From positions 1-55,089 of the forward strand of contig CALZHT010000006.1 in NCBI GenBank assembly GCA_945787445.1: 55,089 bases of DNA, read 5' to 3'. Below are positions 1-55,089 of the stretch, one piece after another. A program made the translations under genes and the position numbers. Under the pieces are notes generated by a model that searched no databases, had not been told where the DNA came from, and worked only from the letters and a program-made list of their open reading frames with translations. The DNA comes from an uncultured Desulfobulbaceae bacterium (lineage in GTDB: Bacteria; Desulfobacterota; Desulfobulbia; Desulfobulbales; CALZHT01). The first letter of the stretch is position 1; each line of letters starts with the position of its first letter.

Positions 1-110
1 CCTGACTATCAACTAATCTCCTGAAATCAGACAATTACATCTGTAAAAACAGAATGTACGAATCTGGAAAAGCGAACGGTTAACGGTGTTATGAATTGAT
101 GATAATAGTC

Positions 111-410
111 CTAAATGATTACTCCATGTTTCATTATTTCAGACAAAAAACCACTATCGTCATGGCTTTTCTCGATAAGAACCGGTTCAATTCTATCATC
201 AATTTCTCTTCTGATTTTCCACAGTAGTGGTCGTGTAGAAAAATAGTCGCCGGAAAGTTCATCAACAACAACAGCTACATCTACATCACTATCTTCGCGG
301 GCATTGCCCTTGGCGTGGGACCCAAAGAGAATCATCGCATCAAATTTCATAAATTTGGACAGGAGTTTTTTATATCTTTTAAGCTTTTTTATAACTTCTG
401 CATTATCCAT
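111..410 (-). CDS. MNT-type minimal nucleotidyltransferase (antitoxin of a HEPN/MNT pair)
   Basis: A 99-residue single-domain protein of the DNA polymerase beta-like minimal nucleotidyltransferase family. The signature G30-S31 followed by D42-x-D44 (motif GSHAKGNAREDSDVDVAVV) is the metal- and nucleotide-binding site. The third carboxylate is less clear and may be in the EPVLI strand near residue 75. In known HEPN/MNT modules this protein neutralises the HEPN toxin, in characterised cases by adenylylating it. Here it is the second gene of the pair: its start lies 22 bp inside the end of the HEPN gene, which implies translational coupling. The length is normal for the family, so it looks intact. 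The antitoxin role is inferred from family and pairing. Confidence 0.88.
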   Translation of the reverse strand: MDNAEVIKKLKRYKKLLSKFMKFDAMILFGSHAKGNAREDSDVDVAVVVDELSGDYFSTRPLLWKIRREIDDRIEPVLIEKSHDDSGFLSEIMKHGVII

Positions 411-775
411 ATTTGCAATTCCTGTGCAGTTTTCAATATTTCACTACATCTTTTTTTAGTTAGACTTTTGAGTAACTGCTCTTTATGTGTAGGATAACGA
501 GCTTCGATATTCATCGGTTCAAGAAGATCAATAAAATTTTTCTGTTCTTCTGAAAATTCTTTATAAATATCGGACTGTTTTGCCAGAAATGAGAGGCTGT
601 GTGATAATGGAGCGGTTTCATTCTTAATGCTTACAAAATAAGCTTTTAGAATCTTCTCGATTGCCTGGTGCGCCATAAATCCGACATAGAGATAGCGTTC
701 ACTTTTAAACATCGCTTCAGCCGTCTTCATATCATAATCAGACAGCTCCCTCCAATATGTCACTTTTTTGCTCAT
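389..775 (-). CDS. HEPN domain protein (putative ribonuclease toxin of HEPN/MNT pair)
   Basis: A 128-residue all-helical HEPN protein. The stretch AHQAIEKILKAYF (residues 35-47) is the typical second helix, and R93-Y-P-T-H97 sits where HEPN RNases carry their Arg/His catalytic motif. The spacing here is R-x3-H, shorter than the usual R-x4-6-H, so RNase activity is not certain. It is the first gene of a two-gene minus-strand operon and overlaps the MNT gene by 22 bp. Upstream lie remnants of another toxin-antitoxin module, so this is an accessory patch. No strong ribosome binding site is visible before the ATG at 775. Confidence 0.85.
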   Translation of the reverse strand: MSKKVTYWRELSDYDMKTAEAMFKSERYLYVGFMAHQAIEKILKAYFVSIKNETAPLSHSLSFLAKQSDIYKEFSEEQKNFIDLLEPMNIEARYPTHKEQLLKSLTKKRCSEILKTAQELQIWIMQKL

Positions 776-876
776 TAACTACACCATGCGCCGGCCGTCG
801 AAGTCACTTTATTTGTTGCATAATACTAACATGCAGCAAGCATTTTTACATCTTTATTTGCCGCTGATCAGATCTA

Positions 877-1026
877 ATGTGTATCTGGAAAGTCAATATA
901 TATTCCAGTTTCATCCCTCATGGGGGATCGCTGCTAAGTAACCAAGTTGCAAAACGTCGGCTTCAAGAGATTCGTTCAGGAAAGATTAAGCCTGTGCCAG
1001 GTGAAGAAGTGTTTGCCAAAGTCTAG
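877..1026 (+). pseudogene. Remnant of an addiction-module antitoxin (TIGR02574-like C-terminus)
   Basis: From about position 940 the reading frame ends RRLQEIRSGKIKPVPGEEVF and then AKV and a TAG at 1024-1026. This is the characteristic C-terminus of the 'putative addiction module component' antitoxins that pair with ParE/RelE toxins. The upstream part of the frame (from ATG 877) does not resemble the usual N-terminal helices of the family, so the gene is probably truncated at its 5' end. It lies directly before a matching toxin remnant. The family call rests on recognition of about 25 residues. Confidence 0.6.
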
Positions 1027-1040
1027 AAGCGATTTGGTAA

Positions 1041-1175
1041 ATGAACTACACTTTCCATCCTGAAGCTAAAGTCGAATTTCTCAATGCCATCGATTACTAT
1101 GAAGAGTGTGAGATAGGCATGGGAGTTGATTTTTCCATTGAAGTTTACTCCACTATTGAAAACCAATTATTTTAG
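1041..1175 (+). pseudogene. Truncated ParE/RelE-family toxin remnant
   Basis: A 44-codon frame begins MNYTFHPEAKVEFLNAIDYY at 1041 and stops at TAG 1173-1175. The start matches the N-terminus of ParE/RelE-like plasmid stabilisation toxins (FHPEA..EF..AI.YYE). A full toxin is about 95 residues, so more than half, including the C-terminal catalytic or gyrase-contact region, is missing. It follows the antitoxin remnant by 14 bp, the expected gene order. Together they are the dead relic of a second toxin-antitoxin module next to the intact HEPN/MNT pair. Confidence 0.65.
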
Positions 1176-1568
1176 ATACAAAAGCAGGAATGGGCCCTGC
1201 CCTGCTAGAACTTGCTTCCATTTTCTAACAATAACTTGCAATATATCATAATAACAAATCTCTACAGTAGAGATTCTCAATAGCCTGTTATTTTACATTG
1301 TTTTTATATTGACAGGCGCCTTTATTTCCTGATACTGCAAAATTAGCTGTTAGGATTCTTTCCTGACTTGAACACGATCAGCGAACGCATTACCCGCAGG
1401 AAGTGCTCTTGGCGTGCGCTTCGCTAAGCATATTCAAAACAACGAAAAGCATAAAATCGTGGCCGTTCCCTTATAACGTCCTTGTGGTCCTCCAAATCCG
1501 ATTCTGCTGGATAAACGATATACCATAGCAGTATTATTTGACTGAAAAATCTATTTTGAGGGGGGATC
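1176..1568. other. Intergenic stretch with no recognisable gene
   Basis: About 390 bp between the toxin remnant and the phospholipase-like gene. It is AT-rich, with a TTGACA-like box near 1310. No conserved reading frame was recognised on either strand. A strong ribosome binding site (GGGGGG at 1560-1565) belongs to the next gene. Confidence 0.4.
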
Positions 1569-2531
1569 ATGAAAAAGTATACACATGCTTGGCTAGCCTT
1601 CATGGCAATTAAAAGGCTGGAAGGAACTGAACTCTCAGATGGGAATCGAACTATTGCTGACAATCTCATAAACTGGTTTAAGAATCATAAAGACGAGGTT
1701 CTCCAAGGGGCATGGTATCCAGATGAAGTGATAAAAGATATGGCATCCAGCCATGTATATAAAATCACACCATCTGATAGTAATACTTATGTTTTTCGAA
1801 AACTTCCCTCATCTCATTTGACCTATGAGTATGGTAAACAATCGTCTCTATGGAATAAATCATTTACCCACGATGAGGATACCAACCTCCCCTATAGATG
1901 TGAAGCTCTGGCACATTCGGTAATAGATCTTCTCAAAATGCAGGTATCTGAAGAAAAAGGATCTCCTGTATCTCCTATAAATAATCAGATTGCTATGATT
2001 TTTTTCATGCTTAGTCATTATATCGCTGATGCGCACATGCCGTTTCATTGTGATGGTAGGAGATTTTCAATTGGTCCTGATCTACATGGTCACATTGAGG
2101 GGATCTGGGATGATCTTGTGAGAGAATTTTTTCAGATTGACCTGAGGAATGAGAGATTTTTCTATGATCCCGATGGTTACCCTTTAAGGACCGAAGGTAA
2201 TGACCATGAATTCCAAGAATCCCTGCTTGGAACTGTTGAAGAAAGGTTAAAGAATCGGAATTTTTATATCACCTGGGGTTCAGGCAACAATAATACCCTG
2301 GATTTTATGAGTGCTGTCTGTCAATACTCTTATTTAATGTCGTATTCCTTCATTCCACGAGAATATGACCACACCAATATAACGTTAGACAATTTGGATT
2401 CTGTGGTGGAAATGTCCTTTGCGAAATTGAGTGTAGCTGCTTTGTCAGATGCAATTGACTCAATAGCTCGTGTTTGGTTCAGAGTGTGGAGAAGGTACTT
2501 GGATTGGTATAACAGTCAAATAATGTACTAA
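1569..2531 (+). CDS. Zinc-dependent phospholipase C / S1-P1 nuclease-like protein, without signal peptide
   Basis: A 320-residue protein whose His/Asp pattern matches the trinuclear zinc site of the phospholipase C/P1 nuclease fold. H150-x3-D154-x5-H160 is followed by H173-x3-E177, the same spacing style as the Bacillus cereus phospholipase C ligands; H6, D52 and H62 could supply the remaining ligands. Family members are normally secreted and matured so that an N-terminal Trp becomes a ligand. This one starts MKKYTHAWLAFMAI, with no convincing export signal, and is likely cytosolic. The start has a strong GA-rich Shine-Dalgarno (GAGGGGGGATC) 4 bp upstream. The gene stands alone. Substrate (phospholipid or nucleic acid) cannot be told; the domain call is by metal-ligand pattern only. 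Confidence 0.65.
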   Translation: MKKYTHAWLAFMAIKRLEGTELSDGNRTIADNLINWFKNHKDEVLQGAWYPDEVIKDMASSHVYKITPSDSNTYVFRKLPSSHLTYEYGKQSSLWNKSFTHDEDTNLPYRCEALAHSVIDLLKMQVSEEKGSPVSPINNQIAMIFFMLSHYIADAHMPFHCDGRRFSIGPDLHGHIEGIWDDLVREFFQIDLRNERFFYDPDGYPLRTEGNDHEFQESLLGTVEERLKNRNFYITWGSGNNNTLDFMSAVCQYSYLMSYSFIPREYDHTNITLDNLDSVVEMSFAKLSVAALSDAIDSIARVWFRVWRRYLDWYNSQIMY

Positions 2532-2682
2532 GGTAATTTGGTGATTTCACAAACTCACCCTTATTTTCTGGAGTTTTATTATAAACACGGTGGAAACAAT
2601 ATAAAATCTGATTACCACTGAATTTCAGCTAATTTGGCAGGGTTTTGTTACCTCTTGATTTATTGATTAAATAATTAAGGTT

Positions 2683-2750
2683 GTCATTTCGACCAAAGGG
2701 AGAAATCTTCAACTCCGGAGAAAAGATTTCTCACATTCGTTCGAAATGAC
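2683..2750. repeat. Dispersed palindromic repeat, copy 1 (GTCATTTCGA family)
   Basis: An imperfect inverted repeat of about 68 bp with ends GTCATTTCGA and TCGAAATGAC and inner arms GAGAAATCTT / AAGATTTCTC. A near-identical copy lies at 10165-10232. Both are preceded about 50-75 bp upstream by CTGATTACCACTGAA (2609 and 10115), so the duplicated unit is longer than the hairpin. Confidence 0.85.
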
Positions 2751-2935
2751 AGGTAAAATCGCAACCACTCTGTCAAAAAGGCTGAAGTTTCATCGTAATC
2801 AGAATATAAAAAGCAGGCAACAGTAGAAAAAGAAGTGCTGTTGTTTTATAGGCTTATATTCAGAAGAGCATGACGAATTCCCCAACAAGAATGCTAGAGA
2901 AAAGGGGTGCCCCGGCAGCGTAAGGAGAGGATACC

Positions 2936-3949
2936 ATGAAAAGAATTGCAATCAATGGATTAGGCCGCATAGGACGCTTGATTTTACGCCATTATTTGAC
3001 CACCGCTCCGGCAGACCTTGAGATTGTTGCCGGCAATGACCTGACCCCGATTGATGACCTGCTTTACCTCATGAAATATGATTCTGTGCACGGTCCGGTC
3101 CCTTTTTCCTTTGAGGCTGTTGGTGACCAACTGCATTTGGGTGACAAGCGCATACGGTATTGCAGTATCAAAAATCCCCTGGAGCTGCCTTGGCAAGAAA
3201 TGGGAGTAGATATTGTTCTTGAATGTACCGGCCGTTTTACAAAACGAGACGATGCCGGCCAGCATCTGCAGGCCGGGGCAACGAAAGTTATTATCAGTGC
3301 GCCTGCAAAAAGTGCGGATATCACCTGTGTCATGGGAGTGAATGAGACAGATTACGATCCGAAAAAGCATCACATCGTTTCCAATGCATCGTGTACGACC
3401 AATGCTCTGGCACCGGTCTTAAAAGTCTTGGCGAACAGCTTCGGGATTTCTTCTGCAATGGTTACAACACTTCATGCCTATACCGCCACCCAGGCATTGG
3501 TTGATCGTCCTGCCCGCAAAAGGAGAAGAGGCAGGGCAGCAGCAGTTTCTCTCATTCCAACATCCACGGGAGCTGCCGAGGCTATCACTTTAGTACTCCC
3601 GGAATTGAAAGACAAAATAGACGCTATAGCAGTGCGGGCTCCTGTTCCCGATGGCGCCTTGGTCGATGTGGTTGCATATCTTGACCAGAATGTTTCTGCT
3701 GCAGAAGTGAATCAATCTTTTCACAGCGCCGCGACAAGCAAAATGAAGAATATTCTTGATATTACTGAAGAAATGCTGGTGTCTTCAGATATCATAGGAA
3801 ATAGGCATTCCGCGATCATCGACGCGCCTTCAACCCGGGTGATCCAGGGTCGGGTGGTAAAAGTGCTGGCCTGGTATGATAATGAGGCAGGATATGCCAA
3901 GCGCATGCTTGATATGGCTACATACATATCCAACGCAAATAATTCTTAA
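2936..3949 (+). CDS. gapA: Type I glyceraldehyde-3-phosphate dehydrogenase
   Basis: A 337-residue phosphorylating GAPDH of normal length. It converts glyceraldehyde 3-phosphate, NAD(P)+ and phosphate to 1,3-bisphosphoglycerate in cytosolic glycolysis/gluconeogenesis. The N-terminal Rossmann motif is INGLGRIGR (6-14). The catalytic Cys153 lies in SNASCTTNALAP, and the family's C-terminal WYDNEAGYAKR is present. ND at 34-35, after the second beta strand, suggests NAD rather than NADP use, but this is inference. The start is supported by AAGGAGAGG about 7 bp upstream. The FAD oxidoreductase begins 40 bp downstream and may be co-transcribed, though the two have no obvious metabolic link. Confidence 0.97.
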   Translation: MKRIAINGLGRIGRLILRHYLTTAPADLEIVAGNDLTPIDDLLYLMKYDSVHGPVPFSFEAVGDQLHLGDKRIRYCSIKNPLELPWQEMGVDIVLECTGRFTKRDDAGQHLQAGATKVIISAPAKSADITCVMGVNETDYDPKKHHIVSNASCTTNALAPVLKVLANSFGISSAMVTTLHAYTATQALVDRPARKRRRGRAAAVSLIPTSTGAAEAITLVLPELKDKIDAIAVRAPVPDGALVDVVAYLDQNVSAAEVNQSFHSAATSKMKNILDITEEMLVSSDIIGNRHSAIIDAPSTRVIQGRVVKVLAWYDNEAGYAKRMLDMATYISNANNS

Positions 3950-3989
3950 CTTGAGCCATTCACTAAACGCTAACAAAGTGAAGCGAAGC

Positions 3990-5501
3990 ATGAATGATTA
4001 TGACGTGATCATTATCGGGGGTGGTCTCGGAGGCCTCACTGCCGGTGCAAAACTTTCCAAGGAAGGGAAAAAAGTCCTACTCCTGGAACAACATTATATC
4101 CCCGGGGGCTGTGCCACGGTTTTCAGGAGAAAAGACTACACCATGGAAGTAGGCCTCCATGAGCTGAACGGGCTTGATGAAACCGATCCGAAGAGAAAAA
4201 TCTTTGAGGATTTGGGTGTTTTTGACCATGTTGAATTTATAAGGCTTCCTGAGTTTTATCGCTTCGTAAACGAGAGAGTTGATATTGTTGTACCTCATGA
4301 TGTCAGGCAAGCAATGGACATTTTCATTAAAAACTATCCCCGGGATGAAAAAGGAATACGCACATTCTTCCGAACCATTGAAGCTATCAGAAAAGATGCA
4401 TACAAGTTCCGGCAGATTGGTAGATGGAAGCTGAGACTGCTTTTTCCTGTCCTTCCCTTGGTATTCCCGAACCTTGTCTTCAACTTATACAACACTACTG
4501 GAGATTTTCTTGACGCAATTATTAAAAACGAAGATTTGAAACTGATTCTGGCCGCCAATTTCGGCTATTATCATGACGACCCTTACTCCTTGTCGCTTAT
4601 TTTTTACAGTGCCGCCCAAGCTTCCTATTATAAGGGGGGATATTACATAAAAGGTGGCTCGCAGAATCTTTCAAACTGTCTTGCAGGTGTGATCCGGGAT
4701 AACGGGGGTGAAGTGTTGCTCAAGAGACTTGTCACCAAAATACTAACAAAAAATAAAAAAGTCACAGGGGTGGAGCACATCAGGTCTTCTGGCAAAGACC
4801 GAGACACAAGAACCTCCCATGCAAAAACCGTAATTGCCAATGCCGCTATCCCCAATGTTGCCGCCATGCTGCCTGAAAAAGAAAGGTTCATACTCAGCAG
4901 AAAAATCAGCAAACTGGAAATCGCTCCTTCCCTTATTTCAATCTATATTGGTTTTACAAAGGCCTTAAAAGACCTGGGAAACAAGCACTATTCAACGTTC
5001 ATATCCGATAACAGTATAAAAAACCTGAAAGACGCCACTAAAAATGTTAGAGACGATTTTTCAAAAAGAGGCTTTGTTTTTGTAGATTACAGCCAGATTG
5101 ATTCCGGCCTTGCCCCGGAAGGGAAAAGTTATGGGGCTGTATGCACTCTGGATTATCTCTCCGACTGGAACAAGCTCGATGAAGAGCAATACAAAAGGAA
5201 GAAGGAAAGAGTTGCAGAGACATATTTTGCAAAACTTGAAATGCTTATTCCAGGCATCACTGACGAAATTGATTGTTTTGAAGTGGGCACGCCCAAAACA
5301 ATTAGAAGGTTCACCCTGAACCCGCAAGGAACAGCATACGGCTTTGCACAGATCCCCAAACAGGCCGGGATTTTCAGAGTGTCCTGCAGATCTCCCATCA
5401 AGAATCTTTATTTCGCCTCGGCCTGGACCAGTCCCGGCGGGGGCTTCTCAGGCGCGATCATAGGTGGATGGCTTTGCGCAAAAGAAATCCTGAACAACTG
5501 A
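3990..5501 (+). CDS. FAD-dependent oxidoreductase, carotenoid desaturase/isomerase/retinol saturase-like
   Basis: A 503-residue NAD(P)/FAD-binding amine-oxidase-type flavoprotein. The dinucleotide motif is IIGGGLGGLTAGAKLSKEGK, followed by the FAD ribose acid in LLLEQ and then the GG(C)ATVF segment. The C-terminal SAWTSPGGGFSGAIIGGW is the second FAD-contact motif of the CrtI/CrtISO/RetSat group. I chose ATG 3990 (MNDYDVIIIGGG) because the longer frame would run 38 codons back into gapA. The Shine-Dalgarno before it is weak (AAGCGAAG). No other carotenoid gene is nearby, so the substrate is unknown; these proteins also act on other polyunsaturated lipids. The 3' end converges with the beta-CASP gene 24 bp away. 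Confidence 0.85.
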   Translation: MNDYDVIIIGGGLGGLTAGAKLSKEGKKVLLLEQHYIPGGCATVFRRKDYTMEVGLHELNGLDETDPKRKIFEDLGVFDHVEFIRLPEFYRFVNERVDIVVPHDVRQAMDIFIKNYPRDEKGIRTFFRTIEAIRKDAYKFRQIGRWKLRLLFPVLPLVFPNLVFNLYNTTGDFLDAIIKNEDLKLILAANFGYYHDDPYSLSLIFYSAAQASYYKGGYYIKGGSQNLSNCLAGVIRDNGGEVLLKRLVTKILTKNKKVTGVEHIRSSGKDRDTRTSHAKTVIANAAIPNVAAMLPEKERFILSRKISKLEIAPSLISIYIGFTKALKDLGNKHYSTFISDNSIKNLKDATKNVRDDFSKRGFVFVDYSQIDSGLAPEGKSYGAVCTLDYLSDWNKLDEEQYKRKKERVAETYFAKLEMLIPGITDEIDCFEVGTPKTIRRFTLNPQGTAYGFAQIPKQAGIFRVSCRSPIKNLYFASAWTSPGGGFSGAIIGGWLCAKEILNN

Positions 5502-5525
5502 TCAATACCAAAAGAATGGGTACGG

Positions 5526-6935
5526 TCAAATCTCAAAGGTCTGATGCATTTCAGGCACCTCTGCATGGACAAATCCATGGACTGTTTGTAATTGATCGGC
5601 CAAGCTGAGAGCCGCCTCTTCCTCACCGTGGACAATAAAGGTATGTCGCGGTTTTTTCTGCATGGCGCCCGCCCAACCGAGCAGGCCCTCGCGGTCTGCA
5701 TGTCCGCTGAAGCCGGTTATCACCTCCACTTTGGCTTTCAGGGAGAACACCTCGCCAAAAATTCTCACCTTGGGCTGACGCTCAACAATACGGCGGCCGA
5801 GAGTGTTGGGTGCCTGCCATCCGGTGATCAAAATCGTGTTCCGTGCATCGTCAATACGGTTGCGCAGATGGTGAAGGATGCGGCCCCCTTCCATCATTCC
5901 ACTGGCGCTGATAATGATTGCCGGTTCACGAAGGAAGTTGAGCTTCTTTGAGTCTTGAACTGTTTGGGTGTATCTCAGGTTTTCAAAACCAAAGGGGTCG
6001 CTGTAATTGTCTTGGAGCATGAAATCTTTGATTTCCTCATCATAGGTTTCCGGGTGCAGCCGGAAAATGTCCGTGGCCTTGGTGGCTAGAGGACTATCCA
6101 CGTATATGGGCATATCAGGGATGTCACCCTCTTTATATAAGCGGTGCAAAGCATAGACGATCTGCTGGGTACGCCCCACCGCAAAGGCCGGGATCAGGAT
6201 GGAGCCCCCCTGTTTATAGGTTTGATTGATGATGCGCTCCAGATCCTTTTCAGATTCAGGATACGGCGGGTGGGAACGGTTGGCATAGGTGCTTTCCATA
6301 ATCAGAACATCACCACCTTCGGAAACAGGAACAGGATCCCGTATAATCGGAATACCCGGCCTGCCGATATCGCCGCTGAAGACGAGCCGAACGTTCTGCT
6401 GTTTTTCCTCATCCGCAATATCCAAAACAATGTGGGCGCTGCCGAGCATATGGCCGGCGTCAAGCAGGGTCAGTTCCACCCCGGGCAGGATGTGCCGCTT
6501 CCGATTGTAACTCATGCCGATGAACTGTTCCATGGCAGTAATCACGTCTTCTTTTGAATAGAGTGGGTCAAAGAGGTTCTTGCCCTGCCGCTTGCGGCGG
6601 CGGTTGACGTATTCGACATCCTTTTCCTGCAGATAGGCGCTGTCCATGAGCATTGCCGCACACAGATCGCGGGTGGCCGATGAGCAGATGATGTCGCCGC
6701 GGAAGCCGTTTTTCACCAGACTTGGCAGGTTGCCGGAGTGATCGATATGGGCATGGGAGAGAACAACCGCATCAATGCTGGCGCCGTCGCAAAATCCCTG
6801 GCGGTTCAATTCAAACGCCTCCTTGCGTTTGCCCTGAAACAGGCCGCAGTCAAGCATGATCCGGGAGCCGTTTACTTCGAGCAGGTGCTGTGATCCGGTC
6901 ACCGTCCGGGCAGCGCCGTGAAAGGTAATTTTCAT
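5526..6935 (-). CDS. Metallo-beta-lactamase/beta-CASP family RNA nuclease-like protein
   Basis: A 469-residue protein with a zinc-binding MBL domain (HAHIDH at 61-66, GSAH and FSGDIG further on), a beta-CASP insertion, and a C-terminal RNA-specificity (RMMBL) part with SGMMEGG, FSGHAD and IVHGE. This architecture fits the YsdC/CPSF73-like nucleases that cleave or trim RNA in the cytosol. The start at 6935 (MKITFHGA) is chosen over an upstream TTG because GGAGG lies 6 bp before it. It is the last gene of a minus-strand run with the P-type ATPase (46 bp gap) and the small PHA-type protein. The RNA substrate is unknown. The domain call is secure. Confidence 0.9.
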   Translation of the reverse strand: MKITFHGAARTVTGSQHLLEVNGSRIMLDCGLFQGKRKEAFELNRQGFCDGASIDAVVLSHAHIDHSGNLPSLVKNGFRGDIICSSATRDLCAAMLMDSAYLQEKDVEYVNRRRKRQGKNLFDPLYSKEDVITAMEQFIGMSYNRKRHILPGVELTLLDAGHMLGSAHIVLDIADEEKQQNVRLVFSGDIGRPGIPIIRDPVPVSEGGDVLIMESTYANRSHPPYPESEKDLERIINQTYKQGGSILIPAFAVGRTQQIVYALHRLYKEGDIPDMPIYVDSPLATKATDIFRLHPETYDEEIKDFMLQDNYSDPFGFENLRYTQTVQDSKKLNFLREPAIIISASGMMEGGRILHHLRNRIDDARNTILITGWQAPNTLGRRIVERQPKVRIFGEVFSLKAKVEVITGFSGHADREGLLGWAGAMQKKPRHTFIVHGEEEAALSLADQLQTVHGFVHAEVPEMHQTFEI

Positions 6936-6981
6936 TGCAGGCCTCCAATGCAAAAATTATGAAGTTGAATAGGTTTCTTGA

Positions 6982-9723
6982 TCAGTTTGTTTTCCGCCCG
7001 GCAAAAACCAAAAAGAGTTGACCAACGATTAAGGGCAGCAGGCTCATGCCGAGGATTAATGCCCAGCCGTGCAAGCCTGGATCCACTACCTTGAGCACCC
7101 TGGCCAGTACCGGAACATGAATAATGGCTACCAGTAATCCGGAACAAAGCATGATAGCCCCCCAGATAAAGGGGTTTTTGACGATGGCGTTGTTCAATAA
7201 CCCTGTGGTGCGATCTCGCATATTAAAAACATGCCAGAGCTGGGCAAAGGCGAGGGTAAGAAAGGAGATGGTAACCGCCTGTTTTTCATTCATATCCAGC
7301 CATAGGAGAGCCAGGGCCAAGGCTCCCAGAACCGAAACGGTTATGGCGAAGCCATAACCTGCAACGCCAAACCAATGACGGGTCGACATGATGGGCTCGT
7401 TGCGGTTTCTTGGCGGTTGGGTCATGATTGCCGCGCTTGACTCACCGGCGGCCAGGGCCAAGGCAGGGAAAACGTCGGTGACAATATTGAGAAACAGAAT
7501 CTGTAGAGGCAATATGGGTAAGGGAGCATTCACAAGCGAGGCCAGGGTTACGGTCATTATCTCACTGATGTTGCATGAGAGGAGATAGATAACAAAGTTT
7601 CGTATATTTTTAAAAATGATCCGCCCCTGCTCCACTGCATGAATAATGGATGAAAAGGAGTCGTCCTTGAGGATCATGTCAGCTGCTTCACGGGCCACCT
7701 GGGTTCCCCTCTTGCCCATGGCAATGCCGATGTCAGCTTTCTTCAGGGCGGGGGCGTCATTGACCCCGTCGCCGGTCATGGCTACAATGGCCCCGTTTTC
7801 ACGGTGGATCGAGATCAAATCAAGTTTTTGTTTAGGACTCACTCTGGCAAAGAGATTAGTTTGCAGAAGCGTGTGTTTCTCGCTTTCAGATAAATTCTCC
7901 GGACTTTTCAGGTCACGGCCGTGGATAACAGGCGCGTTTGCATCATCAACCAGCCCAACGGCCGACCCGATGGCGCGGGCGGTCACCGGCTGGTCCCCGG
8001 TGGCCATGATAATTCTGATTCCGGCACTTCGGCAGAGCTGGACAGATTGTTTCACATCCTCGCGCGGCGGATCGGTGAGGCCGATCAATCCTATAAACAC
8101 AAGGTTTTCGTAGGGGAGCGCGTTTAAATCAGCTACGGTTTTTGTCGCCAGACCAAGGACGCGCAGACCGGCGGCGGCCAGAGCATCATTTTTTTCGCGC
8201 CAGAAGTCTTTAGCGCGCTCAGAGAGCATTTCTTCGCCTTCTTCTGTTAGAATTGCGCTGCTGTCGTGCAGTACGTCTTCAGGCGCCCCTTTTACTGCGA
8301 CTATATAATCATCGGTTGCAGCCTTATGAAAGGTCGCCATCATTTTGCTTTCCGAGTCAAATGCGTCTTCGCGCATCTCGGGCATGCTTTGCTCAAGGCC
8401 CTGCCGGGTCAAACCACAGCGGGCCGCGATAGCGAGCAGTGCGATTTCCAAGGGATCACCTATGGTTTTTCCCGGAGATTTTTTTTCTCCCAAGTCCATG
8501 GAAGCATTGTTGCACAGCACCCCAACCTGGAGAGCTTTCGTTAGGCGAGGGTGATCAGATGGCAAATAGGCACGGCCGTCATGGAGAAATACTTCTGAAT
8601 CTTCTTCTGCTCTCGCATTGATTTCGATATCTCGACCAGCCAACAACAGAGTGGTTGCCGTCAGCCGGTTTTCCGTCAGGGTGCCGGTCTTATCAGTGCA
8701 GATGACACTGGTCGCCCCCAAGGTTTCAACCGCTGCCAATTCTTTTATCAAGGCGTTTCGCCGGGCCATTCGCCAAACACCTCTTGCTAAGGCTATTGTG
8801 GCAACAATGGGCAGACCTTCCGGAATAGAGGCAACTGCAAGGGCAATAGCGGTTTCGATCATTAAAATGAAATCTTTTCCACTTAATATGCCGGTTACAG
8901 CAACGAGAAGTGCAAGACCAAGACAAACCCAGATGAGCCAATGGCCAAGTTGGTTCAACCGTTTTTCCAGCGGGGTGGACTCTTCTTCGGTTTCCTCAAC
9001 CAGGGAAGAGATTTTGCCAAGCTCGGTATGCATGCCGGTATTCACAACTACCGCCTCACCGGAGCCGCGGGTTAAGGCGGTACCTTTAAAAAGCATGTTG
9101 GTACGATCTGCAAGGGTTGCGCTTTCACCAATAGGATCAACCGCTTTACTCACCGGCAGGGATTCACCGGTTAGTACCGATTCATCAGCCTGCAATTTCG
9201 AAGCGTTTATAAGACGAAGATCAGCAGTGACAATATCGCCGCCTTCAAGGATGACAATATCACCCGGCACCAAGGCTTTGGCCGGTATTTCTTTCACTAT
9301 GCCGCTGCGACGGACCCTGGAGCTGACTGTGCCAAGCTTTCGCAGTGCCTCAATGGAGCGGGCCCCTTTCAATTCGGTCAGGAAACCGATAAGCGCGTTT
9401 ATAAGAATGACGACGGCAATGGCAGCTGCCTCAACATAATCACCGAAGACCAACGATAACAGGGCAGCCGCCACCAGGAAGAAAACAATCAGATTTTTAA
9501 ATTGATTGAGGAGAATGGCCCAGGTGTTTTTGGGTTTCACCTCTCGAAGAGCATTGGCGCCAAAGGTATTGCGCCTTTTTCGCACCTCGCCGCTTTTGAG
9601 GCCTTTTTCTGCGGAAACATCGAGGGAGTGCAATATTTCCTGGCTGGGGAGTGACCATGGGCTTGGCGGAAGATCTGCAAGGGGCTTTCGGCTCCTAGGA
9701 ATGCGAAGCGTCAATGTTTTCAT
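6982..9723 (-). CDS. P-type cation-transporting ATPase, probable Ca2+ pump (P2A-like)
   Basis: A 913-residue membrane pump of full family length. TGES (185-188) is the actuator-domain dephosphorylation loop and D344 in CTDKTGTLT is the phosphorylated Asp. TGDQPVTA and TGDGVNDAPAL are the hinge and phosphate-site motifs. PEGLP (301-305) in TM4, CNISE in TM5 and LNIVTD in TM6 match the Ca2+-coordinating residues of SERCA/PMR1 pumps, so Ca2+ export is the best guess; Mn2+ is possible. An N-terminal cation-ATPase domain and a C-terminal helical domain are both present. It lies 8 bp after the small PHA-type gene and 46 bp before the beta-CASP gene, suggesting one transcript. Confidence 0.92.
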   Translation of the reverse strand: MKTLTLRIPRSRKPLADLPPSPWSLPSQEILHSLDVSAEKGLKSGEVRKRRNTFGANALREVKPKNTWAILLNQFKNLIVFFLVAAALLSLVFGDYVEAAAIAVVILINALIGFLTELKGARSIEALRKLGTVSSRVRRSGIVKEIPAKALVPGDIVILEGGDIVTADLRLINASKLQADESVLTGESLPVSKAVDPIGESATLADRTNMLFKGTALTRGSGEAVVVNTGMHTELGKISSLVEETEEESTPLEKRLNQLGHWLIWVCLGLALLVAVTGILSGKDFILMIETAIALAVASIPEGLPIVATIALARGVWRMARRNALIKELAAVETLGATSVICTDKTGTLTENRLTATTLLLAGRDIEINARAEEDSEVFLHDGRAYLPSDHPRLTKALQVGVLCNNASMDLGEKKSPGKTIGDPLEIALLAIAARCGLTRQGLEQSMPEMREDAFDSESKMMATFHKAATDDYIVAVKGAPEDVLHDSSAILTEEGEEMLSERAKDFWREKNDALAAAGLRVLGLATKTVADLNALPYENLVFIGLIGLTDPPREDVKQSVQLCRSAGIRIIMATGDQPVTARAIGSAVGLVDDANAPVIHGRDLKSPENLSESEKHTLLQTNLFARVSPKQKLDLISIHRENGAIVAMTGDGVNDAPALKKADIGIAMGKRGTQVAREAADMILKDDSFSSIIHAVEQGRIIFKNIRNFVIYLLSCNISEIMTVTLASLVNAPLPILPLQILFLNIVTDVFPALALAAGESSAAIMTQPPRNRNEPIMSTRHWFGVAGYGFAITVSVLGALALALLWLDMNEKQAVTISFLTLAFAQLWHVFNMRDRTTGLLNNAIVKNPFIWGAIMLCSGLLVAIIHVPVLARVLKVVDPGLHGWALILGMSLLPLIVGQLFLVFAGRKTN

Positions 9724-9731
9724 AAGGATGA

Positions 9732-10043
9732 TTAACTTCTTGCAGCCAATAACCTGCGGGCGTTGTCCACAATAACTTCTTCAATTTTACTCTTAAACGG
9801 CAGGGCTAGAAGCGGGATCTTGCCCTCAAGACAGACTTCTTGAGAAGCAACATAGAGATTCCCCTCGACAGGCAATCCATACAACCGAAATGCAAAGCGA
9901 ATTACATCATCGGTCCACGATTCTTTGATGTCGGTAATTTGCTCTTGGTATTGGCTTTTCAATTGAGAAAGAAAGCCCTGTATACGTCCCCTTGCATCAT
10001 TTTCGTCCAAGGCATGCTCCAGCGATACGCGAAATTCCTGCAT
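9732..10043 (-). CDS. Polyhydroxyalkanoic acid system family small protein (PF09650-like)
   Basis: A 103-residue soluble protein. The pattern H-x-L-x5-A-R at the N-terminus (residues 9-18), the central SW(T)DDVIRFAF, the G..VEGNLYV strand and the final KIPLLALPFKSKIEEVI resemble the short 'polyhydroxyalkanoic acid system' proteins found near PHA granule genes. The role of that family is not established. No PHA synthase or phasin is visible in this window. Instead the gene heads a minus-strand run with the Ca2+-type ATPase only 8 bp away, which argues for a more general role. The family call is by pattern recognition. Confidence 0.65.
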   Translation of the reverse strand: MQEFRVSLEHALDENDARGRIQGFLSQLKSQYQEQITDIKESWTDDVIRFAFRLYGLPVEGNLYVASQEVCLEGKIPLLALPFKSKIEEVIVDNARRLLAARS

Positions 10044-10164
10044 ACTCTCCTCATTCCCGAATAGTAGTTACAATTTTTAATGTAATTGGAATCGTAAAAT
10101 GTATATTCCAAAAACTGATTACCACTGAAATTCAGTCTTACTCTTCTTTGGTTTAAAACCTCCT

Positions 10165-10232
10165 GACATTTCGACCAAAGGGAGAAATCTTATTGCCCAA
10201 GGTAAAGATTTCTCACATTCGTTCGAAATGAC
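10165..10232. repeat. Dispersed palindromic repeat, copy 2 (GTCATTTCGA family)
   Basis: Same orientation and nearly the same sequence as 2683-2750: GACATTTCGACCAAAGGGAG, then AAATCTT, a variable loop, AAAGATTTCTCACATTCG and TTCGAAATGAC. The loop (TATTGCCCAAGG versus CAACTCCGGAG in copy 1) differs while the arms are conserved, as expected for selection on the hairpin or recent dispersal. Confidence 0.85.
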
Positions 10233-10570
10233 AAAAAAACAGGCTATCAACCCCCTATGAACCAGCGAAACAAAAATGGCTGGAAATGAGTGGTTATCAT
10301 ATTCCAAAAAGAAGGCAACTCCTCCCCTATTTAACTCCGGCAAGAAGAATTAACCTTATTTTTCAGACGATTTCAAGAAGCAGTGAAATTTAAATTTGTA
10401 AATTCCTTCCTAAAACCAGCGAAGTGCACTCGATGAAGATCAGGGCTAAAAATAATTATCTGCTGTTTGCTGAACGCTGATTTATAAATGCTGCCAGCCC
10501 ATTTCCCTTCCCTTCTTTTCTATTCGTATGGCCTTAACAAATTAATACCCTATTATGCATGGTCAGGTTG

Positions 10571-10637
10571 TTCCCGATTAGACGCAAATCAAATCTGAGA
10601 ACAGCCAATGTCAAGCCTGGCAACGGCATGACACCTA
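10571..10637. repeat. Dispersed repeat, copy 1 (AAATCAAATC..GAGA family)
   Basis: The segment CGCAAATCAAATCTGAGA, CCAAT(t)GTCAAG and ATGACACCT also occurs in order at 13979-14034, with small gaps. Both copies lie downstream of minus-strand genes. Function unknown. Confidence 0.55.
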
Positions 10638-10674
10638 ACACATGCATCGCATCTGCATTATTCATTCCCCAGAG

Positions 10675-11313
10675 TCAAAACTCAAAGATCAGCCCGGCGC
10701 CTAATCCTTCAGCCCCTAAATCCTGATCCGCTCCACCGAAGTCATCAACCTGAGAAAAATAATATTCAATAAACAGATAGGTATTATAAATCCCCCAATC
10801 TTTAAGGAATTTTCTTGAAGAAGCCGGTTTAATCCTGTCCAGAAGTAATTGGATACCAGCTCGGGCATGATAACCGCTTTGATCCCCTGTTCTTTTGTCA
10901 TTGTTAAGTTTTACCCGGTAAAAAGTATGGGTAAATCCAATAGCTGTAAATGGCACAAAAAGCTGATCAGTATTGATGATAAGCCGATACTTCAATGAAA
11001 TCTCCACAGGCAGGAGTTTAATATTTACAGTGTCACTGCTTGTTCTGCCGCTTGCCGTCCTGGCATTGGCTTCTTCGGATAAATAGTTCAGTCCCAGATG
11101 AAGGGCGAACTGCTTGCTGAATTTCCTCCCCAGGTCAATTCCAAATGAGCTGACTCTATCTGAATAAACAGAATCCCAATTGTCAATCTGCAGCTCCTGG
11201 ATTCCTCCCTGGAACGCGAATGACCATCTGGGCGACTCGGCAGCAGTCAACGGAAAAGGTAATCCCAGGGTTACAAGGGAGATGATCATAATACCAATAA
11301 AGTACATCCTCAT
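10675..11313 (-). CDS. Predicted outer-membrane beta-barrel protein
   Basis: A 212-residue protein with an N-terminal signal peptide (hydrophobic segment about residues 4-22, then LTAAES) and alternating amphipathic strands rich in aromatic residues. It ends in phenylalanine (LGAGLIFEF), the usual barrel-assembly signal. Strand pairs such as FAFQGGIQELQI, FALHLGLNYL and TYLFIEYYFSQV suggest about eight strands, like OmpW/OmpA-type small barrels. Its start overlaps the stop of the upstream CFI-box gene by 4 bp, so the two are almost surely co-translated. No specific family was recognised. Confidence 0.75.
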   Translation of the reverse strand: MRMYFIGIMIISLVTLGLPFPLTAAESPRWSFAFQGGIQELQIDNWDSVYSDRVSSFGIDLGRKFSKQFALHLGLNYLSEEANARTASGRTSSDTVNIKLLPVEISLKYRLIINTDQLFVPFTAIGFTHTFYRVKLNNDKRTGDQSGYHARAGIQLLLDRIKPASSRKFLKDWGIYNTYLFIEYYFSQVDDFGGADQDLGAEGLGAGLIFEF

Positions 11314-12965
11314 GATTTCATTCTCCGCATGCGTTTGCGTGTAATCAGAGAAGCAAAGATCATGAGACAGGAGAAGACCGCAACACCATGGTTCTTATTG
11401 AGGCGAGATAAGGCAAAAATCACCAATGCATACAAGGCAACCACCCCATTCCCCATGTCATTGTTAAGGAGATAATGGTTGCTGATTTTTCTCAGCACGT
11501 TGCCTTGCTGCTCAAGGTTTGAATCATAGGCAGTTGTGGCAATGAAACAGCTGTATTCATCTTTGAGATTCGGAAACACCACACCCTCTTCAGGAGTATC
11601 AGACACTTCGCTGGAAAGGAGGCCAATAGTTTGATTATCTGTGAGCAATACCTCTATTTCACCGGCCAAGGCACTTTCGTTGTTGTTATTGTCGACTGCG
11701 GTTACTACTGCATACACAGTGGGATTGAAATAGGCGGCAACTGTAATGAAAATCTCCACATCATTTGTCAGACTGGTGATCTGGTGGAATGTATCATTTC
11801 CAATATCCACGGTAGTGCTGTAATTGCCTGAGGTTGTTCCGTAAGAGAGTTGATATCCGGTAGCATTGTTCACCGCACTCCAGGAGATCAAAAGCGTCTG
11901 GTTGCCCGGCATGGTAACAAGACCTGTAGGTGCCGCAAGAATTGGAGCAGGAAAAGCGAGTGCGGTTAGTTGCTGCGTGGTTTGCACAACCGAGACTGGT
12001 GAGTTGCCCTCAGCCGCAATACCATTATAAGGCTCTCCCGCGGCATCGACGTCAAAGTAGAGATTATACCTGGCAATATTAAAAGCATTATTTGCCGACC
12101 ATGACAGGGAAATTGAGCCCTGGCCCTGAGTCGTACCTGTAAGGCCTGATACCGGAAATGGAGCAACATCAGCGTTTTCGCCTCCATAAGCACCTATATC
12201 AGCCGGACTCCCATCCGTATCAAGGCCACTGCCGGCACCAATGGCCGGGGAGCCGGTTTTGAGATGAAAATCATTGTTGTCAGGATCTACAAAGAGCGGA
12301 TCTTCATCAAACACGCTGGTGGCATCGTTTGGATACGATCTGGTCAGGTTGTTGAACAGCAGATTATTATTGAGGGTCAAGGATGTGCTGACGGTAAAGT
12401 TGATATCTTGGTCAGTGCTGGCACTGATGATTGAATTTTGTATGGTAAGGGCTGAGTTGTTGCTGCCTGTTATGGCGGTTGAATTAGCATGGAAAACTAC
12501 ATGTGACACAGTAACCTCTGAATTGTCACAATTAAGCCCGGTATTCATAGTATCAATGATGACATTGGTAACAGTTACACCTATGACATCTTCTGCATTA
12601 ATACCCGTATCGCCGTCCTGGTTGCGGATGGTCACATTCTGCACAGTGACGTTATCAGCAACACTTATAATCGGCGAAGTACTGTTGTTTTCAAGGATGG
12701 TTCTGCCAAGTTCTGCCCCCTGCAGCGTAATATCCGCCTTCATCACAAGATTCAGTTGATATGTTCCTTGGGAAATACAGATGACATCACCGGCAGCACC
12801 ATTATCTATTGCGGTCTGAATGGCATCATTATCCGAAACGGTTTCCGTACAATCCGCAGCAAGAATCCGGTTGGAAGAACAAAGAAGTAGTCCTGAAATG
12901 AACAGAATGCTGAAAAGAATACGACCGGGGTGCGGGAGAATATATGTAAACGTATTGCGATCCAA
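11310..12965 (-). CDS. Secreted parallel beta-helix / fibronectin-like protein with CFI-box C-terminal domain
   Basis: A 551-residue exported protein. A long signal peptide (about residues 15-36) is followed by a right-handed beta-helix of short N-rich turns (about 40-260, with repeated NVTIRNQD and LTIQNSIIS-type coils). Next come Fn3-like strands (about 270-440). The C-terminal CFI-box, SCFIATTAYDS followed by NVLRKISNHYLLNNDMGN, precedes a hydrophobic anchor and a basic tail (RKRMRRMK). CFI-box proteins are known as C-terminally sorted surface proteins of Desulfobacterota and relatives. The normal motif is CFIATAAYGS, so A to T and G to D are slight deviations. Overlap by 4 bp with the barrel gene suggests a secretion or surface-display pair. 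Confidence 0.8.
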   Translation of the reverse strand: MDRNTFTYILPHPGRILFSILFISGLLLCSSNRILAADCTETVSDNDAIQTAIDNGAAGDVICISQGTYQLNLVMKADITLQGAELGRTILENNSTSPIISVADNVTVQNVTIRNQDGDTGINAEDVIGVTVTNVIIDTMNTGLNCDNSEVTVSHVVFHANSTAITGSNNSALTIQNSIISASTDQDINFTVSTSLTLNNNLLFNNLTRSYPNDATSVFDEDPLFVDPDNNDFHLKTGSPAIGAGSGLDTDGSPADIGAYGGENADVAPFPVSGLTGTTQGQGSISLSWSANNAFNIARYNLYFDVDAAGEPYNGIAAEGNSPVSVVQTTQQLTALAFPAPILAAPTGLVTMPGNQTLLISWSAVNNATGYQLSYGTTSGNYSTTVDIGNDTFHQITSLTNDVEIFITVAAYFNPTVYAVVTAVDNNNNESALAGEIEVLLTDNQTIGLLSSEVSDTPEEGVVFPNLKDEYSCFIATTAYDSNLEQQGNVLRKISNHYLLNNDMGNGVVALYALVIFALSRLNKNHGVAVFSCLMIFASLITRKRMRRMKS

Positions 12966-13201
12966 TTTTATTGTATCCGCGGTAATTGCACAAGTATGAA
13001 CATGACCAACCCTTTACTTACAAAGGAAATGTAACTCTTACCATATCTCCTCATACCCTGTCAATGTATTGCATCCAATTCATGTTGGCAAAGGAGATGC
13101 AAATGCCTCTCTCGCGGGTCTGGATGGTTAGAATGTAAAGAGGGGGACAGAAATATATCAAATTATCCCTATCCCCCAAAGATTGATAGTCCCCCATGCA
13201 A

Positions 13202-13324
13202 TTATTTGGATTTTTTCGGCGCTTCTTTTTCCTTCCTTACCATCTTGGTCGGCACAGTCGCCTTGATCTCCTTTTGTTTCAGAGGAAGACACCCACACCC
13301 ACAAGGATCTTTTTGCTTTGTCAT
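13202..13324 (-). CDS. 40-residue Cys-rich peptide with CGCGC motif, ArsR-linked
   Basis: A short frame beginning MTKQKDPCGCGCLPLKQKEI and ending KKSK. It is preceded by a near-perfect Shine-Dalgarno (AAGGAGGTGAT at 13331-13341 on the minus strand), strong evidence that it is translated. P-C-G-C-G-C-L gives three cysteines in five residues, a likely thiol metal site; the rest is Lys/Glu-rich and probably disordered. It lies 63 bp downstream of the ArsR-type regulator on the same strand and has its own copy of that gene's palindrome (13345-13368). A small metal-binding or metal-delivery peptide under ArsR control is inferred. I do not recognise a named family. Confidence 0.7.
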   Translation of the reverse strand: MTKQKDPCGCGCLPLKQKEIKATVPTKMVRKEKEAPKKSK

Positions 13325-13344
13325 TTCTATCACCTCCTTTTTGT

Positions 13345-13368
13345 TTAAGTGTTTTCGCAATAACTTAA
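13345..13368. promoter_or_regulatory. Predicted ArsR operator, copy 2 (before Cys peptide)
   Basis: Perfect half-sites TTAAGT (13345-13350) and ACTTAA (13363-13368), separated by 12 bp containing TTTTCGCAAT. The site lies just upstream of the ribosome binding site of the 40-residue peptide gene. The same arrangement occurs before the ArsR gene at 13811-13834, with 21 of 24 positions identical. Confidence 0.75.
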
Positions 13369-13387
13369 TTAAATTGGCAAAAAAAAT

Positions 13388-13798
13388 TTACTTTTCTGCT
13401 TCTATTTCTTTTACCCTTTCCCGGACAACATTGAGCTCTTTTTGCAGCTCTACCTCATATTTTTTAAGTGCCGCCAAGGTTGCCTTGCTTCGTTCTTTTT
13501 CCTTTAATTTGCCTGTACCCTGGCACCCACATGTGCAAACTTCATTCAAAATTTTCCGACAACTTTCCATGGCCTTTTCATTTATTGAATACGGAATCCA
13601 ATACCCCTGCCGTTCACTTCTTACCAAACCTGCCTGTTTGAGTATTTTAAGATGTTGCGATATCGCCGGGGGTGTTAAGCCAAGGTTACTTGATATTTCT
13701 TTTACTCCGAGAGGCCCTTTGGCTTTGAGAAGTTCAATAATATTTACACGTGTTTCAACGCTTAATACTTTAAATATATCGGCCGGGTCAATGATCAT
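13388..13798 (-). CDS. ArsR/SmtB-family winged-helix regulator with C-terminal CxCxC and coiled coil
   Basis: A 136-residue repressor-type protein. The winged helix spans about residues 5-80 (FKVLSVETRVNIIELLKAKG; recognition helix around LTPPAISQHLKILKQAGLV). It is followed by C-T-C-G-C near residue 88-92 and then a charged coiled coil to the end (KATLAALKKYEVELQKELN). Typical ArsR sensors carry Cys in the alpha-3 helix (ELCVCD); that is absent here, so the CTCGC segment, with another Cys at about 80, is the likely metal or thiol sensor. Its own promoter has the palindrome at 13810-13835, so autoregulation is likely. The 40-residue Cys peptide downstream is the apparent target. Confidence 0.85.
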   Translation of the reverse strand: MIIDPADIFKVLSVETRVNIIELLKAKGPLGVKEISSNLGLTPPAISQHLKILKQAGLVRSERQGYWIPYSINEKAMESCRKILNEVCTCGCQGTGKLKEKERSKATLAALKKYEVELQKELNVVRERVKEIEAEK

Positions 13799-13809
13799 AA
13801 GGCAAACCT

Positions 13810-13835
13810 ATTAAGTAATTTCGCAATGACTTAAT
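13810..13835. promoter_or_regulatory. Predicted ArsR operator, copy 1 (before arsR-type gene)
   Basis: Half-sites ATTAAGT (13810-13816) and ACTTAAT (13829-13835) form a perfect 7-bp inverted repeat around AATTTCGCAATG. It lies 12 bp upstream of the regulator's ATG, where it would block transcription or initiation. Shared with 13345-13368 at identical spacing. Confidence 0.78.
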
Positions 13836-13978
13836 CATAGATCACTGAATCGATTCTGTCAAACTTTTTTTGGGATAGATTTTTGGAGGATTCAGGGGTA
13901 TATCGTAACTATATGAAATTGAAACAATTTATTTTCTTTTAGCGTTAGCTGCCAGTAGTCTTAGACTTTAGACTGGGA

Positions 13979-14034
13979 TTCAAATCAGCCGTAAATCAAA
14001 TCCGAGACTACCCAATTGTCAAGAATGACACCTG
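13979..14034. repeat. Dispersed repeat, copy 2 (AAATCAAATC..GAGA family)
   Basis: Contains CGTAAATCAAATCCGAGA, CCCAATTGTCAAG and AATGACACCTGAA, matching 10571-10637 in order. It lies between the CPBP protease gene and the ArsR operator. Confidence 0.55.
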
Positions 14035-14078
14035 AATATCTTGAGCCTATGGAGCGAAGGGTTTGGCGGGACACAGGC

Positions 14079-14657
14079 CTAATTATCCTTCTTTAGTGAG
14101 TTATTGGGCGTATCTTCTCTATCTGATGAATAGATTCCGGCGAGCAGGTTGAAAGCGAAAACATTATAGATGGAGTGGACCATCATGGGGATGAATATGT
14201 TGCCCGAATAATGAAAAACAGCTCCGAGGTAGTATCCTATTGCAGTGGCCAACAAAAAATAGCCGAAGGTAACAAAATGGAGGGCGCCGAAAATGACACT
14301 GGCGATTGTAATGCCCCATAGCGGTTGGAGAAGCCCCCTGAAAAAGAATTCCTCGGAAAAACCGGCCAGAAAAGAGATATATATTTTTTCACGGTGATTT
14401 AATGCAAACAACAACTCCTGTAGCACTTCCAGTTTTTCAATAATCCGGGGAATGAAAAAATTTTCGCGCGTAACAAGAAAATAAACAAATGATATCAATA
14501 CAATAGAGCACACCAGCACTAGAAGAAAAAATTGCAGGTCCAATGCAAGCGGATGGGGGAAATAGTTTTTAAAAAACAGTTTGTTGAGAATAACCGTCAC
14601 AAACACCAAGCCAAGGGTGTAAACGCTTACTATCCGTAGAAACCATTTTTTCGGCAT
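14079..14657 (-). CDS. CPBP-family intramembrane glutamic endopeptidase (CAAX-type)
   Basis: A 192-residue multi-pass membrane protein with about five to six hydrophobic segments. The three ABI/CPBP motifs are present: E102-E103-x3-R107 (SEEFFFRGLLQP), F-x3-H127 (FGALHFVTFG) and H161-x3-N165 (HSIYNVF). Such proteases cleave within or near the membrane; bacterial members process prenylated or pheromone peptides, or protect against bacteriocins. The substrate is unknown here. The ATG at 14657 has a GAGG about 11 bp upstream. The gene stands alone between repeat-rich spacers. Confidence 0.88.
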   Translation of the reverse strand: MPKKWFLRIVSVYTLGLVFVTVILNKLFFKNYFPHPLALDLQFFLLVLVCSIVLISFVYFLVTRENFFIPRIIEKLEVLQELLFALNHREKIYISFLAGFSEEFFFRGLLQPLWGITIASVIFGALHFVTFGYFLLATAIGYYLGAVFHYSGNIFIPMMVHSIYNVFAFNLLAGIYSSDREDTPNNSLKKDN

Positions 14658-14679
14658 TTTTTTAAGCGCCTCAAGTTTG

Positions 14680-14820
14680 AAATGTCTAAAGTGCCTAAAG
14701 TTTGAAGTGCACTAAAGCACCCTAAAAATAAGGGCATAAATGTCTAAAGTTGAGGTGTTTTGAGGTGTTTTTCTGATCAGACACTTCATTTATCTCCAGG
14801 CACTTTAAACTTTGGGCACT
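14680..14820. repeat. Short CTAAAGT direct and inverted repeats
   Basis: TGTCTAAAGT occurs at about 14683 and 14741, GCCTAAAGT at about 14692, and the inverse CACTTTAAACTTTGGGCAC at about 14801. GAGGTGTTT is also tandemly repeated at about 14752-14771. No reading frame is conserved. This is probably a decayed palindromic repeat cluster. Confidence 0.45.
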
Positions 14821-14850
14821 CTGGCCAAGGGCGAGCCGAAACCGGCAGCC

Positions 14851-15163
14851 CTAATCATCCAGGTATTTGCTCAATTTGCTGAGCAGGGTCTTGCGGGTGA
14901 TATTGAGGCGTCGTGATGATTACCGGTATGGCGGGATTGTATTCATGGATGTATCCAAGAGCCTCCATACCGTCCATTTCCGTCATGCGCACATCCATGA
15001 AGATGGCATCATAAGGCTTTTTATGTACTGCTTCGACAGCATTAGTGCCGTCGTCAGCTTCTTCAGCTTTCCACCCCCATTCTCTGATCATAGAGGATAA
15101 CATATAGCGATGGGTCGCATCGTCGTCCACTATGAGAACGCTGACAACCTTACCTTTTTTTAT
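14851..15163 (-). pseudogene. Decayed NtrC-type response regulator: receiver fused out of frame to Fis-type helix-turn-helix
   Basis: On the minus strand the frame VSVLIVDDDATHRYMLSS to NPAIPVIIT is a receiver domain with the acidic pocket (DDD) and phospho-acceptor Asp in AIFMDVRM. It then runs into nonsense. From about 14910 a different frame reads RRLNITRKTLLSKLSKYLDD and stops at 14851-14853, a classic Fis-type C-terminus of sigma-54 activators. The end of the receiver (conserved Lys) and the whole AAA+ domain are missing. This is a roughly 1-kb internal deletion with a frame change at the junction. No good start codon is visible either; GTG 15130 is the only near option. The product is presumably non-functional. 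Confidence 0.75.
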
Positions 15164-15387
15164 GGCAAACGGGCCCTGTTTAAAACAATAATTACATTGA
15201 GTTCACCGGCAGCCCGCTGCATAGAATCAACTCGTTATGCATGTTTGCAATTGAGCATTTCCATAGCAGACAATCCTTGACAGTTTAGCATAAAATTGCT
15301 ACTAGCTGAACACCATTGTAGCATGGTGTTTACGTGAAGGAATGAAAGAATTTCTTTCAAGGAATTTTCCTTTTGACTGTGAGATAT

Positions 15388-15462
<75 letters not shown>

Positions 15463-15531
15463 AAATTAAAAGTAAGCGCTTACAGGTTGACAAGACACTA
15501 GCCTAAGTTGCTTACCCGGTGGATCGGTCAC

Positions 15532-15570
15532 AAAAAAAGGCCGTACGAACAACTCATACGGCCTTTTTTT
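15532..15570. terminator. Bidirectional intrinsic terminator between tRNA-Thr and ppaC
   Basis: A perfect 14-bp stem: AAAAAAAGGCCGTA (15532-15545) pairs with TACGGCCTTTTTTT (15557-15570) around an 11-nt loop. It has a T-run on both strands. It can end tRNA-Thr transcription from the left and ppaC from the right. Confidence 0.93.
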
Positions 15571-15590
15571 ATAGAAATATCGACTGAAAA

Positions 15591-16514
15591 TCAGGCGCCG
15601 AATGCCTTCTGCAGAGGCGGCACCGCCTGTTTCTTACGGCTCATCATGCCGTCGATCCATACCCATTTGCCTTCCAGCTTCTTGCCAAAGGCCTTCTCAA
15701 CAATAGAAAGATCATCGGATACGGCCATCAGGTCAGAACCTTCCTTCATGATGTCGGTCAGGATCAGGAATACGGAATGGCGGCCGCCTTCCGTCTTCAC
15801 TTCCTGGCAGGCGCTGTAGAGATCATCTCGCACAGCGTCAATCAAGGAAAGGTCAACCAGCTCAAGCTGGCCAATACCGACCTTTTTGCCGTTCATATCA
15901 AAATCTTTGTAGTCGCGGAACACCAGATCTTTTGCGGCAACGCCTTCAACAGCGGATTTGGCCTTGAACATTTCCATGGCCAGGCCGTTCATATCATCTA
16001 CGCCTGCTATCTTGGCTAATCCTTCACAAGCCTGTTTGTCAGCGTCGGTTGTGGTGGGTGACTTGAAGAGTACCGTGTCACTCAAAATTGCGCACAACAT
16101 AATGCCGGCAATGTTTTTAGAAATTTCAACATTGTAAATTTCATAAAGCTGTTTCAAAACAGTACCGGTGCAACCCACTGGCTGGGCGCTGAAAAAGATG
16201 GGATTGTTGGTGGTGATGTCACCGATCTTGTGGTGATCAACAATCTCAAGAATTTCTGCCTGATCCAGGTTGTCAGGCGCTTGGGCAATGTCACTATGGT
16301 CAACAAGAATAAGTTGCTTGCCGGCGCCGTCGGTCATAAGTTCTGGAGCGGCAAAACCAAATTTATTCAGTACCATGGTGGACTCAGGATTAAGTTCACC
16401 CTGCATAGCTGGAATGGCATCCATTCCCATTGCTTTTTTCAGCTCAGCATAGGCAATTGCTGATGCTACCGAATCGGTATCAGGACTTTTGTGTCCTACA
16501 ACATAAACAGACAT
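15591..16514 (-). CDS. ppaC: Manganese-dependent (family II) inorganic pyrophosphatase
   Basis: A 307-residue DHH-family enzyme of normal length that hydrolyses pyrophosphate to two phosphates in the cytosol. Metal ligands are visible as H8, D12 and D14 in GHKSPDTDS, D72 in VDHSD, and D93-H94-H95 (the DHH signature) in VDHHKIGD. The DHHA2 domain with SRKKQ near the C-terminus binds the substrate. There is no CBS or DRTGG insertion, so it is the unregulated short form. A Shine-Dalgarno AAGGAGGAAAG lies upstream of the ATG. Soluble family II enzymes are common in Desulfobacterota and support irreversible sulfate activation; the latter role is inference. Confidence 0.96.
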   Translation of the reverse strand: MSVYVVGHKSPDTDSVASAIAYAELKKAMGMDAIPAMQGELNPESTMVLNKFGFAAPELMTDGAGKQLILVDHSDIAQAPDNLDQAEILEIVDHHKIGDITTNNPIFFSAQPVGCTGTVLKQLYEIYNVEISKNIAGIMLCAILSDTVLFKSPTTTDADKQACEGLAKIAGVDDMNGLAMEMFKAKSAVEGVAAKDLVFRDYKDFDMNGKKVGIGQLELVDLSLIDAVRDDLYSACQEVKTEGGRHSVFLILTDIMKEGSDLMAVSDDLSIVEKAFGKKLEGKWVWIDGMMSRKKQAVPPLQKAFGA

Positions 16515-16921
16515 AATTCTTTCCTCCTTGTAAACATTTTCTTGACCATTGCCAGAGGCTCTGGAGCCCTTTGGTTATGAACTCTTCATGCTAAAACGCT
16601 TGGATGCAAATAAACAGCAAAATATGAATCGTGATTCATTTAATGAAAGCGAATATTAGTGGCAAAAAAAAACGGAGTCAAGCATAAAAAAGGAAAGATA
16701 GAAGTTTTCGGGTATATCGGGGTTAGACATGATGGAACGGTTTTATGATTGTAGGTCAAAGAGCCTCATGAAGGATAGTCTTTCCTATGGGACTTAACAT
16801 TACGCCTTATCCCATTAAACGGAGGTATTTACTCCTGACAAAAAAACTGGCGTTTCTGTATAACTATTTCCTATAATGAATACAAGTACCTGTATTGAAT
16901 TCAATTACCTGAAGGAGTATC
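16515..16921. other. Intergenic region between divergent ppaC and response regulator
   Basis: About 400 bp serving two divergent genes. A TATAAT (16872-16877) lies 45 bp before the response regulator start but has no well-spaced -35 box. GAAGGAG at 16912-16918 is the ribosome binding site. No small gene was recognised. Confidence 0.35.
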
Positions 16922-17458
16922 ATGTCTGAAAATATTGATCGTACGCCGGAAGAAAATACCCAGCCAACACAGAACAAAACTCTCTTCAAGGTCCTTGTCG
17001 CGGAGGACAATCCCGTTGTTCGGAAAGGTGTGGTAAACTTCTTGACAAAATGGGGCTTTGCGCCTCTCGAGGCAGAAAGCGGCGACGAGGCCTGGAATAT
17101 TTTAGAAGAAGACCATGATGTGCGTTTGGCCATACTGGATTGGAACCTTCCGGGTATTAGCGGCATGCAGGTCTGCCAGCGGCTTAGGATCCGCACCAAT
17201 GGCCCCTATGTGTATACCATAATGTTCAGCGCCCGAAAGTCTAAGGAAGAACAGATCCTGGCACTGGATGGTGGTGCGGACGAATATCTGGTAAAGCCTT
17301 GCAAGCCTGCGGAACTGCGGGCACGATTAGGCGTGGGAAGAAGAATCATTGAAATGGCCTTTCATTACAACCCTCGTCAGCCTAAATCCCTTATCAATGC
17401 CGATTCCGGCAAAATGGATTCTCGTGATAGTGATTCCAAGCTGCATTCAGAGGAGTAA
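16922..17458 (+). CDS. Single-domain response regulator with disordered tails
   Basis: A 178-residue protein with one CheY-like receiver (about residues 21-140). The acidic pair is E28-D29, the phospho-acceptor is D73 in AILDWNLPG and the conserved Lys is K125 in YLVKP. There is no output domain; a polar 20-residue extension precedes the receiver and a Ser/Asp-rich tail follows. The final codons (from about position 17434) and the TAA stop lie inside a dispersed repeat copy (17434-17554), so the original C-terminus was probably replaced. The cognate kinase is not adjacent. A good Shine-Dalgarno (GAAGGAG) precedes the start. Confidence 0.88.
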   Translation: MSENIDRTPEENTQPTQNKTLFKVLVAEDNPVVRKGVVNFLTKWGFAPLEAESGDEAWNILEEDHDVRLAILDWNLPGISGMQVCQRLRIRTNGPYVYTIMFSARKSKEEQILALDGGADEYLVKPCKPAELRARLGVGRRIIEMAFHYNPRQPKSLINADSGKMDSRDSDSKLHSEE

Positions 17459-17554
17459 CAAGGCCGCTAAGGAGGAGGCTCCGGAAGTCCGCCGCGGCGG
17501 ATGGAGGCGTAAACGTCGCAGCCAAAAAATTAGAATTTGAATGCGATTTGGTAT
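17434..17554 (+). repeat. Dispersed repeat of about 120 bp, copy 1 (CCAAG..GAATGCG..TTGGTAT family)
   Basis: Begins TTCCAAGCTGCATTCAGAGG and ends AATTTGAATGCGATTTGGTA. The ends are partly complementary (CCAAG..GCATTCA / TGAATGC..TTGG). An opposite-strand copy lies at 28975-29098. Shared internal blocks include GTAACAAGG, AAGGAGGAGGC and GTCGCAGCCAA. This copy overlaps the last eight or so codons of the response regulator. Confidence 0.8.
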
Positions 17555-17625
17555 GAATAACATCGGATATGGCCACCGTTACCAAGGCAAAGTTTATGTT
17601 TGTTTCCATCCCTCTACATATCAAA

Positions 17626-17675
17626 AAAAGGGCCACGCTTCGTCATTGTTAATGACTTCAGAAGCGGACCCTTTT
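17626..17675. terminator. Long hairpin between response regulator and AP2-like gene
   Basis: A three-step stem: AAAAGGG (17626-17632) with CCCTTTT (17669-17675), CGCTTC (17636-17641) with GAAGCG (17661-17666), and a perfect apical GTCATT/AATGAC around GTT (17642-17656). A-run and T-run flanks suit a bidirectional terminator for the two convergent genes. A structured RNA cannot be excluded. Confidence 0.5.
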
Positions 17676-17754
17676 CAGACTAATTATTGTATAATGTTAG
17701 AAAAAGAAAGAATCAATAAACGGCTTGGCAAAACCTTACCAATCTTCTTTACCT

Positions 17755-18192
17755 CTAAGCGGCAAGACGCTCTGCTTCTTTCTTCTTTCTGATCTCGCAA
17801 GCAAGTTCAAGTGCTTTTTCCTTACCATGCTTATTTATGGACACAGAAGTTTTACCCTGTTTGCCCATTGTTGTTACCCAGCTCACTTCATATCTGTTAA
17901 GTTTTTCATTGAGTCGTACACCGACAACTCCTGTCGAAGTGTTGCTAACGGTAACAACATGTTTGTCCGTTCGCACCTTGCCAATCGCTTTCTCGATTTC
18001 ATCACGCCATGAAATGGCTGACAAAAGGCTGGAATAACGACCGCCGCATTTTTTGTCGGAAAAGAATTTTGAGTGGGTTTTCCCGTAAAAACGTACCCTA
18101 ACATACCAGCCGTGGGTGCGTTTTTCTTCTTGGTCTATTCGAGCAATATCCTTATGCTTCTGTAGTAAAATGTCCTTCTTTTTTTTACTCAC
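17755..18192 (-). CDS. Small basic AP2-like DNA-binding protein
   Basis: A 145-residue Lys/Arg-rich protein with two beta-sheet segments. The first, GWYVRVRFYGKTHSKFFS, is followed by a helix (LLSAISWRDEIEKAIG). The second, TGVVGVRLNEKLNRYEVSWV, is followed by the helix KEKALELACEIRKKKEAE. Each is the three-strands-plus-helix layout of AP2/ERF-type domains, which in bacteria are often mobile-element or phage linked. I start at GTG 18192 (VSKKKKDIL) because AAGGAG lies 7 bp upstream; an ATG at 18234 would add 14 residues without a ribosome site. No integrase or homing nuclease is nearby. The role is unknown. Confidence 0.65.
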   Translation of the reverse strand: MSKKKKDILLQKHKDIARIDQEEKRTHGWYVRVRFYGKTHSKFFSDKKCGGRYSSLLSAISWRDEIEKAIGKVRTDKHVVTVSNTSTGVVGVRLNEKLNRYEVSWVTTMGKQGKTSVSINKHGKEKALELACEIRKKKEAERLAA

Positions 18193-18781
18193 GACGATTC
18201 TCCTTATTGTTTTTGGTCTTTTACAAATAAACAACCATTACAATTGATTCACACAACAATTGAAACCTCTATGGACCACAAACGGTATCAAATAGTTGCC
18301 TGAAATATCTTTCGTAAATTATGCGAATGGTTCCCTCTTATATATTAATTATTTTGTCGCAGTGCTCAAGGCAAACAGCTGAAATATTCACTATAGGTAA
18401 ATCCTATGGATATTAAATTCAGTATCACTTATTCCTCTGAGGTTATATAACAGAAAGAGGGTTAAAAAGCAACTACTACTCATTCGTATACACTGATTAC
18501 GCCAAAAGTCAAATTAAATTTCTGAATTAGTATGTAGGTTAGGATAATCATCTCAAACACATAAATCAACATCAAATAATCTTTTTGTTATTGTATTTAA
18601 CATATGTCGCGAGAGTATTGTTGAAAATCAACCTATTTTCATTATGTTACATCATGGAATATACTCTATTAATTTGTTGGCAGTAAAATGTTCCTGCCAA
18701 TTAGAACCGCGCAGCGCTTCCCCTAGCATGTCAAGGCAATAGAGAGACCGCTTGTAACAAGCCTTTGCAGGAGCATCAATC
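18193..18781. other. Intergenic stretch with no recognisable feature
   Basis: About 590 bp of AT-rich DNA between the AP2-like gene and mazG, which diverge. Nothing resembling a gene, tRNA or known structured RNA was seen. AGGAG at 18769-18773 is the ribosome binding site of mazG. Confidence 0.4.
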
Positions 18782-19669
18782 ATGCGCGCACTCTCAAAGT
18801 ACCTTCCAAACATCATGGTAAACTGGTATGGTGTCTTTTTTAAAAAAACAAAACTCTATTTTCATTACAATATGCATGACACAGAATCGGTAATTGCTGA
18901 CAAATTCATCGAGTTTACAAAGATCGTCAAACGGCTGCGAAGTCCTGATGGTTGCCCTTGGGACAGGAAACAGAGCCCTGCAACCCTTAAGAAATATCTT
19001 ATTGAGGAAAGCTACGAACTGCTTGAAGCCATTGACCTCGAGGATTACAACAATATACGGGATGAACTTGGTGATCTGCTCTTTCAAATTGTTTTTCTCA
19101 CCATACTTTTTGAAGAAAAAGGGCATTTCAGTATAGAAGATATACTACAGGCAATTTCCGCAAAAATGATCCGCCGTCATCCCCATGTGTTCGAAGGAAA
19201 GCATGTTGGCTCTGAAAAAGAATTACGCCAGCAATGGGAGAAAATCAAAGAAGAGGAAAAAACTGAACACAAATGGTGCAAAAACCAGCTCTCCTCTTTC
19301 CCCAAATCTCTACCGGCACTGAAAAGGGCTCAGAAAGTCTCAGAAAAAGTTATCGGCTTGGGCTTTAAATGGCCTGCGGTTGAAGATGTTTTTGTTAAAA
19401 TTGAGGAGGAAATCCAGGAACTCAAAGAAGCTATTCATAGCGCCAATTCTGATGATATCCGCGAAGAGCTCGGCGATGTACTCCAATCCTTTTCAACCAT
19501 AGGTGCCATGTCAGGAGTCGATGCTGAAGATTCATTAAAAAAATCTACCGATAAATTCATAAACCGTTTCGACAAATTGGAAAAGATGATAGAAAAGTCT
19601 GGAAAAGCTCTCCATCATTTTGATACTAAAACCCTTGTTTCCTTATGGGAGCAAGCAAAAAAGATTTGA
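18782..19669 (+). CDS. mazG: Nucleoside triphosphate pyrophosphohydrolase MazG
   Basis: A 295-residue protein with two tandem MazG alpha-helical domains. It hydrolyses nucleoside triphosphates to monophosphates and pyrophosphate, limiting aberrant nucleotides and (p)ppGpp. The first domain carries PDGCPWDRKQ, E75-E76-x2-E79 and E95-x2-D98 (RDELGDLL), the Mg2+-binding acids. The second has EEIQELKEAI and REELGDVL. Typical MazG is about 260 residues; the extra 30 here come from the ATG at 18782, which has AGGAG 8 bp upstream. The internal Met31 (MHDTES) would give the usual length but lacks a ribosome site, so the start is uncertain. Confidence 0.93.
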   Translation: MRALSKYLPNIMVNWYGVFFKKTKLYFHYNMHDTESVIADKFIEFTKIVKRLRSPDGCPWDRKQSPATLKKYLIEESYELLEAIDLEDYNNIRDELGDLLFQIVFLTILFEEKGHFSIEDILQAISAKMIRRHPHVFEGKHVGSEKELRQQWEKIKEEEKTEHKWCKNQLSSFPKSLPALKRAQKVSEKVIGLGFKWPAVEDVFVKIEEEIQELKEAIHSANSDDIREELGDVLQSFSTIGAMSGVDAEDSLKKSTDKFINRFDKLEKMIEKSGKALHHFDTKTLVSLWEQAKKI

Positions 19670-19796
19670 CAGATACCAGGGTAAATGGTAAGCAGTGCGC
19701 CTTATTTTTACCATACATAGATAATCACCCCCTCCTTGCTCTCTGAGGCAGAGAACTAGGAAACGAGGGCCATTAAAGTCCATAAGGAGGAACACC

Positions 19797-20285
19797 ATGC
19801 GAAGATACGAGACCATCTTCATAGTCAAGCCCAATCTCGGGGAAGACGACTACACTGCAATCATCGATAGATCCGCTGATATCATCACAAATTTTGGCGG
19901 CACCATTCTCACCATTGACAAATGGGGACTCAAAAAACTCGCCTACGATATCAAAAAAGAAAGCCAGGGCTACTATGTCTATATTGAATACGCAAGTAAT
20001 CCGGATGCTGTAAACGAAAACGAGCGTATCTTTAAAATCGACGACAAAATCCTGAAGTACATGACCATCAAGCTTCAGGACAAATATATACCTGACGAAC
20101 AAACCGAGACGGAAGTTTCCGAATCTGTATCTGAAGAACCCCAAACAACAGAATCTGAAGCAGACCAAGAAGACCCAGCAACAGAATCTGAAGCAGTCCC
20201 AGAAGACTCAGCAACAGAGACCGCATCTGAATCCGAGGCTGAACAAGAAAAGTCTGCAACCACCACTGCATCTGAGGAAGAATAA
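19797..20285 (+). CDS. rpsF: 30S ribosomal protein S6 with long acidic C-terminal tail
   Basis: The first 100 residues are a normal S6 (MRRYETIFIVKPNL at the start; LKYMTIKLQDKY at the end of the fold), a component of the 30S platform that binds 16S rRNA with S18. A tail of about 60 residues, made almost only of Glu, Ser, Thr, Ala and Asp, follows. It includes near-repeats such as PATESEAVPEDSATE and TESEADQED. Strong AAGGAGG lies 6 bp before the start. It heads the conserved cluster rpsF-rpsR-DUF2232-rplI. Acidic S6 tails occur in other bacteria (E. coli S6 is glutamylated); this one is unusually long and repetitive. Confidence 0.96.
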   Translation: MRRYETIFIVKPNLGEDDYTAIIDRSADIITNFGGTILTIDKWGLKKLAYDIKKESQGYYVYIEYASNPDAVNENERIFKIDDKILKYMTIKLQDKYIPDEQTETEVSESVSEEPQTTESEADQEDPATESEAVPEDSATETASESEAEQEKSATTTASEEE

Positions 20286-20298
20286 AAATTGAAATTAC

Positions 20299-20340
20299 AT
20301 GGCACGGTAACCGTCTTCCCAACTTTTTACGGGATCATGA
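20299..20340 (+). repeat. Dispersed repeat copy (GGCAC-G(T)TAACCG..CTTTTT family) inside ribosomal operon
   Basis: Contains ATGGCACGGTAACCG, TTCCCAACTTTTTACGGGAT and CATGA. Other copies are at 35147-35188, 43661-43700 and, inverted, at 45056-45092. This copy sits in the 80-bp gap between rpsF and rpsR, just ahead of the rpsR ribosome binding site. Confidence 0.75.
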
Positions 20341-20365
20341 AAATTAGCCCAAAAGGAGCATGAAA

Positions 20366-20596
20366 ATGCGTAAACAATTTTTTCGCCGGAAAGTCTGCCG
20401 TTTTTGTGCGGATAAAGAACTGGTGATTGATTATAAAGAAGTGAGAACCCTGAAAAATTTTGTCACAGAACGCGGCAAAATTATACCTCAGCGGATATTC
20501 GGCACCTGCGCCAAACACCAACGCGAATTAAACGAGGCCATTAAAAGAGCAAGGCAAATAGCGCTTCTCCCCTACTCTGGTTCAACGCCTTATTAA
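20366..20596 (+). CDS. rpsR: 30S ribosomal protein S18 (Cys-containing form)
   Basis: A 76-residue S18 that pairs with S6 on the 30S platform. RRKVCRFC near the N-terminus and TCAKHQREL further on give C-x2-C and C-x2-H, the probable zinc-binding (C+) form of S18. The conserved [15 protein letters not shown] is intact. I chose ATG 20366 because AAAAGGAG ends 7 bp before it; the in-frame ATG at 20360 is only 1 bp from that site. It follows rpsF after an 80-bp gap that contains a dispersed repeat, yet the operon order is the standard one. Confidence 0.96.
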
Positions 20597-20617
20597 TTAA
20601 ACTCTGCCGGAGTTTTT

Positions 20618-21583
20618 GTGATAGATCGGAAGGGTGAAAGAGCACCGGAGAAGAACCAATTTGTATTCGGGGTGATTCTCACATCTGCCGTGTTTGCTCT
20701 GCCGGCAATAGATGTGCAACTGGCTTGGCTTCAAACCTTTATACCGCTGCCGATTTTTTACTATTTTACCTTGCTGGGTAAAAGACATGGAACGAGACTT
20801 GTCGGCACAGCCATAATTTTTTCCAGTTTCGTTTCCCTGTTCCTTGGATCTTTTAAAATATTCCTCTTTTCTTTCACTTTTCTCCCTGCCGGATTTGTTC
20901 TTACCCTGGCTGTGAAAAAAAATGATAATCCGGTCAGGGCAGGAATGCATGCCATTCTTGCCACGGTCTTGTGTTTACTGCTGTTTTGGGCCTTGATCGC
21001 CATGTCAGAGCAGGCAAATCCATACCTGGAAACCCGGGAGGAACTTGAGAAAAGTCTTGAAATAGCTACTGAGTCCTATCTCGAAATGGCTAAGGATTCA
21101 GGCCTGCCATTGGCATCACAGCAGGAATTACAAAGCCTTTTTAAGCAACTGCAACACTTTATTCTCAAAGTTTTTCCAGCGTTGCTGTTGATCGTTGTCT
21201 GCAATGCGATATGGCTAAACATTATTGTTGGACATTGGCTGCTTAAGAAAAAAAGTCTTTCTCCGTGGAAAGAGTATAGGGAGTGGAAACTCCCGGAACC
21301 TCTTGTTTGGGTTATAATTCTAGTTGCTGTCGGGCTCCTGGTACCTGATGAACGCATCAACATTGTGGCCCTTAATGCAGCCTTAGTAGTGGGAACATTA
21401 TATTTTTTTCAGGGACTTGCCGTTCTCTCCTCATTGTTGGCTCGATGGTCGGTTCCACAGGTATTAAAAGTTATCATATATCTGTTGGTATTCATCCAGG
21501 CTTACGGTATTATGCTTTTGGCCGTGCTTGGTGTCGCAGATATTTGGATAAATCTTCGGAAACGAAGCGACAACATGGCGTAG
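20618..21583 (+). CDS. DUF2232 (YybS-like) multi-pass membrane protein
   Basis: A 321-residue integral membrane protein with about eight hydrophobic segments. A soluble loop of about 50 residues (SEQANPYLETREELEKSLEI..) lies between segments near residues 130-180. The position between rpsR and rplI, the length and the topology match the DUF2232/YybS family, which is regularly found in this ribosomal cluster in Desulfobacterota and Firmicutes. The function is not known. Translation probably starts at GTG 20618, 22 bp after rpsR, with CGGAG upstream. Confidence 0.85.
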   Translation: MIDRKGERAPEKNQFVFGVILTSAVFALPAIDVQLAWLQTFIPLPIFYYFTLLGKRHGTRLVGTAIIFSSFVSLFLGSFKIFLFSFTFLPAGFVLTLAVKKNDNPVRAGMHAILATVLCLLLFWALIAMSEQANPYLETREELEKSLEIATESYLEMAKDSGLPLASQQELQSLFKQLQHFILKVFPALLLIVVCNAIWLNIIVGHWLLKKKSLSPWKEYREWKLPEPLVWVIILVAVGLLVPDERINIVALNAALVVGTLYFFQGLAVLSSLLARWSVPQVLKVIIYLLVFIQAYGIMLLAVLGVADIWINLRKRSDNMA

Positions 21584-21631
21584 TAAATTTAGTAAGCCTG
21601 TTTTTTCAGGTTTTTATGTGGAGGCAATATA

Positions 21632-22093
21632 ATGGAAGTGATACTTAAAGAAACTATTGATACCCTGGGCGAAGAAGGTGATATCGTTAATGTTAAACCG
21701 GGCTATGGACGTAATTATCTGATTCCCCAGCAAAAAGCCGTATTGGCAAACAAGTCCAACTTGACCATTCTCGAACAGGACAAGGCGTCAATCGAATCTC
21801 GCAAGAAACGTCAGCAGGAAGATGCAGAAGATCTGGCCAAAAAGATATCCAGGTTGAGCGTTATTATTGAACAGCGAGTTGGCGAAGAAGACAAACTTTT
21901 TGGTTCTGTAACTGCCGGCGATATTGCTGCCAAACTTGCAGAACTCGGGGTTGACATCGAAAAGAAAAAAATTCTTCTCGATGAACCCATCAAAACTCTT
22001 GGTGAGACCATGGTTGCCGTCAAAACAGGGTTCCAGAAAACCGCCGAGGTCAAAATAGAGGTTATTCCTCTGACTGAAGAAACAAACAAATAA
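21632..22093 (+). CDS. rplI: 50S ribosomal protein L9
   Basis: A 153-residue L9 of normal length, which extends from the base of the L1 stalk on the 50S subunit. The N-terminal fold reads MEVILKETIDTLGEEGDIV, then VKPGYGRNYLIPQ, the 23S rRNA-binding signature. A long connecting helix (about 41-75, lysine- and glutamate-rich) leads to the C-terminal domain (KLFGSVTAGDIA). GTGGAGGC upstream is the ribosome site. It is the fourth gene of the rpsF cluster and lies about 150 bp before dnaB. Confidence 0.97.
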   Translation: MEVILKETIDTLGEEGDIVNVKPGYGRNYLIPQQKAVLANKSNLTILEQDKASIESRKKRQQEDAEDLAKKISRLSVIIEQRVGEEDKLFGSVTAGDIAAKLAELGVDIEKKKILLDEPIKTLGETMVAVKTGFQKTAEVKIEVIPLTEETNK

Positions 22094-22240
22094 TACGGCT
22101 GCAGGGTGCAAAATTATCCTTTTATTTAACCTGGACAGGCTCAGGAGCATTTGATTCTTTTCTTTCTCTGTATTATGAAAAACACCCTTGCTCCCTGCTG
22201 TCAGTTTTTTTTAAAACTTTGAGACACCGTAAACTTCAGC

Positions 22241-23614
22241 ATGGAAGCCGTAAGCACCAAAGTATCCTCAACCCTGCACCGCCTTCCTCCCCAAAATATT
22301 GAAGCGGAGCAGTGTGTTCTTGGCTCTATCCTTCTCCAGCAGGGCGCTCTGGGTAATTCTCTGGAGATCCTGGAGCCGCAGGACTTCTACAAAGATTCAC
22401 ACAAAATAATCTATGAAGGAATGGTGGCTCTATTCAATAAAAATGAGCCCCAGGACCTCATAACTCTCACCTCCATTCTCAATGACAGCAATAAGCTTGA
22501 AGAGGCTGGAGGCCCCTCCTATCTGGCATCTCTGACCGATATCGTACCGGTTGCCTCCAATATCACCTACTACGCAAATATCGTTAGGGAAAAATCCGTC
22601 CTGAGAAAACTTATTCAAACAACAACGGAAATTGCCGGTCGCTGTTATGAGGAGCAAGATGATATTGACGGCCTGATGGATGAAGTTGAGCAAACCATAT
22701 TCGATATATCCAGCGCCAAAAGCAGTCAATCCTTTTATCCGTTAAAATCCATTATTACTGATACATTCAAGGCGGTTGAAAAGCTCTTCGAGCGCAAAGA
22801 ACTCATCACCGGCGTACCTACCGGCTTTGACGACCTTGACAAAATGACCGCCGGCTTTCAGTCCTCCGACCTCATCATTCTTGCCGGCCGCCCCAGCATG
22901 GGTAAAACGGCACTAGCCATGAACATTGCCCAAAACACGGCAATTATGAACAAGACCCCTGTTGGCGTGTTCAGCCTGGAAATGTCCAAAGAACAACTTG
23001 GCATGAGAATGCTCTGTTCGGTAAGCCGGGTTGATTCGCACCGCCTCCGCACCGGTTTTCTGAAAGATCAGGACTGGCCGAAATTAACAAGAGCAGCAGG
23101 TATACTCTCTGAGGCCCCCATTTATATTGATGATACGCCCGCCATCTCTGTGTTGGAAATGCGTGCCAAAGCACGTCGTATGAAAATGGAGCACGGGCTT
23201 GCCCTTGTTGTAGTAGACTATCTGCAACTCATGCGCGGCCGTGGATCCATGGAAAGAAGGGAACAGGAAATCAGTGATATTTCACGGTCACTGAAAGCCA
23301 TGAGCAAGGAACTTAATGTGCCTGTCATTGCGCTGTCTCAGCTTAATCGAAGCCTGGAAAACCGCCCGAACAAAAGGCCGCAGCTTTCAGATCTCCGCGA
23401 GTCAGGAGCTATTGAGCAGGATGCAGATCTTATCTGCTTTATTTATCGCGACGAAATCTATAACAAATCAGAAGACAATCCAAAAAGAGGTATAGCCGAA
23501 GTCATTATCGGCAAACAACGAAACGGCCCCACCGGCACAATTGAGTTGGCCTTTCTAGACCGGTTTACGTCATTTGAAAATCTCGCCCGGCACGACTCTC
23601 CGTCAACTTTATGA
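22241..23614 (+). CDS. dnaB: Replicative DNA helicase DnaB
   Basis: A 457-residue hexameric 5'-3' helicase of the replisome. The N-terminal DnaB domain (PPQNIEAEQCVLGSILL) is followed by a linker and the RecA-like motor. Walker A is AGRPSMGKTALAMN, Walker B is LVVVDYLQLM, and the DnaB motifs KAMSKELNVPVIALSQLNR and LRESGAIEQDAD follow. There is no intein or insertion. Its place after rplI is conserved in many bacteria. Confidence 0.97.
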   Translation: MEAVSTKVSSTLHRLPPQNIEAEQCVLGSILLQQGALGNSLEILEPQDFYKDSHKIIYEGMVALFNKNEPQDLITLTSILNDSNKLEEAGGPSYLASLTDIVPVASNITYYANIVREKSVLRKLIQTTTEIAGRCYEEQDDIDGLMDEVEQTIFDISSAKSSQSFYPLKSIITDTFKAVEKLFERKELITGVPTGFDDLDKMTAGFQSSDLIILAGRPSMGKTALAMNIAQNTAIMNKTPVGVFSLEMSKEQLGMRMLCSVSRVDSHRLRTGFLKDQDWPKLTRAAGILSEAPIYIDDTPAISVLEMRAKARRMKMEHGLALVVVDYLQLMRGRGSMERREQEISDISRSLKAMSKELNVPVIALSQLNRSLENRPNKRPQLSDLRESGAIEQDADLICFIYRDEIYNKSEDNPKRGIAEVIIGKQRNGPTGTIELAFLDRFTSFENLARHDSPSTL

Positions 23615-23757
23615 TTTGCGTATTGTATTTTTTATCCGGTCTGTTAATACTTCTGAGATGCCGATACGACCTTAATGCGTTGCATTCATTCTGAAAACAC
23701 TATGAGCAGGCAGGCGGATTTCTTAACTTCTCATGAAATACCAGCAGGGAAACACTG

Positions 23758-26250
23758 ATGGCTTCTGCGGAACACATAAAATATACTTTCAACGCCATTG
23801 AAAAGAAATGGCAGAAAAAATGGCACTCAGAAAAGACCTTTTCAGTTACCGAAGACCCTGACCGGAAAAAATACTACCTCCTTGAGATGTTTCCCTATCC
23901 TTCCGGCCGGATCCACATGGGTCATGTACGTAACTACACGATCGGCGATGTCATAGGGCGATACAAAAGGATGCAAGGCTACAATGTCCTTCATCCCATG
24001 GGCTGGGACGCCTTTGGTTTGCCCGCTGAAAATGCGGCAATCAAACACAATACGCATCCCGCGACCTGGACCTTTGAGAACATTGACTACATGAGACAAC
24101 AGCTCATGAGAATGGGATTCAGCTATGACTGGGATCGGGAACTAACCACCTGCGATCCGGATTATTATCGATGGGAACAGCTTTTTTTCATCAAACTTCA
24201 TGAAAAAGGATTGGTATACCAGAAGGTGACCACGGTCAATTGGTGCGAAACCTGTCAGACGGTGCTTGCTAACGAGCAGGTCATCAATGACAGTTGTTGG
24301 CGCTGCGACAATCTGGTACTCCCCCAAAAAATGAAGGGCTGGTTCTTTAAAATAACCGATTATGCCGAAGAATTGCTGGCAGAATGCGAAAATCTAAAAG
24401 GATGGCCGGAAAAAGTACTCACCATGCAGCGCAACTGGATTGGAAAAAGCATTGGCGCTGAAATTGATTTTCCTGTTAAAGGCAGTGACAAAAGCCTGAA
24501 GATATTTACCACCCGGCCCGACACCATATTTGGTGCCACTTTCATGTCCATTGCTCCGGAACACCCACTAGTGAATGACCTGTGCAGAGGCAAAGGTCAG
24601 GAACAAGCCGTTCACGATTTTGTCCAACAAACCATCATCCGCAAGCAGCGGCAAAAACCTGATGAAGAAATTGACAAAGAAGGAGTTTTCACCGGCAGTT
24701 TCTGTATCAATCCATATACCGGCGATGAGCTGCCGGTATATGCTGCCAATTTCGTTTTGATGGAGTATGGCACCGGTGCGGTCATGGCTGTGCCGGCCCA
24801 TGATCAGAGGGATTATGAATTCGCTAAAAAGTATGACATCCCCATCAAGGGCGTAATCCAACCAGAAGGACAAAACCTGAATTCTGATACAATCGAAGAG
24901 GCGTATGAAGGTCCGGGAACACTTGTTAACTCCGGAAATTTCAGCGGTATGGCTTCCGATCCGGCAAAAACAGCCATAACCAGCTATGCAGAACAAAAAG
25001 GTTTCGGCAAAAAGCAGATAACCTTCAGATTGCGTGACTGGGGGGTCTCCAGACAACGGTACTGGGGAACGCCCATTCCCATGCTGCACTGTGATAAATG
25101 CGGCGTTCAGCCTGTACCGGAAAAAGATCTGCCCATTACACTTCCCACGGATGTGCAGTTTGACGAGACTGGCAAATCACCCTTGCACAGCATGGAAGAG
25201 TTTTACAAGACAACCTGTCCGGTCTGCGGTGGCGAGGCGCGTAGAGAAACCGACACCTTTGATACTTTTGTGGAATCTTCCTGGTATTTCGCCCGTTATG
25301 CAAGCCCTGATTACCAAGCCGGGCCGCTTGAAAGCAAGGCGGTATCCTACTGGCTCCCGGTTGACCAATATATAGGCGGTGTGGAGCATGCCATTCTCCA
25401 TCTGCTCTATGCGCGATTTTTCACTAAAATTATGCGCGACCTCGGTTATATCTCCATTGGCGAACCTTTCGAGAATTTGTTGACCCAGGGCATGGTTATC
25501 AAGGATGGCGCAAAAATGTCCAAATCCAAGGGCAATGTGGTTGATCCCAGTGAACTGGTCGAACATTATGGCGCTGATACCGTGCGTCTTTTCAGCCTCT
25601 TTGCCGCGCCGCCGGAAAGAGATCTCGAATGGAGCGATCAGGGCGTTGAAGGTGCTTACCGTTTTCTGACCCGCGTTTTCAGGTATGTTATGGATAAAAG
25701 TGTAACCTTTGCAAACCATAACATGGAAATCCCCAAAGAACTTAATGAAGCAAGTAGGGCCTTGCATCGCAAAACACACCAAACCATCCGCAAGGTGAGC
25801 ACGGACCTGAAAAATGATTTTCATTTCAACACGGCAATCAGCGCGATAATGGAACTTGTCAACATGCTTTTCGCCCAGGCCGGAGGCGAAGCGCAAGAAT
25901 CGGTTGAACCTGCCGTGGTGAAAGAGGCGGTAAAGGCCATACTCCTGCTATTGTCACCCATGGCGCCCCATATTTGCGAAGAACTCTGGGAACGGACCGG
26001 ACATTCCGTCCCAATTGCAGACACGCCATGGCCGGAGTTTGATCCCGAGGCAGCCAAAGATGAGGAATTGACCATTGTTCTCCAGGTAAATGGTAAGGTG
26101 AGAAGCCGCCTGCAGGTTGCTCCTGACACAGCGGAAGATGTATTGAAAGAAAAGGCAGTAGCCGATGAAAAAATACAGAAATTTACTGAAGATAAACCTA
26201 TACGGAAGATCATTGTTGTGCCTAAAAAACTTATCAATATAGTTGTGTGA
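23758..26250 (+). CDS. leuS: Leucyl-tRNA synthetase
   Basis: An 830-residue class I aminoacyl-tRNA synthetase that charges tRNA-Leu. The HIGH-type motif is HMGH (about residues 54-57, in FPYPSGRIHMGHVRNY) and KMSKS lies at about residue 586. Between them are the CP1 editing domain (TRPDTIFGATF; the GTGAVMAVPAHD editing site) and a zinc-type C-x2-C insertion (CDKCGVQ, CPVCGG). The C-terminal anticodon-binding region and the VNGKVRSRLQV domain are complete. The next gene, lptE, starts within its stop codon (4-bp overlap). Confidence 0.97.
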   Translation: MASAEHIKYTFNAIEKKWQKKWHSEKTFSVTEDPDRKKYYLLEMFPYPSGRIHMGHVRNYTIGDVIGRYKRMQGYNVLHPMGWDAFGLPAENAAIKHNTHPATWTFENIDYMRQQLMRMGFSYDWDRELTTCDPDYYRWEQLFFIKLHEKGLVYQKVTTVNWCETCQTVLANEQVINDSCWRCDNLVLPQKMKGWFFKITDYAEELLAECENLKGWPEKVLTMQRNWIGKSIGAEIDFPVKGSDKSLKIFTTRPDTIFGATFMSIAPEHPLVNDLCRGKGQEQAVHDFVQQTIIRKQRQKPDEEIDKEGVFTGSFCINPYTGDELPVYAANFVLMEYGTGAVMAVPAHDQRDYEFAKKYDIPIKGVIQPEGQNLNSDTIEEAYEGPGTLVNSGNFSGMASDPAKTAITSYAEQKGFGKKQITFRLRDWGVSRQRYWGTPIPMLHCDKCGVQPVPEKDLPITLPTDVQFDETGKSPLHSMEEFYKTTCPVCGGEARRETDTFDTFVESSWYFARYASPDYQAGPLESKAVSYWLPVDQYIGGVEHAILHLLYARFFTKIMRDLGYISIGEPFENLLTQGMVIKDGAKMSKSKGNVVDPSELVEHYGADTVRLFSLFAAPPERDLEWSDQGVEGAYRFLTRVFRYVMDKSVTFANHNMEIPKELNEASRALHRKTHQTIRKVSTDLKNDFHFNTAISAIMELVNMLFAQAGGEAQESVEPAVVKEAVKAILLLLSPMAPHICEELWERTGHSVPIADTPWPEFDPEAAKDEELTIVLQVNGKVRSRLQVAPDTAEDVLKEKAVADEKIQKFTEDKPIRKIIVVPKKLINIVV

Positions 26251-26798
26251 TACGCATAATGAAAACGGTCCTCCTTTTATTGTCAGTCCTTATCATGCCG
26301 CAATGGCTGGTTGGCTGCGGTTACCATACCCCCGCTGCTATTCCGCAATATACGTCTGATAAATCCATCACCCTGTACATGGGAATGTGGACCAACCGAA
26401 CCAATGAAATCGGCCTCGAATCCTTGATCAGAATTGCTTTAACCGACTGGCTTGTGCAATCAAATATTTTTCGATTGACTACATCTGCCGACAAAGCGAG
26501 CTACAAACTGAATGGTACTGTTGTATCGGTGGACTATCCGGGGGCATCCTATGACGCCTTTGATAGGGCAAATGTTCTCAAGGCCGTAGTAACCTCAAGT
26601 TTCAGTCTGGTCAACACTGAAACCGGAAAGGCAGTTGTAGAGGAAAACAAATTCATTCGTGACACCACCTATTTAGTGGGAAGCGATGCCGTAACAACCC
26701 AAAGCAACAAGAAATCAGCACTTAATACCATAGTCGATGAAATAGCTGAAGAGATATATATACGCACATTCTATGCTCTCACCGGCAGCAAACTATGA
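26247..26798 (+). CDS. lptE: LPS-assembly lipoprotein LptE
   Basis: A 183-residue lipoprotein. Signal-peptidase II site LVGC places the lipidated Cys at residue 24, followed by GYHTP, the usual LptE start. The rest (SITLYMGMWTNRTNEIGLES, later the DYPGASYDAFD and IRDTTYLVGS segments) follows the family's two-layer fold. LptE plugs the LptD barrel and inserts lipopolysaccharide into the outer leaflet. The GTG start overlaps the leuS stop by 4 bp (an internal ATG at 26259 is also possible); leuS-lptE adjacency is common in Desulfobacterota and in gammaproteobacteria. A palindromic repeat begins 3 bp after its stop. Confidence 0.88.
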   Translation: MIRIMKTVLLLLSVLIMPQWLVGCGYHTPAAIPQYTSDKSITLYMGMWTNRTNEIGLESLIRIALTDWLVQSNIFRLTTSADKASYKLNGTVVSVDYPGASYDAFDRANVLKAVVTSSFSLVNTETGKAVVEENKFIRDTTYLVGSDAVTTQSNKKSALNTIVDEIAEEIYIRTFYALTGSKL

Positions 26799-26800
26799 AT

Positions 26801-26887
26801 GATGGCGTCGCAAAAAGTTCAATCTCCTGCGTTGTACCCCAAGGGCACTTCCGTTTGGCGTATTTCGAACTTTTATGCTTGGCCATC
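26801..26887. repeat. Palindromic element after lptE
   Basis: Left arm GATGGCGTCGCAAAAAGTTC (26801-26820) pairs imperfectly with right arm GAACTTTTATGCTTGGCCAT (26867-26886). The loop contains GTTGTACCCCAAGGGCACTT. It starts 3 bp after the lptE stop and could act as a transcript end. It resembles small non-autonomous palindromic repeats. Confidence 0.7.
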
Positions 26888-26973
26888 TCGATACTTTTTG
26901 CGAGTACATCTTTGAATAATATTTAATCCAGGCGGAAACAGTAAGCCGCCAATCAAATTCTGGGAGGAATCCA

Positions 26974-28965
26974 ATGGTGTCACGAAGAGATCTTGCCAAC
27001 GCCATCCGCGCTTTAAGCATGGACGCTGTCCAAAAGGCCAATTCCGGACATCCGGGCATGCCGCTGGGCATGGCAGATATAGCCGAAGTATTGTGGAACG
27101 ACTTTTTACGTCACAATCCAGCTAATCCGAATTGGCCGGGACGCGACCGATTTATGCTTTCAAACGGCCATGGTTCCATGCTGGCTTACTCCTTGCTCCA
27201 TCTTGCCGGATACGACCTGCCCATGGAGGAACTGAAAAACTTCCGTCAACTGCATTCCAAAACTCCAGGCCATCCCGAATACGGCTATGCGCCGGGGATT
27301 GAAACCACTACCGGTCCTCTTGGCCAGGGCATGGCCAATGGAGTTGGCATGGCCATTGCGGAAAGGGTTCTTGCCGCGCAGTTCAACAGACCCGGTCATG
27401 ATATTATAGATCATCGCACATACGTGTTCCTTGGCGACGGCTGCATGATGGAGGGTATCTCCCATGAAGCATGCTCCCTTGCCGGCACTCTGCAGCTTGG
27501 AAATCTCATCGCCTTCTATGACGATAACAACATATCCATTGACGGTGAAGTGGAAGGCTGGTTCACCGATAACACACCGGAACGGTTTAAGGCCTATGGC
27601 TGGCATGTCATTGAAAATGTCGATGGCCATGATCCTGAAAAAGTGAAAAAAGCAATTACCAAGGCACAAGGCGTCAAGGACAAACCCTCCCTGATATGCT
27701 GCAAGACCATAATCGGCTGGGGATCGCCAAATAAACAAGGGAAAGAATCATGCCACGGCGCCCCCCTTGGCGCAGAAGAAGTCGATCTGGTCCGGAAAAC
27801 CATAGGCTGGTCCCATCCCCCCTTTGAAATTCCTGCTGAAATATACGAAGCATGGGATGCCAAAGCAAAAGGTGCACAACTGGAAGCCGACTGGGAAAAA
27901 CGCTTCACTACATATAAGAAAGAATATCCAGACCTTGGCGCAGAACTTATCCGAAGAATGCAGGGTGACCTGCCTAAAAACTGGACGAAAAAAGCCAATG
28001 AATTCATACGCTCTGTTGATAGCAAAGGGGAAAAAATCGCATCCCGCAAGGCATCGCAAAACACCCTAAACGGTTATGGCCCCCTTTTGCCTGAATTGAT
28101 AGGCGGTTCTGCCGACCTCGCCGCATCCAATCTGACTATCTGGTCCGGCAGCAAAAGCATCAAAGACCATGCTGACGGTAACTATATATTTTTCGGAGTC
28201 CGTGAATTCGGCATGTCTGCCATTGTCAACGGCATCGCCCTGTATGGCGGTTTCATACCCTATGGCGCAACGTTTCTGATATTTTCAGATTATGCTCGCA
28301 ATGCTTTGCGCATGTCCGCTTTAATGAAAATCCGCTCGATTTTTGTCCTAACCCATGACTCTATCGGCCTTGGCGAAGACGGCCCAACCCATCAGCCAGT
28401 GGAGCAGGCCGCCACCCTCAGGATGATTCCAAACATGTCCGTCTGGCGCCCCTGTGACGCGGTTGAATCCGCAGTGGCTTGGAAGATGGCTATTGAACGG
28501 AAACAGGGCCCTACCTGCATATTGTTTTCCCGGCAAGGTTTGCCACACCAGCAGCGCACCAAGGAACAAATTAAGGGCATAGAACGAGGCGGCTATGTAC
28601 TTATGGACTGCAAAGGCAAACCGGATGCCATCATCATAGCAACAGGGTCGGAATTGGCCCTGGCCATGACGGCAGCGGCGCAATTAACAGAAAAAGGAAG
28701 AAAGGTTCGGGTAGTCTCCATGCCGTCAACTGACATCTTTAATGGTCAGGATGATACCTACCGTGAATCCGTTTTGCCGGGTAATGTCCGCAACAGGGTA
28801 GCTGTTGAGGCCGGGATTACGGATTACTGGCGCAAGTATGTCGGTCTGGAAGGAAAGGTCATCGGCATCGACAGTTTTGGTGAGTCTGCGCCGGCAGGAG
28901 AACTTTTCAATTATTTTGGCTTAACTACAAAAAATATTGTAAAGGCGGTGGAGTCCCTCTTATAG
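26974..28965 (+). CDS. tkt: Transketolase
   Basis: A 663-residue thiamine-diphosphate enzyme that moves two-carbon units between sugar phosphates in the pentose phosphate pathway. The N-terminal part has [24 protein letters not shown] and [14 protein letters not shown]. The ThDP/metal motif is [13 protein letters not shown] to [11 protein letters not shown]. The middle and C-terminal parts have [32 protein letters not shown] and PSTDIF. Length is normal. GGGAGG lies 8 bp before the start. It stands alone between two repeat elements. Confidence 0.97.
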
Positions 28966-28974
28966 GATATATTC

Positions 28975-29098
28975 ATACCAAGCCGCATTCAAATTCTAAC
29001 TTTGTTGGCTGCGTCGTCGGCTTCCTCGGCGTATTTCATATACGCCTCCGGGGCCTCCTCCTTGCCGCCTTGTTACCTCTTTGAATGCAACTTGGTAT
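28975..29098 (-). repeat. Dispersed repeat of about 120 bp, copy 2 (inverted relative to copy 1)
   Basis: Starts ATACCAAGCCGCATTCAAAT and ends CTTTGAATGCAACTTGGTAT, so its own ends are inverted repeats of about 18 bp. Read on the minus strand it contains GTAACAAGGCGGCAAGGAGG and GACGCAGCCAACAAAGTTAG, matching 17434-17554. It sits between tkt and the Na/Pi cotransporter gene, 9 bp from the latter's stop. Confidence 0.82.
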
Positions 29099-29107
29099 CA
29101 TTATTCC

Positions 29108-30787
29108 TTAGCGGCTTAGCGTTTTAGAAAGGGTGGTCGTCTCTCCATTCTCCTCTTTTTCTTTCTCAATTCGAAGGGTTAAAAGATAACGCGCCGCCTT
29201 CTCCGCCTGTTCGGCAATCCGGCGGATACGGGCAATTGCCTCGAGATCGGCCACCATCTGGCTAACGGTAAGGTTGCCTTTACTGGCTTCTCGCAGCATC
29301 CGGGCCTTGAGTGCCCGATACTCCTCCTTTAATTCTTCCAGCTCCTTTTTTCTTTCTTTATGGGAATATCCCGGCAAATCAACGTCAAATCGTTTCAGCA
29401 AATTCACGACATCCCGTCTCATGGCATGCAGATCCTCTGCCAATTTTTCGTGTCCCCCGGTATGCACCTTGTTATTCTGGATCTTTGCCAAATCAATGGC
29501 AAGTTCGGATAGATCGACATAATATCCTGATATTCGCAAGGCATTGGCTAGAAGATCGTCAAGATCAGGCGGCATGTTTTTGCGCATCAACAGATTGATG
29601 AAATCCCCCACCGAATTGATGAGTTGGTCCAAAACGTGCTTGTCGGACAGCATGCGTGAACTTGGTCCTGCTTCGGAACTTATTGCTCCCTTGGCCATTC
29701 GGAAAGCAATATCACCGATACGCTTCAACTCCATGAATATTGCCTGCATTGCCATGACCGGCGTGGCCATGACATTACGGTCCAGGTGCCGGGTTTGAGC
29801 CTCGTCTTCCTCCCTGGTGTGAAAAAAACTATTCAACGTTTTCACCAGCGATTTTGTAAACGGATACAGCAGCAATACGCCAAGAACATTAAAAATAGTA
29901 TGGAAAAGCGCCAGTAAAATAGCCGGCGAATCCCCCAAGCCTAAAAAATTTTGAATTTTCCCCAAGAATGTCAACAGAAAAGGCAGCAAGGCCAGGGCAA
30001 CTATTCCGGTTACAATATTAAAGATAACATGACCGGTTGCCAACCTCTTGGCATTGGAAGTAGCGCCTATGACCGATAAGGCCGCGGTTGATGTAGTGCC
30101 GACATTGGCGCCGATGACAGTGGCTGCCGCGTTGTTAAGGGTAATAATATCGCCGGCCATGGCTGTAAGAATAACAGCCATGGAAGCGCTGGAAGACTGC
30201 ATCAGCAAAGTAAGGAGAAAACCGATGGCAACAAAAATGCTGAGCGACGCAAATCCATCGCCGGCAAAAGAAAGGAGATTGATGTTTTCTCCTGCTCCTG
30301 CGAAGGTGGTTTTCAAAACCTCGACCCCAATGAAAAAAACGCCAAAGCCTGCAAGAACATCACCCATTGCCGATCTTCTCCCCTCATGGGGCGAAAGCCT
30401 GAAGAGCATGCCGATTCCAACCAGTGGTATGGCAAATGTATTGATATTGAACTTAAATCCGACCATGGATACCAACCACCCGGTCATGGTCGTCCCGATA
30501 TTGCTGCCGTATATAATTGAGATAGAATGGGACAGATCCAAGAGACCGGCGTTGACGAAGCCGATAGCCGCAACAGTAACGGCACTGGAAGACTGCACCA
30601 GGGAGGTGATCAACGCGCCTGAGAGAATGCCGCGCAAAGGGGTGCTTGTCGAATTTTCTAAAATATCACGCAGTGAAGTGCCGGCAGCATATTTCAGACC
30701 ATCGGTCATCAGACGCATGCCGAGAAGAAAAAGTCCTACCCCGCCGATGACACTGCCAATAATGGAAAAGAGAGATGAGCCGTTCAT
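29108..30787 (-). CDS. Na+/phosphate cotransporter family protein with PhoU-like C-terminal domain
   Basis: A 559-residue membrane protein. It has two Na/Pi-cotransporter repeats with the QSSSA signature twice (LVQSSSAVTVAAIGF and LLMQSSSASMAVIL), and the GLFLLGMRLMTDGLK opening. A cytosolic PhoU-like helical bundle follows (about 350-559; PPDLDDLLANALRISGYY, coiled and charged). It probably imports or exports phosphate with sodium. I use ATG 30787 (MNGSSLFS) rather than the TTG ten codons upstream. It stands alone, with no pst or pho genes nearby. Confidence 0.9.
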   Translation of the reverse strand: MNGSSLFSIIGSVIGGVGLFLLGMRLMTDGLKYAAGTSLRDILENSTSTPLRGILSGALITSLVQSSSAVTVAAIGFVNAGLLDLSHSISIIYGSNIGTTMTGWLVSMVGFKFNINTFAIPLVGIGMLFRLSPHEGRRSAMGDVLAGFGVFFIGVEVLKTTFAGAGENINLLSFAGDGFASLSIFVAIGFLLTLLMQSSSASMAVILTAMAGDIITLNNAAATVIGANVGTTSTAALSVIGATSNAKRLATGHVIFNIVTGIVALALLPFLLTFLGKIQNFLGLGDSPAILLALFHTIFNVLGVLLLYPFTKSLVKTLNSFFHTREEDEAQTRHLDRNVMATPVMAMQAIFMELKRIGDIAFRMAKGAISSEAGPSSRMLSDKHVLDQLINSVGDFINLLMRKNMPPDLDDLLANALRISGYYVDLSELAIDLAKIQNNKVHTGGHEKLAEDLHAMRRDVVNLLKRFDVDLPGYSHKERKKELEELKEEYRALKARMLREASKGNLTVSQMVADLEAIARIRRIAEQAEKAARYLLTLRIEKEKEENGETTTLSKTLSR

Positions 30788-30798
30788 TATTTCATTGT

Positions 30799-31053
30799 CC
30801 TGAATCCGTGACAGCAAACAATAAATTTTACATATAAATATTTGATATCATTTAATAATATAGTTAGGATACCATATCCAATGCCTTCACTCTCTGTTGG
30901 TACGCCGCCCTTTGGGGCGCCCGTCAGCGGCCCGCCTGCTTCGGAGTCTCGCAGGCTCGCTTACCTGTCGGTAACTCTTCGATATCACACAAGGATAATC
31001 GAATTCGTTCCCTTCGCGCATCCGGACCACTGACGAACGCTCACGGATTCAGG
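30799..31053. repeat. 255-bp stretch bounded by a perfect 13-bp inverted repeat
   Basis: CCTGAATCCGTGA (30799-30811) and TCACGGATTCAGG (31041-31053) are exact inverse copies. Between them lie GC-rich blocks (GTACGCCGCCCTTTGGGGCG, GCAGGCTCGCTTACC) unlike the AT-rich flanks. It looks like a non-coding mobile or palindromic element inserted upstream of the Na/Pi cotransporter gene. No transposase frame was seen. Confidence 0.55.
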
Positions 31054-31262
31054 ATTGTGTAAAGAATATATAGATAACTATACAATATTTTTTACAAATC
31101 TTCACCATGTTCTCCACAGATCTTGCCTCCCCGGATGTATCTGAAATATTTTTTACAATTACTACTGGACCAGCCATAGAACTTTTTCATAAAATTTCGG
31201 AATCGGAACTCCTACAATAATTTTTAATCAATTTTGTATATAACAATCACAGGAGGATAATA

Positions 31263-32141
31263 GTGACAAGAAAAATTGGATTTGTCGGCATGGGTATCAT
31301 GGGACAACCCATGGCACAGAACCTGCTCAATAAGGGCAACAAGGTCATGGTCTATAACCGCACCAGGGAAAAAACCGATTCTCTGGCCCAAGCAGGTGCA
31401 CTCGTTGCATCAACCCCTGCAGAACTGGCAAACTGGTCTGATGTGCTCATTATGATGCTCACCGGCCCGGATGCCATAGACAATATGCTCTTCGGCGCCA
31501 CCGGCATTCTGGCAGCAGAAAATCCTGCCCATATCATTATTAATATGAGTACTGTCTCTCCTGCATATACCAAGTACTTAAACATTGCGCTCGAAGAGGA
31601 AACAATAATCCTGATCGATGCGCCGGTTTCGGGCTCCAAAAAACCGGCTGAAGAAGGATTGCTGGTTGTCCTGGCCAGCGGTCCGGAGGAAAAAGTCACC
31701 GAGCTTGACCCCCTTTTCATGGCCTTGGGGAAAAAAGTGGTCTACTGCGGTGAAGCAGGATTGGGATCATGCATGAAAATGACCATCAACCTGCTCCTCA
31801 GTATTATGATGGAAGGCCTCTGTGAAGCTCTTAATCTCGGCGAAAGGTGCGGTTTACCTGCTGAAACCATTCTTGATACCGTTCTTTCCGGTCCTCTTGG
31901 ATGCGGCCTTTTTAACCTCAAGGAACCCATGCTCAAATCAAATGATTATCCTCCCCAGTTCCCCCTGAAACACATGGCAAAAGATCTCCGTTTTGTCATG
32001 CAAACAGCCGATGAAATCGGCGCGGCAACTCCGCTCGGCCACGCACTGTTTCAGCTTTACCGACAAGGATTGGGACGGGACCTGGGCGATATGGATTTTG
32101 CGGCAGTGAAAAAGGTGCTGGATGGCATGAATGATACATAG
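31263..32141 (+). CDS. NAD(P)-dependent beta-hydroxyacid dehydrogenase (3-hydroxyisobutyrate / glyoxylate reductase type)
   Basis: A 292-residue two-domain enzyme. GFVGMGIMGQPMAQNL is the Rossmann glycine motif and VYNRT at the end of the second strand favours NADP. DAPVSGSKKPAEEG is the substrate-binding signature, and K in CMKMTINLL is the catalytic lysine position. Members reduce glyoxylate or succinic semialdehyde or oxidise 3-hydroxyisobutyrate; the sequence seen here does not separate these. The start is GTG 31263 with AGGAGGATAATA before it. The small DUF2905 gene follows 47 bp later. Confidence 0.9.
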   Translation: MTRKIGFVGMGIMGQPMAQNLLNKGNKVMVYNRTREKTDSLAQAGALVASTPAELANWSDVLIMMLTGPDAIDNMLFGATGILAAENPAHIIINMSTVSPAYTKYLNIALEEETIILIDAPVSGSKKPAEEGLLVVLASGPEEKVTELDPLFMALGKKVVYCGEAGLGSCMKMTINLLLSIMMEGLCEALNLGERCGLPAETILDTVLSGPLGCGLFNLKEPMLKSNDYPPQFPLKHMAKDLRFVMQTADEIGAATPLGHALFQLYRQGLGRDLGDMDFAAVKKVLDGMNDT

Positions 32142-32188
32142 ATTCTGTTTCTCAAAGCATGTCATAATCAAAAAAATGTCACCGTAAT

Positions 32189-32389
32189 ATGCAAAAAACT
32201 CTGATCATCCTGGGCATCACCCTCCTCATCATTGGTCTTACCTGGCCCTTTCTCAGCAAGATCCCCCTGGGCCGTCTCCCTGGCGACATCATCATCAACC
32301 GCCCGGGATTCAAGGTGTTCATCCCCATCACCACCATGATCCTGGTGAGCCTCGTGCTCTCTCTCATTTTGTGGTTATTTAAGAAATAA
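32189..32389 (+). CDS. DUF2905 small membrane protein
   Basis: A 66-residue protein with two transmembrane helices (about 4-22 and 44-63) joined by the loop KIPLGRLPGDIIINRPGF. That loop is the signature of the DUF2905 family. The function is unknown; many bacteria have one copy near unrelated housekeeping genes. It overlaps no other gene and is followed by a palindromic element 15 bp later. Confidence 0.88.
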   Translation: MQKTLIILGITLLIIGLTWPFLSKIPLGRLPGDIIINRPGFKVFIPITTMILVSLVLSLILWLFKK

Positions 32390-32403
32390 GGAAGATCCGG
32401 TTT

Positions 32404-32545
32404 ATACATCGCGACATAAGTTCGAGGCGCCCAGCCAGGCGAGGAACGAGAGAGGAGTCGGCGGAACAGCCTGGTAGCGCTGTGAGCAGGCACCGCAGCA
32501 AGTGACAAAGCATGATGGGATGCATCGGATTTATGTCGCGGTGTA
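32404..32545. repeat. 142-bp element with terminal inverted repeats (ATACATCGCGACATAA)
   Basis: Terminal arms TACATCGCGACATAA (left) and TTATGTCGCGGTGTA (right) pair with one mismatch. The interior is GC-richer (GAGGCGCCCAGCCAGGCG, AGGAACGAGAGAGGAGTCG) with further short inverted segments. It lies between the convergent DUF2905 and lpxB genes. Size and structure fit a non-autonomous (MITE-like) or REP-type element. Confidence 0.7.
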
Positions 32546-32550
32546 TAACT

Positions 32551-33693
32551 TCACCGATTCATCGTCTCGAGAGCTATCCGGGCGGCCCGCTGGGAAGCGC
32601 CTGCACTACCAAACCGGGCGCAGACTTCAGCAATCTCTTTAAGCATTGCAGCCCTGTCTTCACTATTGGTCAGGATATTATGCATGGCCTCATATATTTT
32701 CTCAGTCGTTGCATCATGCTGGAGAAATTCCGGCACCACCTCCCGGCCGGCAACAAGATTTACCAGCGAGGCATACCGCACCTTGATCAGCCGACTCCCG
32801 ATAAAATGAGTGAGGGGAGATACCTTATAGGAAACCACCATCGGCACATTAAGGATAGCAAGTTCCAGGGTCACAGTGCCTGAAGCAGCCATCACCGCCT
32901 CACATGCAGCCATGAGGTCATAGCGGTCCTCTGTTATCACTTTGATATTAAGGCTGCTTTCAACAAGACCGATTTGCGAGAGATCATCCATGGACAGGGT
33001 TGATGCCAATGGCAGCAGGAATACCAGGTTCCGGTCCTCTTCTGCAAGCCGTTGGGCAACTTCCAGAAATATCGGCAATATTTTTGTGACTTCTTTCCTT
33101 CGGCTGCCAGGTAGAATGCCAACTGTTGTTGCATCCTTATTAATCCCATATTTTTCCAAGAAAGTATCTTTTGCCAAGCGGGTCTGGACGGAATCCATAA
33201 GCGGATGGCCGACGAATTCCACCTCCATGCCGTATTCTTTATAAAAATCTTTTTCAAATGGTAAAATAACGGCCATGCGGTCAACCAGTCTGCGGATCTT
33301 TTTCACCCTGCCGCTGCGCCATGCCCAGACCTGAGGGCTTATATAATAAAAAACCGGCACACCAAGACGTTTGGCTTTACCGGCAAGCATGAGATTGAAG
33401 TCTGGGAAATCTATGAGGATCAAAAGATGAGGCGGGTTTTCCTTGAGCCGCGTCTCCAGGATTTTTTTGGCAGCCCGTATATCTGAGATATGACCCAATA
33501 CCTCGGCCAGGCCGACCACTGCCAGTTTCCCAGCATCAAACAGGATATCAACACCTTCCTTTTGCAGGTGCTCTCCGCCGATACCACAGACCGACAGGTC
33601 CGGGACCAGTTCTTTCAAAGCATGAATGAGGTGGGCGCCGTGTAGATCTCCGGAGGCCTCGCCGGCTATGATCATAACCCGGGTTTCAGACAT
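32551..33693 (-). CDS. lpxB: Lipid-A-disaccharide synthase
   Basis: A 380-residue GT19 glycosyltransferase that joins lipid X and UDP-2,3-diacylglucosamine to the lipid A disaccharide at the inner face of the inner membrane. Motifs are IAGEASGDLHGAHLIHAL (N-terminal), YYISPQVWAWRSGRVKKI, VGHPLMDS, GILPGSRRKEV and ASGTVTLELAILNVPMV. Length is normal. The start overlaps the stop of the upstream oxidoreductase gene by 1 bp (TGATG), so they are coupled. Confidence 0.96.
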   Translation of the reverse strand: MSETRVMIIAGEASGDLHGAHLIHALKELVPDLSVCGIGGEHLQKEGVDILFDAGKLAVVGLAEVLGHISDIRAAKKILETRLKENPPHLLILIDFPDFNLMLAGKAKRLGVPVFYYISPQVWAWRSGRVKKIRRLVDRMAVILPFEKDFYKEYGMEVEFVGHPLMDSVQTRLAKDTFLEKYGINKDATTVGILPGSRRKEVTKILPIFLEVAQRLAEEDRNLVFLLPLASTLSMDDLSQIGLVESSLNIKVITEDRYDLMAACEAVMAASGTVTLELAILNVPMVVSYKVSPLTHFIGSRLIKVRYASLVNLVAGREVVPEFLQHDATTEKIYEAMHNILTNSEDRAAMLKEIAEVCARFGSAGASQRAARIALETMNR

Positions 33694-34685
33694 CAGCTTG
33701 AGGTTGAGCCGGCATCATTGCTTTCAAAAAAATGTTTGTGCATTTCCGCGTTCTCTCTGATCTGCGCCATAATATCCAGGGCCATGGCAAGAGCCTGTCG
33801 TCCTTCTTTGCCGGACACCTTCGGGGTTGTGCGGTTTCGTACATTATCCATAAAATCTTTCAATTCGTTCTCAAGGGCATCTTTTTCAATATAGCAGGAG
33901 TGGATAACCTCTTCTTTGGGCAGTCCCATTTCATCTTTTTCTTTGGATTGCTTGATGACCATAAATTCCTTTTTGGCGTAATCGACGGAAATGAAAGAGC
34001 GGGGCTGGAATATCCTGATGCGCCGAATATTGTCTTTGGAAATGCGACTTACCGTTACATTTGCCGTGCAGCCGTTTTCAAATATCAAACGGGCGTTAGC
34101 AATGTCAGTGGTATGGGTCACAACCGGAACACCGACGGTATGGATGGTTTTAAGAGGCGCATTGACAATGCTTAAAATGATATCAATGTCATGGATCATG
34201 AGATCAAGAACCACATCCACATCAATACCTCGATTTTTAAACATATGGATGCGGTGTGATTCAATAAACATAGGTTTTGTCACGTATTGTTCCATGGCGA
34301 GGATGGCTGGATTGAACCGTTCAAGGTGCCCAACCTGGAGCAGCAAATTATTTTTATCCGCCAAATTAATTAATTTATCCGCCTCGACGAGCGTGCTGGT
34401 CATTGGTTTTTCAAGAAGCACATCAACGCCTTTTTCAAGGCAAGCAGCTGCGACCTCATAATGGTTGGTAGTGGGAACAACAACGCTGACAGCCTCAACT
34501 TCGTGCAAAAGTGAATTGAAATCATCAAAAAAACGGACACCGAATTGATCGGCAACCCGTTCACCTGTCTCCATATTTGTGTCGGCAATGCCAACAAAAT
34601 CAACGCCATCCATGGCAGCATATTTTTCAGCATGAAACTTGCCAAGATAACCGACGCCAATTACTCCAACCTTTAAAGTTTTCAT
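33693..34685 (-). CDS. Gfo/Idh/MocA-family NAD(P)-dependent oxidoreductase, coupled to lpxB
   Basis: A 330-residue protein (from Met at 34685) with the Rossmann motif VGVIGVGYLGKFHAEKY, DTNMETG after the second strand, and the family signature LLEKPMTSTLVEA with the catalytic-site Lys. The C-terminal domain begins with HIHMFKNRGIDVDVVLDLMIHD. In Desulfobacterota such an enzyme is often found between the lpxA and lpxB genes of the lipid A cluster, where a UDP-sugar-modifying role is suspected. Here lpxA is not adjacent, but the 1-bp overlap with lpxB fits that context. An ATG at 34754 would add 23 residues outside the fold; neither start has a strong ribosome site. Confidence 0.88.
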   Translation of the reverse strand: MKTLKVGVIGVGYLGKFHAEKYAAMDGVDFVGIADTNMETGERVADQFGVRFFDDFNSLLHEVEAVSVVVPTTNHYEVAAACLEKGVDVLLEKPMTSTLVEADKLINLADKNNLLLQVGHLERFNPAILAMEQYVTKPMFIESHRIHMFKNRGIDVDVVLDLMIHDIDIILSIVNAPLKTIHTVGVPVVTHTTDIANARLIFENGCTANVTVSRISKDNIRRIRIFQPRSFISVDYAKKEFMVIKQSKEKDEMGLPKEEVIHSCYIEKDALENELKDFMDNVRNRTTPKVSGKEGRQALAMALDIMAQIRENAEMHKHFFESNDAGSTSS

Positions 34686-35320
34686 ATATTCAAACCATGG
34701 GTTCTGTTGTCCGACAAAGTAGATCCGGTTAAATGGGATCGCGGAGCGGTTCATTAATGCGCATCCTGGTTAAAAATGGATGTGAAAATACGCAATATTG
34801 AACGAATGGACAACTTATTTTTTAAATTTCAGAAAAAATCTTCCAGAAGGCCTCAAAATACTCTGGAATATCGGATTCCGAATATGATCGTGTGACGCAA
34901 TTGCAATGAAGTGGTATAACATACCGCCAAATTGAAAACAAATTTTTGGTATGAGTTCGATGAACTCGTAAAAATAACGATTTGTCTGCTATGCGGACAC
35001 GTTAACCTCTTTGATTTCATGCAATGAAAGGGGCGGTAAGTTCAGCCGGGGTTTCTTATAAAGCTGTTGCCGGTTCATCAATGTATTATCCCCCAAGAGG
35101 AATTCTTCGCTCGCGCTCAGGGCACGTGGCAACTCGTTGAAACTAGATGGCACGTTAACCGTTTTCCCGACTTTTTGCGGGATCATCAAGTTCGTGCATT
35201 TATCTCTATTCAATTTGTCATTTCAATATGTTATGCTAATATAATTGTCATTTGGCTACCCATCTCAGGCGTGCGTGTGCAATGGCCTGTATACCATAAA
35301 AACTACCCGGAGAAGAAAAT
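34686..35320. other. Intergenic region of divergent genes, holding repeats
   Basis: About 630 bp between the oxidoreductase (minus) and the NSS transporter (plus). GATGAACTCGTAAAAATAAC around 34960 resembles the hairpin sequence at 43408-43436, and a dispersed repeat copy lies at 35147-35188. No conserved protein frame was found. Confidence 0.45.
35147..35188 (+). repeat. Dispersed repeat copy (GGCACGTTAACCG family)
   Basis: ATGGCACGTTAACCG, TTTTCCCGACTTTTTGCGGG and ATCATCA. It is the fullest copy of the family found at 20299-20340, 43661-43700 and 45056-45092 (inverted). It is preceded by GAAACTAG, as is the copy at 43661. Confidence 0.8.
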
Positions 35321-36877
35321 ATGCCCGAAGCGAGAAGCAGTTGGAAGTCAAATATTGGATTCCTCCTGGCCGCCATTGGATCGGCTATCGGCCTCGGTAA
35401 TGTATGGCGATTTAGTTATATGGCCCATGAACATGGCGGTGGCGCCTTTCTGATTCCTTACCTTGTTGCCTTACTCCTGGCCGGTGTTCCCATCATGCTG
35501 CTGGAATATGGTCTCGGCCATATGGAAAAAGGCTCATCACCACTGAGTCTTGCCAGAATCGGCGCAAAACATGAATGGCTGGGGTGGTGGATGCCTGTTG
35601 TGGCCATGTTCGGTATCATGCTCTTTTATTCCGTGGTGATCGGCTGGTGTGTGAACTATCTCTTCTTCTCCTTTACGCTTTCATGGGGTGCTGATACACA
35701 GACCTTCTTCTTCAGTAATTTTTTACAACTTTCAGACTCTGCGGCACATTTAGGCGGTATTCGCGTGCCGATAGCCTTTGCTACCCTGTTGGTATGGGTT
35801 CTCTGCTGGCTTATCTGCTTCCGGGATATCCGGCACGGCATAGAACGGGCAAGTATGATTTTTATGCCGGCCCTTTTTCTGCTTACCATCATAATTGTTG
35901 TCTGGACCGTTAACCTTGATGGTGCTGCGGATGCCATAAAAAATCACTACCTGCATGCCGACTGGTCAAAAATAAACCTTTTTGCATCTGATCCCGAGGC
36001 GCGCATGAAAGCAGGAAAAGTTTGGGCTGCTGCTTTTGGTCAGATTTTTTTCACGCTCTCACTGGGCTTCGGCATTATGATAACCTATGCCAGCTATTTG
36101 CCTGAAAAAAGCAATATTGCCAGAAACGCCGTTATCACCACCATAGTTAACTGCCTTTTTTCTTTTATTGCCGGCTTTGCCGTATTCGGCATTGTCGGAT
36201 TCATGGCCCACAGCCAAAACGTTCCCTTTGGCGAAGCAATAAAAGGAGGGCCTCAGCTCGCTTTTGTCGTCTACCCCAAAGCCATATCAATGCTGCCAAG
36301 CATGAATGTTCTTTTTGGCATCCTTTTCTTTCTGATGCTTGTCATTGCAGGTCTCACCTCGGGAGTATCCTTGATCGAGGCCTTTGCCTGTTCCCTTACC
36401 GATAAATTTGACTGGTCCCGCCGGCGGGTTGTTACAGTTATCTGTATTATCGGCTTTCTGGGCAGCATTATCTTCACCACACGCGCAGGGCTGTATCTTC
36501 TGGATATCGCCGACCATTTTATCACCAATTACGGGTTGGTTCTCGGCGGCCTGCTTGAATGCATTATAGCAGGCTGGATTGTAAAAGCTGTAATACTCAG
36601 GAAGTACATCAGCAGTCAAGGGTCAAAAGTCCCTGTAATATGGGATTTCTTCATCAAATTCACTACCCCTGCCATACTCCTTTATCTTCTTTATATTTCC
36701 TTGGCCGACGACCTGAAAAACAACTATAGCGACTATCCCACTGATCAACTGATACTGTTCGGCGGCGGGTGGCTGCTGATCTGCCTCATTGTCGCACTGG
36801 CTTTTGCTTTCAGTCCCTGGAAACCGGAGAAACTGAAACGACGACACTTACCTGAGGAGGATGAACTGCTGGTGTAA
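35321..36877 (+). CDS. Sodium-dependent transporter of the NSS/SNF family
   Basis: A 518-residue protein with about 12 transmembrane helices. It begins WKSNIGFLLAAIGSAIGLGN then VWRFSYMAHEHGGGAFLIPY, the unwound TM1 region that binds Na+ and substrate in LeuT-type transporters. TM6 (FFTLSLGFGIMITYASYLP) and TM8 (GLTSGVSLIEAF) are recognisable. It imports an amino acid or similar solute with Na+; the substrate is unknown. The stop overlaps the start of the AsmA-like gene by 1 bp. Confidence 0.93.
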   Translation: MPEARSSWKSNIGFLLAAIGSAIGLGNVWRFSYMAHEHGGGAFLIPYLVALLLAGVPIMLLEYGLGHMEKGSSPLSLARIGAKHEWLGWWMPVVAMFGIMLFYSVVIGWCVNYLFFSFTLSWGADTQTFFFSNFLQLSDSAAHLGGIRVPIAFATLLVWVLCWLICFRDIRHGIERASMIFMPALFLLTIIIVVWTVNLDGAADAIKNHYLHADWSKINLFASDPEARMKAGKVWAAAFGQIFFTLSLGFGIMITYASYLPEKSNIARNAVITTIVNCLFSFIAGFAVFGIVGFMAHSQNVPFGEAIKGGPQLAFVVYPKAISMLPSMNVLFGILFFLMLVIAGLTSGVSLIEAFACSLTDKFDWSRRRVVTVICIIGFLGSIIFTTRAGLYLLDIADHFITNYGLVLGGLLECIIAGWIVKAVILRKYISSQGSKVPVIWDFFIKFTTPAILLYLLYISLADDLKNNYSDYPTDQLILFGGGWLLICLIVALAFAFSPWKPEKLKRRHLPEEDELLV

Positions 36878-39800
36878 TGAATGTAAAAACCTTTCTTAAA
36901 CTTCTTTTTGTCTTTGTACTGATTGTGGCGGCAGGCCTAATAGTATTAAGTCCGAAACTACTCGAACTCGATAAGATTCAGACGAAAATTATTGCAAAAA
37001 TTGAGAAAGATTTTTCAAGTACAACCTCAATTAGCAAGGCTGATTGGCACTGGTTACCGTTTCCTTATTTGTCAATTAAAGATTTGCACCTGCGAAATAA
37101 CTATATAGATTTGCAGGCGCCGGAGCTCCACGTTCATCCTTTTTGGAAATCGATTGTCCGACGAAATGTTACCATAGGCAGAATTCAGTTTGTTTCCCCG
37201 AAGATTCATCTTAAGGCACCATCCCCGGCTCAATCGCCTCCCCAAAAAAGGACAATTCCCAGGACAAGCATGGTTCTTGATAATGCAACAATACTCGTTG
37301 AAATGCCGGGGCTGCCGCAATTCATAAACTCGCAGGTTTTTAGATTTACCGAAGTTGACTCAGAGATTGTCACCACACCTGAAAAAATCAAATATACCTT
37401 CCGCGGCACCACAACTTTCAGCCAGCAGATTATCTCCAAGGGCACGTACGATATTTCGCAACACAGCTATGACCTGGATATTGGCTGCAGCATGTTGGAA
37501 ATCGAAAAATTTCTGTCCCCATCCGGAAACGGACCCTTCACCCCTCTAACCTCACAATGCAATGCAACGGGGCATATTAAAGGAAACGGCCTTGAAACAG
37601 TATCTGCAGAATTCAAAGGGGATTTTCCCTCCTTCAATGTAGCTTTTCAGGACCGGAATCTGGCGCTCAAAACAGGACATGCAGATTTTTCCTTTCTCAA
37701 GGATAAAAAAGACTTCTTGATCAATATAAAACAGCTGGTCTTTGACTATCCCGGACTCATTCTCAAAGGAGTGATAGCCAGAAATCTACCGGCCCACGAA
37801 AAAAAAGAACACCCGGCAGATGAAGCTGTTTGGAAAATAGACCTTGAGGGAACAAACCTTGATGTAACATCCATTCGGGAAGGTGTTCAAGCTCTCTGGT
37901 ATGACCATCCCGTTGCCGAGAAGGTATGCGACATTGTCCTCGCCGGCAAAGCTAAACACGCAGCGTATTCCTTTAAAGGAAAGGTCTCTGATTTCAAGGA
38001 TGTTGAGAACATGTATCTTACCGTGGAGGTGGACACTTCCACTATCATGGTTCCAAAGGCGGACCTCCACCTTACCAAAGCAAAAGGACCCATAAAAATT
38101 GTTGACGGCTATCTCTCCGGCGATGGCCTTAGTGGTTGGCTCAATGAAAGTTATGGATACAATTGTCAGCTTCTTGTCGGTCTAACGGACAACCATAGAG
38201 ATTTCAATCTTGGTCTTGACATTGAGGGCGATGTGGCTGAATTACCTCCCATTCTCAACCGTCTGGTCAACCATGCTGGTTTTCGCCATGAACTAGGAAG
38301 GTTTTCGAGTGTCAGCGGCAGGGTTAAGGGAAACTTGAAACTGGGTGATAGAATAGATCATCTCCTGGCAGAGGTTGATGTAAAAGAGATGAGAGCCGGG
38401 GCGAAATACAATCGGCTATCCTGGCCCCTTGCCGTCATGGGCGGGACCCTGCAAGTCCTGCCACACGAGGTAAAATGGCAAAATGTAAAAGGTACCGCCG
38501 GACCAAATACCATCCTCAATTCAAGCGGCAACGTATCGTGGCACAACCAGGCTCTGATTGACATAAATACCCTTGACGCCCTGATCGATTCTACCTCTTT
38601 CCATGCAGAATTGACCGGAGCAAATTATACAACTCCAAAGCCCCCCCCAAAAAAACCGTCATGGCGGTTGAACGCCAATGACATGGTACCGCGGACTGTT
38701 CCCAAAGTCCTGACATCCATCGAAGGCCCCATTGAAATCCGCAATGCACAGGTCCATGGAAAAGGAGCCAAACCCAAAGAATGGGACTACTCCATGGATA
38801 TACATCTCAACGGTGTAACCTGGAAAACACCCCTTCTTCCGGCACCAGTCCTGACTGTCAGTGCAAGCGGCGCCATCAATAACCATGGCATAACTCTTGA
38901 TGAGAGTAATTCATGGTTTCTGGAACAGCCTGTGCAAATTAAGGGCGATTTCAACCATAGCAACTTTGACCATTGGCATGGCTGGCTGAATATCGACAGT
39001 ACCATGCTTGAAAAAGCATCACACTGGGTGAAGGAAAAAGGCTGGGTGCCTGAAGAATACTTTCCCAAACTGCCATGTCGGCTCAATGAATTCAAAATTA
39101 CCTGGGATTCCCACAATATTTGGATTAAGGGTGGTGTTTTATCAGGTATCACAGGCTCTGATGTAGCACAAGTCAATCTGGACCTCAAATATGGCAAAGA
39201 GCTGCTCAACATAAAAAAACTTGAATTTATCTCGGCAACAAGGGAGAGGGGAAAACTCGCTCTTAATCTGACGAAAACAAAACCTGCGGCTTTTTATTTC
39301 ATCTGGGATGGCGATTTGAGCGAATCAACCCTTGATGCACTCCTCAACACCAATACGTTGCTCAATGGTCATCTGCACGGCAAATATGCGATCAATATCA
39401 AGAAAAAATCTCAAAAGCCTCTTTTTGAAGGAGCCATATCACTCAAAGATATGTCCCGTTTTTGGGGTTTGGACCTGCAACCTGTAACCATCAATGAGCT
39501 GGAACTTTCCGGACATAATGGCTATAACGATTTTAAAAAACTCAATTTTTCTTTCATGGGTGAGCATGCTGATGCAAGCGGCACTGTGCATAACGGCGCA
39601 GAGAATCTGGGGCTGGATCTCACCCTCTCTTCCCAGGAAATATCCAATGAAACAGTTGCCCGGTTCCTTGATTATCTTAAACAGCAGCTAGAAAAATGGT
39701 CCGTTTCCATGAGCAAAGAACCAGGCACTACTGACAAAAAAGCTATTCAACTGAACGGTATTGTTAAATTCCGCGCTGAAAAATTCCATCTCAAACCAGA

Positions 39801-40635
39801 TCCGACCAAACCTCATGGCCGCAAAGGACTCACCCAGATCTATACTCCCCTGGCAGGCTTTATCAAGTTTTCCTCCCTTGACCAGATAGCCGCCACTATT
39901 ACCCAAACATCACTCTGTGGCATTCCTCTTAACGGGATGTGGTATTCCGATGATGCCCTTGGCCCGAAAAGTCTGCGTATGTGGACTGATCTCCAAACCC
40001 CTCCGAAATTCCAGGAGATACTCCCCTGTCTTGGCTCCAAACAAAGCCTCATTGAAGGGGATGTGCTTCTTGATGTTAATTTTGAAGGGAACAAAAATAC
40101 CTGGCTGTCCGGTCATGCTAACATTTATTCGAAAAAAGGCTACATTCACCGTCTGGCCCTCCTTTCAAAAATATTTAGTGTTATCAACATTACGGACCTG
40201 TTCAAGGAAACCGGTCTGCAGGATGCTGCCACCGAAGGATTTGCCTATTCAAGCATAGAAATTGAAACACAGGTGGAAGACAACAATTTGATCATTAACA
40301 AGGCAGTCATCCGTGGAGACGGCTTAAATCTCTTTGCACGCGGAAAAATGGACTTGAAAAACTATAATGCCGATATAACCATCCTTATTTCGCCCTTTAA
40401 AAGCCTTGATGCCATCGTCACCAAGGTCCCGATTGTTGGCAGGGTAATAGGTGGCGAAAATGCCACCATCATTACAATTCCAGTGTCTATTACCGGCAAT
40501 ATCCGGGATCCGCAGGTAAAAATCCTCAAGGCGAGCGCAGTGGGCGAAGGCATAATCAATCTCGTCAACGATATAATAAGGTTGCCGTACTTTATAATCG
40601 AACCCATCTTGCCCAAGGCAAATAATAATTCGTAA
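36877..40635 (+). CDS. Large AsmA-like (YhdP/TamB-type) inner-membrane-anchored protein
   Basis: A 1252-residue protein with one N-terminal membrane anchor (about residues 5-26, LKLLFVFVLIVAAGLIVLSP) and a very long beta-rich periplasmic body. The C-terminal part (about 1080-1240) has GHANIYSKKGYIHRLALLSKIFSVINI, DLKNYNADITILISPFKSLDAIV, VPIVGRVIGG and ITGNIRDPQVKIL. This is the conserved AsmA C-terminal pattern. YhdP, TamB and AsmA act as bridge-like proteins that help phospholipids move to the outer membrane; that role is inferred here. It is translationally coupled to the NSS transporter upstream (1-bp overlap), though the pairing has no obvious logic. An MscS gene follows 118 bp later. 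Confidence 0.85.
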   Translation: MNVKTFLKLLFVFVLIVAAGLIVLSPKLLELDKIQTKIIAKIEKDFSSTTSISKADWHWLPFPYLSIKDLHLRNNYIDLQAPELHVHPFWKSIVRRNVTIGRIQFVSPKIHLKAPSPAQSPPQKRTIPRTSMVLDNATILVEMPGLPQFINSQVFRFTEVDSEIVTTPEKIKYTFRGTTTFSQQIISKGTYDISQHSYDLDIGCSMLEIEKFLSPSGNGPFTPLTSQCNATGHIKGNGLETVSAEFKGDFPSFNVAFQDRNLALKTGHADFSFLKDKKDFLINIKQLVFDYPGLILKGVIARNLPAHEKKEHPADEAVWKIDLEGTNLDVTSIREGVQALWYDHPVAEKVCDIVLAGKAKHAAYSFKGKVSDFKDVENMYLTVEVDTSTIMVPKADLHLTKAKGPIKIVDGYLSGDGLSGWLNESYGYNCQLLVGLTDNHRDFNLGLDIEGDVAELPPILNRLVNHAGFRHELGRFSSVSGRVKGNLKLGDRIDHLLAEVDVKEMRAGAKYNRLSWPLAVMGGTLQVLPHEVKWQNVKGTAGPNTILNSSGNVSWHNQALIDINTLDALIDSTSFHAELTGANYTTPKPPPKKPSWRLNANDMVPRTVPKVLTSIEGPIEIRNAQVHGKGAKPKEWDYSMDIHLNGVTWKTPLLPAPVLTVSASGAINNHGITLDESNSWFLEQPVQIKGDFNHSNFDHWHGWLNIDSTMLEKASHWVKEKGWVPEEYFPKLPCRLNEFKITWDSHNIWIKGGVLSGITGSDVAQVNLDLKYGKELLNIKKLEFISATRERGKLALNLTKTKPAAFYFIWDGDLSESTLDALLNTNTLLNGHLHGKYAINIKKKSQKPLFEGAISLKDMSRFWGLDLQPVTINELELSGHNGYNDFKKLNFSFMGEHADASGTVHNGAENLGLDLTLSSQEISNETVARFLDYLKQQLEKWSVSMSKEPGTTDKKAIQLNGIVKFRAEKFHLKPDPTKPHGRKGLTQIYTPLAGFIKFSSLDQIAATITQTSLCGIPLNGMWYSDDALGPKSLRMWTDLQTPPKFQEILPCLGSKQSLIEGDVLLDVNFEGNKNTWLSGHANIYSKKGYIHRLALLSKIFSVINITDLFKETGLQDAATEGFAYSSIEIETQVEDNNLIINKAVIRGDGLNLFARGKMDLKNYNADITILISPFKSLDAIVTKVPIVGRVIGGENATIITIPVSITGNIRDPQVKILKASAVGEGIINLVNDIIRLPYFIIEPILPKANNNS

Positions 40636-40753
40636 TGAGTTCCCGGTATTTTTCCATTGACAAAAGCTGAGCTCAAGAGTAGTGAACCAGACAACAAAAT
40701 TGACATTCATGTCCATCAATGAAAAGTGTGCCTTTTTTTTATGGTAACCAAGT

Positions 40754-41863
40754 ATGAATTTCGCCAATATTATTGATTATTTTGACCACGTCCAGATACT
40801 GCAACAAAACGTTCTATTAAAACGGCTGGTCATCATTGCTATTTATGCCATATTGAGCAAAATTGCCGATATCTTCATCGACCGAGTTTTCAAAAAAATC
40901 GCTAGCCGAACAAAAATAAGCTTTGACGATCAGCTAATCTCCCTTGTCCATGCCCCTATTTGCTGGACCATATTCTGGCTCGGCATTCTGCATGCACTGG
41001 CCATACAACCACCATTGCAGGATCCCTGGCAGACCGTTCTACCGCCTCTTGCCAAGAGCGCCATTCTGCTGGCCTGGCTTATCTCCCTGATCCGTGGATT
41101 CAATCTAGCCATTGAAAACAATCAGGCCAAAATCATTGCCCAAGGAAAAATAGGCGCCGATCTTTTTCTCCTGCTCAAGAATCTGCTCAGGGTAGTGGCT
41201 ATAGTTGCTGGCCTTCTCTGGTTGCTGGCCATCTGGAAAATCAACCTGACCCCCTTGTTTGCCTCAGCCGGAATCGCCGGCATAGCCGTAGCCTTGGCGG
41301 CCAAAGACACCCTGGCTAATTTTTTCGGAGGCATTAGTATCTTTATGGACAAAACCTTCAAGGCAGGTGACTACATCATTCTTGACGGCAACGAGCGTGG
41401 TGAAGTAGTCGAGATCGGCATCCGATCAACCCGCATCAAAACCAGGGATGATGTATTGATTACTATCCCGAACTCAATAATCGCCAACTCCAAAATCGTC
41501 AACGAAAGCGCGCCGGTGCCCAGTTTTCGTATACGCGTGCCAGTGGGAGTGGCATATGGTACTGACCTGGAAAAAGTGGAACAAATACTGCTCAAGGTAG
41601 CGTCAGAAAATCCTAATGTTGCAGCAAATCCGATACCTCGGGCAAGAGTCCGCACTTTTGACAATTCTTCGGTTAATTTTGAACTTTTGCTCTGGGTAGC
41701 AGATCCCAGTGTGAAAGGACTGGAAACACATAAACTTCTCAAAGCAATTTATCTCGCCTTTGCTGAAAATAACATTGTCATTCCATTCCCGCAGACCGAT
41801 GTCCATCTCCATACAACAAATGAGCCATCACCGCAAAATGATGCGGAGTCCAACCTAACGTAA
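40754..41863 (+). CDS. Small-conductance mechanosensitive channel (MscS family)
   Basis: A 369-residue channel with four predicted transmembrane segments. The pore helix with the Gly/Ala pattern is ASAGIAGIAVALAAKDTLAN, and the beta domain follows (FFGGISIFMDKTFKAGDYI, ERGEVVEIGIRSTRIKTRDD, ITIPNSIIANSKIVN). The C-terminal domain ends with FPFPQTDVHLH-like IVIPFPQTDVHL. It opens under membrane tension to release osmolytes. The longer-than-minimal N-terminus (about 80 extra residues with two more helices) is typical of YnaI/YbdG-like forms. metF follows after 17 bp, probably one transcript. Confidence 0.93.
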   Translation: MNFANIIDYFDHVQILQQNVLLKRLVIIAIYAILSKIADIFIDRVFKKIASRTKISFDDQLISLVHAPICWTIFWLGILHALAIQPPLQDPWQTVLPPLAKSAILLAWLISLIRGFNLAIENNQAKIIAQGKIGADLFLLLKNLLRVVAIVAGLLWLLAIWKINLTPLFASAGIAGIAVALAAKDTLANFFGGISIFMDKTFKAGDYIILDGNERGEVVEIGIRSTRIKTRDDVLITIPNSIIANSKIVNESAPVPSFRIRVPVGVAYGTDLEKVEQILLKVASENPNVAANPIPRARVRTFDNSSVNFELLLWVADPSVKGLETHKLLKAIYLAFAENNIVIPFPQTDVHLHTTNEPSPQNDAESNLT

Positions 41864-41880
41864 CCAACAGGAGTAAAGTA

Positions 41881-42771
41881 ATGCTTGTTAAAGATATCAT
41901 CACCAAAAACAAAATATCCTTCAGCTATGAGTTTTTCCCGCCAAAACACGATGAAGACTGGGAGCTGCTCTTTGAAACCATTACTGATCTCATGCCTTTT
42001 AAGCCTGCTTATGTGAGCGTTACTTATGGTGCGGGCGGAACCACCAGGGACCGCACTCACAAGCTTGTTGTCCGGATCCAGGAAGAGACTGACCTTACCG
42101 TGGTATCCCATCTTACCTGCGTCGGCTCAACTAAAGAAGAAATCAGAGGTATCCTTGAAACCTACTCTGCCCATGGAGTGGAAAACATTCTCGCCTTACG
42201 GGGAGATCCGCCAAAGGGGCAAGATACATGGGTGCAGACCGAAGACGGCTTCCTCTATGCTGCGGATTTAGTTTCTTATATAAAGAAGAATTTTCCGCAC
42301 ATGGGAATCGGTGTGGCAGGTTTCCCGGAGGGACACCCGGAAACCCCTAACCGGCTCAAAGAGATTGATTACTTAAAGGCAAAAGTGGATTCCGGGGCTG
42401 ACTATATCGTTTCCCAGCTCTTTTTTGAAAACCGTGATTTCTATGATTTCCGTGAGCGTTGCCAGTTAGCTGGCATTCACGTACCAATCATCGCTGGCAT
42501 CATGCCCATCACTACCAAACACGGGATGATCCGCATGGCGGAACTGGCGGCCGGCGCCCGAATGCCGGCTCGCCTTTTAAAAGCCATAAACCGGGCAACC
42601 AGCGACAAATATGTTGAAAAAGTAGGCGTCCACTGGGCAACGGAACAGGTGCGCGACCTCATCGACAACAACGTGAAAGGCATCCACTTTTATACCCTAA
42701 ATAAGGCTAGGGCAACGCTCAAAATCTATGATTCCCTGGGGGTCACTGATTCGGCCCAGCTCATCACCTGA
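41881..42771 (+). CDS. metF: 5,10-Methylenetetrahydrofolate reductase
   Basis: A 296-residue FAD-containing TIM-barrel enzyme that reduces methylene-THF to methyl-THF for methionine synthesis and, in some anaerobes, the methyl branch of the Wood-Ljungdahl pathway. FSYEFFPPKHDEDW is the N-terminal signature. VSVTYGAGGTTRDRT, HLTCVGST, LALRGDPPKG and DYIVSQLFFEN carry the catalytic Glu/Asp and FAD contacts. Length is normal. AGGAG lies 10 bp before the start. Confidence 0.96.
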   Translation: MLVKDIITKNKISFSYEFFPPKHDEDWELLFETITDLMPFKPAYVSVTYGAGGTTRDRTHKLVVRIQEETDLTVVSHLTCVGSTKEEIRGILETYSAHGVENILALRGDPPKGQDTWVQTEDGFLYAADLVSYIKKNFPHMGIGVAGFPEGHPETPNRLKEIDYLKAKVDSGADYIVSQLFFENRDFYDFRERCQLAGIHVPIIAGIMPITTKHGMIRMAELAAGARMPARLLKAINRATSDKYVEKVGVHWATEQVRDLIDNNVKGIHFYTLNKARATLKIYDSLGVTDSAQLIT

Positions 42772-42792
42772 AATTTTTTTAATATAATCAGA

Positions 42793-43290
42793 ATGGTAGA
42801 ATCAGATCCCAATGAATTGGAAAGCAAACTGATACCCATCATGCGTGAGTCAATTGATGTGGTGAAGATGATCTTTTATAAAAACCTCAAAGACCACCTT
42901 TCCTCAAAATATTCGAATATGGATTCAGGACATATCAGTAAATTGAGTGGTGGAATTGTTAACAAACTGTTTGAGACCCAGAACCTTGAAGAACCTTTCG
43001 CAACCTTTGCCAGAGAAAATCAAACGATAATCGACAATGAATTGCATTGTATTGCCGCGGATCTCAAGGAAATGTGTATTCCCCTGACCGATGCTCTGCG
43101 CATGCAGGTATTGTGCGATAAAATGGAGGGAATCGACACCTCCTCCATCCTTGCCCGGGCCAAGGAACTCAATATCCTTCTGCAAGACCGGGACCTTCCC
43201 CTACCCCATACCTTTATTACCCTGGTAAGGAAACTGGGCAGCGGCTTCAACATACTCAAGGAAATGAAGCCGAAGGATAAGACACACTGA
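42793..43290 (+). CDS. Hypothetical soluble helical protein next to metF
   Basis: A 165-residue, mostly alpha-helical, charged protein with no signal peptide or transmembrane helix. I do not recognise the family. Visible traits are MRESIDVVKMIFYKNLKDHL near the N-terminus, CIAADLKEMCIPLTDALRMQ in the middle and a basic tail (KEMKPKDKTH). Two cysteines nine residues apart could be structural. It starts 21 bp after metF, so it is probably co-transcribed. A perfect 12-bp hairpin lies about 115 bp downstream. Confidence 0.7.
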   Translation: MVESDPNELESKLIPIMRESIDVVKMIFYKNLKDHLSSKYSNMDSGHISKLSGGIVNKLFETQNLEEPFATFARENQTIIDNELHCIAADLKEMCIPLTDALRMQVLCDKMEGIDTSSILARAKELNILLQDRDLPLPHTFITLVRKLGSGFNILKEMKPKDKTH

Positions 43291-43407
43291 TAGTTACCTG
43301 CCTTCTTCCATCCCTCTTTTCCAAGGCCAACCAAGCTGATCATTTCTAATTGGATAGTTTTGTCGGTAAAATCGATGATTGCCAATACGACTTCCCTTAT
43401 TGGAATT

Positions 43408-43436
43408 GATGGAATCGTAAAAAATACGATTCCATC
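43408..43436. terminator. Perfect 12-bp hairpin downstream of the metF unit
   Basis: GATGGAATCGTA (43408-43419), loop AAAAA, then TACGATTCCATC (43425-43436). There is no T-run, so it may be a transcript-stabilising or repeat-derived hairpin rather than a classical terminator. A related sequence occurs near 34960. Confidence 0.5.
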
Positions 43437-43448
43437 GTTGAGTGGCCA

Positions 43449-43655
43449 TATAACCTAGTTAGTTCCCATCTGGAAAGTCGCAGACTTGGAGGATGCTGGA
43501 ACAAGTTGTTTCCAATTCGGAAATTGACAATTTTGCGAAAGGTCAAGGAGATCAAGGAATTGGGTGGAGACGTACTCGAGTATGTCGCACAAGCAATTCC
43601 GCAGATCGACGCAGAGATTTCGCAAAAGGGGCGTTTCCGGATGGAAACTAGTTAT
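43449..43655. repeat. 207-bp element with terminal inverted repeats (ATAAC..AGTT..CCATC.GGAAA)
   Basis: Left end ATAACCTAGTTAGTTCCCAT (43449) is the imperfect inverse of right end GGATGGAAACTAGTTAT (43639-43655). The interior (AAGGTCAAGGAGATCAAGG, CGCAGATCGACGCAGAGA) has no conserved frame. A GGCACGTTAACCG repeat copy is joined directly to its right end. MITE-like structure is inferred. Confidence 0.65.
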
Positions 43656-43660
43656 ATTGC

Positions 43661-43700
43661 ATGGCACGTTAACCGCTTTCCCGACTTTTTATGAGGATGT
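43661..43700 (+). repeat. Dispersed repeat copy (GGCACGTTAACCG family)
   Basis: ATGGCACGTTAACCG, CTTTCCCGACTTTTTATGAG and GATG. It matches 35147-35188 except at the 3' end. It is located between the 207-bp element and the YceH gene. Confidence 0.78.
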
Positions 43701-43781
43701 CACGATTGACTTCAGACGATAAATATGTCTCTTTATATGGTATTAGTTTGTAAATAGAGCTGAGCAAAGGAAACCACCGGC

Positions 43782-44429
43782 ATGACTATTATCTTGAACG
43801 ATATAGAAGTACGGGTGTTGGGAAGTTTGCTGGAAAAAAGCATGACCACGCCTGAATATTATCCACTATCACTTAATGCGCTTACCAATGCCTGCAATCA
43901 GAAATCAAACCGGGATCCGGTTGTTTCCTTTGATGACAAGACAGTGGCCCGTGCCCTGGAAAGCCTGAAAGAAAAGCAATTGGTAGTGCTGAGCGATTCC
44001 AGCCGAGTGCCGAAATATGCGGAAATTTTCGTGGCCACCCGGAAACTCATTGACAAAGAATCCGCATTGTTGATGGTCCTGTTTTTACGGGGTCCTCAGA
44101 CCATTGGCGAGCTGCGGGGAAGGACCGGGAGAGCTTATGAATTTGACGGTTTGCCGGAAGTTGAAGCAACGTTGAAAAATCTAACCGAGGCTGGATATAT
44201 CAAACAGCTGCCGCGGCAGCCGGGTCGGAAAGAACCGCGTTATGCGCATATGCTTGCCGGCGAACCGGAAATCGAACAAGATTGGTCTCCCTCACCGGAA
44301 CAGGCGACCCTTGAGGTCAGGACCGAAAATGAGAAAATCACCGCGATTGAAAATGAGGTATCAAAATTGCGGACTGAACTTTCTAATCTCAGGGCTGATT
44401 TTGAAACCTTTAAAAGGGAATTCGAATAA
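43782..44429 (+). CDS. YceH family (UPF0502/DUF480) protein
   Basis: A 215-residue protein with two winged-helix domains (about 5-80 and 90-165) and a C-terminal coiled coil (about 180-215). The signature EVRVLGSLLEKSMTTPEYYP then LSLNALTNACNQKSNRDPVV opens the first domain, and LRGPQTIGELRGRT opens the second. The family is widespread and its function is not established; DNA binding is suspected. It has no operon partner here. Confidence 0.9.
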   Translation: MTIILNDIEVRVLGSLLEKSMTTPEYYPLSLNALTNACNQKSNRDPVVSFDDKTVARALESLKEKQLVVLSDSSRVPKYAEIFVATRKLIDKESALLMVLFLRGPQTIGELRGRTGRAYEFDGLPEVEATLKNLTEAGYIKQLPRQPGRKEPRYAHMLAGEPEIEQDWSPSPEQATLEVRTENEKITAIENEVSKLRTELSNLRADFETFKREFE

Positions 44430-45055
44430 TCGGATACCGTATTGATACAGATGGCAGATCGGTGGACGTAGCCTTACCCAGACCCTAACTGCTTAAACAC
44501 CCCGATATTTATGAAATATCAAAAAAAATGACACCCTTTCCAACAATTTTCTCATTAATTATGCCTCTCGTTTACTACCGGTTTCCAGTTGGTCCAAACT
44601 CTAATACAGCATACAACTACTTATTATTCCATTATTTTTTCATGATAAATCATCTTCTCCCGACACCTTTGGCATACTACTAAACCAGAGGAATCCGCAT
44701 CACCATAGTCGGTATGGCAAGAAATAGGTATGAAATAGGTATTGTGATCACAGATTAAATTAATTATGATAAAACAATAAGTTAAATAGCGTATCTTCAA
44801 ACACCTTGCAACAGGCTGGCATGCAGATGTTCACCGGGGCCCCTTTAAAGCGAAATCTACACTTTGCTGCGATAAAAAAGGAATTAGCGCTTGCCATGCC
44901 ATTGCAATTTAATCATTGCTTCATCAGGATCATATAATGTACTGATTATAACACTATTTAGGTTTATCCTTTGTCCCTTCATGCGAATTATGTAATAGGT
45001 CATGCGTCGCCGGTATTTGGGAAAATATGCAATACAGTTTATGCACGACAAATTT
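44430..45055. other. Long intergenic region without a recognised gene
   Basis: About 630 bp of AT-rich DNA upstream of the hybrid kinase. No conserved frame or structured RNA was recognised. Its right end joins an inverted copy of the GGCACGTTAACCG repeat. Confidence 0.4.
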
Positions 45056-45092
45056 GATGGTCCTGCAAAAAGTCGGGAAAGCAGTTAACGTG
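45056..45092 (-). repeat. Dispersed repeat copy, inverted (GGCACGTTAACCG family)
   Basis: Reads GATGGTCCTGCAAAAAGTCG then GGAAAGCAGTTAACGTG on the plus strand, the reverse complement of the other three copies with a few changes. It ends about 30 bp before the hybrid kinase start. Confidence 0.75.
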
Positions 45093-45123
45093 TTTTTTTG
45101 GGTAAGTAGTTGAGGAACACCCC

Positions 45124-47127
45124 ATGACAAATCCGACCTATGAAGAATTGGCTCAGAAGGTTAAGGAGCTGCAGGCGGAAGTTGCTAGACACGAAATGTT
45201 TGAGGAGGCTTTGGGAAAAAGTGAACACCAACTTCGCTTGCTTACTGACAATTCACCGGCCTTTATATCCTATGTTGGAATAGATGATTTACGATACAAA
45301 TTTGTTAATAAAAAATTTGCCGAAGCATTCAACACCCCACGCGAAAAGATAATCGGTAAACATATTAAAGACATCATAGGAGATTCAAACTTTGCCTTCG
45401 CTTTTAAACATATCGAACAAGTAAAATCCGGTATAGAAGTTTCGTATGAAAACGTCTTTCATCTAGCTCAAGGTAAACGCTGGATACAGGTTAATTATGT
45501 TCCGGATCTTGATATACAGGGCAAAGTTGTTGGCATCGTTGTCCTCAGTTATGATATCACCGAGCGTAAGCAGGCAGAGGAAAACCTGAAAGAAAGCGAA
45601 AGACGCTATCGTCATCTCTATACCAACACCCCTGTCATGCTGCATTCTATAGACCGTGACAAACGATTGGTTGAAGTCAGTGATACCTGGCTTGAAAAAC
45701 TTGGCTATCAAAAAGAAGAAGTTATCGGACGAAAATTACTGGATTTTCTCACTGAAGAATCAGCCCGATATGCTAGTGAAGAAGTATTGCCGGAATTTTT
45801 CACCAAAGGGTATTGCAAAGATATCAACTATCAATTTGTTAAAAAAAACGGGGAAGTTTTGGACATTCTCCTTTCAGCCATGACCGAAAGGAATGAAGAA
45901 GGAGAAATAATCCGTTCCCTGGCTGTACTGCTCGACATTACAGAAAAACGACAACTTGAAAACCAGCTCCGTCAAGCCCAGAAAATGGAGGCCATTGGTA
46001 CTCTGGCCGGGGGTATTGCCCACGATTTCAACAATCTGCTTACCGTCATTATCGGTAATACCGGCTTGGCTCTCGACGATCTCCCTGAAAACAGTCAGGC
46101 CAAAACCAGTCTCGATTCAGTGCTCATAGCTGCTGACCGCGCCAAGGACCTTGTTGGGCAGATTCTGGCCTTCGGACGCAAGGCCGGTCAGGCCCCACAA
46201 CCTATCCAGCCCCATGTTATTATCAAGGAAGCCGCCAAGCTGCTGCGCTCTACCATACCCAGCAGCATTGAGATTCGCCAAAAAATAGATCCTGAAAGTG
46301 GAACTATAATAGCTGATCCCACCCAGATTCACCAGGTGCTGATGAACCTCTCCACTAATGCCGTCCATGCCATGCAGGAGAAAGGAGTTCTGGAGATTAG
46401 ACTCAAGCAGACTAAACTTGACAGTGATGATTTAACTCACCGTCCGGACATGGTGCCAGGTCCTTATGTGAGACTATCCGTAAGCGATACAGGTACCGGT
46501 ATGGACCAGGAAACGGTAAATCGTATTTTTGATCCCTTCTTTACGACCAAGGGAGTCGGTGAAGGAACCGGGATGGGTTTGTCCGTGGTATACGGGATTG
46601 TCATGACCTACCATGGCATGATTACAGTTGACAGTAAACCCGGCAAAAGAACTACTTTTCATGTGTATTTCCCTATCACAGGGGCTGAAGAGTCACAACT
46701 TGAAGAGCCGGATAAAACTCTGCCAACCGGCAATGAACGTATTCTTCTAATCGATGATGAAGAAGTTCTCGCTAGAATGTGGGACAGGTCATTAAAACGT
46801 CTGGGATATCAAGTAACAACGAAAACGAGCAGTATAGGAGCACTTAAAATCTTCAGCTCTCAACCGGATGAGTTTGATCTTGTAATCACCGACCAAACCA
46901 TGCCCGGAATAACAGGAGCGGAATTAGCCCAAGAACTTCTGAAAATCAGGGCCGACATTCCTATTATCCTTTGCACCGGATACAGTTCAAAGATTACCAG
47001 TGAGAAAGCCAGCGAATTAGGAATACGAGAGTTCATGATGAAGCCGCTGGACAGGATGCAACTGTCAAAGGCAATCCGTGTTATACTCAATGAAAGGAAA
47101 AAAGATTCGTCTCGACTGTCTGCCTGA
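45124..47127 (+). CDS. Hybrid sensor histidine kinase (PAS-PAS-HisKA-HATPase-receiver)
   Basis: A 667-residue cytosolic kinase without transmembrane helices. A short N-terminal coiled coil (YEELAQKVKELQAEVARHE) leads to two PAS domains (about 32-150 and 158-275). Next are HisKA with H300 in GGIAHDFNNLLTVIIGN, an HATPase domain (DTGTGMDQETVNRIFDPFF; GEGTGMGLSVVYGI), and a C-terminal receiver whose acceptor is D590 (LVITDQTMPG) with K near 640 (MMKPLD). The H-box with DFNN is that of hybrid kinases common in Desulfobacterota. It senses an unknown cytosolic signal. No output partner is adjacent, so phosphorelay to a distant regulator is likely. Confidence 0.93.
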   Translation: MTNPTYEELAQKVKELQAEVARHEMFEEALGKSEHQLRLLTDNSPAFISYVGIDDLRYKFVNKKFAEAFNTPREKIIGKHIKDIIGDSNFAFAFKHIEQVKSGIEVSYENVFHLAQGKRWIQVNYVPDLDIQGKVVGIVVLSYDITERKQAEENLKESERRYRHLYTNTPVMLHSIDRDKRLVEVSDTWLEKLGYQKEEVIGRKLLDFLTEESARYASEEVLPEFFTKGYCKDINYQFVKKNGEVLDILLSAMTERNEEGEIIRSLAVLLDITEKRQLENQLRQAQKMEAIGTLAGGIAHDFNNLLTVIIGNTGLALDDLPENSQAKTSLDSVLIAADRAKDLVGQILAFGRKAGQAPQPIQPHVIIKEAAKLLRSTIPSSIEIRQKIDPESGTIIADPTQIHQVLMNLSTNAVHAMQEKGVLEIRLKQTKLDSDDLTHRPDMVPGPYVRLSVSDTGTGMDQETVNRIFDPFFTTKGVGEGTGMGLSVVYGIVMTYHGMITVDSKPGKRTTFHVYFPITGAEESQLEEPDKTLPTGNERILLIDDEEVLARMWDRSLKRLGYQVTTKTSSIGALKIFSSQPDEFDLVITDQTMPGITGAELAQELLKIRADIPIILCTGYSSKITSEKASELGIREFMMKPLDRMQLSKAIRVILNERKKDSSRLSA

Positions 47128-47380
47128 ACACGAAAGAATTAAGTGAAGCTCTTCACGGTCCTGCTGAAAAGGGATTTCTGCTTCGCTCCGATACGCTACG
47201 AAGAATGCACCCTGAAGCATCCTGCAAAAAGACATAAAGTATTCGTTACCTTTTGTGAGGCATATACAAGCGGAAATCGTTTTCAATTCAGATGCATGTC
47301 GGCAACACCACCTATTGTCTCAGTTAAGGGTACTACCCCTGCCTTTCAGGCAGGCAGCTTTAGCTCGTATTTGTTATTTT

Positions 47381-47466
47381 CGTGCTCGTGCTCATAATCG
47401 ATTTTCCTTGTATTCATAATCAAACACGTAAGTAATGCTTCCTTTTCGATTACGATTACGAGCACG
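47381..47466. repeat. Palindromic repeat (CGTGCTCGT..TAATCG family) before the permease gene
   Basis: CGTGCTCGTGCTCATAATCG (47381-47400) is the imperfect inverse of CGATTACGATTACGAGCACG (47447-47466). It lies in the 410-bp gap after the hybrid kinase, which otherwise contains no gene. Confidence 0.6.
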
Positions 47467-47541
47467 ATACAAAGGGGTCTATTTGTCCCGTACCCAGACT
47501 TTCAGTTTTTAACATTAACCCCTCCTTTTTTTCACCTTGTG

Positions 47542-48270
47542 ATGATGAATAATTCAATGCAAGTAATACCGTTCATAAATTTAGCATTGGCCTTCATACC
47601 GGTTTTTGTGGTGATGGGTATTTTCTATAAATGGTCCATGAATTTCAGCAACACCATTTACGCCGTTTCCCGTATGCTTGTGCAATTGCTGCTGATTGGC
47701 TATTTTCTGGTGTATATTTTCGAGTCTGACAGCGCTTTGATTGTTTTGATGGTGCTGGCTGTCATGGTTTTTACCTCAAGCTGGATTGCTCTTCGCACCA
47801 TAAAAATTCAGCGCACGCTCTTATACAAAAAAGCACTGTACGCCATAACCTTTGGAGGAGGCATAACCTTATTACTCATATCTCAGGGTGTTCTAAAACT
47901 CGACCCATGGTACATGCCTCGCTATCTCATCCCGCTTGCCGGAATGATTTTTGCCAATGCCATGAATAGCGTAAGCCTTGCAGCCGATAGGATAGAAGCT
48001 GAGATGGAGAAAGATGTCCCGTATGAACAAGCACGCATTATTGCGCTGCGGGCTTCTCTTATCCCCATCACCAATTCCTTGTTTGCAGTTGGTCTTGTTT
48101 CTCTCCCCGGCATGATGACTGGGCAAATTCTGTCCGGTATTTCTCCACTGATAGCGGTACGATATCAGATCATGGTAATGTGTATGGTTTTTGGTTCGGC
48201 AGGCATTTCCTCGGCTCTTTTTCTTCTACTACTCAGCCCGCAAAAGAACCATTCAGCAATAGAAGATTAA
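47542..48270 (+). CDS. FetB/UPF0014-family ABC permease, without visible FetA
   Basis: A 242-residue membrane protein with about six to seven transmembrane helices. The sequence fits the UPF0014 (YbbM/FetB) permeases. SWIALRTIKIQRTLLYKKAL and the loop PLAGMIFANAMNSVSLAADR are typical, and the conserved PGMMTGQILSGISPLIAVRYQ is intact. In E. coli FetAB exports iron and relieves oxidative stress. The ATP-binding FetA partner, usually adjacent, is missing here, so it may be encoded elsewhere. Start choice among GTG 47539, ATG 47542 and ATG 47545 is open; there is no clear ribosome site. Confidence 0.83.
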   Translation: MMNNSMQVIPFINLALAFIPVFVVMGIFYKWSMNFSNTIYAVSRMLVQLLLIGYFLVYIFESDSALIVLMVLAVMVFTSSWIALRTIKIQRTLLYKKALYAITFGGGITLLLISQGVLKLDPWYMPRYLIPLAGMIFANAMNSVSLAADRIEAEMEKDVPYEQARIIALRASLIPITNSLFAVGLVSLPGMMTGQILSGISPLIAVRYQIMVMCMVFGSAGISSALFLLLLSPQKNHSAIED

Positions 48271-48331
48271 CTGAACTACCCCGCAATAAGCCACAGACAC
48301 CAGGAATTGAAGCTCCCCGCGGCCCCGTTTA

Positions 48332-48358
48332 ACACAAAATTACGCAGTAATTTTGTGT
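48332..48358. terminator. Hairpin between convergent permease and PilZ-like genes
   Basis: ACACAAAATTAC (48332-48343) and GTAATTTTGTGT (48347-48358) form a perfect 12-bp stem with a 3-nt loop. Outer sequences ATAAGCCA..CAGGA and TCCTGGCTTAT can extend it. There is no long T-run, so a terminator role is plausible but not certain. Confidence 0.5.
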
Positions 48359-48414
48359 AAATTCTTCTGATTCTGACTCCTGGCTTATGCCTCTATACAC
48401 CCTTGCAGGATGCG

Positions 48415-48801
48415 TTAGGGTGTTGTCGGATTTTTATTACCATCCAATAAGTGGAGAATATACTCGCTGTTCGTTTGCAAACATAATTCCAACTGTTTCG
48501 CACCTGGTGACGGCCTTGAGAACCACATGAACTCACAGTCAAGGAATAGTGATTCTTCTGTTGCTGTTTGGAAGACAAGTCCCATTAATTTTTTAGGAAC
48601 AAACCCATCCGGATTATAAAGGGAAAATGTTACAAAGTATCCTGAACTGCTTTTCGAAACATTCTTTACAAGCCCTGCATAGACTTTTCCTTCCGAGACA
48701 AGTTCGGTTTTACAATCAAGAGGCGTGTTTTGGGAAGATTTTTCATACATAATTTTGTGAACCTTCCTGTCACCATCAAAAATACTATGTTGAACTTCCA
48801 T
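48415..48801 (-). CDS. Small beta-rich protein, possible divergent PilZ domain
   Basis: A 128-residue soluble protein with strand-rich composition. The middle (EGKVYAGLVKNVSKSSSGYF, then PDGFVPKKLMGLVFQTA and LFLDCEFMWFSRP) resembles the PilZ barrel, in which a 'G..NIS.GG' strand binds cyclic di-GMP. The canonical RxxxR and (D/N)xSxxG are degenerate (NVSKSSSG), so nucleotide binding is doubtful. It converges with the permease gene and lies near the DoxX-like gene on the same strand, but outside its predicted promoter unit. Translation could also start at the internal ATG of MYEKSSQN. The family call is tentative. Confidence 0.45.
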   Translation of the reverse strand: MEVQHSIFDGDRKVHKIMYEKSSQNTPLDCKTELVSEGKVYAGLVKNVSKSSSGYFVTFSLYNPDGFVPKKLMGLVFQTATEESLFLDCEFMWFSRPSPGAKQLELCLQTNSEYILHLLDGNKNPTTP

Positions 48802-48867
48802 TGAAACGTTTTACCTATTGCCAGCCTTGTCGTTATTTATCCATTCTTCATGGAAATTGTACCCTGG

Positions 48868-49416
48868 TTATGGAATTGCTTCTGCCGGCATCATGTTGGT
48901 ATTTTTAGGGACGATTCTTTTTTGAGTCTGACTGATTAGTGCCGGCTCGGCGACCAGAATCCCACCGCGGACCGTAGCTCCGAGTACCAATCCGACACTG
49001 ATCAGGATAATGTTTTTAAGGATGTATTGCCCTTTGAGGGTCGGCACGTAAGGGAAAATAGTAAACATTTCCTGATGGAACATGACCAAAGGGATTAAGG
49101 TGCAAAACATGTGCGCAACCAATAATATCAGGATGAGGCGCATAAATTTGCCTGTTATCAAACCGATCCCGACGAAACATTCACAGCTTGCTGCCATGAA
49201 AATAGCAACATTTGACGGCACCATTCCCAGGCTCACCAGTCCAATGGTCCGAACCGCTAAATCCTGTTCCATGCTCATATAGGGGCAAAATTTAAGTAGT
49301 CCGAACCAAAGGAATATAAAGCCTACGCTCACTCGCAATATCACGATGCTGAAACGGGCCATCCAGTTGGTAATCTTGGCATCCACCTGGTCATAAACTG
49401 TATTGATTGTTTTCAT
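48868..49416 (-). CDS. DoxX-like four-helix membrane protein, predicted sigma-54 regulated
   Basis: A 182-residue protein with four transmembrane helices after a short cytosolic N-terminus. ILRVSVGFIFLWFGLLKFCP in helix 1 and CECFVGIGLITGKFMRLILI in helices 2-3 match the DoxX/DoxD-like family. Those proteins are linked to quinone/thiosulfate redox or to oxidative stress, but many members are uncharacterised. I chose ATG 49416 (AGGTG 6 bp upstream). Its promoter has a full -24/-12 sigma-54 box (49500-49513) and two palindromes (49566-49581, 49599-49614). Those sites mirror the ones before the cytochrome operon at 53 kb, so both units should respond to the regulator at 49661-51004. Confidence 0.82.
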   Translation of the reverse strand: MKTINTVYDQVDAKITNWMARFSIVILRVSVGFIFLWFGLLKFCPYMSMEQDLAVRTIGLVSLGMVPSNVAIFMAASCECFVGIGLITGKFMRLILILLVAHMFCTLIPLVMFHQEMFTIFPYVPTLKGQYILKNIILISVGLVLGATVRGGILVAEPALISQTQKRIVPKNTNMMPAEAIP

Positions 49417-49499
49417 TGTAATCACCTAATTTCCTGGAGCCGTAAATTGTGATAACGACCATTTCCCCTACCCTCATTACCCTTTAGTAACAATGAAAG

Positions 49500-49513
49500 G
49501 CAAAAAGCGTGCC
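49500..49513 (-). promoter_or_regulatory. Sigma-54 (-24/-12) promoter of the DoxX-like gene
   Basis: Read on the minus strand: GGCACGCTTTTTGC, that is GG (49513-49512), 10 bp, GC (49501-49500). It matches the consensus TGGCACG-N4-TTGC at all core positions except the first T. The predicted transcript starts about 70 bp before the ATG at 49416. Confidence 0.85.
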
Positions 49514-49565
49514 GGGGCAAAACCGCTGTATTTTATGGTAAATCTATAAGGTGGTGAGGAATTGA

Positions 49566-49581
49566 GTTACCAATGAGTAAC
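49566..49581. promoter_or_regulatory. Predicted activator site, proximal, DoxX promoter
   Basis: GTTACCAATGAGTAAC, an inverted repeat GTTAC-N6-GTAAC. Its centre is about 61 bp upstream of the promoter GG and 33 bp from the next site, the same geometry as at the cytochrome promoter. The likely ligand is the NtrC-type regulator encoded at 49661-51004. Confidence 0.75.
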
Positions 49582-49598
49582 AAATACCCAATTACAGT

Positions 49599-49614
49599 GT
49601 TTCCATTTGGTAAC
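49599..49614. promoter_or_regulatory. Predicted activator site, distal, DoxX promoter
   Basis: GTTTCCATTTGGTAAC, one mismatch from GTTACC-N4-GGTAAC. Its centre lies 33 bp (three helical turns) from the proximal site, so both sites face the same side of the DNA. Confidence 0.75.
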
Positions 49615-49660
49615 AATGACTGGAATGAATAATCAGGATTTTTTTCAGGGCAGGGAATTA

Positions 49661-51004
49661 TCATGAAGTAGGAAATGCAACATGATAAACCTTCATCTTT
49701 TCCCATAGATTTTTCCGGCTGATGCCAAGAAGCTTGGCCGCTTCCGTTCGTTTGCCGCTGGTTTTTTCCAAGGCCTTGAGAATGTATGCCTTTTCTGTTT
49801 TGGCAAGCACCTTTGCAAGGTCAAGGGTGTCGTTTTCGTCCCTGACTGGGCCGCCGGCAAGATCGAGAGGAAGGTTCCATGGTTCGATAACCTGAGAGTG
49901 GGTCAATACGTGCGCCCGTTCAATAATATTCCGCAATTCGCGGACATTGCCGGGAAAGTTGTATTGCGAGAGTATGGCAAGGGCATGGTCTGTAATGGTG
50001 AGATCTATGCCCCGCTCCTTGCAGAATTCTTCGAGAAAATAGCGGCACAGCTCCGGGATATCCTCACGCCGTTCCCGTAACGGTGGTATTTCAATGGGGA
50101 TCACCTGCAAACGGTAAAACAGGTCCTCCCGAAAAGAGCCCTGCTTGACTTCTTCCTGCAGGTTTTTGGCAGTGGCGCCTAAAATGCGGGTATTTACTTT
50201 GATGGGGCTTGTACCACCGACCCGTTCGATTTCCCTCTCCTGAAGGACCCGCAACAGTTTGGCTTGCAGGTGTATAGGCAACTCGCCGATTTCATCGAGC
50301 AGGATGGTGCCGCCGTCAGCCGCTTCAAAACGGCCCAATTTCCGCGCGGTAGCACCGGTAAAGGCCCCTTTCTCGTGGCCGAAAAGCTCTGATTCAATGA
50401 GGCCGTCCGGAATGGCTGCGCAGTTTACCCGGATATAAGGCCCTTGGGCACGGATACTGCCATAATGGATGGCGGCCGCCACCAGTTCCTTGCCGGTGCC
50501 GGACTCTCCGGTTATCAAGACAGTGGAATCACTTTGCGAAACCTTGCCGATGAGTTTTATGACATTGCGGATGGCAGTACTACTGCCGATTATCGGGGAA
50601 AGTGGATTGGATTCCTCCAGCGAAGCGCATCGGGCTTTGACGGTCTGTATGTCAAACAATCTTTTGACACGGATGGTCAGATCATCCATGTCAAACGGTT
50701 TGAGAATATAATCAGCAGCGCCCTTTTTCAGGCAGGCAATTGCATCCTCAACACTGCCGAAGGCGGTCATCAGAATCACATCAGTTGCAGGAGATTGATT
50801 CAAAATCATTTCCATGAGCTGGATTCCGTCCAGGCCGGGCATCCTGATATCTGATATAACCAGTTGGTATCTTTGTTCTTTAATTAAACGTAGTGCACTA
50901 TTGCCGTTGGCTGCCTGATCAACATCCCAGCCGTTTTTGGTCAAGCGGTCATAAAGGGTAATCCGCATGATTTCATCGTCTTCTGCGAGCAGAATTCTGG
51001 CCAT
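49661..51004 (-). CDS. NtrC-type sigma-54 dependent response regulator
   Basis: A 447-residue three-domain activator. The receiver (1-120) has D9/D10, D52 ([10 protein letters not shown]) and K102. The AAA+ domain (about 135-365) has Walker A GESGTGKE (166-173), GAFTGA (213-218, the sigma-54 contact loop) and Walker [14 protein letters not shown]. The Fis-type helix-turn-helix is at the C-terminus ([20 protein letters not shown]). Phosphorylation by the upstream haem kinase, 70 bp away on the same strand, is the evident activation route. Paired palindromes at two sigma-54 promoters flanking this pair are its probable targets. It is separated from the DoxX-like gene by the latter's promoter. 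Confidence 0.95.
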
Positions 51005-51074
51005 ACATTCCTATCCTTATATTGATAAAACAGTATTCCTCAACTGTTGATTCGCCAAAACCCTCTAAATTTGC

Positions 51075-52610
51075 TTACAAGGTCCGTTTAGGCAGTTCAA
51101 TCCAGAACCTGCTGCCAATTCCTTCCTTGCTTTCCACAGCAATTACGCCATTCATCCGCTGTATAAGCGAAAAAGAGACAGCAAGCCCGAGACCGGTCCC
51201 TTCACCGATATCTTTGGTGGTATAAAACGGGTCGAATATTTTATCCACATGTTCTTCGGCAATGCCTTGCCCGGTATCTTCAAATGATATAACAACTGTG
51301 CTGGATGTTTCCTTGGTCCTTATTGTTAATGTTCCGCCATCCGGCATGGCCTGGATGGCGTTGAGGCCGATATTGACAATAACCTGCCGCAGTGCCTCTA
51401 TATCAACCGGGTGTGATCCGGACAGATTAAGGTCAAGGTTGAGTGCAATGTTTTTCAGTCGATATTCCAAAAGATCAAAACATTCCCTGATCAGGTCATC
51501 AACCTGAACTGCCTGTAAAGTTAGGGGTTCTTGCCGTCCAAAATTCAACAACTGGCGCATGGTATGTTCTATGCGCTGCAATCCCTTATTCAATAAATCC
51601 AGATACCGATTACGCAGTTCTTGATCATCAGGTGATTCCTGCATGCTTTTCACGCAATTACGCATGCCACCAAGCGGATTGTTTATCTCATGGGCAATAC
51701 CGGCGGAAAGTCGTCCCAGTGCTGCCATTTTCTCAATCTGGCACATCTGTTGCCGTGCTTTCTCCAACTCCTCCTGCGACCGGACAAGTCGTTCACCCAG
51801 ATCTTTGAACTTTTCGGACAACTGCCCAATCTCATCTCCGCTTTGCGGCAAGGGAAGTGTATTAACATTTTGGGCCGGGAAAATTTCCATGGCCTGAGAT
51901 AAAAATCCCAAGCGTCGGACAATAAAGTACTCAATCAATAGAAACAGACTGATTGCCACAAATAGAACGGTGACAAAGCCGATTGCCAGAAGCATTTTGT
52001 TGTTTTTCTTAATAGCCTTATCAGCCCAGGAAAGAGGGATGGTAAGGCTCAAACCTCCTTTAATGTCTCCCACCTTGTAGCCGTGCTGCAAATGACATTC
52101 CAGGCAGGAGTCCTCGACTATGAGAGGAGTGAGGTAGCGTAATATTCTCCCATTTTCACCAGATTCCACTTTAAACACTTCTGCCTCACCTTTTTCAAAA
52201 AGGAGCAGGCTTCTCCTTTCAAATTCATCCGGTGCATTATCCGGATTTACCGGTTTAAGGCTGGTAACCCGGAATCGGCAGAAATTTTCCTGGACGGAAT
52301 ATTCCGACAGCTCTCTTGTCACCATGGCCGGATTTCGCTTTACATAGAGTTGACCGGATGTATCACGGATTGAACCTTCATCCAAAAAAGGATTTGGTGC
52401 GACCCCCGGTTTTTGCACAAAGAAAAGCCCGTTATGATCAGCAACCCATTTTCGGGTTAAAAGAACCTGTCTGGAAAGCATACGGGCCTGGCGTTCCGCA
52501 TGGTTCATCACAAGTTGGTTCTGGAACGATGACGTCCGATAAAAGGTCACGCCAAAGGAGAGAATGACTATCAGGCCGATGAGAATAAGAAACTTGATGC
52601 GAAGTTTCAT
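51075..52610 (-). CDS. Membrane sensor histidine kinase with periplasmic haem-binding (DUF3365/Tll0287-like) domain
   Basis: A 511-residue kinase. TM1 (about 5-22) and TM2 (about 206-231) enclose a periplasmic domain with C-L-E-C-H at 169-173, a c-type haem site, in the DUF3365 context YLTPLIVEDSCLECHLQHGY. A HAMP-like linker and coiled coil follow, then HisKA with H307 (GIAHEINNPLGGMRN) and an HATPase domain (NIGLNAIQAMP; DTGQGIAEEHVDKIFDPFYT; GEGTGLGLAVS). The haem likely senses redox state or a small ligand such as NO. It is immediately upstream of its regulator gene. ATG 52610 (MKLRIKF) is preferred to an ATG 17 codons upstream. Confidence 0.93.
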   Translation of the reverse strand: MKLRIKFLILIGLIVILSFGVTFYRTSSFQNQLVMNHAERQARMLSRQVLLTRKWVADHNGLFFVQKPGVAPNPFLDEGSIRDTSGQLYVKRNPAMVTRELSEYSVQENFCRFRVTSLKPVNPDNAPDEFERRSLLLFEKGEAEVFKVESGENGRILRYLTPLIVEDSCLECHLQHGYKVGDIKGGLSLTIPLSWADKAIKKNNKMLLAIGFVTVLFVAISLFLLIEYFIVRRLGFLSQAMEIFPAQNVNTLPLPQSGDEIGQLSEKFKDLGERLVRSQEELEKARQQMCQIEKMAALGRLSAGIAHEINNPLGGMRNCVKSMQESPDDQELRNRYLDLLNKGLQRIEHTMRQLLNFGRQEPLTLQAVQVDDLIRECFDLLEYRLKNIALNLDLNLSGSHPVDIEALRQVIVNIGLNAIQAMPDGGTLTIRTKETSSTVVISFEDTGQGIAEEHVDKIFDPFYTTKDIGEGTGLGLAVSFSLIQRMNGVIAVESKEGIGSRFWIELPKRTL

Positions 52611-52778
52611 GACATATACATCCGATTGTTTATAACAAAACTCTAGCAATATCCGTGACAAGTGTCAAAAAAGGCGGAAACTTTTGGATTTTCCTTAAAA
52701 CAGTACATAATTACCAGCAGTTATATCCTATACCATCAATGTTCTCTTTTCCCCTTTCGGCCAACTGCACACCAAAAT

Positions 52779-52794
52779 GTTACCAAATGGTAAC
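52779..52794. promoter_or_regulatory. Predicted activator site, distal, cytochrome promoter
   Basis: GTTACCAAATGGTAAC, the best match to the palindrome GTTACC-N4-GGTAAC. Its centre is 33 bp from the proximal site and about 94 bp upstream of the sigma-54 GG at 52881. Confidence 0.8.
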
Positions 52795-52811
52795 AATGCT
52801 TTCTGCTGATT

Positions 52812-52827
52812 GCTACCATTTGGTAAC
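52812..52827. promoter_or_regulatory. Predicted activator site, proximal, cytochrome promoter
   Basis: GCTACCATTTGGTAAC, one mismatch from the palindrome. Its centre is about 61 bp from the promoter GG, the same as the proximal site at the DoxX promoter. Confidence 0.8.
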
Positions 52828-52880
52828 AACTATACAGCTCCATAACTATAACTATTTGAAACAATAGCAATTTATTTGGT

Positions 52881-52894
52881 GGCCCACAACTTGC
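52881..52894 (+). promoter_or_regulatory. Sigma-54 (-24/-12) promoter of the cytochrome operon
   Basis: GGCCCACAACTTGC, preceded by T: GG (52881-52882), 10 bp, GC (52893-52894), followed by T. It agrees with TGGCACG-N4-TTGCW at the invariant GG and GC and in the TTGC block. It lies about 124 bp before the NapC-like start, predicting a leader of about 110 nt. Confidence 0.8.
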
Positions 52895-53017
52895 TATAAA
52901 TTTATGCAGAATAAAAAAACAATTTGTTTACCCATGTGAGGCATCATTCAAAGACGATAAAGACGATTCAAAAATTTATATACGAAATTCAATATATGAA
53001 AGGACTGGAGGTGCACC

Positions 53018-53575
53018 ATGAATAAAATGCTTAAACCAATCCTATGGATAGTGGTAGGGATCATACTGGCATTTCCTTTGTTCAGTTTGACATACTACAC
53101 GATGGTCCGCACTTCCACGCCGCTTTTCTGTGCTTCCTGCCATGAAATCCAGCCTGCCTATGAGGCCTGGAAAACGTCAACCCATGTCAATAATCCCCAG
53201 GGGATCGTAGTGGACTGCATGGATTGCCATCTGCCGCCGCCGCAGGATACGTTCAACTTCTTTTATGCTAAAACTTTACACGGTATAAAAGATGTCTTTG
53301 TCCATTTCACCGGTGGTGATGAAAAATATGACCGTGCTGCCGGCCGTGAGCATGCCTATGCCACGATCAAAAACGAACAATGCCAGAAATGCCATCGCAA
53401 TCTTCTTTTTATGCCGGACAAACGGGGCGCCATGCTGGCCCACCGGGCCACATTGTACCCTAAGCCCGGATATGAAAAGATGTGTGTGGACTGTCACCGC
53501 AACCTGGTGCATGTGGACAGACCTAATTACAAATACAAGCAATACAGCGCACCATACCGGGCTACCGGTATTTAA
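53018..53575 (+). CDS. Membrane-anchored tetrahaem cytochrome c, NapC/NirT/NrfH type
   Basis: A 185-residue cytochrome with an N-terminal signal-anchor (about residues 6-27) and four CXXCH haem sites: C38-H42 (CASCH), C67-H71 (CMDCH), C122-H126 (CQKCH) and C156-H160 (CVDCH). This family passes electrons from menaquinol in the inner membrane to periplasmic oxidoreductases. It is followed 58 bp later by an octahaem enzyme, so it is the likely quinol-side electron donor or acceptor for that protein. GGAGG lies 8 bp before the start. Transcription should come from the sigma-54 promoter at 52881. Confidence 0.95.
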   Translation: MNKMLKPILWIVVGIILAFPLFSLTYYTMVRTSTPLFCASCHEIQPAYEAWKTSTHVNNPQGIVVDCMDCHLPPPQDTFNFFYAKTLHGIKDVFVHFTGGDEKYDRAAGREHAYATIKNEQCQKCHRNLLFMPDKRGAMLAHRATLYPKPGYEKMCVDCHRNLVHVDRPNYKYKQYSAPYRATGI

Positions 53576-53633
53576 ATGGGGATGAGGTATTGGTCACAAT
53601 AAATTGAAATCAATATAAAGGAGGGGGGCTGCC

Positions 53634-55022
53634 ATGTTGCGCAAAAAACATCTATTGCTAATTACAGGAATAATGATGCTGTTGGTTTTCGGAGCCGGAA
53701 CAGCTGCTGCTGAAAATTACCCGAAGGCAAAGGAGTTCCGGATTGAGCGGAGCATGCCCGATCATGCCAAGGCCTGCCTTGAGTGCCACAAAAAAGAATC
53801 GCCCGGTCTATTTGCCGACTGGGCCCACAGTCGTCATGCTTCGGCTAATATCACCTGCCTGGACTGTCATCAGGCTGAAGAACATGATAAGGATGTCAGT
53901 GTAGAACACTACAAACAATACAAACGTTCGGATTCGCCATATGGCGCCGCCAAATACAAGGTGCCCATATCCGCAGTGGTAACACCGAAAGATTGTTCCC
54001 GCTGCCATCCGGATGAAGTCACCCAATACAGCCGCAGCAAACATGCCAATACCATGGAAATCATCTGGAAGATTGATCCCTGGCTGAACAAGGGCATGAA
54101 CTCTGACACGGAACGAAAAGTAGGCTGTTACCACTGCCACGGCACGGTGCTGAAAGTCAAGGACGGCAAGCTCGACACCATGACCTGGCCCAATGTCGGG
54201 GTAGGCAGAATCAATCTCGACGGCAGCCGCGGCAGTTGTACGAGCTGCCATACCCGCCATCGTTTTTCCGTGGCGGAAGCCCGCAAACCCGGGGCCTGCG
54301 GCCAGTGTCATCTGGGCCCGGACCATCCGCAGATTGAAATCTACATGGAATCAAAACATGGTGACATCTATACCGCGTTTGGCGATGAATACAACTGGAA
54401 TGCCGCTCCGGGGACATGGACACCAGGAGTCGATTACCGCGGGCCCACCTGCGCGTCCTGTCATATGTCGGGCGCCGGCACTGTCATGACTTCCCATGAT
54501 GTAACAGAGCGCCTTTCCTGGGAAACCCAGGCGCCGCTCACGGTACGCCCTGCTGATTTCAAGCCGTTCCCCGCTCAAAACGACTGGAAGGTGGAACGTG
54601 ACAAGATGAAAACCATCTGCTTGCAGTGCCACGGTAAAGCATGGGTGGATGGCCATTATGATATGCTGGACAAGGTCGTTGAAGACTACAATGAAATTTA
54701 TTTCAAACCTGCCAAGAAAATGCTGGACACTATGTATGAGAAGGGCTTGCTTGATAAGACAAAATTCTTTGATGAAGACCTGGAGGTTGAATATTATGAA
54801 TTATGGCATCATGAGGGCCGGCGGGCCCGCATGGGCGCCATGATGATGGCGCCTGATTACGCCTGGTGGCATGGATTCTATGAGTGCAAAAACCGTTTCA
54901 ACAGGTACATGAAAGAAGCCAGGCATCTCCTGGAAACCGGTGAAAAGGCCCATGTCTATAAGGACTTTCCTGCTGCTACCGGCAATACCACAAAGCCAGT
55001 GGAAGTGTTTGGCGCAAAATAA
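53634..55022 (+). CDS. Octahaem cytochrome c, hydroxylamine oxidoreductase (HAO) family
   Basis: A 462-residue periplasmic protein with a cleavable signal peptide (about 1-26, ending TAAAEN). It has eight CXXCH sites, starting at C48, C75, C121, C165, C202, C222, C273 and C329; the fourth is the catalytic P460-type haem position in the family. The C-terminal helix bundle has HHEGRRARMGAMMMAPDYAW then WHGFYECKNRF, typical of HAO-like proteins. In Epsilonproteobacteria a haoC-haoA pair of this form lacks the P460 cross-link Tyr and is thought to reduce nitrite or hydroxylamine. I could not decide by eye whether that Tyr is present here. The partner is the NapC-like gene upstream. GGAGGGGGG is the ribosome site. 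Confidence 0.9.
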   Translation: MLRKKHLLLITGIMMLLVFGAGTAAAENYPKAKEFRIERSMPDHAKACLECHKKESPGLFADWAHSRHASANITCLDCHQAEEHDKDVSVEHYKQYKRSDSPYGAAKYKVPISAVVTPKDCSRCHPDEVTQYSRSKHANTMEIIWKIDPWLNKGMNSDTERKVGCYHCHGTVLKVKDGKLDTMTWPNVGVGRINLDGSRGSCTSCHTRHRFSVAEARKPGACGQCHLGPDHPQIEIYMESKHGDIYTAFGDEYNWNAAPGTWTPGVDYRGPTCASCHMSGAGTVMTSHDVTERLSWETQAPLTVRPADFKPFPAQNDWKVERDKMKTICLQCHGKAWVDGHYDMLDKVVEDYNEIYFKPAKKMLDTMYEKGLLDKTKFFDEDLEVEYYELWHHEGRRARMGAMMMAPDYAWWHGFYECKNRFNRYMKEARHLLETGEKAHVYKDFPAATGNTTKPVEVFGAK

Positions 55023-55054
55023 ACGTATCAGCCTGCAATCCACCTTCAATCTGT

Positions 55055-55089
55055 CCCCCATACCGAGCACCTTGCGGTATGGGGGATTT
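55055..55089 (+). terminator. Intrinsic terminator after the cytochrome operon
   Basis: An 11-bp perfect stem CCCCCATACCG (55055-55065) / CGGTATGGGGG (55075-55085), 9-nt loop, then ATTT at the window edge. The T-run is cut off by the end of the window. Confidence 0.8.

Follow-up and report, generated by a model that had tools for sequence, protein, structure and literature searches.

A conserved gene pair of an ArsR-family regulator and a minimal cysteine peptide with a duplicated predicted operator suggests a small sensor-plus-buffer circuit in anaerobic bacteria

Introduction

Can an ArsR-type regulator and a peptide of only 40 residues, each preceded by a copy of the same inverted repeat, form a complete metal-response circuit? 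The question is raised by a stretch of 55,089 nucleotides from an uncultured Desulfobulbaceae bacterium (the window), in which a sequence-only reading had recognised the two frames and proposed such a miniature circuit. Here we analyze the anatomy of the locus, its recurrence in other genomes and the readings that compete for it.

Results

Layout of the two-gene unit

The elements of the locus are the following (window coordinates):

13834-13862, minus strand: P1, the promoter of the pair, TTGACA-17-TATGAT, matching 11 of 12 consensus positions
13811-13834, no strand: op1, operator predicted by pattern search, a 24-bp inverted repeat over the end of the P1 -10 element and the start region
13388-13798, minus strand: ArsR/SmtB-family regulator of 136 aa, with CTCGC as residues 88-92 and a C-terminal helix at 108-135 (Pfam HTH_5, NF033788, AlphaFold2 model)
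13379-13386, minus strand: T8 tract (as read on this strand), directly after the regulator stop codon, ending 10 bp before op2 and conserved across loci
13345-13368, no strand: op2, second 24-bp predicted operator, identical to op1 at 21 of 24 bases (pattern search, conservation)
13329-13340, minus strand: perfect Shine-Dalgarno sequence AAAGGAGGTGAT of the peptide, conserved in relatives
13202-13324, minus strand: 40-aa peptide MTKQKDPCGCGCLPLKQKEIKATVPTKMVRKEKEAPKKSK (codons 13205-13324) and its stop codon (13202-13204), with relatives beside the same ArsR and a dN/dS of 0.23
13142-13177, minus strand: intrinsic terminator with a 14-bp stem that closes the pair (sequence and fold)

With a strong promoter running into op1 and a terminator after the peptide, arsR and the peptide gene look like one closed unit of approximately 0.7 kb. 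The TTGACA and -10 elements of P1 are found at a constant distance from op1 across 42 loci. Elsewhere in the window, at 14855-15130 on the minus strand, there is a truncated response-regulator receiver frame with a GTG start.

The regulator is assigned to its family by Pfam HTH_5 (E=2.3e-15) and by NF033788 (87.5 bits, cut-off 55), and its AlphaFold2 model (mean pLDDT 72, 13 sequences) has the winged-helix order H-H-H-H-E-E-H. As is typical of the ArsR family, a conserved inverted repeat, op1, lies at the regulator's own promoter over the -10/start region. Cysteines C88, C90, and C92 lie within a few residues of one another in the same chain, after helix 5, which is the AfArsR-type arrangement; in the model this CTCGC segment (residues 87-96) has pLDDT values below 50 and follows a helix at 74-87. 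The closely spaced cysteine clusters previously noted in both proteins are indeed present, as CTCGC at residues 88-92 of ArsR and as CGCGC at residues 8-12 of the peptide, which contains three cysteines in total.

The operator is confined to the arsR-peptide locus

The pattern TTAAGT-N12-ACTTAA was confirmed at both positions where it had been reported, 13345-13368 and 13811-13834, with 21 of 24 bases identical. These are the only two exact matches in the window and in the whole 4.46-Mb genome, one before arsR and one before the 40-codon ORF, while a reversed control pattern gave 1 match per strand of the whole genome. When the clade consensus was searched with up to 3 mismatches in 7 genomes (the window genome and six relatives), sites were found only at the arsR-peptide locus, and control matches in the same search amounted to 1 in total. 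Conservation in the relatives at both genes bears out the claim that the duplicated operator is shared by regulator and peptide. In one relative (L018) the peptide has lost its start, and op2 is degraded in its right half.

Because the operator is confined to this locus in the seven genomes, the predicted regulon consists of arsR and the peptide gene. No transporter, enzyme or other gene family is common to most neighbourhoods, and together with the restricted operator sites this makes the peptide appear as the main or only output. An efflux operon was rejected as there is no metal transporter among the conserved neighbours, and a RiPP precursor as there is no modifying enzyme common to them; the P-type ATPase at 6982-9723 in the window has no operator match adjoining it. 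An acyl-CoA dehydrogenase-like gene (named from its sequence, not by a family search) follows op2 in L034, L038, L025, and L116, and in L138 such a frame is reduced to an 86-aa fragment before the peptide. In L136 the second operator is followed by a gene that starts like an LmbE-type deacetylase (MQDLVEFLSPIMVIAAHPDDAEIQCGG); enzymes of thiol biosynthesis are among the members of this family.

The peptide is under purifying selection and recurs beside CxCxC-type ArsR

The sequence-only reading had described a small peptide with an almost perfect Shine-Dalgarno sequence, and the 40-codon ORF (MTKQKDPCGCGCLPLKQK...) does follow a perfect AAAGGAGGTGAT. Among six relatives of the window clade the differences on codon positions 1, 2, and 3 numbered 147, 99, and 215, and dN/dS was approximately 0.23. 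The peptide evolves as a real protein under purifying selection.

When 58 genomes were searched with the 40-aa peptide, three good relatives (E<1e-5) were obtained, each directly downstream of an ArsR with 79-87% identity and with both operators present. To widen the comparison, 49 distinct CxCxC-type ArsR genes were collected by searching the order and phylum with profiles and by one genome-contig scan. A cysteine peptide preceded by a ribosome site follows 35 of these 49 genes, compared with 2 of 65 ArsR genes that lack CxCxC (Fisher 1e-15, a p-value that overstates independence since the loci are related), and the two exceptions among the 65 carry CSCGW and CSC. The CGCGC-type small frames that were to be expected beside CxCxC ArsR homologues, if the original proposal was right, are therefore present. 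A peptide profile run against 395 genomes gave nine matches with E<5e-4, all nine beside a CxCxC ArsR.

The hosts are mostly Desulfobulbaceae, Desulfobacterales, Syntrophobacterales, and Desulfobaccales, and also include Brocadiales, Desantisbacteria, Spirochaetes, and Nitrospinota. The peptide is absent at some CxCxC ArsR loci (L023, L025, L038, L116). Viral carriage was rejected, as viral contigs contained only two distant ArsR matches, and all matches in a plasmid search were below 60% identity. A distant ArsR from Cloacimonadota (L050) is followed by a T tract, a ribosome site and a Cys-rich small frame starting MCCEP, a layout indicating that the arrangement may extend beyond the CxCxC group.

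Short forms of the peptide are Lys-rich, M[AT]EKK..CGCGC[IV]P..K, and contain one to three CxCxC units: a second unit is seen in some relatives (e.g. CGCGCVPRQQICGCGCVP) and up to three in several, and the L024 peptide has nine cysteines versus three in the window peptide. The long form, MCxPGG..CGCG..RRF..EE..LE.Y..QLKKELA.VE.RI, has approximately 60-90 aa with a C-terminal helix and occurs in 11 loci; L118 and L127 contain both forms. On ArsR tails a profile of the peptide tails reached a median score of 14.2 bits, whereas 2000 shuffles had a median of -0.8 and did not exceed 11.0, and reversed tails peaked at 4.0. This likeness may reflect shared descent or only coiled-coil similarity. In L134 a Met- and Cys-rich peptide, MADEKVDACKERMIEMMKD...CGCCCTP, is found 91 nt after the stop codon of an arsR whose product has CSC, not CxCxC; it is perhaps a copper variant.

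A T tract at fixed distance from op2

In an alignment of 45 loci from several phyla, anchored at op2, each position from -16 to -11 is occupied by T in 93-100% of the loci. In every locus having both op2 and a tract of at least six T, a T6-9 tract ends 9-10 bp upstream of op2 (window 13379-13386, L012, L014, and L109-L136), and unlike this spacing the distance from the arsR stop codon to the tract varies. The T-tract element before op2 is a new finding of this analysis. An intrinsic terminator at the tract was rejected with a hairpin in only 4 of 44 loci, and so was an ordinary sigma-70 promoter at op2 (P2), which scores 1.5 versus 3.3 for shuffles, with P1 at 11.0. A T tract at fixed spacing with neither hairpin nor recognisable promoter points to one of two mechanisms, control by a roadblock or a second promoter of an unusual kind.

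In yeast Pol I transcription a T-rich element is found ahead of a roadblock protein. By roadblock control, ArsR bound to op2 would stall the RNA polymerase coming from P1 with the 3' end of the RNA in the U tract, and the polymerase would be released. Ligand would lift ArsR from op2, and removal of the roadblock would place the peptide under control during elongation as well as initiation. DNA-bound repressors acting as transcription roadblocks are known in bacteria (PMC10310618), and we tentatively suggest, while considering it rather doubtful, that the T6-9 tract and op2 make up a ligand-gated, hairpin-free terminator of this kind. For the unusual promoter, the candidate elements are a TTG where the tract ends and, 17-18 bp downstream, TTAAA[TC] within op2. 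Position 17 of op2 is A in 33 of 45 loci compared with 14 of 43 in op1 (p=2e-4), and there is a preference for T at -3 and A at -2, but in the window clade the -10 element would read GAAAAC or GCAAAC, a poor sequence for this role.

Discussion

Proposed circuit and alternatives

With the anatomy, conservation, coding selection and within-genome operator specificity described above, we consider it probable that the locus is a self-contained two-gene sensor-plus-buffer circuit, resembling SmtB-SmtA but with an unrelated minimal thiolate peptide. The miniature metal-response circuit of the sequence-only reading thereby gains support from the conserved small frame, its purifying selection and the conserved duplicated operator. 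Repression, release of ArsR by ligand, the nature of the ligand, and expression and ligand binding of the peptide are what we infer in the following scheme. A dimer of ArsR would bind op1, over the only strong promoter, and op2, between the genes, and would in this way keep expression of both arsR and the peptide low. The flexible CTCGC cysteines after helix 5 would catch a soft ligand with affinity for thiols (As(III)/Sb(III), Cd/Pb/Hg/Zn or Cu(I)); by analogy it may be a soft metal or metalloid. Ligand-bound ArsR would leave the DNA, and the perfect ribosome site would then allow strong translation of the peptide. With its CGCGC cluster the peptide presumably binds the same metal as ArsR, by which it would buffer the ligand and reset the switch. 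Three cysteines provide at most one site per chain, giving little buffering capacity unless the peptide is abundant or oligomerises.

The obligate adjacency of the two genes, and the resemblance (median 14.2 bits) between the C-terminal helix of the peptide in 11 loci and that of ArsR, would also fit a peptide that is a partner of ArsR and not a buffer, docking on it to hand over or remove ligand or to block dimerisation (co-inducer, anti-repressor, metallochaperone). We find this unlikely, as the window peptide and most short forms do not have that helix, short ArsR proteins without it are still paired with a peptide (L131, L132, L135), and coiled coils easily look alike. Less likely again is a signal of reactive sulfur or redox instead of metal, where the cysteines would form persulfides or disulfides and the peptide would carry or scavenge sulfane sulfur. 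Persulfide-sensing ArsR relatives (BigR/SqrR) are established, many hosts belong to sulfate-reducing lineages, and at L143, where the peptide is lost, a DsrE-like gene (named from sequence alone) takes its place; against this, a CxCxC repeat usually points to a metal site made of thiolates, and some hosts come from lineages in which sulfate reduction is not known (Brocadiales, Spirochaetes, Nitrospinota). A further reading takes the short frame, which has no family match, as an ORF that arose by chance in the space from an autoregulated arsR to its terminator, and gives op2 a role in autoregulation only. This reading is ruled out for practical purposes by the conserved protein sequence and ribosome site, the purifying selection (dN/dS approximately 0.23), the association (35/49 vs 2/65) and the 9/9 profile matches beside ArsR.

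We thus return to the sensor-plus-buffer circuit. The conserved locus probably pairs a sensor with a minimal peptide in a variant of the repressor-metallothionein arrangement, and it contains a composite element of T tract and operator that is so far unexplained. Its occurrence in many anaerobes suggests a minimal, overlooked system for sensing and mopping up a thiol-loving toxic ion. If this is true, we know of hardly any smaller metal-stress system: it would consist of one sensor, one peptide of 27-70 residues and one operator each, in a pair that spans several anaerobic phyla and whose short peptide is without match in the family libraries searched. Should the T-tract/op2 element prove to be a terminator gated by the repressor, bacterial transcription control would gain a further form.

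Comparison with known systems

Pfam gave no family for the window peptide or for five other short forms tested, and none of these thus matched the known metallothionein family of BmtA and SmtA; by this available test the window peptide is not a member of that family. The longer coiled-tail peptides resemble DUF5320 (PF17253) below its gathering score (E=8e-4 and 0.01; best 21.0 bits versus 27, for a relative's peptide), and neither the window peptide nor the five other short forms tested gave a match. Our literature search found no paper on the function of DUF5320, and none combining ArsR, metallothionein and Desulfobacterota.

AfArsR binds As(III) through three closely placed cysteines, and the short segment that contains them changes from disordered to ordered (PMC11212059). 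The window ArsR likewise has three close cysteines per chain in a flexible segment, and alignments put CTCGC near the AfArsR site. It differs from AfArsR (CC-x5-C) in its CxCxC spacing, in its extra C-terminal helix and in having no arsenic efflux genes in the unit.

ArsR/SmtB repressors that control a bacterial metallothionein are known from SmtB-SmtA of Synechococcus, AzuR-NmtA, and BxmR-BmtA. Whereas smtB and smtA form a divergon (PMC8790569), the two window genes follow one another in the same direction, each with an operator of its own; compared with SmtB, CTCGC of the window ArsR follows helix 5, and unlike SmtA the window peptide has no Pfam family and three cysteines instead of a metallothionein count. 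Like SmtB-SmtA, the window pair has a repressor of the ArsR family, inverted repeats as operators close to the start region, and a small Cys protein as the output.
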